From Vitis vinifera (taxonomy: Eukaryota > Streptophyta > Magnoliopsida > Vitales > Vitaceae), in the NCBI RefSeq assembly GCF_030704535.1, contig NC_081807.1:3699001-3763000 (forward strand): a stretch of DNA of 64,000 nt, in the 5' to 3' direction. The position numbers and the translations under genes were made by a program. The stretch's first letter is position 1; every line of letters begins with the position of its first letter. The notes beneath the pieces were generated by a model, which saw only the letters and a program-made list of their open reading frames with translations, was not told the origin of the DNA and did not search any database. Of this stretch, positions 1 to 64,000 are shown piece by piece.

Positions 1-949
1 ACCCCATCAACCCCGGAAACTCCAGTGAATCCATCACCAAACCCAACAGCTAGTTCTGTCTGGTGTGTGCCCAAGACTGGTGTTTCTGATGCTCAACTGC
101 AGGCAAATCTTGACTATGCTTGCAGCCAGGGCATCGACTGCACCCCAATTCAACCTGGTGGCGCTTGTTTTGAACCAAACACCGTTGCATCTCATGCTGC
201 TTATGCCATGAACCTGCTCTATCAATCTTCTGGCAAGAATTCATGGAACTGTGATTTCACTCAGACAGCAACGCTCACATCCAGCAATCCAAGTAAATTC
301 TCCTCCACTTCACCATCAACCAATTTTGAATAAGAAGAAATTTCCTCCTGGCCACACCAATAATACTGCAAGGGTTTTAGTCCTAGTTATGCTTTTGAGG
401 GTTTTTTGAAAAAGAAAAACATTTTTAAAAAATATTTTTAAAAATATGACAGCTTCAAAACTATTTCCAAATTTATGGTACTTTTTAAGGTTTTAAATTT
501 TAATTGGAAGTTGTCTTATATTTTTTGAATGGCTGTATTTTAAAAATTATTTTTTAAAAGTGCTTTTGAGGTGGGCTTGGATGCAACTTGGGTAGGGCAT
601 AGGAGAAATAACTCTGATCACCCATAAAAAGCACGTTTCCCTTAAAGCTACTACCAACAAACCCTAGACTTTCTTGGACATGAGAGAGATGGGTCTACGC
701 CACCAGATGGAGATAGACTTTTACTAAAGAGATGATGATATTCCCTTTATGGGTCCAGTGCCCCCATTAGCACATGATCATTTATAATGTAAAAGAGTAC
801 AAGCTTTTCAAGTTGGGTGCCTTTTTTCCTCTTCCTGCTGGTTTTTTTGCTCTGAAGCCAGTGGCATAAACAGCAAGTGTTTACTTTACTCTCATCTCAA
901 CCAATTTTCTCTTGTAGGTTATAATGCTTGCACTTTCCCTGGTAGCTGA
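1..949 (+). CDS. X8 (CBM43) domain protein, 3' part; probable C-terminus of a beta-1,3-glucanase-type or X8-only cell-wall protein
   Basis: The gene is cut by the window start; the frame is open from base 1. Exons seen: 1-292 and 918-949 (stop TGA 947-949). A Pro/Thr/Ser-rich linker is followed by an X8 domain with the WCVP start, the LDYAC, GIDC and GGACFEPN landmarks and a WNCDF motif. Reading straight on from 292 gives an unrelated tail, but AA|GTAAAT at 293 is a donor and TTGTAG at 912-917 an acceptor. Splicing restores the expected ending NPSYNACTFPGS with the sixth X8 cysteine. X8 modules bind beta-1,3-glucan (callose) and occur at the C-terminus of GH17 glucanases and in plasmodesmal callose-binding proteins. 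The catalytic part, if any, lies outside the window, so the exact class cannot be decided. No GPI-type hydrophobic tail follows the domain. Confidence 0.85.
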
Positions 950-2639
950 AAAGGAAGAGGAAACGTCATCTTATGTCCAATAATAATCAAGAAGAATAAA
1001 AGGCCATGATAGTTTGCAGCAAGTGGTGGTTGTTCCCTAGCTTTGTTTGTAAAAGCTTTTTCTCCTTTGATGTGTGGATGTAAATCTCTCTGAAGCTTTC
1101 TCACTTTAGGTTGTGAATGCTACTACAACTCTTTTCTTTCTCCATATTTTTCTTGAAGGAAGGGGGGGGACCGGCGGTTGGTGGTGGGTAAGGAGCAATT
1201 ATGTTGAGAAGAAGAGCAGTCGAGGAAATAAGTCCTCACTAATATGATATATAAGCTGTAGACTTCATATTTCCAATTATGTAGTATGTGATGTAGAAAG
1301 ATCCTGGCTTGGCCTTATCCAAACAATTGCTCTGTTTCATTACTTCTTTTGTCTTTGATGATTTAACTTACGCCTCGACAAAATTTAATGTTGCGGTAAG
1401 AAATAATGAAAATTTATTTAATCCAATACGACAGGTTAAATAATCGTCTCAAAATGTCTTTATATAAACTGTTTTTTATTATGATTAAAAATGTGTTTGG
1501 TAGTGATTTTAGGAAATATTTTTAGTATTTTTAATATTTCAAAATTTTTATTTTTTAAATATTAAAAATATTATAAACATTTCTTAAAATCATTATTAAA
1601 CACGAAACAATAATTTTAAGAAATATCTTTAATACTTAAATTTTTTTATTATTTCAGTATTAAAAATATTAGAAATGTTTTCTAAAATCATTACCAAACG
1701 CATTTTAAAATTATTATCAAATGCATATTTAGAATACGTTTTGCAATAATTCTAGAAAACATTTTTAACATTTGAATGATTAAAATTTTTAAGAATTAGA
1801 AAAATTAAAAACACTTCCTAAAATTACTACTAAAGGGGTTTTAAGTTGTATTTAAACTTGTGTTATTTTAATTAATCTATTTAAAATTTAAATTTTATAA
1901 AAATATTATTTTAAAATTCCTTTTAATTGCTTTTTAACTTTTAACTTTAATTTTTTTGAAGATCTTAATTAATTTGATTATTTAATTTTAATTATAACAT
2001 AGTTATAAAATAGAAAATAAATTAAAATTTTAATTATACATTAATTTATTATTTTATTTCATATTTCCATTATAATATTCAATATCTTAGTTACAAAGCA
2101 CTTTTTAATCTTTGTAATCAAATATATGAAATTTTAATTTAATTAATTACTTAATATTCAATAATATAATATTAACAATTTTAAAAAATATTTTTAATTT
2201 TAATAAATTTATATAGATTAAATGAGATATAAATAGATAATTTTAACATGATTAAATAAATAGGCTAAATGTATTTTGGAGGAGCAGTTAAACCCGAATA
2301 TGACCCGTTAATTAACTACATTATATAAATTGATATGATTACATCTAATTTGAATCCACTATTTTTAAAACATATTATTGTATATTGTCAAAATTGTTAT
2401 GTCACGCTATTAAAATTAAAATTAAATTTTGTTACAAGTAGAAACTATTGTAGGGGTGTCCTTGCGGACGCGATCATTGGATTTGTTTTTTTTAAAAAAA
2501 ATAAATAAATAAATAAAAAAATTGGCAATACATAACGGACAAGGTTGGTAAAAGGGAAAATGCCAGGGAGTAGGGAAATAGAATTAGGATCGTAGTCTTT
2601 TTTATATGAATATAATTAAACTTGCAAAGTGACCACCAA
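950..2639. other. AT-rich intergenic DNA with foldback (MITE-like) cluster
   Basis: No gene seen. About 1490-1840 holds imperfect inverted repeats built on GTGTTTGGTAGTGATTTTAG and its complements (for example AAAATCATTACCAAACGC near 1686), with arms of about 50 bp around 1490-1545 and 1555-1608. This is the pattern of nested AT-rich foldback MITEs. From 1860 to 2450 the sequence is very AT-rich without recognisable structure. Confidence 0.45.
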
Positions 2640-2711
2640 TCCGTTGTCGTCCAGCGGTTAGGATATCTGGCTTTCACCCAGGAGACCCGGGTTCGATTCC
2701 CGGCAACGGAA
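2640..2711 (+). tRNA. tRNA-Glu (anticodon TTC)
   Basis: A 72-base cloverleaf. The acceptor stem TCCGTTG (2640-2646) pairs with CAACGGA (2704-2710), with discriminator A at 2711. The anticodon arm TCTGG-CTTTCAC-CCAGG puts TTC at 2673-2675. The T arm is CCGGGTTCGATTCCCGG. No intron is present. A TTTTT run at 2719-2723 fits a Pol III terminator. CCA is not encoded, as expected for a eukaryotic nuclear gene. Confidence 0.95.
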
Positions 2712-2723
2712 GCTTCCCTTTTT

Positions 2724-5094
2724 GATTTCCTAGTTTAAAGTATTTTCAATAAATAGCAATTATTTACATACTAGTTATTTTATTTTTTAAATAGAAGTAA
2801 GCATATAAAATTATTTAATTCTCCTGAATTTTTATCCCTCTTATCCAAACCCAATAAAACTACCATCATAATCTCACATTCTCCCCCTCTTAATTTCATC
2901 TCCCATCTTCTTTAGAAAAGAAAAGATTTTTTTTTTTTTTTTGAAAAAAAGCATAAAAACCAAAAGAGAGGTGGAGGACAATCAGAGTTGCCCTCCTACC
3001 GTGAATAAGAAAATAATTAACACATAAGGGAAAAAAATCAATTTAATATGAAATAAATGTAAATAATTTTACCACAAGTCTACTCTAAAGAATATTTATC
3101 TTGACAAGACATTATTTTTTTACTTTCCTATGACCTGCGTTTTGTTTCATTGTTATTTCATAAGATACTGGAGTGTAATTGACTCATTTTATTATACTGT
3201 TAACTCAACTTCAAAATTGAATTATTAGAGAGCTAATATTTTCTTATGGGCTTCAATGATCTCTGTTCGAACTTCTAGTTCATGGTGACGTGTTTTATTT
3301 AAGGGATTTGGATCGATCTATCTAGATTAATGGTTTGGGTTAATTAATTAATTCTAGCACATTAGAGTTAATTAATTAATTAGGACATGAGTGGGATAAG
3401 ATTAAGTAACCTAAACTAAATTTGGGCTCAAGTTGCTTAACAAGGAACCCTTTATAATTTAACCTTTTTAATGGTTTAGGGTTTAGACTTTTGTCATTTT
3501 GTCCATAAGCCCTAGCCACTCTTAAGAAAGGAAGAGATGACCACCCTTCTTTTTGTGCTAAGAGCCATAAAGGGAAAAATTGAGTGGAAGATTTTTAGGT
3601 AGACGAGTTCTCCAAGGCTCATGACATCTTCCTTGATGTCTTCTTCAGATTAAATTCGATTTGGGAACATCTAGCTCATAGGTATAACACCCATCTCTCT
3701 AAATCTATGTGTGAAATAAGGTTAATATAATTTAGGAAAATACCTAGGGGAGAGGGATGTGAATTGTGTGATTTTTTTTTTAGAAAAAAAAACTTAAATT
3801 AAACAATAATGGAAGCAATTAAATAAATAGAAGAGGAAAGAAAGATGCAAACTTGTTTTATAATGGCTCAGTAAATCCGCCTACATCACTCTCCTTAATC
3901 TCCTTTTCAAGTGAAGACTTCACTAATCAAGGCTTTAAGCCAAACCTTTAAACCAAGCCTCCAAATTTGTACAATTTGATTCCTCACTCAAAGCTTTAAA
4001 CACTTAACCTTTGACCAAATGTTTAACAACTCTTAGCTTAACTTAATAATGGCTCAATACGACGAAAACTAAGATGAAAACAATGTGTGCACTAAATGAT
4101 TTTCAAATGAAAAAATAAATGCACTTGAGTTTGAGAGCTTCCAATAAGAGAAAAGGGTGGGCAAATAAGTTAATGTAGATGTTATCTTGTCAATAAATGC
4201 ATAGAACTTCTCAATTTATAGGAAACCAACCTCGGACACCCTATTTTCCAAAATTCAACCTTAATCGGTTGAGCTCTAGTCAAGCTCTGATTCAATCAAT
4301 TGAATAGTCGTTGGGTATTTAATATATTGTGAGTGACTATTGATCCTTATTGGGCTTCAACTAACCCTTGATCGAACCTTGACTGGTGCTCAACCAGGAA
4401 AGGTTGAGCCTCTTCCAACAACATTGAGGTTTTGGAAAGGAGAATTTTGGAGCCTTGACATGTCTTTAAACGAGAGCACTTAACCAGTTGAATCGATTGT
4501 GAGGGGGGCTTGAACAATTAGGCTAAAATTAACTCTAAAACTTCCCTTTTTCAATCCAAAACTTTCCATCACTTAGGCAACTCAATTAAAAACCTATGTA
4601 AGTCAATTTTAAAAGAATTTGGCCTAAGATTTCACTTATTAACTCATGTTCATTCAATTTACAAACACTTAAACTTATTTTTATGAAAACTGAGTATGAA
4701 TGAATGCATGAAAAACACTTTAATCCTAAGTGCACCCAAAGAATTCGTCTTACAAATTTATCTTAAACTTAATGAGTCTATAGGTATCCACATATTCATG
4801 TTCTTTGAACTCCTTTTATGCGAACTCGAGCTTTCTATGTATTTTCTCAATGTAACTTGAAACTTTTAATTGATTAACATATTAGTTCACTTAACCATGT
4901 TTTGCTGTCATCAAAACATATTTAGGAAACCCTTGAGCTAATACTATGTATTTGTTTGATTTTTATTGTCAAGTCTTCCACTGTGATGGATTTAGAGAGC
5001 TTTCAAGATAGATTGCATGCATTTTATGAGATTTAGGGTCAGAGAACAAAGTAATCGAGGGTTATCAATAATATAAAAAATAAAATAAAACATA
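2724..5094. other. Intergenic, probably repeat-derived, no gene seen
   Basis: No credible coding frame. A homopolymer pair (T run about 2929-2942) lies at the left. The stretch 3280-5050 has a different, less AT-rich texture, with phrases such as TTAATTAATTAATT, CCTAGGGGAGAGGG and repeated GGTTGAGC / CAACCAGG words that recall degraded LTR-retrotransposon sequence in eudicots. I see no clear LTR pair, primer site or protein, so this is only a suspicion. Confidence 0.3.
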
Positions 5095-6088
5095 ATAGAC
5101 AATTTCAAATAAAAGATTCTATTATTAGAAAAATGTTTTTTAAAAACTACTTTTTATGCACTAAATACATAAATTTTTTCAAGATTCACTTTGTATTTAT
5201 TTTATCCCAAAGATTGGGTGAAAAATTATTATAAAAGTGATTAAGAAGAATTTAAAATCAATTTCAAAGTAAGTCTCAATGTGCGAATACAAATTTAAAA
5301 AGTATTTTTGACGATGCTTCTGATAAGTCGTTAAAATAACAAAAATTGATTTTTGTAATAAGTACCAAATATCTATTGTTTTCAAGGAAATTCTTTCATA
5401 CCTTTTTTATAAATTACTTCCAAACCTAGGCTTGATTTTGTCTAGAATTAGTGTTTATTGTTTGTATCAAATTTGTTAACATCAAGACTCAACTTTTTTG
5501 GTCAAACACCTTATGGTAATGCCATTATTTTTTTTATTCACTTAAGTTAATCAAGGTGTATGTAAGCTAATGTCTTATGCCATATTTGACTGACACATGG
5601 GAATGTAGAATTAAAATAAATAATTTATTTTCATTCTTATTTACCTTTAAATATAAATGAATTTAATTATTTTAATTCTTATATTTGGATGCATTGAAAA
5701 TATAAGGTTGGAATGATTATTTCTTTATATTTCAACGTCTTGCTAGAATGACAATATAAATAAAAAATAAATAAATTGATAATAATACCCTTATATATAA
5801 TTTAAAATGATTTTTATTATTTTAAAAGAGCATTATTTAACAATTTTTTATTTGGCTAAATAATAAGATTAGGAAAAATAATATTTACTTAATAAATAAA
5901 AATTAATAATAAAAAGTCATAAAACCTTGACAGCAAACATGACATAATATTTCTCAATCCATCTCTCTCTCTCTCTCTCTATATATATATTTTGGTAATC
6001 TCTCTCTATATATAAATGTTGGTAAGATCCAATAAGTCATTCCCAGTATTTATTCAAGGAAAGCAGGCAAAGTTTGTTGAGATAGAAC

Positions 6089-6334
6089 ATGGAGGTGGGA
6101 AGAGTTAAGGCGGTTGCAACAATTTGTTTGGTCTTTTGGATGATTGTAGGGCAGCCCAGTGCGGCTTCCAAATGCTACGATGATTGCTATTCAGCTTGTC
6201 TACCAGAACTTAATACTCCTATGAAGTGCGATATAAAATGTAAGTCAGAATGTGGGGAAACTCCTTCACCCGGCCTTACTCACTCTTGCAAAACTAGCTG
6301 TGCATTGAAATTTTGCAGCAATCCAAAACTTGGT

Positions 6335-6387
<53 letters not shown>

Positions 6388-6601
6388 ATTTCATCTGTTC
6401 TCCCTCTTTCCTTCATCTTATTGCTTTTCATAGTTTCTTTTTTGTCAGTTTGGTACTTCTCTCTCTCTCATTTCATCTGTTCTACCTCTTTCCTTCATCT
6501 TATTGCTTTTCATGGTTTCTTTTTTGGCAGAGGCCACAAAAGGTGAAAGCTGTGTGGAGGCTTGTTCCAAGATGTGTAACAAGAGCCATTTATTGCCCTA
6601 G
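6089..6601 (+). CDS. Thionin-like secreted cysteine-rich protein, copy 1
   Basis: Exons 6089-6332 and 6531-6601; 315 nt, 104 aa. The donor is CTTG|GTAC, the acceptor GGCAG at 6526-6530, intron phase 1. Residues 1 to about 26 form a signal peptide (hydrophobic core ICLVFWMIVG, small residues before the mature SKCY). The mature part carries 12 cysteines in CxxxC and similar spacings and ends CNKSHLLP. This resembles the plant thionin-like protein family (proposed defence or reproductive peptides, secreted); function in this copy is inferred only. A CT microsatellite and a TATATATATA stretch at about 5961-5990 could serve as a pyrimidine/TATA promoter. The intron carries a tandem duplication that copies both splice-site contexts (see findings). 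A paralogue follows at 8850. Confidence 0.8.
6331..6530 (+). repeat. CT microsatellite and tandem duplication inside the intron of thionin-like copy 1
   Basis: Copy A about 6331-6448 and copy B about 6450-6530 share TTGGTACTTCTCTCT, TTTCATCTGTTCT, CCTCTTTCCTTCATC and a terminal TTTCTTTTTTG-CAG. Copy A is longer only because its CT tract is expanded. Each copy ends in a usable 3' splice site (CAG at 6446-6448 and 6528-6530). Confidence 0.85.
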
Positions 6602-8849
6602 TTTCTCACAAGACTTTGTATCTTTTGAGTCTTGAGAATTGAGTTGTCTACTAAATAAATAAATCAGTAAGAATAAATGACTTAAATCCTAAGTCCTTGT
6701 TTGGATTAATTGAATAATGTTATTTCAGTCTTCTCATCTTCTTAATCCAATGGAATTTGGGGTTGGTAAACAAAGCAAGAAAAGCACACCCATTCTGTTA
6801 TAAATAAAAAAATTTATATTTTGTAATTCAATAAATAAAAATAATTTTCATATATTAAATTATATATATAATTTTATAATATATTTTAGATATATTTTTT
6901 TAGTTATTCTTTTTTAATTATAAATTTTTTTTTGTTTAATAAAATAAATTATATAAAAAGTAAAAAAAAATGAAAAATATAAATTGATGAAATAATTTAT
7001 TCTATTTGATTATCAATCAAATACATAATCTTGATATTTTAATTCAAGATAATTGAATTAATTTTGATACAAATTATTACACCCCAAAATTGCAAACAAT
7101 ACTACTATTTGTTGAATGAAATAAAGGGTTCGGGGTTGGCTAAGATCATTTTTAAATAAAAATAATTTTTCACCTTTAGATATTGTCTTATTTATCTAAA
7201 AATTTATTTTTAACTAAAAATAAGGGAAAAAAAAAATTCTCTCTTGCTTATATGAAAAAAGTACTTTTAATTGAAAATAAAATCACCTAAAAAATTAAAG
7301 AGGTGCCTCTCATATTACAACAAAAGAGTTACTTTGAATATTAGTTTGAAAACTAAAATGGATCTTTTAGTAGAACAACTATTTTTCACCCAAAATTCTT
7401 CAAAACATGCATATAACAAGATTTGATTGGGAGATCAAAGTTCTATTGAACGATACTATTAAAATACATATATGAGCATATGCTAAGTCGGGTGGTTTGG
7501 TCGCCTCTACAAGCTTCTAATAGAGTTTAAGCCGGTATGATAGATTTCATTTGAATTATATTCCGTTGGAGGATAGAATAAAATATGTATATCTAAAAAT
7601 ATCATATAAATATTTTAAAATATTTTTTTTCAATGGGATGTTATCCTTGAATATTTTTTCCAATGACATTGAAGAAAGAAAAAATCAAATATTGTGGTGG
7701 AAGAAAATTTGATGTGATGGAATGTGGTTGAGCATATGGTAACTATAGCTTCAAAAATGATATAATTTCAAAAACAATGTTTGGTAAATTAGATTATTAA
7801 ATTGTTTTGAATATGTTAAATATTTAAATAATTTTGATAAAAAAATAAAATAAAATAAATTATTATATTATTTAACTAGTTCTTATTATTTTTATGTTTT
7901 AAAGGAATATTACTATTTCTCTATTTTTTTAACTAAGTTTGAGACAACACATTTATGATGATAGATTTTTTTTTTCAAAAAAAGAAAAAAAAAATTAAAA
8001 AGGAAAATAAATATGCAAAACTTGTGAAAGGAAGTTTTAAAGAGATAATAGACAATTCAAAATAAAATATTTTATTATTAGAAATTTTTAAGAATTCCTT
8101 TGATAACACATTAAATAACAAGAATTGCTTGCTAGCGATTTCTCAAGAATTATTTCAAATAAATTTCTAAATTTTAAAAATTGCTTTTTAAAGCTTTGTG
8201 AAATATTTAATTTTTAAAAGAAATGAATTTGATAATTTTAATTCCCATATTTAAATACATTAGGAATAAAAAGTTGGAACGATTATTTGTTTTAATTTCA
8301 TCAATGGGGATATGAATAAAAATAAAAATAAATAAATTGATAATAATATTCTCCCACATAGTTTAAAACAATTTTTTATTTTTATTTTAAAAGAACATCG
8401 TTTCAGAGTTTTCTTCTTGACTAAATATTAAGATTAAGAAAATTAACATTCCCTAAATAAATAAAAAAATTAATCATAAAAAATCATAAAAAATTTATAA
8501 AAATATAAGGTTAAAATAATAATTTTAATATATTATAAATTATTTTCTATACCAAGGAAATCAAAATACCTCATTTTGGAGATCAATTGAAATCTCGCTC
8601 GTGAGTGGATATCATTCTAATCAGAGTCATTTTTATTCTAAATAAGAAAAAAAAAAAGAAAAAAAAAAAGATATGGATAGACACTCTTAATTTCCTTGTA
8701 TCAACCATGACCTAATATTTCTCTATCTATCTATATATGATGATTTTATATATGATATTTCTAGTACATACTGAATCATTCCCAACATTTCTTCTTGTGG
8801 GAGTAGAGATTATACAGAGGAAAGCAGGCAGAATTTGTTGAGATAGAAT
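6602..8849. other. AT-rich spacer between the two thionin-like genes
   Basis: No gene seen. The first about 450 bases are the downstream part of duplication block A. From about 8047 onward the sequence is the upstream part of block B. A/T homopolymer runs at 8646-8670 interrupt the otherwise similar promoter region of copy 2. Confidence 0.5.
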
Positions 8850-9754
8850 ATGGAGGTGGGGAGACTCAAGGCTGTCGCAACAATTTGTTTGGTGTTTTGG
8901 ATGATTGTAGGGCAGTCCAGTGCGGCTTCCAATTGCTACAAGGAATGCTATTCACTTTGTCTACCCCGACTTCATGATCCTTTGATGTGCCAACTACGAT
9001 GTGACGTACAATGTAGTGGGGGATCTCCTTCACACACCCTCATTCACTCTTGCGAATCTAGTTGTGCATCGAAATTTTGCGGCGATCAAAAGCTTGGTAC
9101 TTTTCTTGCCCTTTCTCTCTTTAGTGGAAAGTGTGTTTTCATGCTCTTATTAAAAAAAATAAAATCCATAAAATAAGAATCTCGATTTATAAAATCCAAA
9201 CTTTTTATATCTATATACAAATAATTAAAATTTTGTATATTTTTCAATCATGTTATCAAGAACAATTTTCTATTTTTAGAATAAAAAATTAAAAAATATG
9301 TTTGACAGTACAAACATATTGAATAATTAAAAAAAATTATATATAAAAATTATTTAAAAATAAGTTAAAAATATTTTAAGTTTTCAAATAGTTTTTTTAA
9401 CAAAATATTAAAAAAAAAAATTTAAAGTCTGTTCTAAAAAATTGTTTTTAGAAATATTTTGAAAAATGATTACCAAACAAATCCTTATTTTTTATCATTG
9501 AGGTGCTATCTTTTAATAATATAAATATTAATTTTGACCACCTTAAATATCATCTTTAATCTATGAATGTAAAGAGTTTTAGAATTTTATTATTAATTTC
9601 ATATTTATTATGTAGAAATACATTTTTCCCTCTCATTTTCTCAATGTTTCATCTTATTGCTTTTCATGTTTCTTTTTGGTTAGGGGTCACAAAACATGAA
9701 AGCTGTGTGGAGGGTTGTACCAAGATGTGCAACAAGAACCATTTGTTGCCCTAG
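8850..9754 (+). CDS. Thionin-like secreted cysteine-rich protein, copy 2
   Basis: Exons 8850-9096 and 9684-9754; 318 nt, 105 aa. Donor CTTG|GTAC and acceptor GGTTAG sit at the same place and phase as in copy 1. The N-terminal signal peptide (MEVGRLKAVATICLVF...) is nearly identical to copy 1. The mature part keeps the same cysteine framework and the CNKNHLLP ending but differs at many residues between cysteines, so the mature region has diverged faster than the signal peptide. The intron is 587 bases against 198 in copy 1; the extra DNA (about 9240-9485) has foldback character. Both genes share the 5' leader GGAAAGCAGGCA...TTGTTGAGATAGAA just before ATG. Secreted defence-type peptide is the family expectation; no direct evidence of role here. 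Confidence 0.8.
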
Positions 9755-10397
9755 TTTCTCACAAGACTTATATCTTTTTGGGTATTAAGTTGTCTATTAA
9801 ATAAATAAATTTGTGAGAACAAGTAACTTTAATCCTACTCTCTTGTTTGGCTTTAATGAATAATCTTATTTGAATCTTCTCATCTTCTCAATCCAATGGA
9901 ATTTGGGATTGGTAAACAAAGCAACCAAAGAACACCCACTCACTACAATAGTATGTAAATAAAAAAATATATATATATATATTATATTATTCAATGTATA
10001 AAAATAATTTTCATATTTTAAATTTTTGATTGAAATTAATTTTTTAATCAAATTTCTTTTTTCTTTTAGCAAAAATAAGTTGTATAAAAAACAAAAAAAT
10101 TATGATATATGGACTACTATTTATTTTATTTCATATTTGATTAATATAAGATATGATAAATAATTAGATAATTTGTCTTATTCTATCACCAACCAAATAT
10201 AGAATAAAATATATTATTTTATTTTCTATCATATCTCTTGTTATGTCCAACCAAGGGGGTAAGGGGTTGTTTGAGATAATTTTTTTTTAAAAATTAACTT
10301 TCATCTTAAGCCATCTTTCTTATTTCAAAATGTTTTAAATTGAAAATAAAAGACAAAATAAAAAGTAACAATAAAAAATAAAATGGATAAAGTGTAT

Positions 10398-10640
10398 TGC
10401 ATGCACTTATGTACAAATAATTACAAAATAAAAATCCTCTAAAAATAATTTAAGTAGTACCTAGAATGATCAAATGTAGTATCTATATCATTAAAATATA
10501 ATACTATGTATTTGAATGCATTATGTAAAAATAGTTACAAAATAAGAACGCTTTATAAATAATTTAAGTTTCATGTACCAGGTCAAAAATAGTACCTAGG
10601 ATGATAAAAGTTAGTATCTATATCATTAAAATGTAGTATT
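10398..10640. repeat. Imperfect two-copy tandem repeat (about 115-bp unit)
   Basis: Unit 1 starts near 10398 (TGCATGCACTTATGTA), unit 2 near 10513 (TGAATGCATTATGTAA). Both continue with ATTACAAAATAA-like sequence, AATAATTTAAGT, AGTACCTAG and end in AGTATCTATATCATTAAAAT. No coding potential. Confidence 0.65.
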
Positions 10641-10973
10641 ATCTTTGACAAAAAAAAGTGCATGAAATGATAATTGTTTTTAGATAAGCTTTTGAAATTC
10701 ATATTTAATAAATTGGGTTTCTATTTTATGGTTTTTTTTGTATGAGAGTATAAAACACACTTTTCCCATAAAAGAGACAAAATGGAATTTTTTTTTTTTT
10801 TTTTTGTGAAGAACTAATCTCACTTTTAATAAGTGAGACAATTTGTTTAATTACTTATAATTCATTACGTCAAGCAATAGATTCAATATATATAAAAAAA
10901 AGAAGGGTTATTTGGTTAGATGGGTCAAAATAACCTTAATATTTGCAAATCTAACCCATCAATCAAAAAACAA

Positions 10974-11007
<34 letters not shown>

Positions 11008-11539
11008 TTTGATTGAGACAAAAATGCCCTTCCTTTTATTTCCCTCCAATACTTGCAACTTCTCATCTTCTGCTTCATTTAACATTTTACAGAATGACTT
11101 ATAATCTTTTCCTTCAGAAACCATAAAAAAATTTATCATCATCTTCTTCTACTTCATTCTCTTATTTTGGTGCAAAGAACAGAAAACTCATATTTTTTTC
11201 TCATTCATTTACATAATGACTCCTCATCTTTCATCTTCTTCTTCTATTTCATTATCTTCCTTTGGTGCATAGAATGGAAAGTTCATTTTTCTTTCAAAAG
11301 CCCTATAAAATTTATCGTTTATCCTCTCATCATCTATTTCATTCCCAATACCTGGAAAAATTATCTCATCTCATTTTATTCTCTCGTCTATCCTCTTATC
11401 CTCTTTTTTTTTTTTTGTCAAATTATCTCATATTGTATCTTTAAGCACGATGAAGAAAATGAGTTAATTGAAAAGTGATAAAAGAAAAGGGTTAAAAATG
11501 GTAGTGAAAAATCAAAAATCCCAATTGTGAATAGAAAAA

Positions 11540-11815
11540 GCAAAAATTATGACTGTGAACTTAATTGTGGTTAAGTTTTTTATTAATGCAACTTAATTAC
11601 TATTAAGTTCAAGTGAAAATTTTGATAGTGAACTTAACTGTAGTTAAATTATTTGTTAATACAACTCAACTACTGTTAATTTCATATGAAAATTTTGATT
11701 ATGAACTTGATTGTGGTTAAGTTATTTATTAATGCAATTCAACCACTGTTAAGTTCATGTGAAAATTCTAATTGTGAATTTAACTATGGTTAAGTTCTTT
11801 ATTAATGCAACTCCA
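11540..11815. repeat. 73-bp tandem array inside the MULE
   Basis: Units start TGAA(C/T)TT at 11556, 11629, 11702 and 11775, exactly 73 bases apart; the last unit is partial and a fragment may precede the first. Each unit contains two small inverted repeats built from AACTTAA and TTAAGTT, so each copy can form two hairpins. Confidence 0.85.
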
Positions 11816-11923
11816 TAATAGATAAATTTATGTTACTATAATGATTGTCAACTTGACCATAATTAAACTTAATCAATTAATTTATATGATAAAACTAAAA
11901 CATTGACTTAAAATTTCAATCCA

Positions 11924-11982
11924 TCATTCAAAAAAAATTGTTTTAAGCATATACATCACAAATTCCTTCATGACCATATACA

Positions 11983-12015
<33 letters not shown>

Positions 12016-12421
12016 AATAATGTAGATACATAGTTAAATCATCCCAAAAAACAACTTCTATGGTAACATTATTAAAGTGATTGATGAACTGGTTGTAAGA
12101 AGAATTATTGGATACTAATATTGCTCTCAACAATATTGACACAACCATGTTCATCTCTAGGATGTAATGGGATTGGTTGTTTGCATGTTTTTCAATTATG
12201 CCCATAATCACTATATCTACCACAACATCATATGTGCTTAACCTCCCTACTTGAACGAATTCTCTCATTTTTTGGTCTTTCTGTTGGTTGCCGACTTTTT
12301 TGTGGTAGCACAACTCTCCAATGAATGCCTTTCGGAATGCGATACACAACTCAACTAAATCTAGTTGAAGAATGTGATACATAACTCTCATTAATTCATG
12401 ATATAATATATTTTTCTTCAC
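11924..12421 (-). pseudogene. MuDR-type transposase C-terminal relic
   Basis: The long open frame here is not the ancestral one. In a neighbouring minus-strand frame (about 12312 down to 12185) the sequence reads VLPQKSRQPTERPKNERIRS, then after a stop CGRYSDYGHN, stop, KTCK. This is the basic linker and CxxCxxxxHxxxxC zinc knuckle (first cysteine doubled, one position replaced by a stop) that ends FAR1/MuDR-type transposases. At least two in-frame stops are present, so it is not functional. It agrees with the Mutator-type ends of the surrounding element. Confidence 0.75.
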
Positions 12422-13641
12422 TGTAATGTCTTTACCTTCACTTCCTTTAAAGTGGTATGTGTTTTCATCTTATACCCTATTCCCTTTATACAAAAACATT
12501 ATTCATACTCTATCAACCATTGCAAAAATAAATATTTCAAATTATCATGTTGAGTATGAAATAGTATAACATATGATATACTTTTATTAAGTTTCAATTA
12601 TAGATTATGTAATAAATCTTAAAACATATATTTATATTTTTATTAAATGATTCACTACATAATAATATGTTAACAATTCAATTTCAATTTTTAGTACAAC
12701 TATATAAAAATAGACTTTTGCTTTGAATAGCAACACATAAACTCAACTTATGTTAAGTTAAACCTAACAAATAGTAAAATTTGTTGTTTAATGCGGTAAT
12801 GCAACACCTCCCTTAAATCAAAGATCCAACGAAACAATATATAATTACAATGCGTATTAATCATACGAGCAATACTAAAATCATAATAATTTTTCATGCA
12901 TGTGATTTATTGCTTATCATTATTTGATCTTGCCATAAAGATAAATCTTTTCAATTTATTTTGAACGAACTTTTCATTTTTTCATAACTAACAATGAAGT
13001 CTCTGTTTTTTTACCTACAACGGTGAAGTGAGACTTTGAATTTTCAGGAAACAAAAAGAAATAAAATTATAATATAAAAAAGAAATTATTGATTGCTTAC
13101 ATTTTCTTTCTTTTTCTCGTGACTAGGAATGAAGAAAAAATTAAATAATGGTGAGAACTTTCTTCTGTACCGAAAAAGAAGGAATAATTAGTAATCAAAT
13201 AAAAAATAAAAACACAATCTACTATAAAATTATAGGGAAATGAAAAGTTATCTTGAACGGAAAAGGAAGGAGTATTTTTGTCTTAATCGAGTCAACTTTT
13301 CTATTTTTTCATGAGTGAGTTATACTTATGGACAGGGGGTTTATTTTGACTCATATAACCAAATAACCCAAAAAAGAAAGAAATAAATAAAAAAAACAAC
13401 AGCAATAACCACGAGTTTAGGCCAAACTTGGATACCCTGCACCTGGCTACACCGGAACGAAGCTCCCACAATCTGACGCCGTTTGTCAACTACTTCATCA
13501 GGGACACAGAGGGCACGTGTCCACCACAACTGCGCCCTCACGAGGAAACGAACCACCTGGTACAGCGTGGGAGCTGGCGGCGTCAGTCAACAACCTCACC
13601 ACCACCACCACCACCTCCACCACCTCCTCCTCTTCCGTCAC

Positions 13642-13649
13642 CTATAAAT
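13642..13649 (+). promoter_or_regulatory. TATA box of AGB1
   Basis: CTATAAAT at 13642-13649, about 150 bases upstream of the AGB1 start codon and preceded by a CCA-rich tract at about 13598-13632. Position and sequence fit a core promoter; the transcription start itself is not determined. Confidence 0.55.
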
Positions 13650-13763
13650 CTTACTTCGCTTTGCGCTTTCTGTACATTAATCTAAATTTTGCTCAAATCT
13701 CCTCATCAGCAAAACCTAAATTTCATTTCTCAGAAATTAAGACTTAAAGCGAAGCTTTCTTTA

Positions 13764-13784
13764 ATGGCGAGGGGAAACTGTTAA
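13764..13784 (+). promoter_or_regulatory. Short upstream ORF in the AGB1 leader
   Basis: ATG at 13764 opens a six-codon frame (MARGNC) closed by TAA at 13782-13784, eleven bases before the AGB1 ATG at 13796. A uORF this close and short could lower or condition translation of the main frame. Confidence 0.5.
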
Positions 13785-13795
13785 GAGTATTAAAT

Positions 13796-16700
13796 ATGTC
13801 TGTAGCGGAACTCAAAGAGCGCCACATGGCGGCCACCGAGACTGTGAACTCTCTCAGAGAACGCTTGAAGCAGAAGCGACTTTTGCTTCTAGACACTGAT
13901 GGTTTAATTCTTGTAGTTTCTAATTTGTTTTTTGTCTTTTTGTTTGGTTTTATGTGGTCGGAGTTTGTAGATCTGATGGATTTTGCGGTGAATTTACAGT
14001 GGCGGGATACGCAAGGGCACAGGGGAAGAGTCCGGTGACCTTTGGACCGACGGATCTGGTGTGCTGCAGGACGTTGCAGGGGCATACGGGGAAGGTTAGG
14101 GTTTCATTTTTTGTTTCGGACAGCGAAAAATTGTGTTTTGTTTGCTTTTTGCAGTGGAATTTCATCAATTTTGCTTCTGAAAAGCAAGAAATAGATGAAC
14201 TGTACCAGTTTGATTGTGTTGCAAAATTTAAATTTAGGGCCATGAATTGCAAAGTGGCAATATTTAGGGGGTTGAAGGAAGGAGGCTATACTAAGTCATA
14301 AACGCAATTCGAGGTGATATGTTCATTGGGATTTATTAAGATGTAGAGGTGTAAACCTGAATGTAGCATCCCCTTAATGAAATTCTTAGCTTCATGTTGC
14401 GTTCATTGTGAAGATTTCAGTACTAGAGTGTGGGATTTCCTGGGAGATACACGCTTTCTGCTTATATATCTTGTTTGAGCTTCTTGACTGATTAGGAGTG
14501 CCTCAAGGCTTTAGGCCTTGCTTGGTTCCTGAAAGGTATTAAGGAAAGGGGTAAAATGTTTTTCCTTATGTTTGGATGTCATGGAAAAAGGTAAGAAAAA
14601 AAATTCCAAGTAATAATAGTAGGGAAAAAGTTAAAAGATTTTTCTCCCCATTTTTCGTAGATCATGGTGAAGAAATTTGGGGAAAGTGCATTTTTCGACA
14701 ATTTAATTTTCTTTCCATAAGCAACCAAACAAGAGAATTTTATAAAATTTTCTTATCTCTTTTTTTATTTTCTTATATTTTTGCTTTCCATTTTATTTCC
14801 GTGAACCAAACAAAGCATAAATATTTCCAGCTTCTGGAGTGGATAAGTTGAGAATATTTATGGTAAGTAATGGGTTTCTAGCCGCTTTCCAATAAGTGCT
14901 TTAAACTATCATGTTTCACCATTTTTTTTTTGCCTGACTTTTCTAATTGACTTCTAAGCTGAAAGAAGTTTATGTCATGTATTTGGCTATTAACACTGTA
15001 ATAATATGATGCCACTTCTAAATGGTCTCTTACCCTTTCGGGATCTCTTGTATATTTTGTAGTTTCAATCTTTTCTATGAGAAACAACTTTATGCATAAT
15101 GGGGTTTGGGAGCTTAATCTAAGAAATTTGCCAGGTGTATTCATTGGACTGGACTACAGAAAAGAACCGAATTGTCAGTGCTTCGCAAGATGGCCGGTTA
15201 ATAGTTTGGAATGCCCTGACAAGCCAGAAAACTCATGCCATAAAGCTGCCTTGTGCATGGGTCATGACATGTGCTTTTTCTCCGAGTGGGCAGTCTGTTG
15301 CCTGTGGCGGTCTAGATAGTGTATGCTCAATCTTCAATCTGAATTCCCCCACAGACAAGGATGGCAATTTAGCAATGTCAAAAATGCTTAGTGGACATAA
15401 GGGTTATGTGTCCTCTTGTCAGTATGTCCCAGATGAGGACACTCACCTAATAACCAGTTCTGGTGATCAGACATGTGTTCTATGGGATATTACCACAGGG
15501 CTCAGAACTTCTGTGTTTGGAGGTGAATTTCAATCTGGACACACTGCTGATGTATTGAGGTAAATGAGGTGCTTTTAAAATGTTACAGAGCTAATTTAGT
15601 TTTTCTTTCTGTTCCTGAAGGAAATGCTATTCAAATGGAGAAATTTTATCCTTTACTCTCTTTGCATAGTCATAGGATCTGCTCATTTAACTATTGAACA
15701 TTTTTATTAATTTTATGAAACAAGGTGAAAAAATTTAATTCTTGTTGTTGAATTCCTTATATGAATTGTGCTATTAATCTTTGTTTAAGGTTGCCATATG
15801 GAGGAAACTTGGATTTGTATATTGCTATGCTATAATTTGACAGCTTAATTAGATTTCTTTGAAATTAACTCTAGAAACTGTAGAGTTCAGAATTATTTTT
15901 AGTGAAATTACAATGTATTTAACTTGTTTTATATGTAAGAGAGGATGCATTAATCAAAACATGGAGGAGATAAAATCAAATCCTTGTTGAATTAGAAAAT
16001 CATGACATGATATTTTGTAAATTAGTAATTTTTTCACTGGTTTTGATCCAGTATTCCATCGGTTCTCAACACTTCATTGCAGTGTTTCATTGTTCAATAA
16101 TTTTGTTTTGTCTTGTCTTTTCTGTTAATATGTGAGAAAAGATTTTATTAGATAAGTGTCTGACAAAAAGAGGGGACCCAACTCGTGTACATGGGGGTTA
16201 TATGGGGAAAAGCAACACAAGGGCTCAAAACACTACAGAGTCTTCAATCAGTGTATGAAATCCAACAGTGACAAGGGCTAACATATATGAACTGATGGCA
16301 CCATGGAAACATGGTAGAAACAAGAAGGGCTTTAAGTGATTAACTGAACGCTGTCCCCTAAAAAATATGCAGTTATGTTCTTGCCAAAGAGTTTTTTAAA
16401 AAAGGGCATAAAGGAGCAGTTCTCTAAGCCTTTTCCCTCTTTTTCCCCACAAAGCTCCAAGTCAATTCAATAAGATTTGTTTCACTGTACTAAGAAGCAC
16501 CCATGAAACACCAAATATAGAGAACGAAGGCAATGTTTTGAGTTTGATCCAAAGTCAAAATTTCACCCCATACAACTTCCCAGATTAAAAAGGCCACCTT
16601 TGTGGGAGCCTAAGAACCCCAAGCATCTTCTGGATGAAACAAGGTTCCATCATTTGATGACTCCAAAGTTGCATTGAAAGACTCTGTCCTTGGAAACCTC

Positions 16701-19700
16701 CCACAACAACTTATCATCTCTGTCACTAAGCCAAATCTTAGAAATACATATCAAAAAAAGAAAAAACTCCAAATCTTAGAAATTCCTAAGGAAGCAACTA
16801 TTCTGTGCTCTTCTCTACTTGAAGACTCCCAAACTTCAACAACTAAAGCCTTCTTAGAAGCTAAAATAGAATAAAGAGAGGAAAAAGATATACACAAAGG
16901 TGAGTTACCACACCGAACATCCTTTCAAAACTTAGCTCTTTTGCCATTACCCATTGTAATTTTGATTCTAATTTTTAATTACCTCCACTCTTTTTTTGAT
17001 TGTTTTCCACAAACCAACCCTATACTTGTCCCTTCCTATACAAGAGCACCGACCTTCTAGCTCCTCCCCATATTGCCCCAAAATACTCTTACCTCCGAAG
17101 GTGATTCATTTCTAGAATTTCCAAAACCATTTTCCACGAAAAGCTTTATTGACAAAGGATAAAACTTTGATACTGTTGATGTCCTATTTTGTAAAATCCA
17201 CAAGGACCAATCATAGTGTACTATGTGTTTAATATTTGCCATGTGAGCTCCATCATGACACCACGTGTCTTGGTGCATAACAAGACATACTCAAGACCAT
17301 TCTCCACTAACATGATTGTAGGGTGTCTCAACCTTGATTTCCAATGCATGGACGAATCCAGCTAGCCTATGCCAAGGGGGGGTCTCCTATTCTACCTCTT
17401 GGTAAAGGTGACACTAGGAGCACTTGAGAGAGTTGATTGTTTCACTCCTATTATAGGGAGGATATTTTCTTCAAAGTATTTGTAGTCGGATGATCTCTTA
17501 CATCCCCTTGAAGGTGTCAACCTTGACACAGCGCCCTGATGCTAATACCTATAAAAAAAACAGTCTGGTGCTAATACAATTGTCTGAGTTAAGAGCAAGG
17601 TTTGAGGAGTCCAAAATGGACTTGGCACATCTCGATGGAACTAGTCTTCTCACCATGAAGCACTTTGGGATTCGTTTGAGGGTCGTGATTTGGTGGCTAG
17701 AGTTGTAGGTTTGCCAAGGTGGGGTTAACATGCATCGAATTTGTCTTGATCAGAATGAGGGGGGAAAGCTTCCACATCATCATTAATGTATTAATGAGGG
17801 AGTTATTATTTTGAAACGCTATAAAAAGGCTTTATTTCCTACCAAACTAAAATGGAGGATTTTCCCTCTCACTCTGCTCCACTCTTTCCTCAAGCTCTTG
17901 ACACCTCACTATCCCACGTGGTTGGTCTCCTATAGAATAGAACCCTACAGAAACAGATACCAAGGCCTTCATTCTTTTTATCCCTACAAATTATTAACTA
18001 GTTTGCTAAAATGTGGTTTCTTTTCAAGAGCTCCACCTCTTTGAAGGAAATCAATTTGAATCTTTTCAAATCTCAAGCATACCATCCCAGAATTGACAAG
18101 CAAGGACATGAAGGAGTACTTTGTAAAAAAGTGAGTTTCCCACCCTTTGAAAGGTATGGTTGTTCTCATGAAGCTAGTTTTTATGAAACTTCTCCTCCAC
18201 CACCTCCCAAATTCTGGAGGACTTGTATGGAGCAACCCAATAAAAGCATTGGATAAGTGGAAGGCAACTTACCTATTCTATAGCTCAACAAAGAAGCCAA
18301 CTCTTCTACATTTGGAATATCCTTACCAAATGGATTTGCCCTTCTATAGTTTAACTTCCAGACCAGAGAATGCCTCAAACCAAAATGGATGTCCCATTAC
18401 TTCAAACATTTTCCCATGCTACTCTATATGATATGATTCTTTTGATCGCCTTCACAGAATTTCATGGGCAAACAAACAGGCTTTGGCCTAAACATCTAAC
18501 ATACATAAATGCAACTAATGTGCATATAAATATGACTAAACTGGGTGCACTGGAGCATATATGCCTTCAGATAAACATAGAACACATATATGCCTACTTT
18601 TAGATGTACATGTGTGTGGTTATGCATGTATGTATATATATGAAACTCTTGTAAGATCTGTATATGCATTTTCAATAGAAAATGATGTGTAGATACGTTT
18701 CTCATCATACCCACATCCATTGCAACACAAGGTCACATGTGCCCCAGCACATATACTGATATAAGTGCTTTCTTAAAATCACTGCTAACAGTCTCACATT
18801 TTTGCTTCACTCTGTGTATTTCTGTACTTGAATTGAAGCACATTCACTGATGAGAAGCAAAATAAATGTTAATCATTTCCAGACAATTTTAGTATTATGT
18901 GTGTGTGCAGATTCACATGTCTGCAGAACTTTATTGTTATGTGTGTATATGGACATGTGCATGTTTCTCATCATTTCTTTTAGTGGCAGCAATAGTCTTT
19001 GCAATAGATTATCACTATAGCCCCTTCAGTTAAAGCTTATGCATGGAATATCTGATTTTATTTGTTAACTATTGCAAGTTATGATATCTATCAGAAAAGG
19101 AAAAACTATTGCAAGTTATGATGGATCACATCATTACCATAACACCTCTTAATGCATTAAAATTTACTTTTTTCACAGTTCATAAGACTTAATGCTGGAT
19201 TTCATATTTTCATTTTTAATTTCTAGCTCCTAATTTGATTTTGGGCATTGTGTTGGATTGTGATACTAAAATGTGTATAGGAGAGGCAAGAGATGAGTAA
19301 GTCTTAATGTGAGTATGCTGCAGCTGAAACTTTTTTCAGTTTAACATGGTGTTTTGCTCGAGGCTTTCTTACTATATTTTTGTTTTGCATTCTTTCAGTG
19401 TCTCAATTAGTGGATCAAACTCAAGAATGTTTGTATCTGGTTCATGTGATGCAACTGCCCGTTTGTGGGACACTCGTGCTGCAAGTCGAGCTGTGCGTAC
19501 ATTTCATGGCCATGAGGGAGATGTTAATACTGTGAGGTTCTTTCCAGATGGGAATAGATTTGGGACTGGCTCAGACGATGGAACTTGCAGATTATTTGAC
19601 ATCAGGACAGGTCACCAACTCCAAGTATATTATCAAGAACATGGTGATAACGAAGCCCCACACGTGACCTCCATTGCATTCTCCATATCAGGCAGACTTC

Positions 19701-22700
19701 TCTTTGCTGGATACTCAAATGGGGATTGCTATGTCTGGGATACTTTATTGGCAAAGGTATATGGTTCTTGAATCCTAGTTGTAGGGCTCTGTCCACCTTT
19801 ATGTAAATATATCTTTGCACCATCCATCTATGCATATTATATATGTATACAAACTCATGTTGGTTAGTTGGTTAGGCCCTAGTCAACATTGTTTCTTCAT
19901 TTTTATGCACAACTGTATAATTTGTCTCCTTTGTTTCTTGAAATATTTTATGTTTATTTCACTGTCCTTGTATGAGATGATCTTTACTGCTGTATCATTT
20001 TTCATAGTTGTTTCACCATATAAATATGGGCATTTTGCCTGGTCAGGCTTTTGGGGATTACTTTCTATGATTTTTCATGCCAGTGCCTGAATTCAGATGG
20101 AAACCTAGGATTTGCTGGATTTGCATATTTCTTTTAGTTGACAGTCCCTTCAAGGAAAACCTTAATAACTATTTAAGAAAGCTCTCAACAAGAAAGAGAG
20201 GTACCCAAGTGCCATCCTCTCTTGAGAAGAACTAATACAATATCCCTATGTCAACTGCATACTAAAAAGTGTTGCCTGGAAAAGTTAGCTTCTTCTTCTT
20301 CTTTTTTCTTTTTTCTTTTTTTCCCATTTTCAATCCATTGAAATTGAGAAATTCAAAATCATTACTAGAAGCAGAGCAAGCACAGTGGCACACTTCCTAT
20401 TTCTTTCAAGTCAGAATGTGATCTTGGGTGGTCTTTATTAAAGACTGCAATTTTGTTGTATTTATCTTTTCTGTCTTGAGATTTATGTACATGATTTTCT
20501 GTACTTTTTTAGTTTACACTATGTAATTTTATTATTTCTGTCAATCATATCACTTATGCATGGCCATGAACTTGCTGGAATCAGGCTTTCATCATTACAA
20601 TTTTTGTTGCTCCATGCAGTTACCTTAACTAAGCACAGGTCTAAGTGAATGGATGCAAAAAATAAAAATCCACACATACACACACAGAGCATGATAGCAG
20701 GAAGAGTGGCAGGTGGATTCCTTCACCCTTGGCGAAATCCATGATAATGTGTCTAGGAGAACCACATGAAACGAAACTGGCAGTTTGAGCTTTCTCTGTT
20801 CTTTATTTTAAAAGCAAGCGAAGAGCGTGTCTCCATTCTTTTTTCCCCTTGATATGTGTTATGCATTCTGTGTAAGTGCTTTGATAAATTTTAGATAAGG
20901 CATGATAGAGGATAAAATCATATTAGTTACTTGATTCTTCATGACAGGTGGTTCTGAACCTGGGATCTCTCCAAAACTCACATGATAGTCGGATCAGCTG
21001 TTTAGGTTTGTCAGCTGATGGGAGTGCCTTATGTACAGGAAGTTGGGACACAAACCTTAAGGTTAGTTCTTTAAGCCATACTTTTATCTATACTATGCTA
21101 CTTAATCAAGGGAACTCTCCTTGTGGATGAATAATAGGAATTGTCATAATTTTTTAAGTGGAAGGAAAGGATGGTAAAAGAATTAGTTTAGGGGAATTCA
21201 AACTTTGTCAACTCTCTTCGTACTGCTTGGAATAAACCATTACCCTTCAAACTCTCACAGGCGGATAACTGAAAAATAAGTGGAGGAAAATAAATGATAG
21301 CGAATGAGTAATGCACAGTTGCATAGCATGTGCCACACCTCTAGTTCCATGTGGTACCTTGTATTAAGTATAGCATGCATACCTCTTTTTAAGAAATTTC
21401 CCTGTATGTGTTTGTTATTATAACTTGATTGGATAAATATTATCTGTTGCTAGATATTTAATGCAAATAAAGAAGAAGAAGCTAACAGTTAACTGCCCTT
21501 AGAAATTTTGGTGTCTTTAATCTGGATGTATTTTGTGCACCATCTCTGCAAAATGAGATTCAGATTTGGTCTTACATGAATTAGAAGAAATTTTTTCTTG
21601 CAAGTTAGTTTTATTCAACTGTTTGCAGAACATTAATTTTTAAAAGATAGTGTAGTTTTTGCTACTTTTTACTTTTATTCATATCAACAAACGTAGATCA
21701 AAAAAGGGAAATACAAAAATATACTGGGGGAAATTGAAAACTAACTGTAGAAAGAAATTACAAGCACAAAACCTTATAGGTGTTCATACTAGCTCTTTAA
21801 TTTCAAAAGGCTATTAGTAATTTCAATAGTCTTGTAAACCTTTATTTATAGAGCTAGGACTTTCATAATGTACACTGGCTTCAAAGTACTCACTCATTAT
21901 CTTTAATGTTATTGGACCTCTTTGATCTAGTAACTGATCAGTTGCTTGCACAATTGATTAGGTTGTGCTTCAACAAATGTGCCTCATTATTAATTATCTT
22001 CAAAATTTGTGATGTAGGACCTTCAGTTAGTACTTAGTTGATTGGGAGGTTTAGTTCAGGTTGGAATCCTTCAAATCTGAAGGAATAAATTTAGTTGATT
22101 GGGAGGTTTAGTTCAGGTTTAGTTGATTGGGGTTCGTATGCCCCTCTTAGAACTCCTTTTTTTTTGCATGGGAAGCAGTTTGGGGAAAAATTTTAACAGT
22201 AGACATGTTAATGAAGAGGGGTTGGTCCATGGTCAACAGGTGTAGCCTTTGTAAAGACAATGAGAAATCGGCAGACCACATTCTGATTCATGGTGGTAAG
22301 ACAAGGGAGCTATGGACTTTGTTACCATCTTCTTTTGGACTGGTATGGGTGTTCTCGGCCTCAGTGAGAAATCTGCTTCTAGAATGGAAAGTTAAGGGGC
22401 TAGGGAAGAAGAGGAGAGTGGTTTGGAGATTGGTGCCTATTTGTCTTTTTTGGTGTATTTGGGGAGAGCGAAATTGAAGAACATTCCAAGAGGAAGAAAT
22501 GTCAGACCCTTGTTTGAGGAGCTTCTTTTTTCGGTCTCTTCTAGAGTGGTTTCAGCAGTTTTTGGATTTAGACTCTCCTTCTTTTCTGAATTTTTTGGGT
22601 GATTGGTATGATGACTAGCTTTTTACCTCTCTAGGTTTTTTCTTTCTTTTTGCAGTCTTGTTTTGGCTCTCTTTGTATATTGCCTGTATATGTAAGGTGT

Positions 22701-25700
22701 GCCCCCTCTTTTGGCGTTTTATCAATTCAATTTGTCTTTGTCTATAAAAAAAAAAAAAAAATAATCTGAAGGAATAAATTTAGAGTCGTGAGTTGACAAC
22801 AAAAAAAACTGAAGAAGTTTAAACTGAGTCAAGGGAATGAGACAGAGGTACTAATCTAAGTGTTTATATTCAGGCGAACCCTCCAACTAGACTCTTGGGG
22901 CTGTAACTGCATATGCAATGGGTTTTATGAATTCAGAGGCGAAGATCAATAAAACAAGGTCACAGAGGCTAGTTTGGATTAGAATGGAATAGAACATAAA
23001 ATCCATAAAGCAGATATGGTAGATTGGAGAATGGTGGGGAGATGGGAAATGTATGATTCAGTATATAGGGTTCTTAGCAATCAGGGACCTGACAGGGGAA
23101 AAGCATCAAACAATCCAAAAAAAATTTATGTGCTTTAGCAAACTATAAACTCTTTAAAATTTGTGCTTTTTTTTTTTTAAGGCAAATATCAAATGTATAT
23201 TAATAGCACCTAACAAAAAGATGCGTAAAATCATACATGGGGTATACAAAAGTGCCAAAAGGTAAACCAAAGCTAAGAGATAAATCAAAAAAAAAAACTC
23301 CTTTGCCTTAGAGCCTGACCAATCAATAAAGTCTAACATGCAATAGATTAACTGATAAAATTAATTAACTTGAAGAATTACAAACTTCCAACCCGATATA
23401 TCCTTTTTAAAAAAAATTAATTAACAAGGAAAATTATCTAATAAATTAACTAACATCAAGTATTTAATAAACTAATATGCAATAGATTAACTAATAAAAT
23501 AAACTATTTTTTCCTATCAAAAAATAAAATAAAATAAACTAATTTTTAAAAGAAAAAAACGAACTATAAATTAAGGTATCAAAAACTAACCTTATTACCA
23601 ATCAAAAATTAAACTCAAACTAGCTACAATATAAATTCAAACTAACTATCAAACACTAAAATTTAAACTAACTAAATATTTATTAAAAACTGAAATTTAA
23701 GTTAAAAGAAACTAAAAACAAACTAATCTATATCAATAATGAAATATCTACTATTTTCTAAAACCTAAATTTCATAAAATAGAGTTTAACCAAATTAAAC
23801 AAATAGAATTTTTTTTGGCACATAGACTAAACAATGTTGATTAATCAATCTAGAAAAGAACTAGCTATTCTCTAAATTCTAAATATCATAAAATGAAGTT
23901 AACCAAATTAATCAAATAAAATTTATAAGGCACACAAATTAGAGAGTGCTAAAAAAGACCTCAAAAATAGAGTCTCCAAATGCCTTGAATCATCATTACC
24001 CAAATATTCAAAAATCATTCCATTGATGCTCGATCTCCAATCCCCCACTTAGAAAAAAGGATATGAAAAGTGGTTACCTCCTCATCTTTCTTGTTTGCAT
24101 AGTGCATGCTCAGACAACAATGCACCATTCACATGGATTTTAGCCAAAAAACTCCTCCTATGATGGCAGTTTGTTAGATTTTTTGGGGAGTGTTGCGAAG
24201 AGTCCTTTGGTTAAGGAGATGGTGGTTAGGGTTGAGGAGTTGGAGCCTTCTAAGGCCATAGAGTCCAAATGCGTTTCGATGGGGGAGGTGCCTAGTCCTG
24301 ATAACCTTTCCAGGCAACTTGCCAATTTGAGTAGCTTTGTGGGGATGCTGGTTGCAGGTTTCGAAAAGGAGATTAGCTCCCTTATGTGGAAAATGGAGGC
24401 AAGAAAAGGGCATGGGGTTAAGGTCTCAAGGGGAAAGAAGAATCCTTTCTCGTCATCCCAATTTGAGATAGAAATCAGAAAACTAGAATGCTCAGTTAAT
24501 TACAATAGTTCTCCTCTCACGGTCACGGGAAGGAGGAGCAGTGGGGATTCAACACTTGTTTTGTGAGGTTGTCTTTTTGTTTCCAGTTTAGTTGAGGGAT
24601 TTTGATTGCAAACTTGTTAAGGGGGCAGATCGTGTTTTTTCCAGGTTGTGTTTCAGTTGATGTAGGTTGAAGGTGTTCTCTGGTTTTGGGAGTTCCAATT
24701 AGGGATGGTCTAACTTTCTAAGGGGTTGGTTGTTGTTAGGGCGGTAGGCATTTGCTTTTCTTCTTTTTTTTCTTGCTTGCTTTTTAGTGTTATTCGTATA
24801 CTTTGTGTGTACTTTGATTCACTATTTTGCAAGTGCCTTTAATATATTCCTCTTATTTTACCTATCAAAATGGAACCTCTATTGGACCTTTTTAAAGCTC
24901 GAGGGGTTTGATGCAAGGAAATCCATTTTCTCCCTTTTTTATTTTGGCAATGAAGGCTCTTAGTAGTTCTTTTGAAGAGATTAGGGAGGGAGGCTTTATG
25001 GTAGGCCAAGGTAGGAGGGGAGGGGTAGTGAGGGGGGTATAGGTATCCCACCTTTTGTTAGTAGATGACACACTTTCTTTAATGCTTGTGAAGAGATAAT
25101 GATGCATTTATCCTAATGTTGTTTAAGGCAGTCTTCAGGCTAAAAATGAATCTAGCAAAAAGTGAGCTTCTTCCAATAGGGAGACCCTGACGGGGAGGAT
25201 TTGGCTTCTTTATTGGGATGTAAAATAGGAAAGCTTCCTTTTTCTTATTTGGTCTCCCATTAGGTGCATCTTTTAAGTTGTGGGCAGTTTGGGAGCTGGT
25301 GGAAAAAAGATTCATCAAGAGATTTGCCATGTGGAAGAAAGAATATTTCTCAAATGGTGGAAGGTTAACACTGATTAAAAAGTACTCTGTCAAGTTTGTG
25401 AATATACTGTATGTCCCTATCCATCATTCCAAGAAAGATGTGCTTGAAACTTGAGAAGATTCAAAGAGATTTCCTTTGAGGAGGGGGAGCTCATGAGAAA
25501 AAACCTCATTTGGTGAAATGGTCACTGCATGCATCAATAAGAAAGGTGATTTGATCATTAGAAATTTAGGTATATTAAACAAGGCACTGCTTGGTAAGTG
25601 GAGGTAGAAGTATGCTTCAAAGAGGGAGCCCCTTTGGAAGCGGGTCATTGTTGAGAAGTATGGGGAAGTAAGGGGAGTGGAGGTGCTCATCTGAGGTAAG

Positions 25701-27824
25701 GGATGAGTAGGATGTCTGGGTATGGAAGGCAATGAAGAGATGGTGGGGGGATTCTAAAAGTAAAACTTGTTTTGAGGTGGGAAATGAAAGGGGAGTGAAG
25801 TTTTGGAAGGACGCTTGGTGTGCTAATGCAACAAAGAGCTTCTCCCTCCCTTCATAGTTTGCCCTAGCCAACTCAAAGGATGCATGGGTTGTGGATATAT
25901 GAGAGGAGTTAGGGGAGGAAGGGCATTGAAATCCATGTTTCTCAAGATAGTTTAATGAGTGGGAACTAGCAAGTATTGAGGTCTTGCTAAGAGGCTGCAA
26001 AAGTATTCAATGAAAAGGGGGTATGAAAGATAGATTGGTTTGGAAGGAATCAAATGGGAATTGTTTGCAGTCAATACCTCTTAGTTCTTACTCTTGTTTG
26101 GAGTCAGAAAGTGAAGGAATTTTTACAGTGAAGGTAGTGTGGAACACTTGGGTTCCAACAAAAGTAGGATTCTTTACTTGGGAAGAACTTTTGACTCCAA
26201 ACCAGCGAAGAACAAGAGGATGAACTTTGACAAATAGGTGTAATTTTTGTAAAATTGAGGAAAAATCAGCTGACCATGTCCACCATTATTGCTAAAATGA
26301 GAATGTTATGGCAATTGCTATTTTTGTTGTTTAAAGTTAAGTGGGTGTTGCCTTTTACAACCATAGAAATTTTATTGGTTGGGAACCTTTGTAGGGAGGA
26401 AGCGCATGATAGTGCTGCCCCTTGATGCTTATTCTTGACCATTTGAAAGAAAGGAATGGTAGAGCTTTTGTCAATGGAGAACAAATGGATCAAGCTCCTA
26501 AACTCCTTTTTGTGCTCCCTGTGACACTGAGTTAGAAAGTCTTTAGACTGAGCCTTTATGGCTATTTTAAATTTTGTTGATTGGTTAGACATTTTTTTAT
26601 GGAAGAGATGTTTTTTATTAATCTCTCCATCTTGTTGCCCTTTTGATACCTTTGTACACTCTGTATTTTGGCACATCTTTTTTTATTAGGCACTGTTAAG
26701 TGTTGTTCGTATTTGCTGATTAAAAAAACCCATCTTTTACCCTATCACTTGGAGAAAACATTAGAATAACACTAAGCCAACAGTAAATACCACAACTGAA
26801 ATTAAAGAAACACCTGCAATGAAAGAATACTAAGCACCAATTTAGCTGAGCTCCATCCCAAGTGGGACCTACACCATAATTCATGTTCTGTAATTTATGA
26901 TTAGGGTTTCCATGCATCCCATTTGCCTTTCTACACCTCTGAGCTATGCCCTGATCAATATGTTATCAAACCCATTATTATTCAGATGCAAGTGCAAAAT
27001 CTCCAGTCGAGTAGCCAAGAGCAAGAAGTGTAACCTTGTTGACCATAGTTGATTGTTTGCAAGAGTTTTATCCTGGGCTGACATAACTTCGCTTTAACCA
27101 TGAACATTTTAGACTTCCACTAGAACAATTACTAGTTTTCCTATTTTAACCCCATGTTATACACGATTATCCTTCCATTTTGCTTGTGAACGTTTGTCTT
27201 ACAGGTATGTATTTCTTTTATGGTTTATATATATGATGATGTATAGGTTTGAACCTTGTCAAAGAATGAGGTTGGTTTGGAAATTATGAAGCACTACTAA
27301 ATAATTAGGAAAAATAGAGCAGGGGTAGATTGGTTTTGTCAATGCATGGTCTTAAATGAGATTGATCTGGCTACAGATGGAGGTGTTTTTGACCTAAGAT
27401 TGAAGGTTTCGAATGTAAACAAATTTTGTAGATATTGCTATGGTTTCAAAAGTAGGGGGCATATCTTGGTATAATGGTAACTTGTAGGGTACTCAAGCTT
27501 TAAAGCAAAGATTTGGGTCTGTCAAACAGCAGGACTTGGTTGGGTTTACCTTTGTGTTGTGTTTGAGTCACTTGACCATGTCTGCTGTATTTAGCTAGAA
27601 GCTATAGTTTTGTTGTTCAGTACTTGTCTGCATTACGAGTTACAACCATCAAGCTGAATATAGGTGTTAATAATGGGCATGTTTACTCTTTTATGTAAAC
27701 TCTTTTTTTTCCTCTCCAAATGAGAATTCGCTGTGAAATGACTGCCTGCAATGAAATCTGAGCTCTGTTCTGCTTTACTTGGCTGCAGATTTGGGCTTTT
27801 GGAGGACACAGGAGAGTGATTTGA
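13796..27824 (+). CDS. AGB1: Heterotrimeric G-protein beta subunit (AGB1 orthologue), complete
   Basis: Exons 13796-13901, 14000-14094, 15135-15559, 19399-19756, 20948-21061 and 27789-27824 sum to 1134 nt, 377 aa, the usual plant Gbeta length. All introns are GT-AG. Residues 1 to about 40 form the amphipathic helix ([10 protein letters not shown]..., [12 protein letters not shown]) that pairs with Ggamma. The rest is a seven-bladed WD40 propeller: [47 protein letters not shown] and a closing blade. The last exon has only 12 codons ([11 protein letters not shown], stop) and lies 6.7 kb downstream. Gbeta works with Galpha and Ggamma at the plasma membrane in defence, stomatal, root and hormone signalling. 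Introns 3 and 5 contain LINE remnants; exons show no damage. The leader has a TATA box and a uORF, and a MULE lies just upstream. Confidence 0.97.
16140..18450 (-). mobile_element. Degenerate LINE (non-LTR retrotransposon) in AGB1 intron 3
   Basis: On the minus strand, 18378 to 17984 encodes reverse-transcriptase C-terminal landmarks in two frames: [19 protein letters not shown], then [19 protein letters not shown] and GGALEKKPH. Further along, about 16620 to 16470 reads [20 protein letters not shown], the entry of the zf-RVT zinc-binding domain, followed by a frame of the SFVGKKREK type. The order RT then zf-RVT is that of a plant L1-type LINE. Stops and shifts are frequent, so it is dead. 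The 5' part (endonuclease) is not recognised. Boundaries are approximate. Confidence 0.7.
22074..22783 (+). mobile_element. 5'-truncated LINE with perfect 21-bp target duplication, AGB1 intron 5
   Basis: Identical 21-mers beginning AATCTGAAGGAATAAATT lie at 22074-22094 and 22763-22783. The insert (22095-22762) ends in a poly-A run (22746-22761). It encodes the LINE tail: [12 protein letters not shown], then an RCSLCK...ADHIL zinc-binding (zf-RVT) region, WCIWGERN, one in-frame stop, RTFQEEE and a FLGDWYDD ending. Only that single stop interrupts the whole tail, so this copy is fairly young. The 5' junction carries copied flanking sequence (see findings). Confidence 0.9.
23166..23340 (-). mobile_element. 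LINE 3'-end fragment, minus strand, AGB1 intron 5
   Basis: A T run (about 23168-23179) reads as a poly-A tail on the minus strand. Upstream of it on that strand lies [16 protein letters not shown] and a hydrophobic tail, similar to the DWL/DWY endings of the other LINE copies here. Only about 170 bases remain; no target duplication was found. Confidence 0.5.
23341..24150. other. AT-rich intron DNA between LINE fragments
   Basis: Repeated short words such as AATAGATTAACTGATAAAAT and ACTAATATGCAATAGATTAAC occur at 23342 and about 23473. No coding frame or recognisable element. Confidence 0.4.
24160..26725 (+). mobile_element. Degenerate, internally deleted LINE in AGB1 intron 5
   Basis: 24171-24566 is an open frame ([16 protein letters not shown]..., [11 protein letters not shown]) that looks like the spacer or ORF1 region of plant LINEs. 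The endonuclease and the first half of RT are missing. From about 24868 the RT continues with [28 protein letters not shown] and LVDDT at 25061-25072, the (F/Y)xDD active-site box with its first position changed. RT tail motifs run on to about 26280 with many stops. A short A run at 26721-26727 may be the tail. Inactive. Confidence 0.7.
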
Positions 27825-30800
27825 GTTGTTAAAGGAGAAAATGGCCTCCAAGTTACCTTCTGTCCCTGGTCTGTGGTTCTTATTGTATTTTCAATGCAGT
27901 GTAGTCCCTGGGGTCCCATTTTGTATCGAGTCGCTTACTGTGGGCTGAGGAACCATAACCGTGTACTGCTTCTTGTAATCCTCATTTGAAAAATTGACAG
28001 TTGGATTATTAGAGAGAAAAAAGGGGGAATGTTGCTGGAGAACTTGGAACTGGAGGGGTTATTTGTTTGTTTATGTGCATCTACAAAAAAAACTTGCCTG
28101 ATTTCTTTTTGTCCTTTGTACTTTTTCTTCTGGGTTGCCTTTTCTCTCTCCTTCATAAGCACCATATCAATGAAAGGACAGGCTTACTAATTAGGTTTCA
28201 TCGTGAAATAATTAATTAGCTCCTTAGCCTTTTGTCGCGTTTGTTTTTTTATTTTTTGCTAAAAATAATTTATTTTTAAAATTTAGGTTATTTGTTTTTT
28301 TATTTTTTTTATGACTTATTATAAATTTTTTATTGAATAGAAAAAATCAAAATATTTAATTTTTTTTAAATAAAAAAAATAACATATTAATTTTTATTTA
28401 CTTTTTAATACTTAATAAAAATAAAATACTATAAAAACAAATAAACTAATATTTAATTTTATTAAATATTAAGTTTTTATTTAGAATTAAGCAAAAAAAA
28501 CAAACAACATATTGTTCTCAGTTCAATATCTGAATTGAATGTGTCTCTTTAGTTCATCTTTCCAAATGGATCGGGATCTTATTATTTTTCACCCATTATC
28601 TCATGATAGCGAGACATTCCCAGCATTACCTACATTTCTAGTTAACATTTATTTCCACCGGGTAACATTTTGAGTACCAGTTTTGATCTGTGCCTTGCGG
28701 AGACAGTGATTCAAATTCTCTCTCAAATGAATTAGTTCCTTTTGTAATTGTTAGGACTGGTAGCACCTGTTAAGTCTCCAAAAGTGTGCGTCAATATTAT
28801 GCCATGTGGAAGAAGTAAAACAGATTGGATGCATACTTGTCATCATCTCAGCAAAATAAAATTGTCTTACTAGTAATTGAATGATTTGCATTAACATTAG
28901 GTTAGGTTTGGTTTCCAAAAGTGGTGGGGATAAAAGAAAAAAAATCATATTCCCATGTTTAATTATATTATTAAAAAATATATAAAAAAATTAAATATAA
29001 TTAAAATTGAATAAAAATTTATATATTTATAAATTATTTTATATTTAGGTATAAAAAAATAAAATAAATTTATATAATAAAAAAATAATTCATTGAAGTT
29101 AAATCTATTTTTATTTTTCCTTATTTTTTCTTTTATTTTAGTTTTTTTCTCTATTTTCTTTTCTTGTATTTTTCTCCAACATATCCATCCTTAATACTTT
29201 TAATCAGAACTGAAATAAATTCGATGAGTAAAATAAGGTTTGGAACAAAACAAGGCCCGAAACAAAGCTTTCTATTTGTAATTGAAGACTTCTTTGATTC
29301 AGATTCATCACTTCTAAGCTCTTTCGACGATTTAAGCGAGTATGAATCGTAGTTCATTCTATGTTCTAGAAATCATATTTTCCCTAAGGAGGTAGAATCC
29401 ACATTAAGCAATTTAAGCTAGCAGATTTTGGTTCAGCAGTAAAATTTTAGATTTTACTCGAATAATTTTGATTATCAGAATTTTTTTCTCTTTTTAGGTT
29501 GTCATGCACTCTCAACATTTTATAACTGGGATCACTAAAACTTTCCACTAAAAAAATATAAGGTACTACTTCAATTAATTGTTTATTAAAAACCTTGATA
29601 ATCATGTTATTTGCCAGCTATTCAACGTCTGTTCCTAGTCAGTGAACCTGGTATGTAAGGCATAGCTTTCAGCCAAATTGATTTTTCGTGCTTAAAGAGT
29701 GCTGAATCTAGCGTTACATACTCTCTCTTGAAAAACCAATAGGCAGCATCCTCTTATTTCCTTGTCAGCGCTTGGAACTTGGTCTTAACATTTTAAGAGG
29801 CAAAACCCTACATCAATTTAACACTATAATGGCAACGCCGACACCGCCCTCGATTACGCTGCCTAATTTGATAACTAACCTTCAATGGTACCTTAGTTTT
29901 CCTCTTCATTGCCTGCATAATAGAGATTTTCTATACTTATAGCTTCATTTCAACCTGACTCAGATTCATGACATACCATTATAACAAGATTCTTTTGATT
30001 CACTAAATTAAAATATATGGAAAAAAAACCTCAAATTTTAAATTAATATTATATTCATTTATTTAAAAATAATTTAGAATACATACACTTTTTAATAAGT
30101 CATATAATTATTCCTTAAAATACCCTTTATAATTGTCATGCTATCAATAACAATTGACAACTACACTATTTACTTATCATGTTATCAATATCAATTGACA
30201 ACTAAACTCTTTCACATAAATATTTTCCCTCTTTTTAAAAAATAATTATATGACTCATAAAAAAATACTTGTATTTCAAATTATTTTTAAATAGATGAAG
30301 ATAATTCTGATTTAAAAAACTTAGGTTCCTTTTTCCTTATCTTTTTATATTAGCAAGTCAAAACCCACTTTTTCCAAGATTTTACGTCCATCTTTCTTTG
30401 TATTTTTGTCCAAATCTATGATAATTTCTACCACTCTTATAAATCTTTATTTACCTAGTGGGTTCAGGGAGCCCCAAATCCTGCTAAGAAGTAAGAACAA
30501 TAATTTCCAATCACCAATACAGAAAAGATTTAGAAGGAAGAGAAAAACAAGGAAAAAATTAACATACGATACTACCTTGGGTAAATCAAACTTTGTAAGG
30601 GTGGCTATGAGAGCAAAAGTCATAATCTGTTAACAGTACATCCAGCTCCAAATGCTGCAATGTGAGAATGATTCTAGAGCACTGCAGACAAAATGGTTTA
30701 CATAAAAAAAAAAAAAAAAGTCAACAATTCATCTTTCCTCAACACTCTGATCGGATCAACAATAATTTTATCAAATTAATTATGGCACAAAATCCTGCAA

Positions 30801-31088
30801 CTCAATGAGAAATACTAGTAAACCAGCTGACAGAGCTAAACATGGATACAACTACATACCAGAACTATAGGCTGAAAAATAAGTAAAGGTAAACTGATAT
30901 TCACAAAGTTAATAGACAGTTGACAAGTAAAACACATTTAAGGCAGGGGAGCAGGGGGGCGGGGGGGAAGGAGAGGAAGGAGAGAGAGAGGGAGAGAGAA
31001 TGAAAAACTATAATAACAAAACCTCGTTTTCTCCTCTGGGTTGGCATGTTCAAACTTAGCCTGAAAACTTTGCACGGGGTGATGAAGG
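27825..31088. other. Intergenic region downstream of AGB1
   Basis: No gene supported. 28200-28500 and 28930-29160 are very AT-rich. 30034-30319 is a foldback element (separate entry). A G-rich then GA-rich tract (GCAGGGGGGCGGGGGGG, then GAGAGAGAG) lies at about 30950-31000. Short open frames here have no recognisable motifs. Confidence 0.4.
30034..30319. repeat. MITE-like foldback element
   Basis: Two arms of about 80 bases (30034-30114 and 30236-30319) are imperfect reverse complements. The best shared core is TATTTAAAAATAATTT, followed by AGTCATATAATTATT. The loop holds an imperfect direct repeat (TATCAATAACAATTGACAAC at about 30142 and TATCAATATCAATTGACAAC at about 30183). No target duplication was identified. 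Confidence 0.6.
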
Positions 31089-32794
31089 CTAGTAGATCTT
31101 AGCAGCTTGCCACTTCTTTAATAAGAGTGACTTGCTATTTTCTTGGCTGTCAAAATACAAGAAGTTTTAAAGCACTGATTGCATGGGGTCCCCTAATTTT
31201 GTAAATGGTTATGACTCTTGCAAGTTATCAACTAAAGATGACCAAAGACAATTGTGAAAAATGCCATTAACATACTATATCGAATTTGTAGAGTAACTAG
31301 ACTACATTAGTTTAATGTGCCCAGACTCTAGAAAAGAAATTTAAGTACTTAAGATGTAGGATGAAAATTCTAGCACCCCATCCTTCCAGTGCAGAATTCT
31401 TAGACACATTGCATAGTTGGCATAGCAGCTTTATTGGGGTTGACTGTAGAAAGATCTAGAGGTTAATCTCTGTCTTTTTTAGAACATATAGAAAAGCAAT
31501 CATAGAACATTTGAATGGATGGATCAGTCAACTTTGGCTATAAAAATTGCATTTCTAAAAACCTTGTACATTTGGATAGATGGTTACATGGGGAATGTAA
31601 AACTTTCTTTTGTTAATCTTTTAGTATAACATGGGATTTGGCTAATTGTTGTGGGGTTGTGCTGTAGCTAGGTTTGATTTGTACATCCTTTTCCTTTTAC
31701 ATGCCAAATATATTTCATGTAGGTTGCACCTCTTTCTGTTCGACACTTCATCATATATTTACTTTTAATCACCTTTAAAAAAAAAAAAAAAAAAACAAGT
31801 CTTTTGGCATAGAATCCAATAAATGAACCCCCACTCCAATCCCCAGCCAAACTTCCTTTCTCCAACAAATGGTGCATACCACTCATCTTGACAAGTTATA
31901 TATCAAGGAGAAAAACGAACCATGTGGTATGAACTGAAAATAACATGTGCAGTTGAAAATGAGTCTCTCTCATAAAAATATACCACAAGTACTGAACCTG
32001 TTAGTACTCCAAGTTGGATGCATGTACTTACCTTGATGCTAGATCTGCAATACACATTGATAGTTTCTTCATTGTCTCAATCTAAACAATAAGTCCATGA
32101 TTTGTAGGATCCCAAAATAACCTATCAATGGTGGAAGATCTTCTATATACATAATTGACATAATCTCAGGTGCCCAAGTGAATTAGGTTTCTAATTTGTA
32201 TTGACAAGCTACCATTTGCAAAGCAAACTAGGTTTTTAATTTGTAAGCGAGCTACAATGTGCAAATTGAACTCCTTCAAGATCTAGGACCCAGATTATTA
32301 GAAACTCACTCTTCTCTTCAACATTTTGTTAGGAACTTTCTGATAGAACATAAACATTTGCATATGAACTTAGAGGTGTACTAAAAATGTTCAGCAACTC
32401 TGGTAAGGAGGGTTATGTTTATCTAGATTTTTTTTCTCTTTTTTTCTTTTGATAGATTTTCTTTTTCTTTGCTTGTTTTTTTTTTTTTTTGGTTGTTACA
32501 TCCAAATTAATTCATGAGAAGTTCTTTTCACAAGATCTTTTATGCCAAATGATAACTAAACAAGATAACTTAAGGACCTAATACACTTGAAGCACTTGAG
32601 ATTATGGCTTTCTATGTAAATCAGCTTACACCACACAGATTATTTGTGAAGCCTAGAAATCTTAAACTTACTAGACTTTGAACCAGCTTGAAGATATATT
32701 GCAAGAAGCTGTGACAGAAACGCTTGCTGAGGATCGAAGCCACAGAGTACTTTCTGGTTGTTGGTTGATAGCATCTTCTATAGCATTCCCAACC
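31089..32794 (-). CDS. Possible small spliced gene of unknown function (incomplete model)
   Basis: On the minus strand three candidate exons have good splice signals: 32794-32672 (acceptor TTTAG, donor TCTA|GTAAGT), 32081-32032 (acceptor GTTTAG, donor CAAG|GTAAGT) and 31146-31089 (acceptor TTGACAG, stop TAG). The last two join in phase to give IETMKKLSMCIADLASSQEN followed by a Lys/Leu-rich ending (KKWQAAKIY). The first exon is open in a matching frame but its ATG is unclear; another frame starts MLSTNNQKVLCGFDPQQAF. A TATA element lies upstream at 33322-33330. I do not recognise the protein. It could equally be a noncoding transcript. Confidence 0.3.
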
Positions 32795-33321
32795 CTAAAT
32801 TAACAATAATTTCATTATTTAAGTCGCAGATTCCAGTACTAAGCCAATATCATAACAGCAACAATTATGTAGAAACTGATAATTATTAGGCAAAAATCAG
32901 AAAGCATGGATAAAGATTCTTTAGCAACATGAAAAGAACCCGGTCAAATCGCAGACATAAAATCAAAATGTAAATCCATTGATTTAAACAAAATAATTCA
33001 GGAACATGAAAAAATAAATAAAAATAAGAAAATTGTACAAAAGAAGAAAAAGATTTACATACCTATAACCAGTAGGCTCGATCTATTGGAAATCAGTGGA
33101 AGGGCTTTATCTATTTGAGATAAGAGGAGATCCGGACTCAGACATGGACGCCGTAGATTGATCCCGATGAGATCACCAGGGATCGAAACTCACATATATG
33201 AACCTTAGAGACAGATCTACAGCATACATAATTGCAGCTGAGTGTAGCCTTAGGTTTGGATCTGTTTGGATAAAAGGAAAATGTAGATCTGAGACAGATG
33301 ATATGAAGAAGCAAAAAGAGC

Positions 33322-33330
33322 ATTATATAG
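33322..33330 (-). promoter_or_regulatory. TATA box on the minus strand, divergent from the mTERF gene
   Basis: Minus-strand TATATAATG (33330-33322) in a short interval between the putative minus-strand gene and the mTERF start at 33517. If both genes are real, they share a bidirectional promoter of about 200 bases. Confidence 0.4.
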
Positions 33331-33516
33331 ACGGATGGTGTTGCACGCGCCAGTACTTTTTTAAGTTGTAACATATTTTAATTTACTGTCGCCATGTAAT
33401 AATAATATGCTATGGAAAAAAAAGTCTAGAAACCATTGTCTTACCTTATCTTCATTCAAAAATCAACGACCGACCAGTTCAGCTCTTCCATTGAGCTACA
33501 TTCCCGCTAAACCACA

Positions 33517-34347
33517 ATGCTTCACTCCCTCCATATCCCAACCATATCTTCCATCAAAAGCCCTAGTTCTCAATCTCTCTCTTCTTCTGAACACCCTCCT
33601 TATCTGCTCAGATTCCGTACATCCCACCGTGAAAATCTCCGGTACCTCAAAACCCTGGGCATCATCGATCCAAGCACCAAACCACACAAATTTCCATCGC
33701 CAGAAGCCGTAGATCAGGTCCTTTCCACTGTGAATTTCCTTAAATCTAAGGGATTCTCCGAGCCCGATTTCCCCAGACTCTCCTTCCTCTGCCCAAAACT
33801 ATTCTCTTCCGACTCCGACCCCACCGACATCGAACCGGTTTTTGATTTCCTAACCTTAGATTTGGCCGCGTCGGATCAAGAATCATGCAGTTTGATTCTC
33901 CGGTGCCCTCAGATTCTGCTCTCGGATGTAGAGTACTGTTTGAGGCCAACACTTCTTTATTTAAGAAAATTGGGAGTAGAGAAGCTCAATGTGCCTACTT
34001 CGCTTAACGCCCATCTTTTGAACACTCGGGTGGAGAGGCTTGTGGCGAAGATTAGGTTTTTGCGGAGCGTGGGATTATCGTACGAGGAATCCGCTAGGGC
34101 TTGTGGGCGGTTTCCGGCCGTTTTTGGTTATAGTATTGAGAATAATTTGAAGCCCAAGTTTAATTATTTGGTGAGGGAGATGAAGAGGAGTGTTGAGGAA
34201 TTGAAGGTGTTTCCGCAGTACTTCGCATTTAGCTTGGAGAATCGGATAATGCCGAGGCATTTGCATTTGGAGCAGAGGAATGTTCGGATTTCATTGAAGA
34301 GAATGCTATTGTGGAGCGATCAAAAGTTTTATGCGAAATGGAAGTGA
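33517..34347 (+). CDS. mTERF-family organelle transcription termination factor
   Basis: Single-exon frame of 276 aa, as usual for plant mTERF genes. The N-terminal about 35 residues are Ser/Pro-rich with few acidic residues, fitting a chloroplast (or mitochondrial) transit peptide. The body is built of about 30-residue helical mTERF repeats, for example LRYLKTLGI, VNFLKSKGF...FPRLSFLCPKLF, CSLILRCPQILL, IRFLRSVGL...CGRFPAVFGYS and VREMKRSVEELKVFPQYFAF. The Pro-containing repeat ends are the family signature. The C-terminus MLLWSDQKFYAKWK matches the short MTEF1/SOLDAT10-like subgroup as I recall it; that assignment is tentative. mTERF proteins bind organelle nucleic acid and control transcription or RNA processing. 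It converges on COPG, 587 bases away. Confidence 0.88.
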   Translation: MLHSLHIPTISSIKSPSSQSLSSSEHPPYLLRFRTSHRENLRYLKTLGIIDPSTKPHKFPSPEAVDQVLSTVNFLKSKGFSEPDFPRLSFLCPKLFSSDSDPTDIEPVFDFLTLDLAASDQESCSLILRCPQILLSDVEYCLRPTLLYLRKLGVEKLNVPTSLNAHLLNTRVERLVAKIRFLRSVGLSYEESARACGRFPAVFGYSIENNLKPKFNYLVREMKRSVEELKVFPQYFAFSLENRIMPRHLHLEQRNVRISLKRMLLWSDQKFYAKWK

Positions 34348-34934
34348 GGTTTGGTACGGATTTTCTTCATTATTATTACTCTGTAAGGATATGGTTTAAG
34401 CTCAGTACACCCAATTAAAACCTTAATTCTACAACCCTGCAAATTATTCAATTCTTTTGGGCATGTTCAAATAAGGGATGTGAATGTGCACAACCAAAAT
34501 GACAAACAATCCAATTCACAATAATTGCAATGTTTAAGACCAAAGAAAATGGCGTCTCAAAAATTCATATCCGATATATGATCAAAAAGGAAAATCAAGC
34601 AGGCTTGATGCCACCTACACCTGATTTAGAAGGAAAAAAAATGAAAAAAGAAGCAACAGGGCATACAGGCCCACCGACTCGATCCATGAGCTTTGACTTA
34701 CATGACGCATGAGGCTTGATATGTTATTACCAGATAAACAGATGAGTACAGAATAGTTCCTTAGAAAAAATGCATATGATTTTGCCTAAAAGCTGAACTG
34801 CAAGACGAGGCGATCCTCAGTTCTTTTCTACATCTAGCGTATTTCTTTGCAACAATCCACCTTTGATCTCATTCGAGAAAGAAAAAGAAAGGCCGGAATA
34901 AAAGCTGAATAAAACATTCCCGCAGATTAACCAA

Positions 34935-37900
34935 CTAGCCGCTTGCTACAATCTCGTGAATGGCATCACTGACACTTTCATCCTCGGATCTAACAGCCAG
35001 CTTCATGGCAACCTCCTTGGGCCCATCAATTCCAAATGATAACCGAACAAGCACTTTCATATTGCCTATGAATACACCAGACAGTAAACACGTGTGTGAC
35101 CTTGAATTGCTAGGGACAACCTCTGTGCCCTGAACACCACCAAAACAGAACAGGGGGAAAAGGTTCAGCTTCCAGAGAGGTATGGTAAACAAGACAAAAT
35201 AACTCAATACCTGGCTAACCAGCAAATAAATTATATTTCTTTGGAGCTGCAATTTCAGTGGAAGGGAAGTTTTAAGGAAGATTTGCATATTGGTTGAGAA
35301 CTTTGGAGCCAAATTCTTTTTCAAGCTTTAAATCGCCTCATATCAATGAGGTTTTATCCGATGTTTCCATCTTTGAGCTGTCAAGTGTTCTGAGCAGGCA
35401 AAACAATTGGAAACATTCCCAGTAACAAGCTTACCTCACAGGGCTGCAGTCCAAGAAGGCTGATCACAGTACTCACAGCTTCAGCCAAGCTCTCCCTAGG
35501 GCCTAGTCCATATTCATCTACCCGCTCAAACTCTGGACCCATGCTTTCCCATGCATTTCTGAAATTGGAGACCCCAACCTTCAACACATAATCAGCTGCA
35601 ACAACTTCAAGGTCCTCCAGCTGGTATTCGTCTTCGACACCATCTTCCTCTGTCTCACCAGTAGTTGGATCAACCTGGAAATATAAACAAAACACATGAT
35701 GAAAACCATGTAGAATTTTTTGTTGGAGATTAGTTCATCAGTATGGAAGCATCCTCTAGTGTAATTTCTATTTGCTTCTTAACATGGCATTCTAATCCAT
35801 TGACAGAAGCACTTCAGTAATGGAATTCATCAGTCTGTTCATGAAGCAGATCCAATCAATAAGACATAAGATGCCAGTACATGGCAAGCTGGTTGAATAT
35901 GCTTAATGAGTCACAGTTATTGACGCAATCATACATTTACTCTGAATTTACAAACAGCAATAAATAATCCTTAAAAGAATCCAACACTCAGAAATGATAC
36001 GAGATGGTACCAACTTCAACCATCACAATATTAGATTAAAATCAAGGAAAATGATTAGATAGCTGAGAAGGGGCAATGGCAAATGATGACAGCATACATA
36101 GTTAAGCTAGCAATTCATATATAACTTTCAGGAGTCTTGGTCTGAATATAGAAATATGGAGAAGAAAGAGTGCCATGCATCTGACAGAGATAAGGGGAGA
36201 GATATCGTACCTCTTTAACAATGAACTTCAACATATTTGAGAATTTTCCAACTGCAGGGACTCCATCTGGCTTCTCAAATGCCACAAATGTTTGTCCTGG
36301 TGAATCATAAGGAAGAGATCTTAGGGGCTTGGTTGATACTTCGGAGAATTCCTCTGCATCTGAAGCATCCACGATAACAGTGACCTGCCAACAAGTATAG
36401 AAAAGTTACAATGGAAGTCCCGAGTAAGGTCAGAAAACATGAAGTGCAGCTGTTCTAAATTGGTCATTACATTTTCCAGCAATTGCTCAGGAATTGTATT
36501 GGTGCAGTTGTACTGGAACACAACATGCCTATCAAAAATGTGCTTGACAACATTAACAGCATATTCTGTTTCTGCTTCTGTCAGCTCTACAGGTGCTGAG
36601 GACTGATAAATAAAACGAAAAAAGAATAACTTCTGAATTAGTAACATTTCAAATTAGTCCATGTGCATGAAGCGTATGTGAAAAAAAGCAGGGGACCTTG
36701 AAAGGCTTTCCAAAGCTTGCATATTCTGGAATAGAGGAAAGCAGTTTCTCGTATGCATCAACGGTGGATGTGGGGCCACTTGGAGGAGCACCCAAACCAG
36801 TTGGCTTTTTACCTGGAGCTTTCTTCTCAGCCAGTGGCTGAGACTTAACCTCTCTAGGTACACAATCAATATCAAAAGGTTCTTCAGAAGGCTCCTGCAT
36901 GCACATAAAACACATCAGAGATGATGACATTAACAGGCACAACATCCAACCAAGACTGAAACAACACTCACATAGTTTTTCAAACTGGTCTCCAAGTTGA
37001 CCAATGGAATGTCCAGCAACCCAAAGAGGAAATCCTTCACATCTTTATCAGTTTCAACAACAGAACCGTCACCTCCAAGTGTGTTCAGATAGAGTGTTGC
37101 CCTATCACGAACCTGCAAACAGATTAGCATATAAAACTGCTTAGTCCAATTTGAAAGACAGAGCACATTGAAACAATTAAATAACAATACAATTTACCTT
37201 TTAAAAAACCTTAGTAAATAACCAAGAGAGCATTTTGTGTGCATAGCACTTCAATACGCCAAAACCTCAGAACATAAAACATGAAAAAAGGAAAACTCAC
37301 CTCATCGTCACTGTCAAAAAGACAGCGTCTCAACAGAACAAATATCCGTGGCTGTCACAGAGTAGAGAAAAATTACAACTTAAGTCATAACTAGTAATTC
37401 ACTTGAAAACTAAATTTTTAAAAACAAACAGAAGCTATACAATACCTTCAAAGAATCAACCATAGCACCAAATTTTGCCAATGTACTTACAGCACTTGCT
37501 CGAACAGTTGCATTCTCAAGAATTACTCTGTTATAGATATACCGTATATATTTGCTGGGATCTGAGGTTTTTGGCCCTTCAATCCCCAGAAAATGGAGTA
37601 TCTGAATTAAGGAAATAAAATTGAGTAGACTATCTATAGTCAAAGAAGTAAATAAACACCATGAGCTTGAATTAAAGATATTAAATGGAGAAAAATGCTA
37701 CCTGTGTTGAAAGATAGGTGAACTCACAATCTTCAATAAATTCACACAGATGAAGCAACCCGCTTTCTTTTGCATCAGGAATATCTCTTATGAGGATCAC
37801 GATTGAATCAACAATCGCCTTTTTGTACTCAAATCCACCTTCTTCCCTAAGAATGTTGCTTAAGAAGTTCATCCTGAAAAGCAAGGGAAAAAGGGTTATT

Positions 37901-40900
37901 CTATTTCACATGACGGAAACATTTTACACTGTTCATTTAAAAAAGACATAAAAATAAAACCCAAATGTTTTAATGATGACATCAAAAACAGGATATCACT
38001 TACAAGGCTCTATACTTCAAAGGAAACTTCAAGCACAATGATCTGATGGCTTCCACTACAACAATTTTGAATTCATCAGCAATATCTGACATGAAATTTG
38101 TAATTTGCTTCATCAGGCGATCCACACTTGATTCATTTCCTGTCTTCAGAAGAGTGGTGATTGCCAGTGTTGCAATGCTTCTGTTCTGGTCAGAAATTAG
38201 GCTTTCCATATCTATGTTGCAGTTAGTTACAGCCATTGGATGTGTCATTGCCACCTGCAAAGAATTCAAATTTAAGATTATTATTATTATAAAAATTTTG
38301 TTATCATGGTCAAAATCAGGTTAGCAAAATGATTATAGTCAAAATGAGCATCACCAAAATATTTGCTCCTTCCAGCAAATAGGAAGTATAGAGTCAAAGA
38401 TTTCTTCTAAAAATTGCTAAATGTGAAGCCTGCTACAGACTTGCAGAAATAGTTCCATGCTAAGTAACAGTGATTATCAAAGAATAGAGTAAGACCATTA
38501 CAAGTTTTCAGTCAATAAATATTAGTCAGCATTAGCAGTAGGAATGATATTATAGACCACAACAACACACACATGTTTTAGTCTCTGCATATCACCAGAA
38601 GGGTGAATTATCTATTGTAATAATCACATGTTCAGGTGAAAAAAAAAAAAAAGTCAAGATTTCCAGCATAAGGAACATTGTGACTTCAAAATTTGGTAGC
38701 TTTTTCAAGTATTAAACTGCTTACAAAGGCCTCCATCCATCACACACTAACTAAAGAGATGGAGCTGTGGGTGACCAAGATGAAACAACCACAAACAAGT
38801 GTCACCCTCAACATAATATTTGACCAAAAATAATAGCAAACAATTTGCTATAGTTTATGTGAAAAAAGAAATAACCTTGTTCAAAGTCCTGACAGCAGCA
38901 AAACGCAGCACTGGCTTGGAAGAACTTAGAAAGAGTTGGAGAACAGTAATTGCTGGAGTCAGTTCCCTACTCGTCACACCACTGAGCTCTGTTATTGCTC
39001 TGGCAGCTTCAAAAATCACCATCTCTGCCTTGTGACGCAGACAACCCTCAAGAAAATCATAAAATGGGCGGTCACCCGTTTGTGTGTTAGTGCCCGATTC
39101 TCGAATAACCTGCACACATTTATTGAATGTGGTGACACAAAATAATCACCCATGCTGCACAGACTATGTTCCAGAAAAAGATATGCACCTGGCTGGTATA
39201 ACGGATCAAGAGGCATTGAGCCAATGGTGAGCGAACATTTCCTCTAGTTAAGCTGGTGACTAGCTTGCTAACAGCTAAGCGATCATTCTGCCGAATCTGC
39301 AAGTTTGGGAGCCACAATGAAGACTAACAAGGCCCACGAAATTGACCATAAAGCACAAAATATTACACAACAAACAAAAAATATACAGATCCGTTTAGGT
39401 TTGGAGTGATCATGCTACATGTTATAACCCCACTGAGAAGTCTATATGCATATATTAATAAAAAGTGTCTCAAAAAATGTGCACCAAAGTACAAAGAAAA
39501 TATACAAAGGGTGTCAGACAAAGACAGAACAAAAGAAGGGGGAGGGGGGAAGAGGGAGAAAGAAAACAATCAAACACTCTCTCCTCTACTTAGCGCCCAA
39601 CCAATCAACAATTCACTTTTGACAGAGACGCCTCCTCTATTCAATGCCTAACACACTCCAAATAATTACACATTAAGAGGATTTAAGCACTTGGACCAAT
39701 TGGTTCACATTTTCAAGTGTGCACCAATTTCTCTCCCTCCAAATAATCCAAAATAAACATGAAGGGGCAGTCATTCAGCGCTTTTCTGTTTCTTCCCGAC
39801 AAAGGACTGTTCCAACTTAATAAAGTCAATCTTGTTGAGGAAGACATCACTTAAAAGTATCCCAAACATAGAAAAGACCAACTGCCACAACATTCTTGTT
39901 GTGGCACAACGTTGATGTGGCAATTCTACCCTTTTGCACATATAAAATCTTTTTCCCAAAAACAACCTATTCTTTTCAGCTGATCCAAAGTCAATATCTT
40001 TCACCATGCTGCTTCCTTAACAAAAAAAAAAATCCACTCTCATTGAATAAAGAAATAATGTCTGCAGAAGCATAGGAAAACAAACTAAGGTCTTGTTTAT
40101 TTTTTTGACTTATGTCTTAAAGCAAGTTGCTTTAAGGCTTAAGACAGGTTAGAATGGTTTGTTTTTTTAACTTATTACTTATATTATAAGATAATTTTGT
40201 TTTAATAGAAAAAGTTCAATTTTTTGAACTTGTCTTAATGGAAAAAGTCATTTCTTTTCTTTTATTTTTTCAACCTCTACAATACCCAAATCCAATTTTT
40301 CATTCAAAATAAAACCAAATTTACTTTGACAATTTTTGCATATTCCTAAAGAAATCAAATCACCCCAATTTCATGAATTTGACTAAGAAATGAGTTTACC
40401 ATAAATTGGAAAAATGTCATCAAGAAAAAAACTAAGCATAATTGACTTATATTTTGTTTTTTACAATTTTCTCTTTTATTTCTCAAGCAAATTTAGATCT
40501 ATAGTTTTTGAAGAATTGGCTGGCCCTGCTTCTCGTTCTCCCCAGATACCCTTAGAAGAAAACCTAAAAAAAAAGGAAGAGTCACTAAGACAAGAGCTAG
40601 GTGAGCAAGCAAGAAGGAACGGCTAGAAAAGGTGAGGCAAGGGGCTCTCCATCTCTAGGATGATTGTGTCCAGGATTTGGTAATCTAACCTTGCTTCTTC
40701 TGGTCAGCTCATCACACTAGCTTGAATAGTCTCAAAGCTAGGCTACGATTGCCTCGAAAGAATGCAGAGTTGTCTTATAATAGTGAACACTCCCCTTACA
40801 TCTCATAACTCATCCAATTATCAATGAAATTAGACTCCTAAATTCTTATACATTCCTCTTTAAAAAAAAAACCAAAAATAACAACACTAAAATTATAAAT

Positions 40901-43900
40901 TTTGGATAAAAAATGAATTTAATACATTTTTTCAAAGTTCGCCCTTTACAATACCACAAAACCAAAATAAATCAACAACCATCAATTCAAACTCCAAATT
41001 AGAACTCCAAAAGATAACTCACAAAATAAAATAAAAAATAAAAAATTAAGATTTGATATTCTTATTCCTAAAGAAAAGACGTATATAAAGATATTCTTAT
41101 TCCCCAAATTGAAAATCCAAAAATTAATAAGTTAATCTTAACAATTAAACACGCATTTTAATCACCACTTCATAGATCCAAAGATGCACTACATATAAAT
41201 CAATGAAACTTAATTAGGAAATTAGTAAGATTTTCTTCAGTGGTGTTTATTTTTTTGTCTCAAATCCTAATTTAACTTAAGTCTAAATGTAAATTAATAG
41301 TATCAAGTATTAAGTTGACTTTTTTATTTTTATTTTTATTTTTTTTTCTAAGGTGGTGTTTGTTTTTTTAACTTAATGTTGAATGCAATTTGCTTTCAGA
41401 CTTTAGATTGTTTGTTTTTAACTTTTTTTTCAACATGTCACTTATTTTTAAAAAAATTTGTTGGCTTTTTGTTCAATACTAAAAATAATTTTTTAAAACA
41501 ACCAAAACACAATCTCAATACAACATTCACCTTATTAATACTTAATACTTAATATAAATAAAATAAAATAAAAAGAGTTAAATTAAATTCTACTTCTACC
41601 TAGATTTAAGAGCCTTTTGGCAACCGGTGTATACTTCCTGTATACTTTGGGTCATTGTTTTGGTGTTTTTTTTTTTAATATATACTCTTTGTTTTTATCT
41701 ATTAAAAAAACAAAAAGTTCTATTTAGATTTAAATTAAAAAAATAAATAAAGTAAAATAAAACTACCTAAGTCTTAAAGCAAGTTGCTTTAAGAAATAAG
41801 TCAATTTTAGAGTTCTCATTTTTAATTTATTACTTTTTTTAAGACAATTTTGTCTTAGTAGAAAAAGGCGAAACTTTTTTTTGCTTTTATCTTAAATCTT
41901 AAAGCAACTTGATTTTAAGACTTAAAAAAAAATTAGTAATCAAACATAATTAGAAACTCTAATCAGTATATAATAATCATTGCAAACTTTTTATTACTGT
42001 AATCCATTTTGGTATTTTAGGATTTAGGATATTTGGAAATATATGAAATTACTTTTTTTTTTGTCAAATTATTAGTTTTCCAATATCTTATCATTAATTA
42101 TATAAAATAACACTGTAATAAATTTGCGTATTTTGGAATATTCGAAAATATATTATATTACTACTTTTTTTTCAAAGTTTTAGGTTTCAAGTATCTTTAT
42201 TTTTAATTCTACAAAACAAGAAGAAATAAATAATTATTTTCATAAGGATAAAAATTGTCCATTGAACACATAACAACAGTTAGAAATCAACGAAAATGAA
42301 CAATTTGACACTTAATGACATTTAGACATTAGTAAATACAAACAACTTAATAAGTGACAGCATTCAGTTCTATTTAGAATTTAAGTTAAATTGAGGTCCT
42401 TAAGATTTAAGACAAAAAAAAAAAACACCACCTAAGTCACAGCAATGAACTGTATAAGGGGAAACGAAACCATCTTTTGCATTGAAAACAGCTAATTCTT
42501 TAAGGAGACTATAAATTGGTAGTCTATACTCTAGAGTTGATGTGGAGTTCTTGACTCCAATTTGAAACAATCATTCTAAAGGAGCAACAAAACAGAATGG
42601 ACAAAAAATCACCACTTTAAATCATAGATAGCCCAGATGTTTAAATAAGACTATAAAAGAGTATATGAAGATTTCAGTGACAACCAAATTGTCAGTGTCA
42701 AAAGGTCCAACCAAGACTTTAATATAGCACATGTTGGCATGGATGTGGCCCCCCATGTCCAGTGAGAAGCATCCAGATATTTATCAATTTTAGAATAAAT
42801 TTCCTTTACAGAATCAGCTTGCATAATTACCCCCTATAGACCTAAGAGCTTACTGCAGTTTCACTTGGAAATCACCATGAAATCATCTCCATTCCAGTAG
42901 AAACTGAGACTATGGTTTCTCCACTAATTCACAATTTACACAGCTAGAACCAAATAAATAAATAATAGAAAGGCAGGTATTGCTTGCTTTGAGGTTAAAA
43001 AGCCATCATAGAAACTGATGGAAAACTAGCTTGGACAATTTACAAACAGAGTCACTATAACTCACTTCAAGTTTTACACTTGAAATAAAAAGGAAAGTGG
43101 AACTAGCCTGCAGTTGAAAAATCATTCTTACTAAAACTTGCAAATAAACTCATTCTAACTCCCACTGCACCAACAATAATGAAGCCAACACAAATTGTGC
43201 AACATCCTGGTTCATCATTTATAAAAAGCCATGTGCAAAATTTTACCTCTATGAAGTTCAGGAACTATCTTTCTAACAAGCTACTCTGTATTCTGAATTT
43301 AAACTTAAACATGGAACCAAAAAATCCAACATACCTGATGCAGGAGAGCTAGGGCATGAAATTGCACAAGTGCTGCCCTTGATTGAACAGCTTCCTGTAC
43401 TTCATTACTCCACCTTCTCACTATCTCTGGGTTTGTCTATCCAAAAAAATAATAATCATATTATTAGAGCATGTAAGAGGATAATTTAAATATATAAATA
43501 GAATAAAAAAAATCTACACACAACCCAATTGTACCTGGAGAAGATGAATTCCACTGACAAGAGCTGCACTTGCAACAACAGGGTTCTTGTCAACTATTGC
43601 TTGTTTCAAGTATCGCTCAATCTGGGTGAGAAGGGTTCCATCCGTTATTCGACAGAGAACCCGAATAGCATTTGCTCGATACATATCAGTCTTGCTATTC
43701 ATGTCCTTCATAAGTGAGCTAGTCACAATAATAACCTTTTGTATATAAATTATAAACCAGTCAGCACTTTTCACAAATAAAGTTGGTACAAACAAACAAA
43801 TAAAACAACAATCAATTTAACCTCATCAGCAGAAGGAGAAAGCTCCTTTATCATTAAATACACCATTCTCCTTAAACCAGTGTCTCTAGACTGAAAAAGT

Positions 43901-44927
43901 TTCGTGACAGCAAAGAACACTTCTGTGGCTTCAATCTGTAAATTTTGTGCAAAAATAGATCATTTATAAAAGGAAGGACCTATGTTTCCATGATGCATCA
44001 TGTAAATTAACATACCTCAAAATGAAGAAAATTAAAACACTATAAAATTCACCTTTGTAAATGTCTCTCCTTGATTCAGTAGATACAGAAGCTTTGTAAT
44101 GACCTGGAATGAGAATACAATAAAAAAAGACCCAGAAGAATCAATTTCCAAATAAGGAAGAAAAACAGAGAAAACAAATTCAACCACAGAATAAGGTGGC
44201 ATAAACTTACCTGAGAACATCTCCTTGGCTCAAGCTGAGGATCATTGAACACTCTAGCTTCCTGAAGAACAGCTCCCTTTTCAATCCCGAGAAAAGGAGA
44301 GTAATCCGCTGCAAAACAATCAAATTTAAATAATTAACACCCACGCACATGGTAAACACTATAATTTACTTCTAGAAAACCTAAATCAACCAAAATCTGC
44401 CAGTACCAAATTCGCAAAAATAGCTTCAACAAAATGCTTCTCCTAAAGATTCAATAGCATCACATAATTGGAGAATAAGGGCATTCATACCCTAAGCAAA
44501 CGGGCAAAAATATTCATCATGTATAGAATCAAAGAGATCTAGATATCCAGACAATATATATCTGATCAACTACAATTAAACAACTATAATATAAATTACC
44601 AAACTACATTGTGATCTAAGGCCACGGTACAACTAACCAAAACTATAATTTAAAAAGAAAAAAAAAGCTGATCAGATCAGGTCGAATTAAACCATAATCC
44701 TATTCGAATTGGCTCCACTAGCACACAATACGCTCATGAATGGACAAAAAAGAATCAGAAAAACACAGATCTAGCATATAGCGCTTGACCGACTTCTTCT
44801 ACAGAAATTGATAGAAAAAGTTTGGATCAATCAATTGAATCGAATTTAAAAAAAATAAAAAAAATAAATTTTCGAACACACCTTCATCGTCGCGATCGTC
44901 GTCCTTCTTCACGAGAGGCTGAGCCAT
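34935..44927 (-). CDS. COPG: Coatomer subunit gamma (gamma-COP), complete
   Basis: Eighteen coding exons: 44927-44882, 44308-44211, 44103-44053, 43935-43822, 43735-43535, 43436-43335, 39296-39189, 39109-38876, 38254-38004, 37873-37702, 37601-37446, 37351-37301, 37112-36972, 36894-36697, 36602-36471, 36384-36211, 35674-35435, 35129-34935. The sum is 2664 nt, 887 aa, matching plant gamma-COP length; all introns are GT-AG. Residues 1 to about 550 are the adaptin-like helical trunk ([35 protein letters not shown]). A Pro/Lys linker ([17 protein letters not shown]) precedes the C-terminal appendage domain, ending HEIVASG. Gamma-COP is part of the F-subcomplex of COPI, coating Golgi-to-ER vesicles in the cytosol. 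The 4-kb intron 39297-43334 holds a LINE fragment and nested repeats. Confidence 0.97.
39460..40080 (-). mobile_element. LINE 3'-region fragment in COPG intron 6
   Basis: On the minus strand about 40007-39771 reads [13 protein letters not shown]...[15 protein letters not shown], then [14 protein letters not shown]. This is the second half of a zf-RVT domain and the following SFVGKK segment seen in the other LINE copies of this window. The continuation toward 39460 has many stops. It is inserted antisense to the + strand but in the same transcriptional direction as COPG. Confidence 0.55.
40085..42435. mobile_element. Nested AT-rich TIR-element cluster in COPG intron 6
   Basis: GGTGGTGTTTG at 41352 and its inverse AACACCACC ending at 42432 are both bordered by TAA (41349-41351, 42433-42435). 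That fits a PIF/Harbinger-type 3-bp duplication, though only weakly. Related ends occur at about 40092 (CTTGTTTATTTTTTTGACTT) and 41241 (GTGGTGTTTATTTTTTTGTC), and CTTAAAGCAAGTTGCTTTAA occurs at 40115 and 41773. No transposase is visible; these look like non-autonomous copies inserted into each other. Confidence 0.4.
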
Positions 44928-45089
44928 GGTGGAATGAGAGGGACCGATTCAGATCTGGGAAGAAAAGGAAGGAAACACAGCTGGAGACCTTCCCTCCGGT
45001 TATCTCTCTCTGAATATGTACCGATATGAAGGAGTGAAGACTGAAGAGGGCAACAATGAAGATCTGGTTTTTGCCCTCTAACACGCAGA

Positions 45090-47129
45090 TGTGAGGAATG
45101 GAAGGGCGAGAATGGGAATAAGAAGGAGATGTCGATCTTCTGAGGTTGGAAACTGTGCTATGCTTACAGTTACAATACTAAGGCCAATCAGGGAACGCCA
45201 CGTCAAATTTAAGAGCGTCGGGTGCCTTGTTAAATTAGTTAGGGCCTAGGGGTAAAATTACTGAAATGCTCATACTCCTGAAAGTAACGTTATAACAGCA
45301 CCTATGCTTCCACATTAAAATAACCCGTAACATTAAAATTGTTTCGGTAACAATTTTCTGTTCCTTAAAAAAAAAACATAAAATATGTTTAATAATGAGA
45401 AACTATTTTTTATTTTTTTGTTTTTAAAAACAGAAAAAATTGTGTTCAATATTTTTTAATTGTTTTCACTTATTTTCTTTATAATTATTTAAAAAAATAA
45501 TTATATTATAAAATGATTAAAAATAAAATATTAGATATAAAAATTATTTTTTAAAATATATTTTAAATATTAAAAATAAGTTAAAAATATTTTAGGTTTT
45601 TAAACCAACTTTTGTTTTAGAAAACATTAAACAATGATATTCAAAAACTATCTTTCAAAATTATAAAAAAAAAAAATAGTTGTCAAATATGACCTTATTT
45701 TAATTTTTTTCTTTTTTAGTTTTTAAATTGCTTCAAATCATTGATCACTTCTAAAATAACAAGGGAGCTTCATGTTTTGAAAAAATGAGAAAATTTCTAA
45801 GTCTTATTTAGTAACTATTTTTTAAAACAATTCTAAAAAATAGTTTGAAAACTGTTTTGTGATTTTTATAGAACAAAAGTGTATTTGAAAATTTAAAATA
45901 TTTTTAATCTAGTTTGAATTTTTTAAAAATTATTTTTATATCTCGAATTTTATTTTTAATTATTTTATATATTTATATAATTATTTCTTAAAACAAGTTA
46001 AAACAACAAACAAACAATTAAAAGATGTTTGTGAAAACCCTTATTTTATTTTCTTAAAAACATAAAATAAAAAATAATTTTTAATTATCAAAATGTGTTT
46101 TTTATATTTTTTGTTTTAAATAATAAAAAACGATTCTAAAAAACAGTTGTCAAATAGTCCATTAATTTTTGAAGAAAATACGAATAATTTAAAATTAAAA
46201 TCATAGTGAAAAAACATGTTTCTTTGTATAGTTGTGTTTTTTTTCTTTTTTTCTTTTTTTGAAATAAAATTTTTTTTTTTTTTTCATCACCAAATTCTTT
46301 AGAAGTTTCTATTTTCAATCAGAGAAAGAAACACTGTGGTGGAATTAGAAAAATTCTTTGAAAAATAATAGTTTGGTTTAGACACGCCTCTTGGTTTGTA
46401 AAAAAAATAAATAAATAAATAATAATAATTTTTATTTTCTTTTATTTTTTTTCCTCTTCATTTTTCTTTTTATTTTCTTTTCTTTACACCTTCCTACAAA
46501 TTAAGTTCCCCAAATGTATAGTTTACTCTTCTCTTAGAAAAAAAATCAAGAGCCTAGAGCCATTAGACTGAGAAGAATCAGAAGATTGACTCAAGAGCAA
46601 AAGCTCCACTGTAGATTAATTGCAGGCCTAACAATTAATTTAGCGTCGATGGGAACCCGAACCACGGACGCCTGTGAATGCAGAAGATTCCATTAAAAAC
46701 GAATTCAATGGGTGGCATGGCGGAACCAACCTGGTATCAATTCATCTGCCAATTGAATTCTTCTCAATTGGAAGCAATATTTATCCTTATCCTCAGACAT
46801 AAATAAATGAGATGCTGCAACAGACCATAGCATATATTAATTAGTCTCCAAAATGGGAAACTAGTACTCAAACAGCTTCTCAGATCCTTTACCATGGCCG
46901 CTCTCTGAGATATCAGCATTAGTACTCAAAGACATGCAAAATGGTGCTGAATGCATCATTTCATGAAGAATCCCGAATGACACAGTCTGTGATCGCTAAA
47001 ATGAACAAAAAAAAAAAAAAACTTGCATTCGAAGGTAAAACAACATTTAAACGGTATCCGGACAACCAAAATGATCAGTTTCGATCATATCCTTGTCCTT
47101 TTCTTCGGTTTGCAAATGTGAGTGTGAGC
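45090..47129. other. Intergenic between COPG promoter and PERK 3' end
   Basis: COPG leader and promoter DNA occupies about 44928-45200. 45360-45700 and 45790-46165 are AT-rich stretches with inverted ends of the type TTTGACAACTATTTTT / AAAAATAGTTGTCAAA, probably foldback MITEs. 46235-46280 is a T-rich run. No gene seen; the PERK 3' UTR probably covers the last few hundred bases. Confidence 0.4.
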
Positions 47130-50100
47130 TCAAATCCGCCTTGAGGCCCTACGCTGACCCAGTTCTAGCGAGTCACCGCTGGCGCTGGAGGAGGCTTCGT
47201 TGTTTCCGTAGTCGCTGGTGAATCCATACTCAGTACTGCTTTCATAATCCTGGCTCGACAACGCCATCCGCCTGAACTTCTTCATATCCGCATTATATGA
47301 GCCCTTGTCGTAGTCAGTGCTGCCATCGGAGCCAAATACTGAACTTTGGCCTGGTTTCACGCCCTCGTTCAAGTCATCCAGTGAGACGTCCCCTTCCAAA
47401 GCTCGTACAGTCTGTTTCAAAATTCACACACATAAATATTAATGAAATAATACATTTAATTTAATTTAATTTACCATAGCCAGACTTCATGCCTGGCTCA
47501 TTTTCGGTCGCCGCCTTGCAGAATGCCTGATGCATGCAGCGGCGCAAGCGATGAGGCGCACCATCTCCTGGGGTTTGTAATTTTTCTCCAGGCGAGGATC
47601 AACCAGCTCTTCATAGTTTCCGTCTTCCAATGCCCGCAACAGAATAGGCCTAGCCTGTTTGCATAAACATAAAATATAAGCAGATAACGGACACATATAG
47701 GTAAAAAAACACCATTTTTATCTACAGAGAGAAAATAGACAAATTGAAGAAGGATTATCAAACCCAGTCTACTAAGCTGTCTTCCATATCAGATTCTACA
47801 GGGCGTTTTCCAGTTATGAGTTCAAGAAGCATAACACCGAATGAAAACACATCGGATTTCTCGGTTAGCTTGCCACTTGAGGCATACTCAGGGGCCAGAT
47901 ACCTGCAATAGTAAGTTGCACAAAGAAAATATAGAAAAAAAATTCAGGAGATTGGAGTTTGCCTTTGGCTTGAGATTGATTGGGTTTAATGGTCCTTACC
48001 CGAATGTTCCCATGATGCGTGTTGACACATGAGTATTGGTGTCGGAAGAAAGCTTAGCTAGTCCAAAATCTGCCACCTGAAAACATATAAATACCATATG
48101 TCTCATCATATAACATATATTTGTAATGCCACGCTCTCAATATATCATTTGGTAATTTTAAAACATATCTTCAAAATTAAGAGTCATACATATACAGGGC
48201 TTAACGTGGAATATCACAATAATCTTATCTCTATAAAATTACAAGCCAAACACATAGACATCCTTACGAGGCCAAATAAACCTTCATATTAGGATCAGAG
48301 ATTGGTTATAATATTATTTGTAATAATCCACTTCCAATCGAGTAAATATTATCTGTTTTACATCAAATAAATTTTCGTAACTTTAAAATGCGCTTATAAA
48401 ATTACAAAAAAAAAAAATATTCATATATAGCGTAAAAATCTTTCTCTTATCAAATGTAAGATATCCCGATATTAGTTTAACAACTATTATTAAAATGCAG
48501 CTAAAATGGTGCACATACCTTGGCTTCAAAATTGAAGTCGAGAAGAATGTTCGCAGTTTTGATGTCTCTATGAATAATACGGGGGTGACCTGCAAAGTTG
48601 GAGACATGGATTTGAGAGAGATATTATTGGAGACTGATCTTATAAATCACTTACAATCTTCATGAAGGTAAGCAAGCCCCTTGGCTGATCCCATTGCAAT
48701 TTTGAGCCTCGTAGACCATTCCATGGTTGGACGACCCTTTCCTGCAAATTCAATTATGGTTTGATCAGTAAATCGGAAACTAGCTAGCACTGGCAGGTAA
48801 AATTTTGAACATTCAGGTAAGTTTTTTGAACTAGAAAAATCGATTTGAGAGTATGGAGCATACCATGGAGGTGGTATTCAAGGGTGTTATTAGGGACAAA
48901 TTCATAAACCAACATCCTTTGGCTTCCTGCAATGCAATACCCAACAAGGGACACAAGGTGGCGGTGATGGACACGGCTGATAATCTCAACCTCCGCCTGA
49001 AACTCGCGTTCTCCTTGCCCGCTCCCCGCTTTAAGGCTCTTCACTGCTATTTCCTTGCCATTTGGCAACACCCCTTTGTGTACATACCCGAACCCTCCTT
49101 GACCCAATAGATTAGCCTGAGAGAACCCTGCTGTTGCGACGGCTAGCTCATCGTAATTGAAGGTACTCTTGCTGAACCCGAGAGCCAGAGAAGGGTGTGG
49201 GGGCGGCAACGGAGGTTGGAAGGGACCAGAGAAATTGGAGCTGCTCATCTCCCCACTCATCATGTTGGGTGGTGGTGGAGGTGGTGACGGCCACCCTACG
49301 CCGTGTTGCACACCCATTATTGCACCAGGAGGTGGAGGGAGCTTGGAATTTTGAGGACCGCTGCTCCAATTGCTGTAGTATTGTTCAGCGCCTGCACATA
49401 CACATAAATTAGTAAAATGCAAAAAATTCAAGTCCATTATCATCTCCGGTCTGCATGATATATAAATAAATAAATACGGCAAATAATGTTAAGGGAGATG
49501 TGGATTTGGATTCATTAATTTTAAAAAATATAGGAAAATCACCCTTAATTTTTATAAATCAATTCTACCTTTATCTATTTAAAAATATTTTAAAATATAT
49601 ACAATATTTTCATAAATCAAATATTTATTTTCTAAAATGATCTTTTAAACAATTTTTTTAAAACTGATTAAAATAAGAAATTGAAAAATATAATTAAAAT
49701 TTAAAAACATTAAATCTAAAAATATAAAAATAAAATATTAACTTTCAATTTTTAAATGATATTAATAGAAAATATAGATATCGAGTTAGAGTTAGAAATA
49801 CAATAAAAGTTACTATTTTATTTTTAAAATTTTTGAGTTTTTTGGTTTTAATTATACTTAATTTTTTTTTGTTTTAATTGTATTTAATTTTTAAACATTT
49901 TAGTTTTAATTGTATTTTTAATTTTTTTAATTTTATCGATTGATACCAACTAATAAAATTTTATTCAATTTTATTAAAGAAAAATGAGAAGATCTAAGTA
50001 TATTTATATAATATAGTATTTTAAATTATTATTAATTAGAGAATTATACAAATTTTATTTATCACTTAAGGATTTTGGTATCTAATATTATTTAATAAAA

Positions 50101-51015
50101 AAATTATAATATATTTATTTGTAAGATATTTTTATTAAATTAAAATAATAAATTAATTTTTTTTATAATTTTATTTAATATTAGTATTTTAGAAAATAAA
50201 TATCTTATTTACGAAAAACTACATATATTTTAAAATAAACTATTATAAAATTGAATTATAAGAGTTATGGTTGTTTTCTCAATGAGTCAAAACCCACTTT
50301 TTTTCCGATTCTCATTTGCGGTACTGAAGATGATTCATTGTTTGAAGGTTAAGTTGGATATGCTACCTTTATAATCATAAGGAGGGTCGTGGTAGTATTG
50401 TATTTGATCATTCTTTCTTTTCTTCTTTTTGTTGCAGCAGCAGAGGAAGATTACCATGACAAAGAGCAGCAACCCCGCACCGGCCACGACTCCTATTATA
50501 ATCGGCAACTTTGATGATGACGACGACGAAGACGACGGTGGTGGTGGTGGGGTTGATTTGCCATGATTCGAAGGCCAAGACTTGTGTGGCGGTGGCGGGG
50601 ACTTGCGTGTTGCTGCATGTGGAGGCGATAGTGAGGAACGCGGTGGAGGCGGGACAAAATTACTGGACGGTGGTGGGGGCGAGGAAGGTGGCGGTGGTGG
50701 CGGCGGAGAAGTTGCTGGTCCGGAGGTGTTCTTGGAGGGTGGAGGAGGGGGTGGGGACTTTGAATTTTGCGGAGGGGGTGGTGGAGATGAGTTCTTCGGG
50801 GGTGGAGCGCCGGGTGGAGGTGGAGGTGGCGATGGCGGTGGCGATGCTAAAGGAGGAGGCGGGGAGGATGAAGAGGGGGGAGGTGGCGAAGAATCTGGTG
50901 GCGGCGGTGATGATGGTGGTGGGGGAGACGCTGATGATGATGAATCCGGGGAAGGAGGTGGTGGTGGTGATGCTGATGGAGAATCCGGAGGAGCACCTAC
51001 AGGGGCTGAAGCCAT
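47130..51015 (-). CDS. Proline-rich extensin-like receptor kinase (PERK family), complete
   Basis: Exons 51015-50367, 49391-48864, 48741-48655, 48589-48519, 48076-48000, 47902-47764, 47654-47493 and 47411-47130; 1995 nt, 664 aa. Residues 1 to about 168 are a Pro/Ser extracellular domain (SPPPP-type repeats, extensin-like) without an evident signal peptide, as is usual in PERKs. A membrane segment lies at about 170-194, followed by NKKKK. A second Pro-rich stretch (about 230-285) precedes the kinase: glycine loop GQGGFG 313-318, lysine 334, HRDIK 428-432 (RD type), DFG 448-450, APE 474-476. The tail is Ser-rich (about 572-664). PERKs sense the cell wall at the plasma membrane. Intron 7 needs a GC donor: CAG|GCATGA at 47492-47491; reading through meets TGA at once. 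All other introns are GT-AG. Confidence 0.93.
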
Positions 51016-54000
51016 TGGAGAAGGAGTATCGGGCCTGGATTAATTATCTTCAAAAAAGGCCACAAATTCCTCCACACCACTTCTCCAACAAGATTACCCC
51101 TAGTGAAGATTCAGATAAACAAAAATTCAGAAACTCAGCTCCATCAAAATCAAAAAAAAAAATAAAAATTGTCGTTTGATATGTTGTTGGATCTGCTCAC
51201 TATTCCTGACATTGGATTGGAAAGGATAAGAGAGAAAGTACCTGCGGTAAAGATGATGACTCTCAAAGAAAACGGGCAAATGCTTGTGCCTTGGTAATAC
51301 TCTCGTTGGACAAGGGTCACCCTGCATTTCCTCCCCTTTCACCTCCTACATAACAGGAAATTTTCCTAGGCCCTGTTTGGATTGTTTGGATTATCCGCTT
51401 TGACCACCTAAAAGCCTTTTTTAAATCTCAACAATAGCTTTTATATGCATAATTTTTTTAAAAATAAAAAGCATCTCGTACAAACTTTATTTTACTAGTG
51501 TAAAAATGACTTTTTATTTAACAAAAAAAAATCATCCCTTATTAAATTTTTCATTTTTGAATTTCAAGTTGAAGTACATTAATAAAATTTATTTTCCACC
51601 ATTTATTTCTATTTAGAATTATAAATATGTGACAAGTACTCTTTTTAATGATGAAATTTTCTTTAATGTGGCATATTTGTAATTCTTTTATCTTTTTTTC
51701 TTAATTTGGGAAATTGGGTTGGTAGTTGTAAGGGAAGTTTATTATTGGAGCGGAGGTAGTTTGGGGGCTTACTAATTAAGGGCGAGGGAATTAGAGACCA
51801 CCCATGTTTCAGCCCGATTGTTATTTGTTACCTGCAAAGTTGCAAATTTGCAATTGGCCCAACGTTTGTCCTCTCTATTCACCACAGGCGCTTATTGACA
51901 CGCGTGAAGATTTTTGAAAGTGGTTAAAAGGTGTCTTTTTTAAAAAAAAAAAAAAAAAGAAAAAAAAAAGGGGATGTTTAGCAAATTTTTCTAAATTTTT
52001 TTAAAAACCCGAAGAATTTTTGATAATTTTATACCATATATTATTAAAACATCGATTTCTTTAATATCAAAAACACTAAATTACTATCCATTACACTTTA
52101 AAATATGTACAAATAAATAAAATGTGAGTATAAAAAGAATAATATCATTATTAAATATAAGGTTCCATCACCCGATAAATTAGTTCATATTATATGTACA
52201 TTTAGGTCTTATTATTTTGTACCAATAAAATAGGTAAATAACATGAAAGGAGTGTCATCATAAATGTGAGCCTTGATCAACAATGTACAATATGAAAGAA
52301 ATTTTATATTTTGATACACATGAAATTACCTAAAAGGGTGAATAGGCCATTTATAAATTAATCCTAAGTTTAGTTGTTTTAATCAACTTATTTAATGATG
52401 AACAATGTGTTATTAGTCCCATGCATATAAATATAACTCGAATGGCATAATGAACGAGAAAAAAAAAACATCTAACAACTTGTTATGTAACACCCAAAGG
52501 GTAAAATGGTAATTTAAAAATAAAAATAAATTGAATAAATTAAATAATTTTGAGCGGTTTAAATATTCTTTTGAAAAATCTTAATTTAAATTAATGTATG
52601 ATTCATTAATTTTTGGGTAAAAAAAAATTGGAAATATCAAATATATATGAATATATGTAGATTTATTAATAAAGATAAGAAAAAGTAATGATGGAGTAGG
52701 AAAAGTATGAAAATTCAAAGAAATAGTGTATCTTGGATTTAAAAAAAAAAAATTGATTACAAGAAGAAAAAAAAATGCTAAGATGACGTGGCGCTTGGGT
52801 ACGTAATGAATACGATGGTTATGGTTGAAAATATGGTTCTAAAACTTTTTAAAAATTTAATATAATAATAATAATAATAATAATATAATAGGAAAATATA
52901 TTTATTTAAATAAGAATAAATTTACCTTAAACAAATAAGTAAAAATGAAAAGTTCTTACAAAAAAGCTTCAAATTGAAATTGATTAATAATAATAATAAT
53001 AATAATAAGGAAAAAATGGCACGAAAAACATGTGGAATGTTTGTGGAGAAGAGAAAAGAATAATAATAAAGAAGCCAAAGAATGGCCATAGCACATGAAG
53101 AGGAGATGCCAATGCCATGGCAATGCAGAGTGGAGAATGATAGAAAAATAATAATAATAATCTTGCCTTGAATGGGAAGATGAGGACAAGTGGCAGTTGC
53201 TTTTTTAAGTATGCTAAGATTATAGTTTTATGGAAAGGAGTGAAAAAGTATAATGAACTATTCTTCGCAAACAACAGCACCGATAACGAGGGTATAATGG
53301 AAATAAATATTTTTTAGAGATTTAATTTAAATAAATAAGGATAAATAAGGAAAAATTAATAAATTCTTGAAATATAATTTGGAAGGAATATAAGTTTTAT
53401 GAAAATTTGAAAACTCACTAATTAAATTATTATTACTTGAGGAAGTTGAAAATAATATTAATGATAAAAATATTTGTCAAATTTTAGAGTTATAGTTAAT
53501 AGTAACAATCGTTTTCTTATATTATGTTAAGTGGTGAGAAATTAATACAGATTTTATAAAATATAATATTTTATTTTTATACATTATTTTGAAATTATGT
53601 AAAATGTTTTTGTTTCTCCATGCTACAATTAAGCAATGTTCTTCATTGCAAGAAAAACTTGAAAATAACTTTCCTTTGATGGTGTTTTAGGTTCAATTCA
53701 ATAGTTCATAAGCCTTTTGTTCTTGCTCTTGCGAGTAACTAAGGTTCTACTTTTTCTAGGGGAATTGCTCCATTTTCCTATTTCGTTAGGAATTACAAAT
53801 TTTTTTGGTACATTACATTCATGCATTTACGATCCATGTGGTCATAGCTCTCATTTGATACCAGATAAAACAAACCTTGGTTTTTGTTTCCCATATGATA
53901 GACTTGGAAGAGGGATACATGTCAAGTATTAGCTCAAGATCACGTCTTCTTAGGGCTATTCTGGATGTATAATTTTAGTAGTAATATTTCATATCAGTTA

Positions 54001-54533
54001 GAAAATGCACTGAGATGTTTAGGGGAGTAAAAGTGATAAAGGGGTGTTAACTCATATCATGGGAGGAAACTTTGCGCAAAGTTCCATTACTATTGATGGG
54101 TGGCTCCACGATTTCTCATGGGCACAAACATCCCATGTAATGAATCCAATACGCTTGTGTATAAAAAATACGTTTGATAATCTTTAATTGTTTACAATAA
54201 AAAACGGAGATATTATGTTTTTGTAAATTTAAATAAATGAAATAAAAAGTTTTTAACTTTGACTTGTTTGACCCTAGTTAATTGTTATAATTGTTAACAT
54301 TTACATTCTTTGGTAAGAAGGATTGTAATTACTTTGAACCTAGCCTCTAGGAGTTTGATTATAAATTACTAATATTAATGGTGTTTGGTTTCATCCACCT
54401 TAAAAATAATAAAATTAAGGGATGCTTTAATATATTTGAAAATTAATTTTTTTTATAAAAAGAATTGTAAATTATATCTCCTATTTGTATTTATAATTGA
54501 ATTTTTTTTATCCATGAAAATGTATTAATATTT
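51016..54533. other. AT-rich intergenic DNA upstream of PERK
   Basis: PERK leader and promoter lie immediately right of 51015. The rest has A/T homopolymers (51940-51971), AAT microsatellites (about 52860-52884, 52986-53008, 53144-53161) and no credible gene. Small open frames (for example 53717-53932, + strand) show no family motif. Confidence 0.4.
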
Positions 54534-54822
54534 TGTTGGCAGATCGGAGGGTTGGCCGCGTCTATCAACTCCCCTTGTGTTCGTCGTGAGCGCTTGGGTG
54601 AATGCACTATAAGGTTAGGGTATGCGCCTTTCCTAACAGCAATTGCTTTTAGGAAAGTTGGTAGCGTCTGAGGTCCTACAAGTGGTATCAGAGCCGAGGT
54701 CACGGGTTCGAACCCTAGGGGTGTCGTTGGGGGGGAGATTGTTGGCAAATCGGAGGATTGACCACATCTATCAACTCCCCTTGTGTTCGTCGTGGGCGCT
54801 TGGGTGAATGCACTATAAGGCT
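54534..54822 (+). mobile_element. TRIM-like LTR element fragment
   Basis: A 147-bp 5' LTR (54534-54680) runs from TGTTGGCAGATCGG to CCTACA. A 13-bp primer-binding site TGGTATCAGAGCC (54683-54695), complementary to initiator tRNA-Met, follows two bases later. A tiny internal part ends in a purine run GGGGGGGAGA (about 54729-54738). A second LTR starts at 54740 (TGTTGGCAAATCGG) and matches for about 80 bases before being cut off near 54820. No protein is encoded. The internal part contains GGGTTCGAACCC, which resembles a Pol III B box. Confidence 0.75.
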
Positions 54823-55780
54823 AGGGTTTGAGATTATTCCTTTTGGTTGACAATTTTTTAGGATCTCTTAGTTCGAGAAATTGTCTTAATTAGGATTTTT
54901 GCCCTAAACTTTTATTTTAGTAAACTTTTAGACAATTTGAAGTGGTTTAGATAATGACAAAGTGGTTGATGTGTTAGTATTTTTATTATTATTATTTCTC
55001 GAAGTTGAGCTTTGAGGATGTTAGTATGCTAGTATTTTTTTACTTACTTTGAACAAAAAATTGGTAATGAGTGACTTTCCAATTGCAAGATGACTGTTTG
55101 AGTTATATGTAATTCGAGTCTTTAGACTTGAGATATGAAACAATTGCCCTTAGAGTGGGTTATGGGGTGTGACATATTAGGTATGAAAAATCACAGGTGG
55201 TCTCTCAATTGATAAATATGTTGAATATGAAAAAAATAGTATATAGTTTTACCAACTAAATGCATCTAACTCCTTAAAGTCTTATACTATTAGCAACTAT
55301 ATTCCATTTTTCACACCCCAACACAATATTCCCTCATACTTTTTAATAAATTATTTGAAACCCTTATTGAAGTTTTAAGGTCAAAATCTTTGACATTTGT
55401 AGAGTTGAATAGTGCTTTCAAGAATTAATACTATAGGGTTAAAGTTTGTAGAGTTTAAGAGATGGGAGTTAAAGTTTTGAAAAATGACTATACTATAGGG
55501 TTTTTGAGTGAAACAATTTTTAATAAAACATGCCCATTTATACTTAAAAAACCATAAGAATTATAGAGAGTTTCTAATTTTAAAACATTCAAAGAACTAG
55601 TTTTTTGACCTAAAAACGAAGTGACAAACTCAAACCATGTTCCGAAAATTTGAAACCTCGGGGTGATTGGGGGTTGTTGAATGTATGAAACTTTCGATTT
55701 TTCAATTTATCCCTATTTTCTCTAGGATTTTTAATTTATTTTTACGTGTTAGTCATTTCATAAATTTTATCAATCGATGC

Positions 55781-56859
55781 ACACTTACTAGGAATGGAAA
55801 TTTCACGGGTCAATCGGGTCACCCGCCTTTATTGGGATGGGTATGGGAAAGTTTTGTGAAACCCGAATCGGTTTCGGGGTTGGTATGGGTTTGTAGATAC
55901 CCACCCTTCCCCGCCCCGAAATTATAATTACCAACATACATAGAGACTCTGGGTTTGAATCTGATTCTGATATGATCTAGTGGGTAAGAAGAGAAATGAG
56001 GTTTGGGGAAGATGAAGAGTCAGTGGTGGGGTTGCCCAACAAATCCATTTTCAGATACAATTCCCCACTGGTTCAGGTTTGTTTGATTGGCTTAGTATGC
56101 TTCTGCTGTCCAGGCATGTTCAACGCCCTCTCCGGGATGAGGGGAGGTGGGCAGGTGGATGCCACCGCCGCCAATAACGCCAACACCTTCCCCTCTACAC
56201 CACCTTCGCCATATTCGGCGTCTTGGGTGGTGACATCTACAACATCCTCAACCCCTGTTTTACCCTCTTCGTTGGTTGCTCAACCTATGTCCTCTACGCT
56301 GACTCTTTCCTTTACTACAACCACTACCAGCACCAGGGCTTCACCATTGTCGTTGCTGCCATCCTCGAAATCGGAGTAGGACTGCTCTGGGTAAGGCAGG
56401 GAGCTATCATGACGTCGTACCCCCCGCCAGGGAGGAAGGGTTCATACATGTCGCTGTTCTGGAGCATCTTCAATATGGAGGGCGTCATCAGTGGGCTCAT
56501 CCCCTTCATTCTGAACTACAACCGAAGCGAGGCTGCGTCCGTGAACGACGATACTTACATTGGGTTCATGTGCTTCATGTCCGCCGGCATCATCCTCACG
56601 TTGGCAATCCTACACTCGAGCTACGTGGTTCGGGACGACGACAACCACTGTACCAACATCAAGTACTCCGATGTGTCGACGAAGGTTGTCGAGATTCTAA
56701 AACTGTTCCAGAATTGGAAGATGTTGCTGATGGTCCCGACAAACCCTGCCCCGTCCCAGGTATGGGACGAGGATGAGAAAGAGATTTATATAATTGGGAC
56801 GAGAATGGGGTAGGGGTGGCCCCGCCCAAACCCGCCCTGTTGCCAATCCTAACACTTAC
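55781..56859 (+). mobile_element. Non-autonomous hAT-type element carrying a host gene fragment (Pack-hAT)
   Basis: The element spans 55789-56851 (1063 bp). Perfect 8-bp duplications ACACTTAC flank it (55781-55788, 56852-56859), the hAT duplication length. The ends are inverted: TAGGAATGGAAA on the left and, read from the right, TAGGATTGGCAA, of the TAGGNNTGNCAA kind common in plant hAT elements. Subterminal regions are rich in ACCCG/CGGGT words on both sides (about 55806-55920 and 56735-56840). The middle is a captured UNC93-like sequence (separate entry). No transposase is present. Confidence 0.85.
55996..56738 (+). pseudogene. Captured UNC93-like (MFS transporter family) gene fragment
   Basis: Frame 1 starts MRFGEDEESVVGLPNKSIFR and continues with NSPLVQVCLIGLVCF...GMFNALSGM...VDATAANNANT. 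At about 56187-56192 the frame shifts by two bases; the second frame then gives LYTTFAIFGVLGGDIYNI, CSTYVLYADSFLYYNHYQHQ, AIMTSYPPPGRKGSY, FWSIFNMEGVISGLIPFILN and ends near NWKMLLMVP, where the element's own GC-rich end begins. This is the N-terminal part (several membrane segments) of a plant UNC93-like protein. No intron interrupts it. The frameshift and truncation make it non-functional as a transporter. It is far more GC-rich than the surrounding DNA, fitting its origin as coding sequence captured from elsewhere. Confidence 0.85.
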
Positions 56860-57183
56860 CTTGAATTTGATTTCTTCGAACTAACTTAAATCCAAATATG
56901 TTGAATTTAGAAATTATTTAGAAACATATAAGACTTTAAAGAAAGTAAGTCATGTCTCATATGTAAGAAATTAAAAAAAAAATCAGTTAAATAAAATACA
57001 TCAACACAATTTAAGAAATTAATAATGATTTAGTTAGACCCCTTATATAAATTATATAAATGCATTTTAAAATTATTACTCTTCTCCCAAAAAAATAATA
57101 TGGTAGTGTGTTGTTTTAATTATAAAAACGATAGATGATTTCTTTTAATTATGTAAACATGTTTTAAAGGAGTACAGAATATG

Positions 57184-57624
57184 AATAGTGTGATGTCCCA
57201 CATCGGATAGGGGAGCCACATCGGATATGGGAGAATGTTCTTGGCGCTATATATGTAGAGGCTCCTCTTAACCAAGTAGACGCGTTTTAAAGCCGTGAGG
57301 ACCCTCTTGGGCCCAAAGCGGACAATATCTACATGGTTGGGTGTGGGTCGTTACAAATGGTATCAGAGCCGATCCCCGACCCTGGTGTGGGGGTTTGTTT
57401 GGCTTTGTCTGTTTGGCCCCGCAATCCCATGGGACACAACGAGGACGTTGTGTCTGCATGGGGGGGTGTTTGTGATGTCCCACATCGGATATGGGAGAAT
57501 GTTCCTGGCGCTATATATGTAGAGGCTCCTCTTAACCAAGTAGACGCGTTTTAAAGCCGTGAGGGCCCTCTTGGGCCCAAAGCGGACAATATCTACATGG
57601 TTGGGTGTGGTTCGTTACAAATAG
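57184..57624 (+). mobile_element. Intact TRIM retrotransposon with 5-bp target duplication
   Basis: The 5' LTR 57189-57355 (167 bp) and 3' LTR 57471-57619 (149 bp) both run TGTGATGTCCC...CGTTACA. The primer-binding site TGGTATCAGAGCC is at 57358-57370 and a G-rich purine tract lies just before the 3' LTR. The target duplication AATAG is at 57184-57188 and 57620-57624. The LTRs differ at three substitutions over the shared 149 bp plus an 18-bp tandem duplication (CACATCGGATA unit) in the 5' LTR, so insertion is recent. There is no coding sequence; movement would need proteins in trans. Confidence 0.93.
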
Positions 57625-58184
57625 AGTGTCGTAAATCGTGCTTGACTATTAACTTTGTATATTTCCACTCAATTACAAAATAAATATGAAGAAAGTTTAT
57701 AATAAAGATAATGAAATTCATTCCACCACCACGTAAGTAATTCAATAAAGTTTCTTCGTAAGAGTCAACTTTTCCAATTTTTTTTATAATTTATTTTATT
57801 TTTTAGTTTAATTTAATTTATTTTTGTATAATTTCTCGAGACTCATGATTTGTTAGAAGTCATTTTGTAAGGTGAATGATATTAATTTTGAAAAAAAAAA
57901 ATATTATTACGTAAATGGAGGGCAATTAATTAAAAAAATGGGACAGTTAGGAACTAAGGATAAAGAAGTAACAAGAAACAAACAGAAGGAAGAATCAAGA
58001 TTCAGAAGAGGGGGCGAGTAGAGAGAGGGGGGAGTACAGGTAAGCCCAGCGAAACAACTATTTAGAGACATACAGCTGTTTATGATTCAGTCAATCAAAC
58101 GCTAAACGCTACTCCTTCCTTCTCTATCATCCTTCTGCTTTTTTCTCTCTAGATCCATCGAATTCTCTGTCCCGACTCCCTACA
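57625..58184. promoter_or_regulatory. RABG3 promoter and leader region
   Basis: AT-rich to about 57960, then a purine-rich stretch (AGAGGGGGCGAGTAGAGAGA, about 58007-58030) and a pyrimidine-rich leader up to the ATG at 58185. No clear TATA box. The TRIM element ends 560 bases upstream of the start codon. Confidence 0.4.
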
Positions 58185-61100
58185 ATGCCTTCTCGCAGGA
58201 GAACGCTTCTCAAGGTCATCATCCTCGGCGATAGCGGGTGTGTACATATATTTTATGTTTTTTTGTTTTTGTTTTTGTTTTTGTGCTTCTAGGAGATTTT
58301 GGATTTGCGGATCTTTCTAGATCTTTCTAGGCGGAGGTTCATTTGAAACCCTAGGGGATTTTTCTGGTTGGTGAGGAACAGTAGGAAAGGGAAAGGAATT
58401 GGAATTTTTGGAGTTTTTGAGCTTTGGGATTTTAATTTTGGGTTTTGAATTGTTTGGGATCTCTTTGGGGGAAAAACTTTCCCATGGATGATTCGGATGT
58501 TTGGTTTGGTTGTGGTGGATTTGTTTTGTTTTATGGGTGAGAAACCAAGGAAAAGTAGTGAGATTCGGAATATAATTTGGTTTTTTTTCCCTCGTTTTTC
58601 TCAGCAACCAAGCAGAGGATTAGATGAATCTGGATTACTTGTTGAGTTTATGTAGTTTTGCATATTGACTTGAATTTCTCGGAGATGTTCTAAGGAATAT
58701 GGTTTGAATCTGTCTCTTGTTTGTTTTTAATTTAGTCTGTTTGGGATTTTACAGGGTGGGGAAGACCTCTTTGATGAACCAGTATCCTTTGGGGCTCCTT
58801 TATTGGACTGAAATTTCATGAGTTTAAAGTTCATGTTGGTTGTCAGTGAAGCTAATACATCTAATACCATTATTTCAAATAATGTGATTTCTCCATGAAA
58901 AAGGACATTTGGTTTTGGTGTGTTTGCCTTGAGAATTTGATTTTAGATATGTGAATAAGAAGTTTAGCAATCAATACAAGGCAACTATCGGAGCTGATTT
59001 TTTGACGAAGGAAGTGCAGTTCGAAGATAGGCTCTTCACTTTACAGGTTAGTGATAATTTTGAGTTTCTTGCTCAACTGGCAAAAACTTGTAAGCTTATT
59101 GTATGCGGGGGCGTGTGTTCCAAAATTCGATGTGCTTGATTTGGCATTTTCAGTTGGTTTTTATGTCTTTGTTTTGGAATTGCTTATCTGATCTTTACTT
59201 AGGTTTAAAAGCTTTGACATTGGCTTCTTTTTTTCTTGTTTGAATAAAAAGTGCCTTGTTCCATGAAGTAATTTAGGCAATGCTTTTAAAATCTCTTACC
59301 CCATTTTCAATTTCGCTTATCGTCACTGCATTTTTTTAATGAGATTATATCATCCTATTATCATATGTTTCTCAGTTAAAAGAAAAAGAAAAAGGAAATG
59401 TGAATGAAGTTTCAGAAAATGAAGAGTGAACTACTTGTGATTGTTTTGGTTTTTCTCACCCTTAATTAAATTGAAGTTCATCCAGATTTTATATTTTAAA
59501 ATTGTCATAGATTTCAATTACGACTTTAGCTTGTGGGTTATCTTTTTGCCTAGCATTTGGGGGGAGGGGGCATACAATTTTTAGTCCTTCATTTTTATTT
59601 TGAGAAAACAATTTATAAGCTTAATTTGTCACATTTTTTTTTTTTTTTAATTATCCTCAATTTATTGTATGTTTACCACATGATATTGACCAGATTATAT
59701 TCATTCTTTAAGTGATGTTTTGTGGTTAATGCTAAACATGCAGATCCGAAAAATAATTTGTTGATGTCATCCCCTGGTGATAAGGATTTTATATACTGTA
59801 ATGGTTTAATGAAGAGTAAAAGGGTAAAATAAAGGAAAACTAACAAAATAGATTAAAGTTTTTGTTACCTGGATGTCCCAATGTATAAGCACTCATGGTG
59901 AGCATAGACTTCTAATAATATGCCATGTGTGGAGTAAAGGTGGTGGAGCACCCCACTTGATTCTTGAGTGTCAGATGTGGCATATTAATTTTTGGATTGG
60001 AGGAGTTTGTCAAACTCATCTACATGACTAAGGGGAGGTAGCCCTCTCTTCTCTAACTAGAGAAGCATTCATGAAATTTGACTGCTGCTCTTCCTCAAAG
60101 ACAGGCCAGTTGTATTAATCAGGAAATTATTGTTAAGTTAGTTTTGCCAAAATTGTGTCTCACATTATTCTTGCATGTGTGGACCATCTCTAGGCGGCCC
60201 ATGTATACATCCTATGTACTTTGGTGTGCTCTTGGCGCTTTTAATGTATCTTTTGTTTCCGTATGTAAAGAAAGGATACTCTTGCATGTGTGGAGGCAAG
60301 CATTTATCCTTTGTTGTTAGTTCCATCAGAATGTTTATAGTCATTACCATTCCAACACAAATAAGTCTAGTTATATTATTGCTACATCATGCATATTTAG
60401 GCTGCTGTTGTACAAAATCCCTTAATTTTCATTTGTTATTGGACAACATGTCATTATTTGATTGTGTAATGATTCTGTAAGCATAGGCATCAATGTTTGC
60501 ATGCCCTTGATGTAAGCATGGCATTATCAGGCAGAATTCATTTGCTTGACAACTAATTGTTTTGTAATGAAGTGCAAGTTGGATATGTTTTCTATAGTTT
60601 GTTAGTACCATAAGGTTTTTTAACTTGCCACCTGTTCCCGTAGACTTGGTATGATATTTGGCACTCTTAGGTGGCCAAATATTTAAAAGATTAATTTTGT
60701 TCTCTATATCAAAAGTGTTTTATACCCTTTTCATGGAAGCCCCATTAAGAGTCTTTGGGCAACTCAAGAGAGATTGTGCCTTGATTGCATGAATTATGAC
60801 TATATAACCAATGAGTTAGGTCTCCCTATCTGCATATACTTATCTTGGACGAGGTTCATGGCAAGCCCCAGCTCAGGTTTTCGCATCCATTTTCACAAGG
60901 TTGATGTCAGGGTGAGATCCAGTTGTATCATAATATAAAATCTAAACCAAATAATTGGGATAAGGATGTTTCTGGTTCTTCGTATTTGGTACCATTAAAT
61001 TCTGGGTATGTCTTTCTGAGTTTTTACTTGGGTAACATGCTAACACTTTTTGCGCTAAAATCTAGTCCACTTCCTTTCGTTTTGGCAGATCTGGGATACA

Positions 61101-62643
61101 GCTGGCCAGGAAAGATTCCAAAGTCTAGGTGTTGCTTTCTACCGTGGTGCTGATTGCTGTGTTCTTGTATATGATGTTAATGTGATGAAGTCATTTGACA
61201 ATCTAAACAATTGGAGGGAAGAATTTCTCATTCAGGTAGTTCTTATGTTCTTTTAGTATATTTTACTTTTGGCCACAGAAGAGGGCTACTACGATGAAAC
61301 CTCTTTTTGGAACATGCATGTCACCATGAGTTCTTGTTCCTTCACTGCTGGTTAGGAATGCTCATTGGTGATGTTGTTACTTTCTTTTTTGATAGCATCT
61401 ATCTCTGGGTTGTTTCATTGTTTGTTTGGCTTTGTAGTGTGTTCTTCTTTTGGGTCCTTATCAACAGTATAATAATAAGTTTAATGCATGATATTTTCAT
61501 TCTCAAAAAGAATTTAGAGTTGCTCATAGCAGTGGATAAATTTTGTAACAATACAAGGTTAACTGCTTCACTTGAGAATGATGTTGAATAGGGTTAACTA
61601 GAATAATGTCCTTAAGCATTTATCTATGATTTGTTAATTAGAAAAGTTGGAAGTTGTGCTGATGATTTGGAGGTTCTTCTGCAGGCAAGTCCTTCAGATC
61701 CAGAAAATTTCCCTTTTGTTGTTCTAGGAAACAAGGTTGATGTGGATGGTGGAAACAGCAGGGTGGTATGTCTTGGAATTCATTGTTAGGGTGCTATAAA
61801 TTTATTTGTTATATGATGTGATTCTCTGTTGCTTTTGAAATCAACAAGCTTTTCTTTTGTGGACTACTCCAGGTTTCAGACAAAAAAGCTCGAGCTTGGT
61901 GTGCCTCAAAAGGAAATATTCCATACTTTGAGACCTCTGCCAAAGAGGGTATCAACGTTGAAGAAGCCTTCCAGTGCATAGCAAAGAATGCCCTCAAGAC
62001 TGGGGAAGAGGAAGAGATGTAAGCTCAAAAGATAAACTCTCTCTCAACACACTTAACTCAAATGTCCTATAATTTTCATTAGTTTGTTTTACAGAAAGAT
62101 TAGGAGAAACAAACTGGCTTTACCTTCGTAGCTTCAAAAACATCCACAAACTTATGCAAGTAATATAAAACCACCAATCCAACGGTTCCATCAGTTAAAT
62201 TATAAAACCAACAATCAACAAACTCTCTCTCTCTCCAGGGCATTAAGCAGCTGGGGAGGGTGGGTTATGTGTATCCTTCCAGGGGTATCATGTTGATTTC
62301 TTTGGATGATAGAAAGTATTGACCTAAACCTTGTTACAATTATTTTCAACTAAAATTAGAAGAATGACCTATAAATAAGATGTCGGTGTGGGTTATCTCT
62401 TGAGCAAGCTTCCATGTGTCCATGAGGACTTTGCAGTACTTTCAATTGCCTCTTATGTTTATTCTGCACTCAACTGTTTGAAATATTATATATATTCAAT
62501 ATGTAATCATCTTTTGGATCAACTACATGCGAAACTAACACTAATTTTCTTCTATGTTGCCCCGTGTGTTATGAAGATACTTGCCTGACACCATTGATGT
62601 TGGAAGCAGCAGCCAGCAAAGGTCAAGTGGATGCGAATGCTAA
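58185..62643 (+). CDS. RABG3: Rab7-type small GTPase (RABG3 clade), complete
   Basis: Exons 58185-58237, 58755-58781, 58947-59046, 61089-61235, 61685-61765, 61873-62018 and 62577-62643; 621 nt, 206 aa, the plant Rab7 length. GTP-binding motifs: GDSGVGKT 15-22, effector threonine in [15 protein letters not shown] 62-68, NKVD 125-128, ETSAK 156-160. The C-terminus ends CEC, the double-geranylgeranylation signal. Exon 2 is only 27 nt and splits the P-loop coding between exons 1 and 2. Rab7/RABG3 controls late endosome to vacuole fusion and tonoplast trafficking. Intron 3 (2.0 kb) and the others show no gene. Failure to splice the last intron would stop the protein right after GEEEEM, losing the prenylated tail. 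The exact RABG3 member cannot be assigned. Confidence 0.96.
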
Positions 62644-64000
62644 ACATATTGCCTCATCTTTCAGAACAATGAGAATCTTGAGAAGTACAACAAACAATTT
62701 GGCTCCTTACTTGCCATTTCATTTGTTTATCTGACGCTGCACTTGTACATTAGTGTTGGCATGGGAGGAAAAACTCTGGTCTTAATAGTGTCGGTTGGTC
62801 TTGGTCTTGGGTGTTGATTGCTTTCTGTATCGCATCTGCTTTCATTTTATAGGAGTTACATTTTTATTTGTTTTCAGGCACCATTCCATTATTGTTGACT
62901 GTTAAGATCGTCGTATTATTCTAACGATTTAAGGTGTTCCTTGTCAAATACTGAGATTTGGTTTTTGAATATGTATTATTGTCAAGATCAAGTGTCTTTT
63001 ATGGGGTTGGTTATATTGACATGTGAGGTTTCTGGCCTCTCTAGCGTTACCACTTTAAGCTGTTACTGAGGAAGATGCAGGGCCGGTTAAGACCGATTAT
63101 GATAAAAGTGATATGTAGGACCAGTGTAAGTGCGATTCCGGTAAAATTGATATTTCAGCTCTAGTGTTGTCAATAGTACTACTAGTAGAAAAGCATTGTG
63201 GGAACGGGTCTATGAAAAAAGAAAATCTCTTTTATTTGTTTATTTTATGCTTTAAACTACAACAGGGTCTTTGAAGAGAGAAGTTCTTTTTGTTCCGTCT
63301 CATTCATAGACCCGTGGACCTGTCAATATCTCTCTCCCTTTTTCTAATTTATTTGGGTTTCATGTGACAATCGACCTCAAGATCTTTCAATGCATCTTAT
63401 TTTACAAAGATTTAATAGATCAAATATTTATGTAAATTTTCAGAGTTTCAAGAAGACAGGCACTCCGATTTTTTTATTTTTCCAAATATGACTCAGATTA
63501 ACTTCTATCAAACACAAATCAAAGCTAGACTATGACATGGAAATTTTAAACCATGGGCATCCAAATGAAACCTCTACTTTTCAACATTGAAGCTTCTAAG
63601 GTGTTTGGACAAGGTCAAAGAAAAAGATACAGATCTTTGAAAGGACAAATTTAACCCCCTTAGCAGCTGAGGGCTATTTAAGTTACCAAACTACTTTCCC
63701 TCGAATTTCCATCACAAACAAGGCTTTTGCTTTTTGCTTTTTGCTTCAAAGGGGGCCAGCAAGGGAAGGATGCCAATGAGCATCAATCCGCTCTTCCCAT
63801 AATGATGCAGAAGAGGAGATGAGAATAGGTTTCAGGCCTGCAAAAATCCTACACAGGTAGCTGTCGGGCTCTTCAACTCAAACTTGAGCAATAGCTTTCC
63901 AAGATTTGGCTGAATCAAAAGATGAAGCACCCCAAGTGTCAGAGTTAAGAGAAAAGGGAAAAAATATCACCCCGCATCACTCGCTAAATAAAATATGAGA
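62644..64000. other. Region downstream of RABG3 to the window end
   Basis: The RABG3 3' UTR probably reaches several hundred bases past 62643. A perfect 12-bp inverted repeat (ACGGGTCTATGA 63204-63215; its complement 63304-63315) brackets an 88-bp loop. The last 150 bases may include the final exon of a minus-strand gene (see findings), but nothing is certain. Confidence 0.35.

Follow-up and report, generated by a model that had tools for sequence, protein, structure and literature searches.

Fragments of host genes inside hAT transposons have been described in both plants and animals. Pack-hATs were named and studied in maize and rice (PMC8903248), and the maize elements Ds2 and Ds-l4 carry captured gene fragments and are said to become methylated and to decay (PMC3260210). 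Grapevine hAT elements, including Hatvine-6, contain transduplicated gene pieces (PMC2528002), and hAT elements made up 208 of the 370 animal Pack-TIRs, for which gap filling or template switching was proposed (PMC8277862). The first-pass annotation of the present locus had considered gene capture by hAT elements to be much less often described than capture by MULEs and Helitrons, a view corrected by the maize Pack-hATs, maize Ds, grapevine hATs and animal Pack-TIRs. In a narrow literature search, no paper on an UNC93-carrying hAT was found, the terminal-repeat strings returned no matching paper on transposons as judged by title, and nothing useful was obtained on the gene structure of plant UNC93 genes. 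The term hAT was absent from the main text of a 2026 gene-capture review (PMC13317346).

The element investigated here lies in a 64,000-nt stretch of the Vitis vinifera genome, referred to as the window. It is very probably a non-autonomous hAT (Pack-hAT) that shares its ends with transposase-bearing kin, obtained an UNC93 piece by repair copying, was moved in trans, and was then methylated and decayed.

The window element and its relatives

The element occupies positions 55789-56851 of the window (1,063 bp) and is bordered by two copies of the target-site duplication ACACTTAC, read directly at 55781-55788 and 56852-56859 on the plus strand, on which all its features are given. The duplication was exactly 8 bp long, and the adjoining bases were not alike. 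The left hAT end (55789-55934) has TAGGAATGGAAA as its terminal repeat, is rich in G and C runs in its subterminal part, and matches the left end of the larger relatives L024 and L025. The right hAT end (56739-56851) has TAGGATTGGCAA, read on the minus strand, as its terminal repeat, and 10 of the 12 positions agree between the two repeats. Junction alignment placed a 12-bp filler at the left joint (55935-55946); the donor and L024/L025 lacked it at the equivalent position. The filler is followed by 792 bp of captured UNC93-like DNA (55947-56738), composed of 49 bp of leader and the first part of exon 1. The coding part begins at the donor start codon in a first frame (55996-56187) and continues, after a frameshift, in a second frame (56193-56738) with 182 codons free of stops that matched Pfam UNC-93 (E 1.4e-13). 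The reading frame was broken once, between 56187 and 56193, and the first 64 residues alone gave no Pfam match. No transposase was present within the 1,063 bp. The UNC93 piece had no match in NCBIfam, only chance-level matches among solved structures, and no confirmed relatives in viral_contigs and genome_contigs.

Duplication and end match are weak evidence when the window is taken alone: an 8-bp repeat with at least 10/12 matching ends occurred about 2.1 times per shuffled window and 5 times in the real one, while the same pattern with YAGG at both ends was found in 0/100 shuffled windows. The GC content was about 0.5 within the element versus about 0.3 outside. GGG/CCC runs numbered 16 in 55789-55935, compared with a mean of 3.9 in shuffles, and none of 2000 shuffles reached 16. 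Folding of the left end showed no excess stability (119/200 shuffles equally stable), and the right end was slightly more stable (25/200 shuffles equally stable). The left end of the window copy was about 40 bp shorter than in the longest siblings.

A search of the genome (495.6 Mb, 21 contigs) yielded at least 70 matching pieces, a lower bound as are the other counts, the best 40 of 168 candidates having been scored. The right end of the window element had at least 40 matches including its own (best 40 of 141 candidates), and neither siblings nor a donor were present inside the 64-kb window. Sequence was examined for the donor, for 19 matching places and then for 27, 2 and 1 further places. 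The UNC93 piece was found, whole or in part, in at least 15 elements: the window element and at least 14 others, 9/14 of the latter with perfect 8-bp duplications. The piece was nearly full in five elements (window, L010-L013), shared a common internal deletion of about 250 bp in six (L014-L019), and had lost its later part as well in four (L020-L023). Only its last 45-52 bp were kept in L026, L030, L034 and L035. Among the 19 elements bearing the piece (15) or the tail only (4), the duplication matched at 8/8 bases in 12, at 7/8 in three and at 6/8 in two (L022 and L034), while no closed element ends or duplication were found for L018 and L021 (2/19). L016 and L017 were taken as one insertion that was later duplicated, because they share an identical duplication and lie 14 kb apart; the duplications of the remaining siblings were all different. 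Sibling ends were TAGGAATGGCAA-like and TAGGATTGGCAA-like, and the TAGGAATGGCAA-like ends set the family apart from Ac/Ds, which has different end sequences.

Under a closure rule that allowed up to two duplication mismatches over several candidate ends, 8/27 further places closed, with 8/8 duplications in L029, L030, L035, L045 and L048, and with 6/8 in L034, L043 and L044, weak closures that may be chance matches. L033 closed in addition, and 18 places showed no closure in the stretch examined. Duplications of 8/8 were also found for L024, L025 and L027, and L028 did not close. L048 (element 198-1091) and L043 (203-858; 6/8 duplication) contained other inserts between these ends, and one frame of each insert had no Pfam match. 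The window observation is settled by the occurrence of the same ends and fragment elsewhere with other 8-bp duplications. The family shows the 8-bp target-site duplication and short terminal inverted repeats of hAT elements and the mobility as a unit of Pack-TYPE elements, the whole unit being found at several sites, each with its own duplication. The Pack elements are non-autonomous, with a host gene fragment inside and the donor elsewhere, as in Pack-hATs.

Larger kin with perfect 8-bp duplications were L024 (5,651 bp), L029 (5,869 bp), L025 (9,702 bp) and L033 (about 9.7 kb; duplication CGCTCAAT). The Pfam domain Dimer_Tnp_hAT was detected in L024 (E 3.7e-27) and L025 (E 4.3e-30), as was the hAT-like RNase-H domain (E 4.1e-11 and E 9.1e-33, respectively), so that hAT transposase domains are encoded between the same ends in kin of autonomous size. 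The open frames of L029 resembled those of the transposase-bearing kin. The ends of L024 matched the Pack elements over about 187 bp on the left and up to about 190 bp on the right, and the kin transposase would act in trans on the Pack elements by recognising these common ends. Over the 5,860 bp compared, L025 and L033 shared 98.5% identity, which points to younger movement in the kinase-bearing kin.

The surroundings of the element contained several further features. A TRIM-like, very short LTR element at 57189-57619 had LTRs of 167 and 149 bp that were 97.9% alike over a 143-bp stretch, and a 5-bp duplication AATAG at 57184-57188 and 57620-57624. Its first LTR is followed by TGGTATCAGAGC, which we take to be a tRNA-Met-type primer site. 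A GTPase gene, presumably Rab7-like, starts at 58185 and contains ATIGADF, WDTAG and NKVD motifs further on; about 1.3 kb separate its start codon from the Pack-hAT, which lies upstream. A 92-bp direct repeat (54533-54624 and 54739-54830, 91% alike) was located about 1 kb upstream of the Pack-hAT. Elsewhere in the window, two similar genes for small cysteine-rich proteins (6089-6433 and about 8811-9200) were 80-81% alike at the DNA level, and two self-inverted stretches (29993-30363 and 1485-1826), with arms 68-71% identical, are perhaps decayed MITEs or foldback elements.

Donor loci and exchange of cargo

The captured piece of the window element was 91% identical to a locus on contig C16 (G000:C16:26622079-26622868). 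A protein search with donor exon 1 returned 20 rows (22 candidates, all scored), comprising one full-length unbroken row at C16 26622119-26623312 and 19 rows inside the 15 elements. In the donor locus (L009), the start codon lies at 3629 and the captured stretch extends from 3580, 49 bp upstream, to about 4388, a point still within exon 1, and another exon-like frame begins at 5175. The captured DNA began at donor base 3580 in 10/15 copies and at 3586-3595 in the other five. Copies reaching the right joint ended at 4372-4388, and the window copy, which lacks about 94 bp at this joint compared with L011, ended at 4369. These near-identical start and stop points argue for a single capture. The UNC93 elements contain about 809 bp of donor 5' DNA between the left end of about 187 bp and the right end of up to about 190 bp, and the main pieces of the copies were about 90-94% identical to the donor. 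No ends of this hAT family were found near the donor (8 kb, L009) at up to 3/16 mismatches. The first-pass annotation had described perfect 8-bp duplications, inverted ends and an UNC93-like coding fragment, and all were confirmed at the positions given above. It had also proposed a hAT-type element and the capture of DNA from the start of an UNC93-like gene, and had raised the prospect of further copies, all of which is borne out by the transposase between the same ends in L024/L025, the sibling duplications and the C16 donor. The refuting case that it named, a full-length parent gene flanked by the same hAT-like ends, did not apply to the C16 locus.

A second cargo was recognised in L026, in which 603 bp matched at 94.5% a locus on C4 (L056) with an unbroken 460-codon frame. 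The partial protein of L026 contained Cyt-b5 (E 3.4e-7) and a weak FA_desaturase match below the cut-off (E 0.01), and we refer to this cargo and to the C4 locus as sphingolipid-desaturase-like, a name of our own assigning. A later part of the same stretch was present in L030, L034 and L035, and all four elements combined the UNC93 tail with the desaturase-like piece. The right joint of L026 was identical to that of the UNC93 elements in the alignment of L026, and no ends of this family were found near the desaturase donor (4 kb, L056) at up to 3/16 mismatches. The simplest order would be that the UNC93 piece came first and was then replaced from the left by the desaturase-like piece; that cargo was exchanged follows from the 45-52 bp of UNC93 left beside the desaturase-like piece in these four kin. 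In L020-L023, the left part of the UNC93 piece was kept together with about 515 bp of common other filler (145 bp of it in L021).

Kinase-domain frames were found in L025 and L033. CDK-like kinase exons with introns occupy L025:3506-4655 and L033:1451-2570 in these 9.7-kb elements, with L058 as the likely donor; in L025 they lie behind the transposase, are split by an intron-like GT...AG stretch, and the second exon frame is still open. A protein search gave a match at C19:2764580 (92%) and fragments of the kinase close to four further right ends (one on C10, two on C17, one on C4). Similarity between the C19 locus and L025 was confined to element bases 5099-8156, in two blocks of 97.4-97.9% identity that are separated on C19 by about 770 additional bp. 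Frames at C19 extend past the shared stretch on both sides and include an N-terminal MGCICC-type frame. No ends of this family were found at this locus (L058, 9.9 kb, match strand only) at up to 3/16 mismatches, and it is likely the kinase donor. Other element copies of the kinase were 79-88% alike at the protein level and carried stops, being more decayed than L025 versus the donor.

The three cargoes differ in what they reveal about copying. The UNC93 stretch is confined to leader and exon 1, and the desaturase donor forms a single open frame across the stretch, so neither tells whether DNA or RNA was copied. The kinase cargo of the larger kin alone can discriminate, and its introns imply that about 3 kb of the kinase gene was taken as DNA. 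Capture would have occurred by DNA copying during gap repair inside the element, with a template switch, a model suggested by the UNC93 and desaturase donors that lack family ends, the later exchange of cargo within the same ends, and the intron-bearing third cargo. The exchange and the 12-bp filler at the left joint fit such gap copying better than a fusion of neighbouring insertions.

Decay of the copies and competing explanations

Judging by its frameshift and right-joint loss, the window copy appears decayed, and a protein function is unlikely. It differed from the donor at 66/790 positions, with C>T or G>A accounting for 50 of these differences. The differences fell 17/19/28 on the three codon positions, a third-position lean that we read as mutable sites plus donor divergence, probably not selection. 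Decay was then counted over 11 copies, L020-L023 being excluded as short. Sites with a transition in at least one copy amounted to 85/112 for CG, 86/108 for CHG and 56/245 for CHH, that is 171/220 versus 56/245 (Fisher p ~1e-33), with the excess present at every codon position; because the copies are related, the sites do not count as wholly independent. When only changes confined to a single copy were counted (CG 33/112, CHG 31/108, CHH 37/245), the excess was smaller but persisted, at 64/220 versus 37/245 (p 3e-4), and other changes at the same C sites showed no context effect (1.3, 2.3, 1.6%). The desaturase cargo followed the same trend (21/48 CG, 15/62 CHG, 11/204 CHH). Selection on the fragment was rejected as the main reading, CG/CHG transitions being equal across all codon positions. 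Methylation at CG and CHG marks silenced plant transposons, and the mutation pattern suggests that the copies were methylated in this manner, silenced, and left to decay.

The five full UNC93 copies were 87-90% alike, and a tree of 12 rows was star-like with long tips (0.04-0.10 for the copies versus 0.025 for the donor). Two inner branches were starred, one separating the full copies and donor from the shortened copies and one joining L016 with L017, and 7/9 inner branches were open. Such a shape would be expected if the copies arose in a burst and then decayed separately, and the UNC93 burst looks old.

When every row was polarised against the majority of all other rows, third-position CG/CHG transitions were found at 2/81 sites in the donor, at 8-15 of 79-82 in the five full copies and at 4-11 of 61-62 in the six shortened ones. 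The donor count remained at 2 (2/83) when the parent state was taken wherever any copy shares it. At third-position CHH sites, the donor (4/123) and the full copies (3-6 of 120-122) showed no difference. The copies appear to have been methylated for a long time, unlike the donor; lasting methylation or silencing of the donor is unsupported, given that it lacks methylation-type decay, while its mutation record is silent on short-lived effects.

These data bear on whether the family is now regulatory, with transcripts or small RNAs controlling the donor UNC93 gene. The main pieces of the copies are close enough to the donor for some small RNAs, and such regulation is discussed for Pack-MULEs and Pack-TIRs, but this role is quite improbable in view of the 2/81 transitions in the donor against 8-15 of 79-82 in the copies, and of decay at all codon positions in the latter. 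Donor and copy pairs form a natural test of fragment-driven donor silencing, to which the mutation record answers that it was not lasting. The hAT type, the UNC93-like capture and the copies had been correctly anticipated by the first-pass annotation, and the donor passed its test for flanking ends; its ideas of rarity, of an active family and of small RNA against the parent fared less well: activity has in its favour only the younger movement of the kinase kin, as the UNC93 burst looks old, and the donor count speaks against lasting transcriptional silencing.

A fusion origin, in which two adjacent hAT insertions on either side of a donor gene segment moved together with it (the Pack-CACTA/Pack-TYPE model), has been published for Pack-TYPE elements, among them hATs. 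It is unlikely here: the UNC93, desaturase and kinase donors show no family ends at up to 3/16 mismatches (the kinase locus on one strand), the model requires an insertion within an exon of the UNC93 gene, which now has an open frame, and cargo was swapped in four kin while the ends and 45-52 bp of UNC93 stayed. Earlier insertions at the donors may nevertheless have been excised since. It is scarcely credible that the element is no hAT product at all, namely a pseudogene between chance repeats, a transposon from a different superfamily such as MULE or Helitron, or a processed pseudogene. An 8-bp repeat with 10/12 ends does arise about twice in a single window by chance, yet the independent sibling duplications, the presence of hAT transposase domains in elements with these ends and the duplication of exactly 8 bp all stand against such an explanation, and in our view the comparison of siblings refutes it. 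Pack-MULEs, which have 9-11-bp duplications and long terminal repeats, were rejected on the exact 8-bp duplication and the ends of about 12 bp. A processed pseudogene was rejected on the lack of a poly-A tail in the window element sequence and on truncation within donor exon 1, with hAT ends on both sides. Beyond the preferred reading of a Pack-hAT filled by repair copying, it is conceivable, though we would not yet rank it as probable, that one hAT lineage served as a cargo-exchanging vehicle. Its ends would stay while UNC93-like, sphingolipid-desaturase-like, intron-bearing CDK-like kinase and other pieces are swapped by repair, leaving scars, and the cargo copies would record transposon-type methylation while the donors stay clean.

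Comparison with described hAT elements

Like the Pack-hATs of PMC8903248, the present elements have hAT ends, a gene fragment within, several copies, and cargo from more than one locus. They resemble Ds2 and Ds-l4 in their 8-bp duplications, size of about 1 kb, genic filler and donor elsewhere (PMC3260210). With Hatvine-6 and other grapevine hATs, they share the combination of a common hAT transposase and common ends with a variable, often genic interior, whereas Hatvine-6, compared by description only, has a 9-bp duplication and 13-bp ends, unlike the present element (PMC2528002). Animal hAT Pack-TIRs are nearly all single-copy, whereas the present family is multicopy (PMC8277862).

Gene uptake by Pack-type hATs is debated, and the order of events here favours repair-type copying over neighbour-insertion fusion; the capture model of PMC8903248, a fusion of neighbouring insertions, fits the present family less well. 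Unlike what the accessible part of that report describes, one genome here holds three donors, transposase kin and a cargo exchange with a common scar, represented by first-cargo copies, shortened copies, and second-cargo copies with the 45-52-bp scar. The Pack-hAT kind is thus already known, and what is seen here in addition are the donors, the moving kin and the later swap of cargo.
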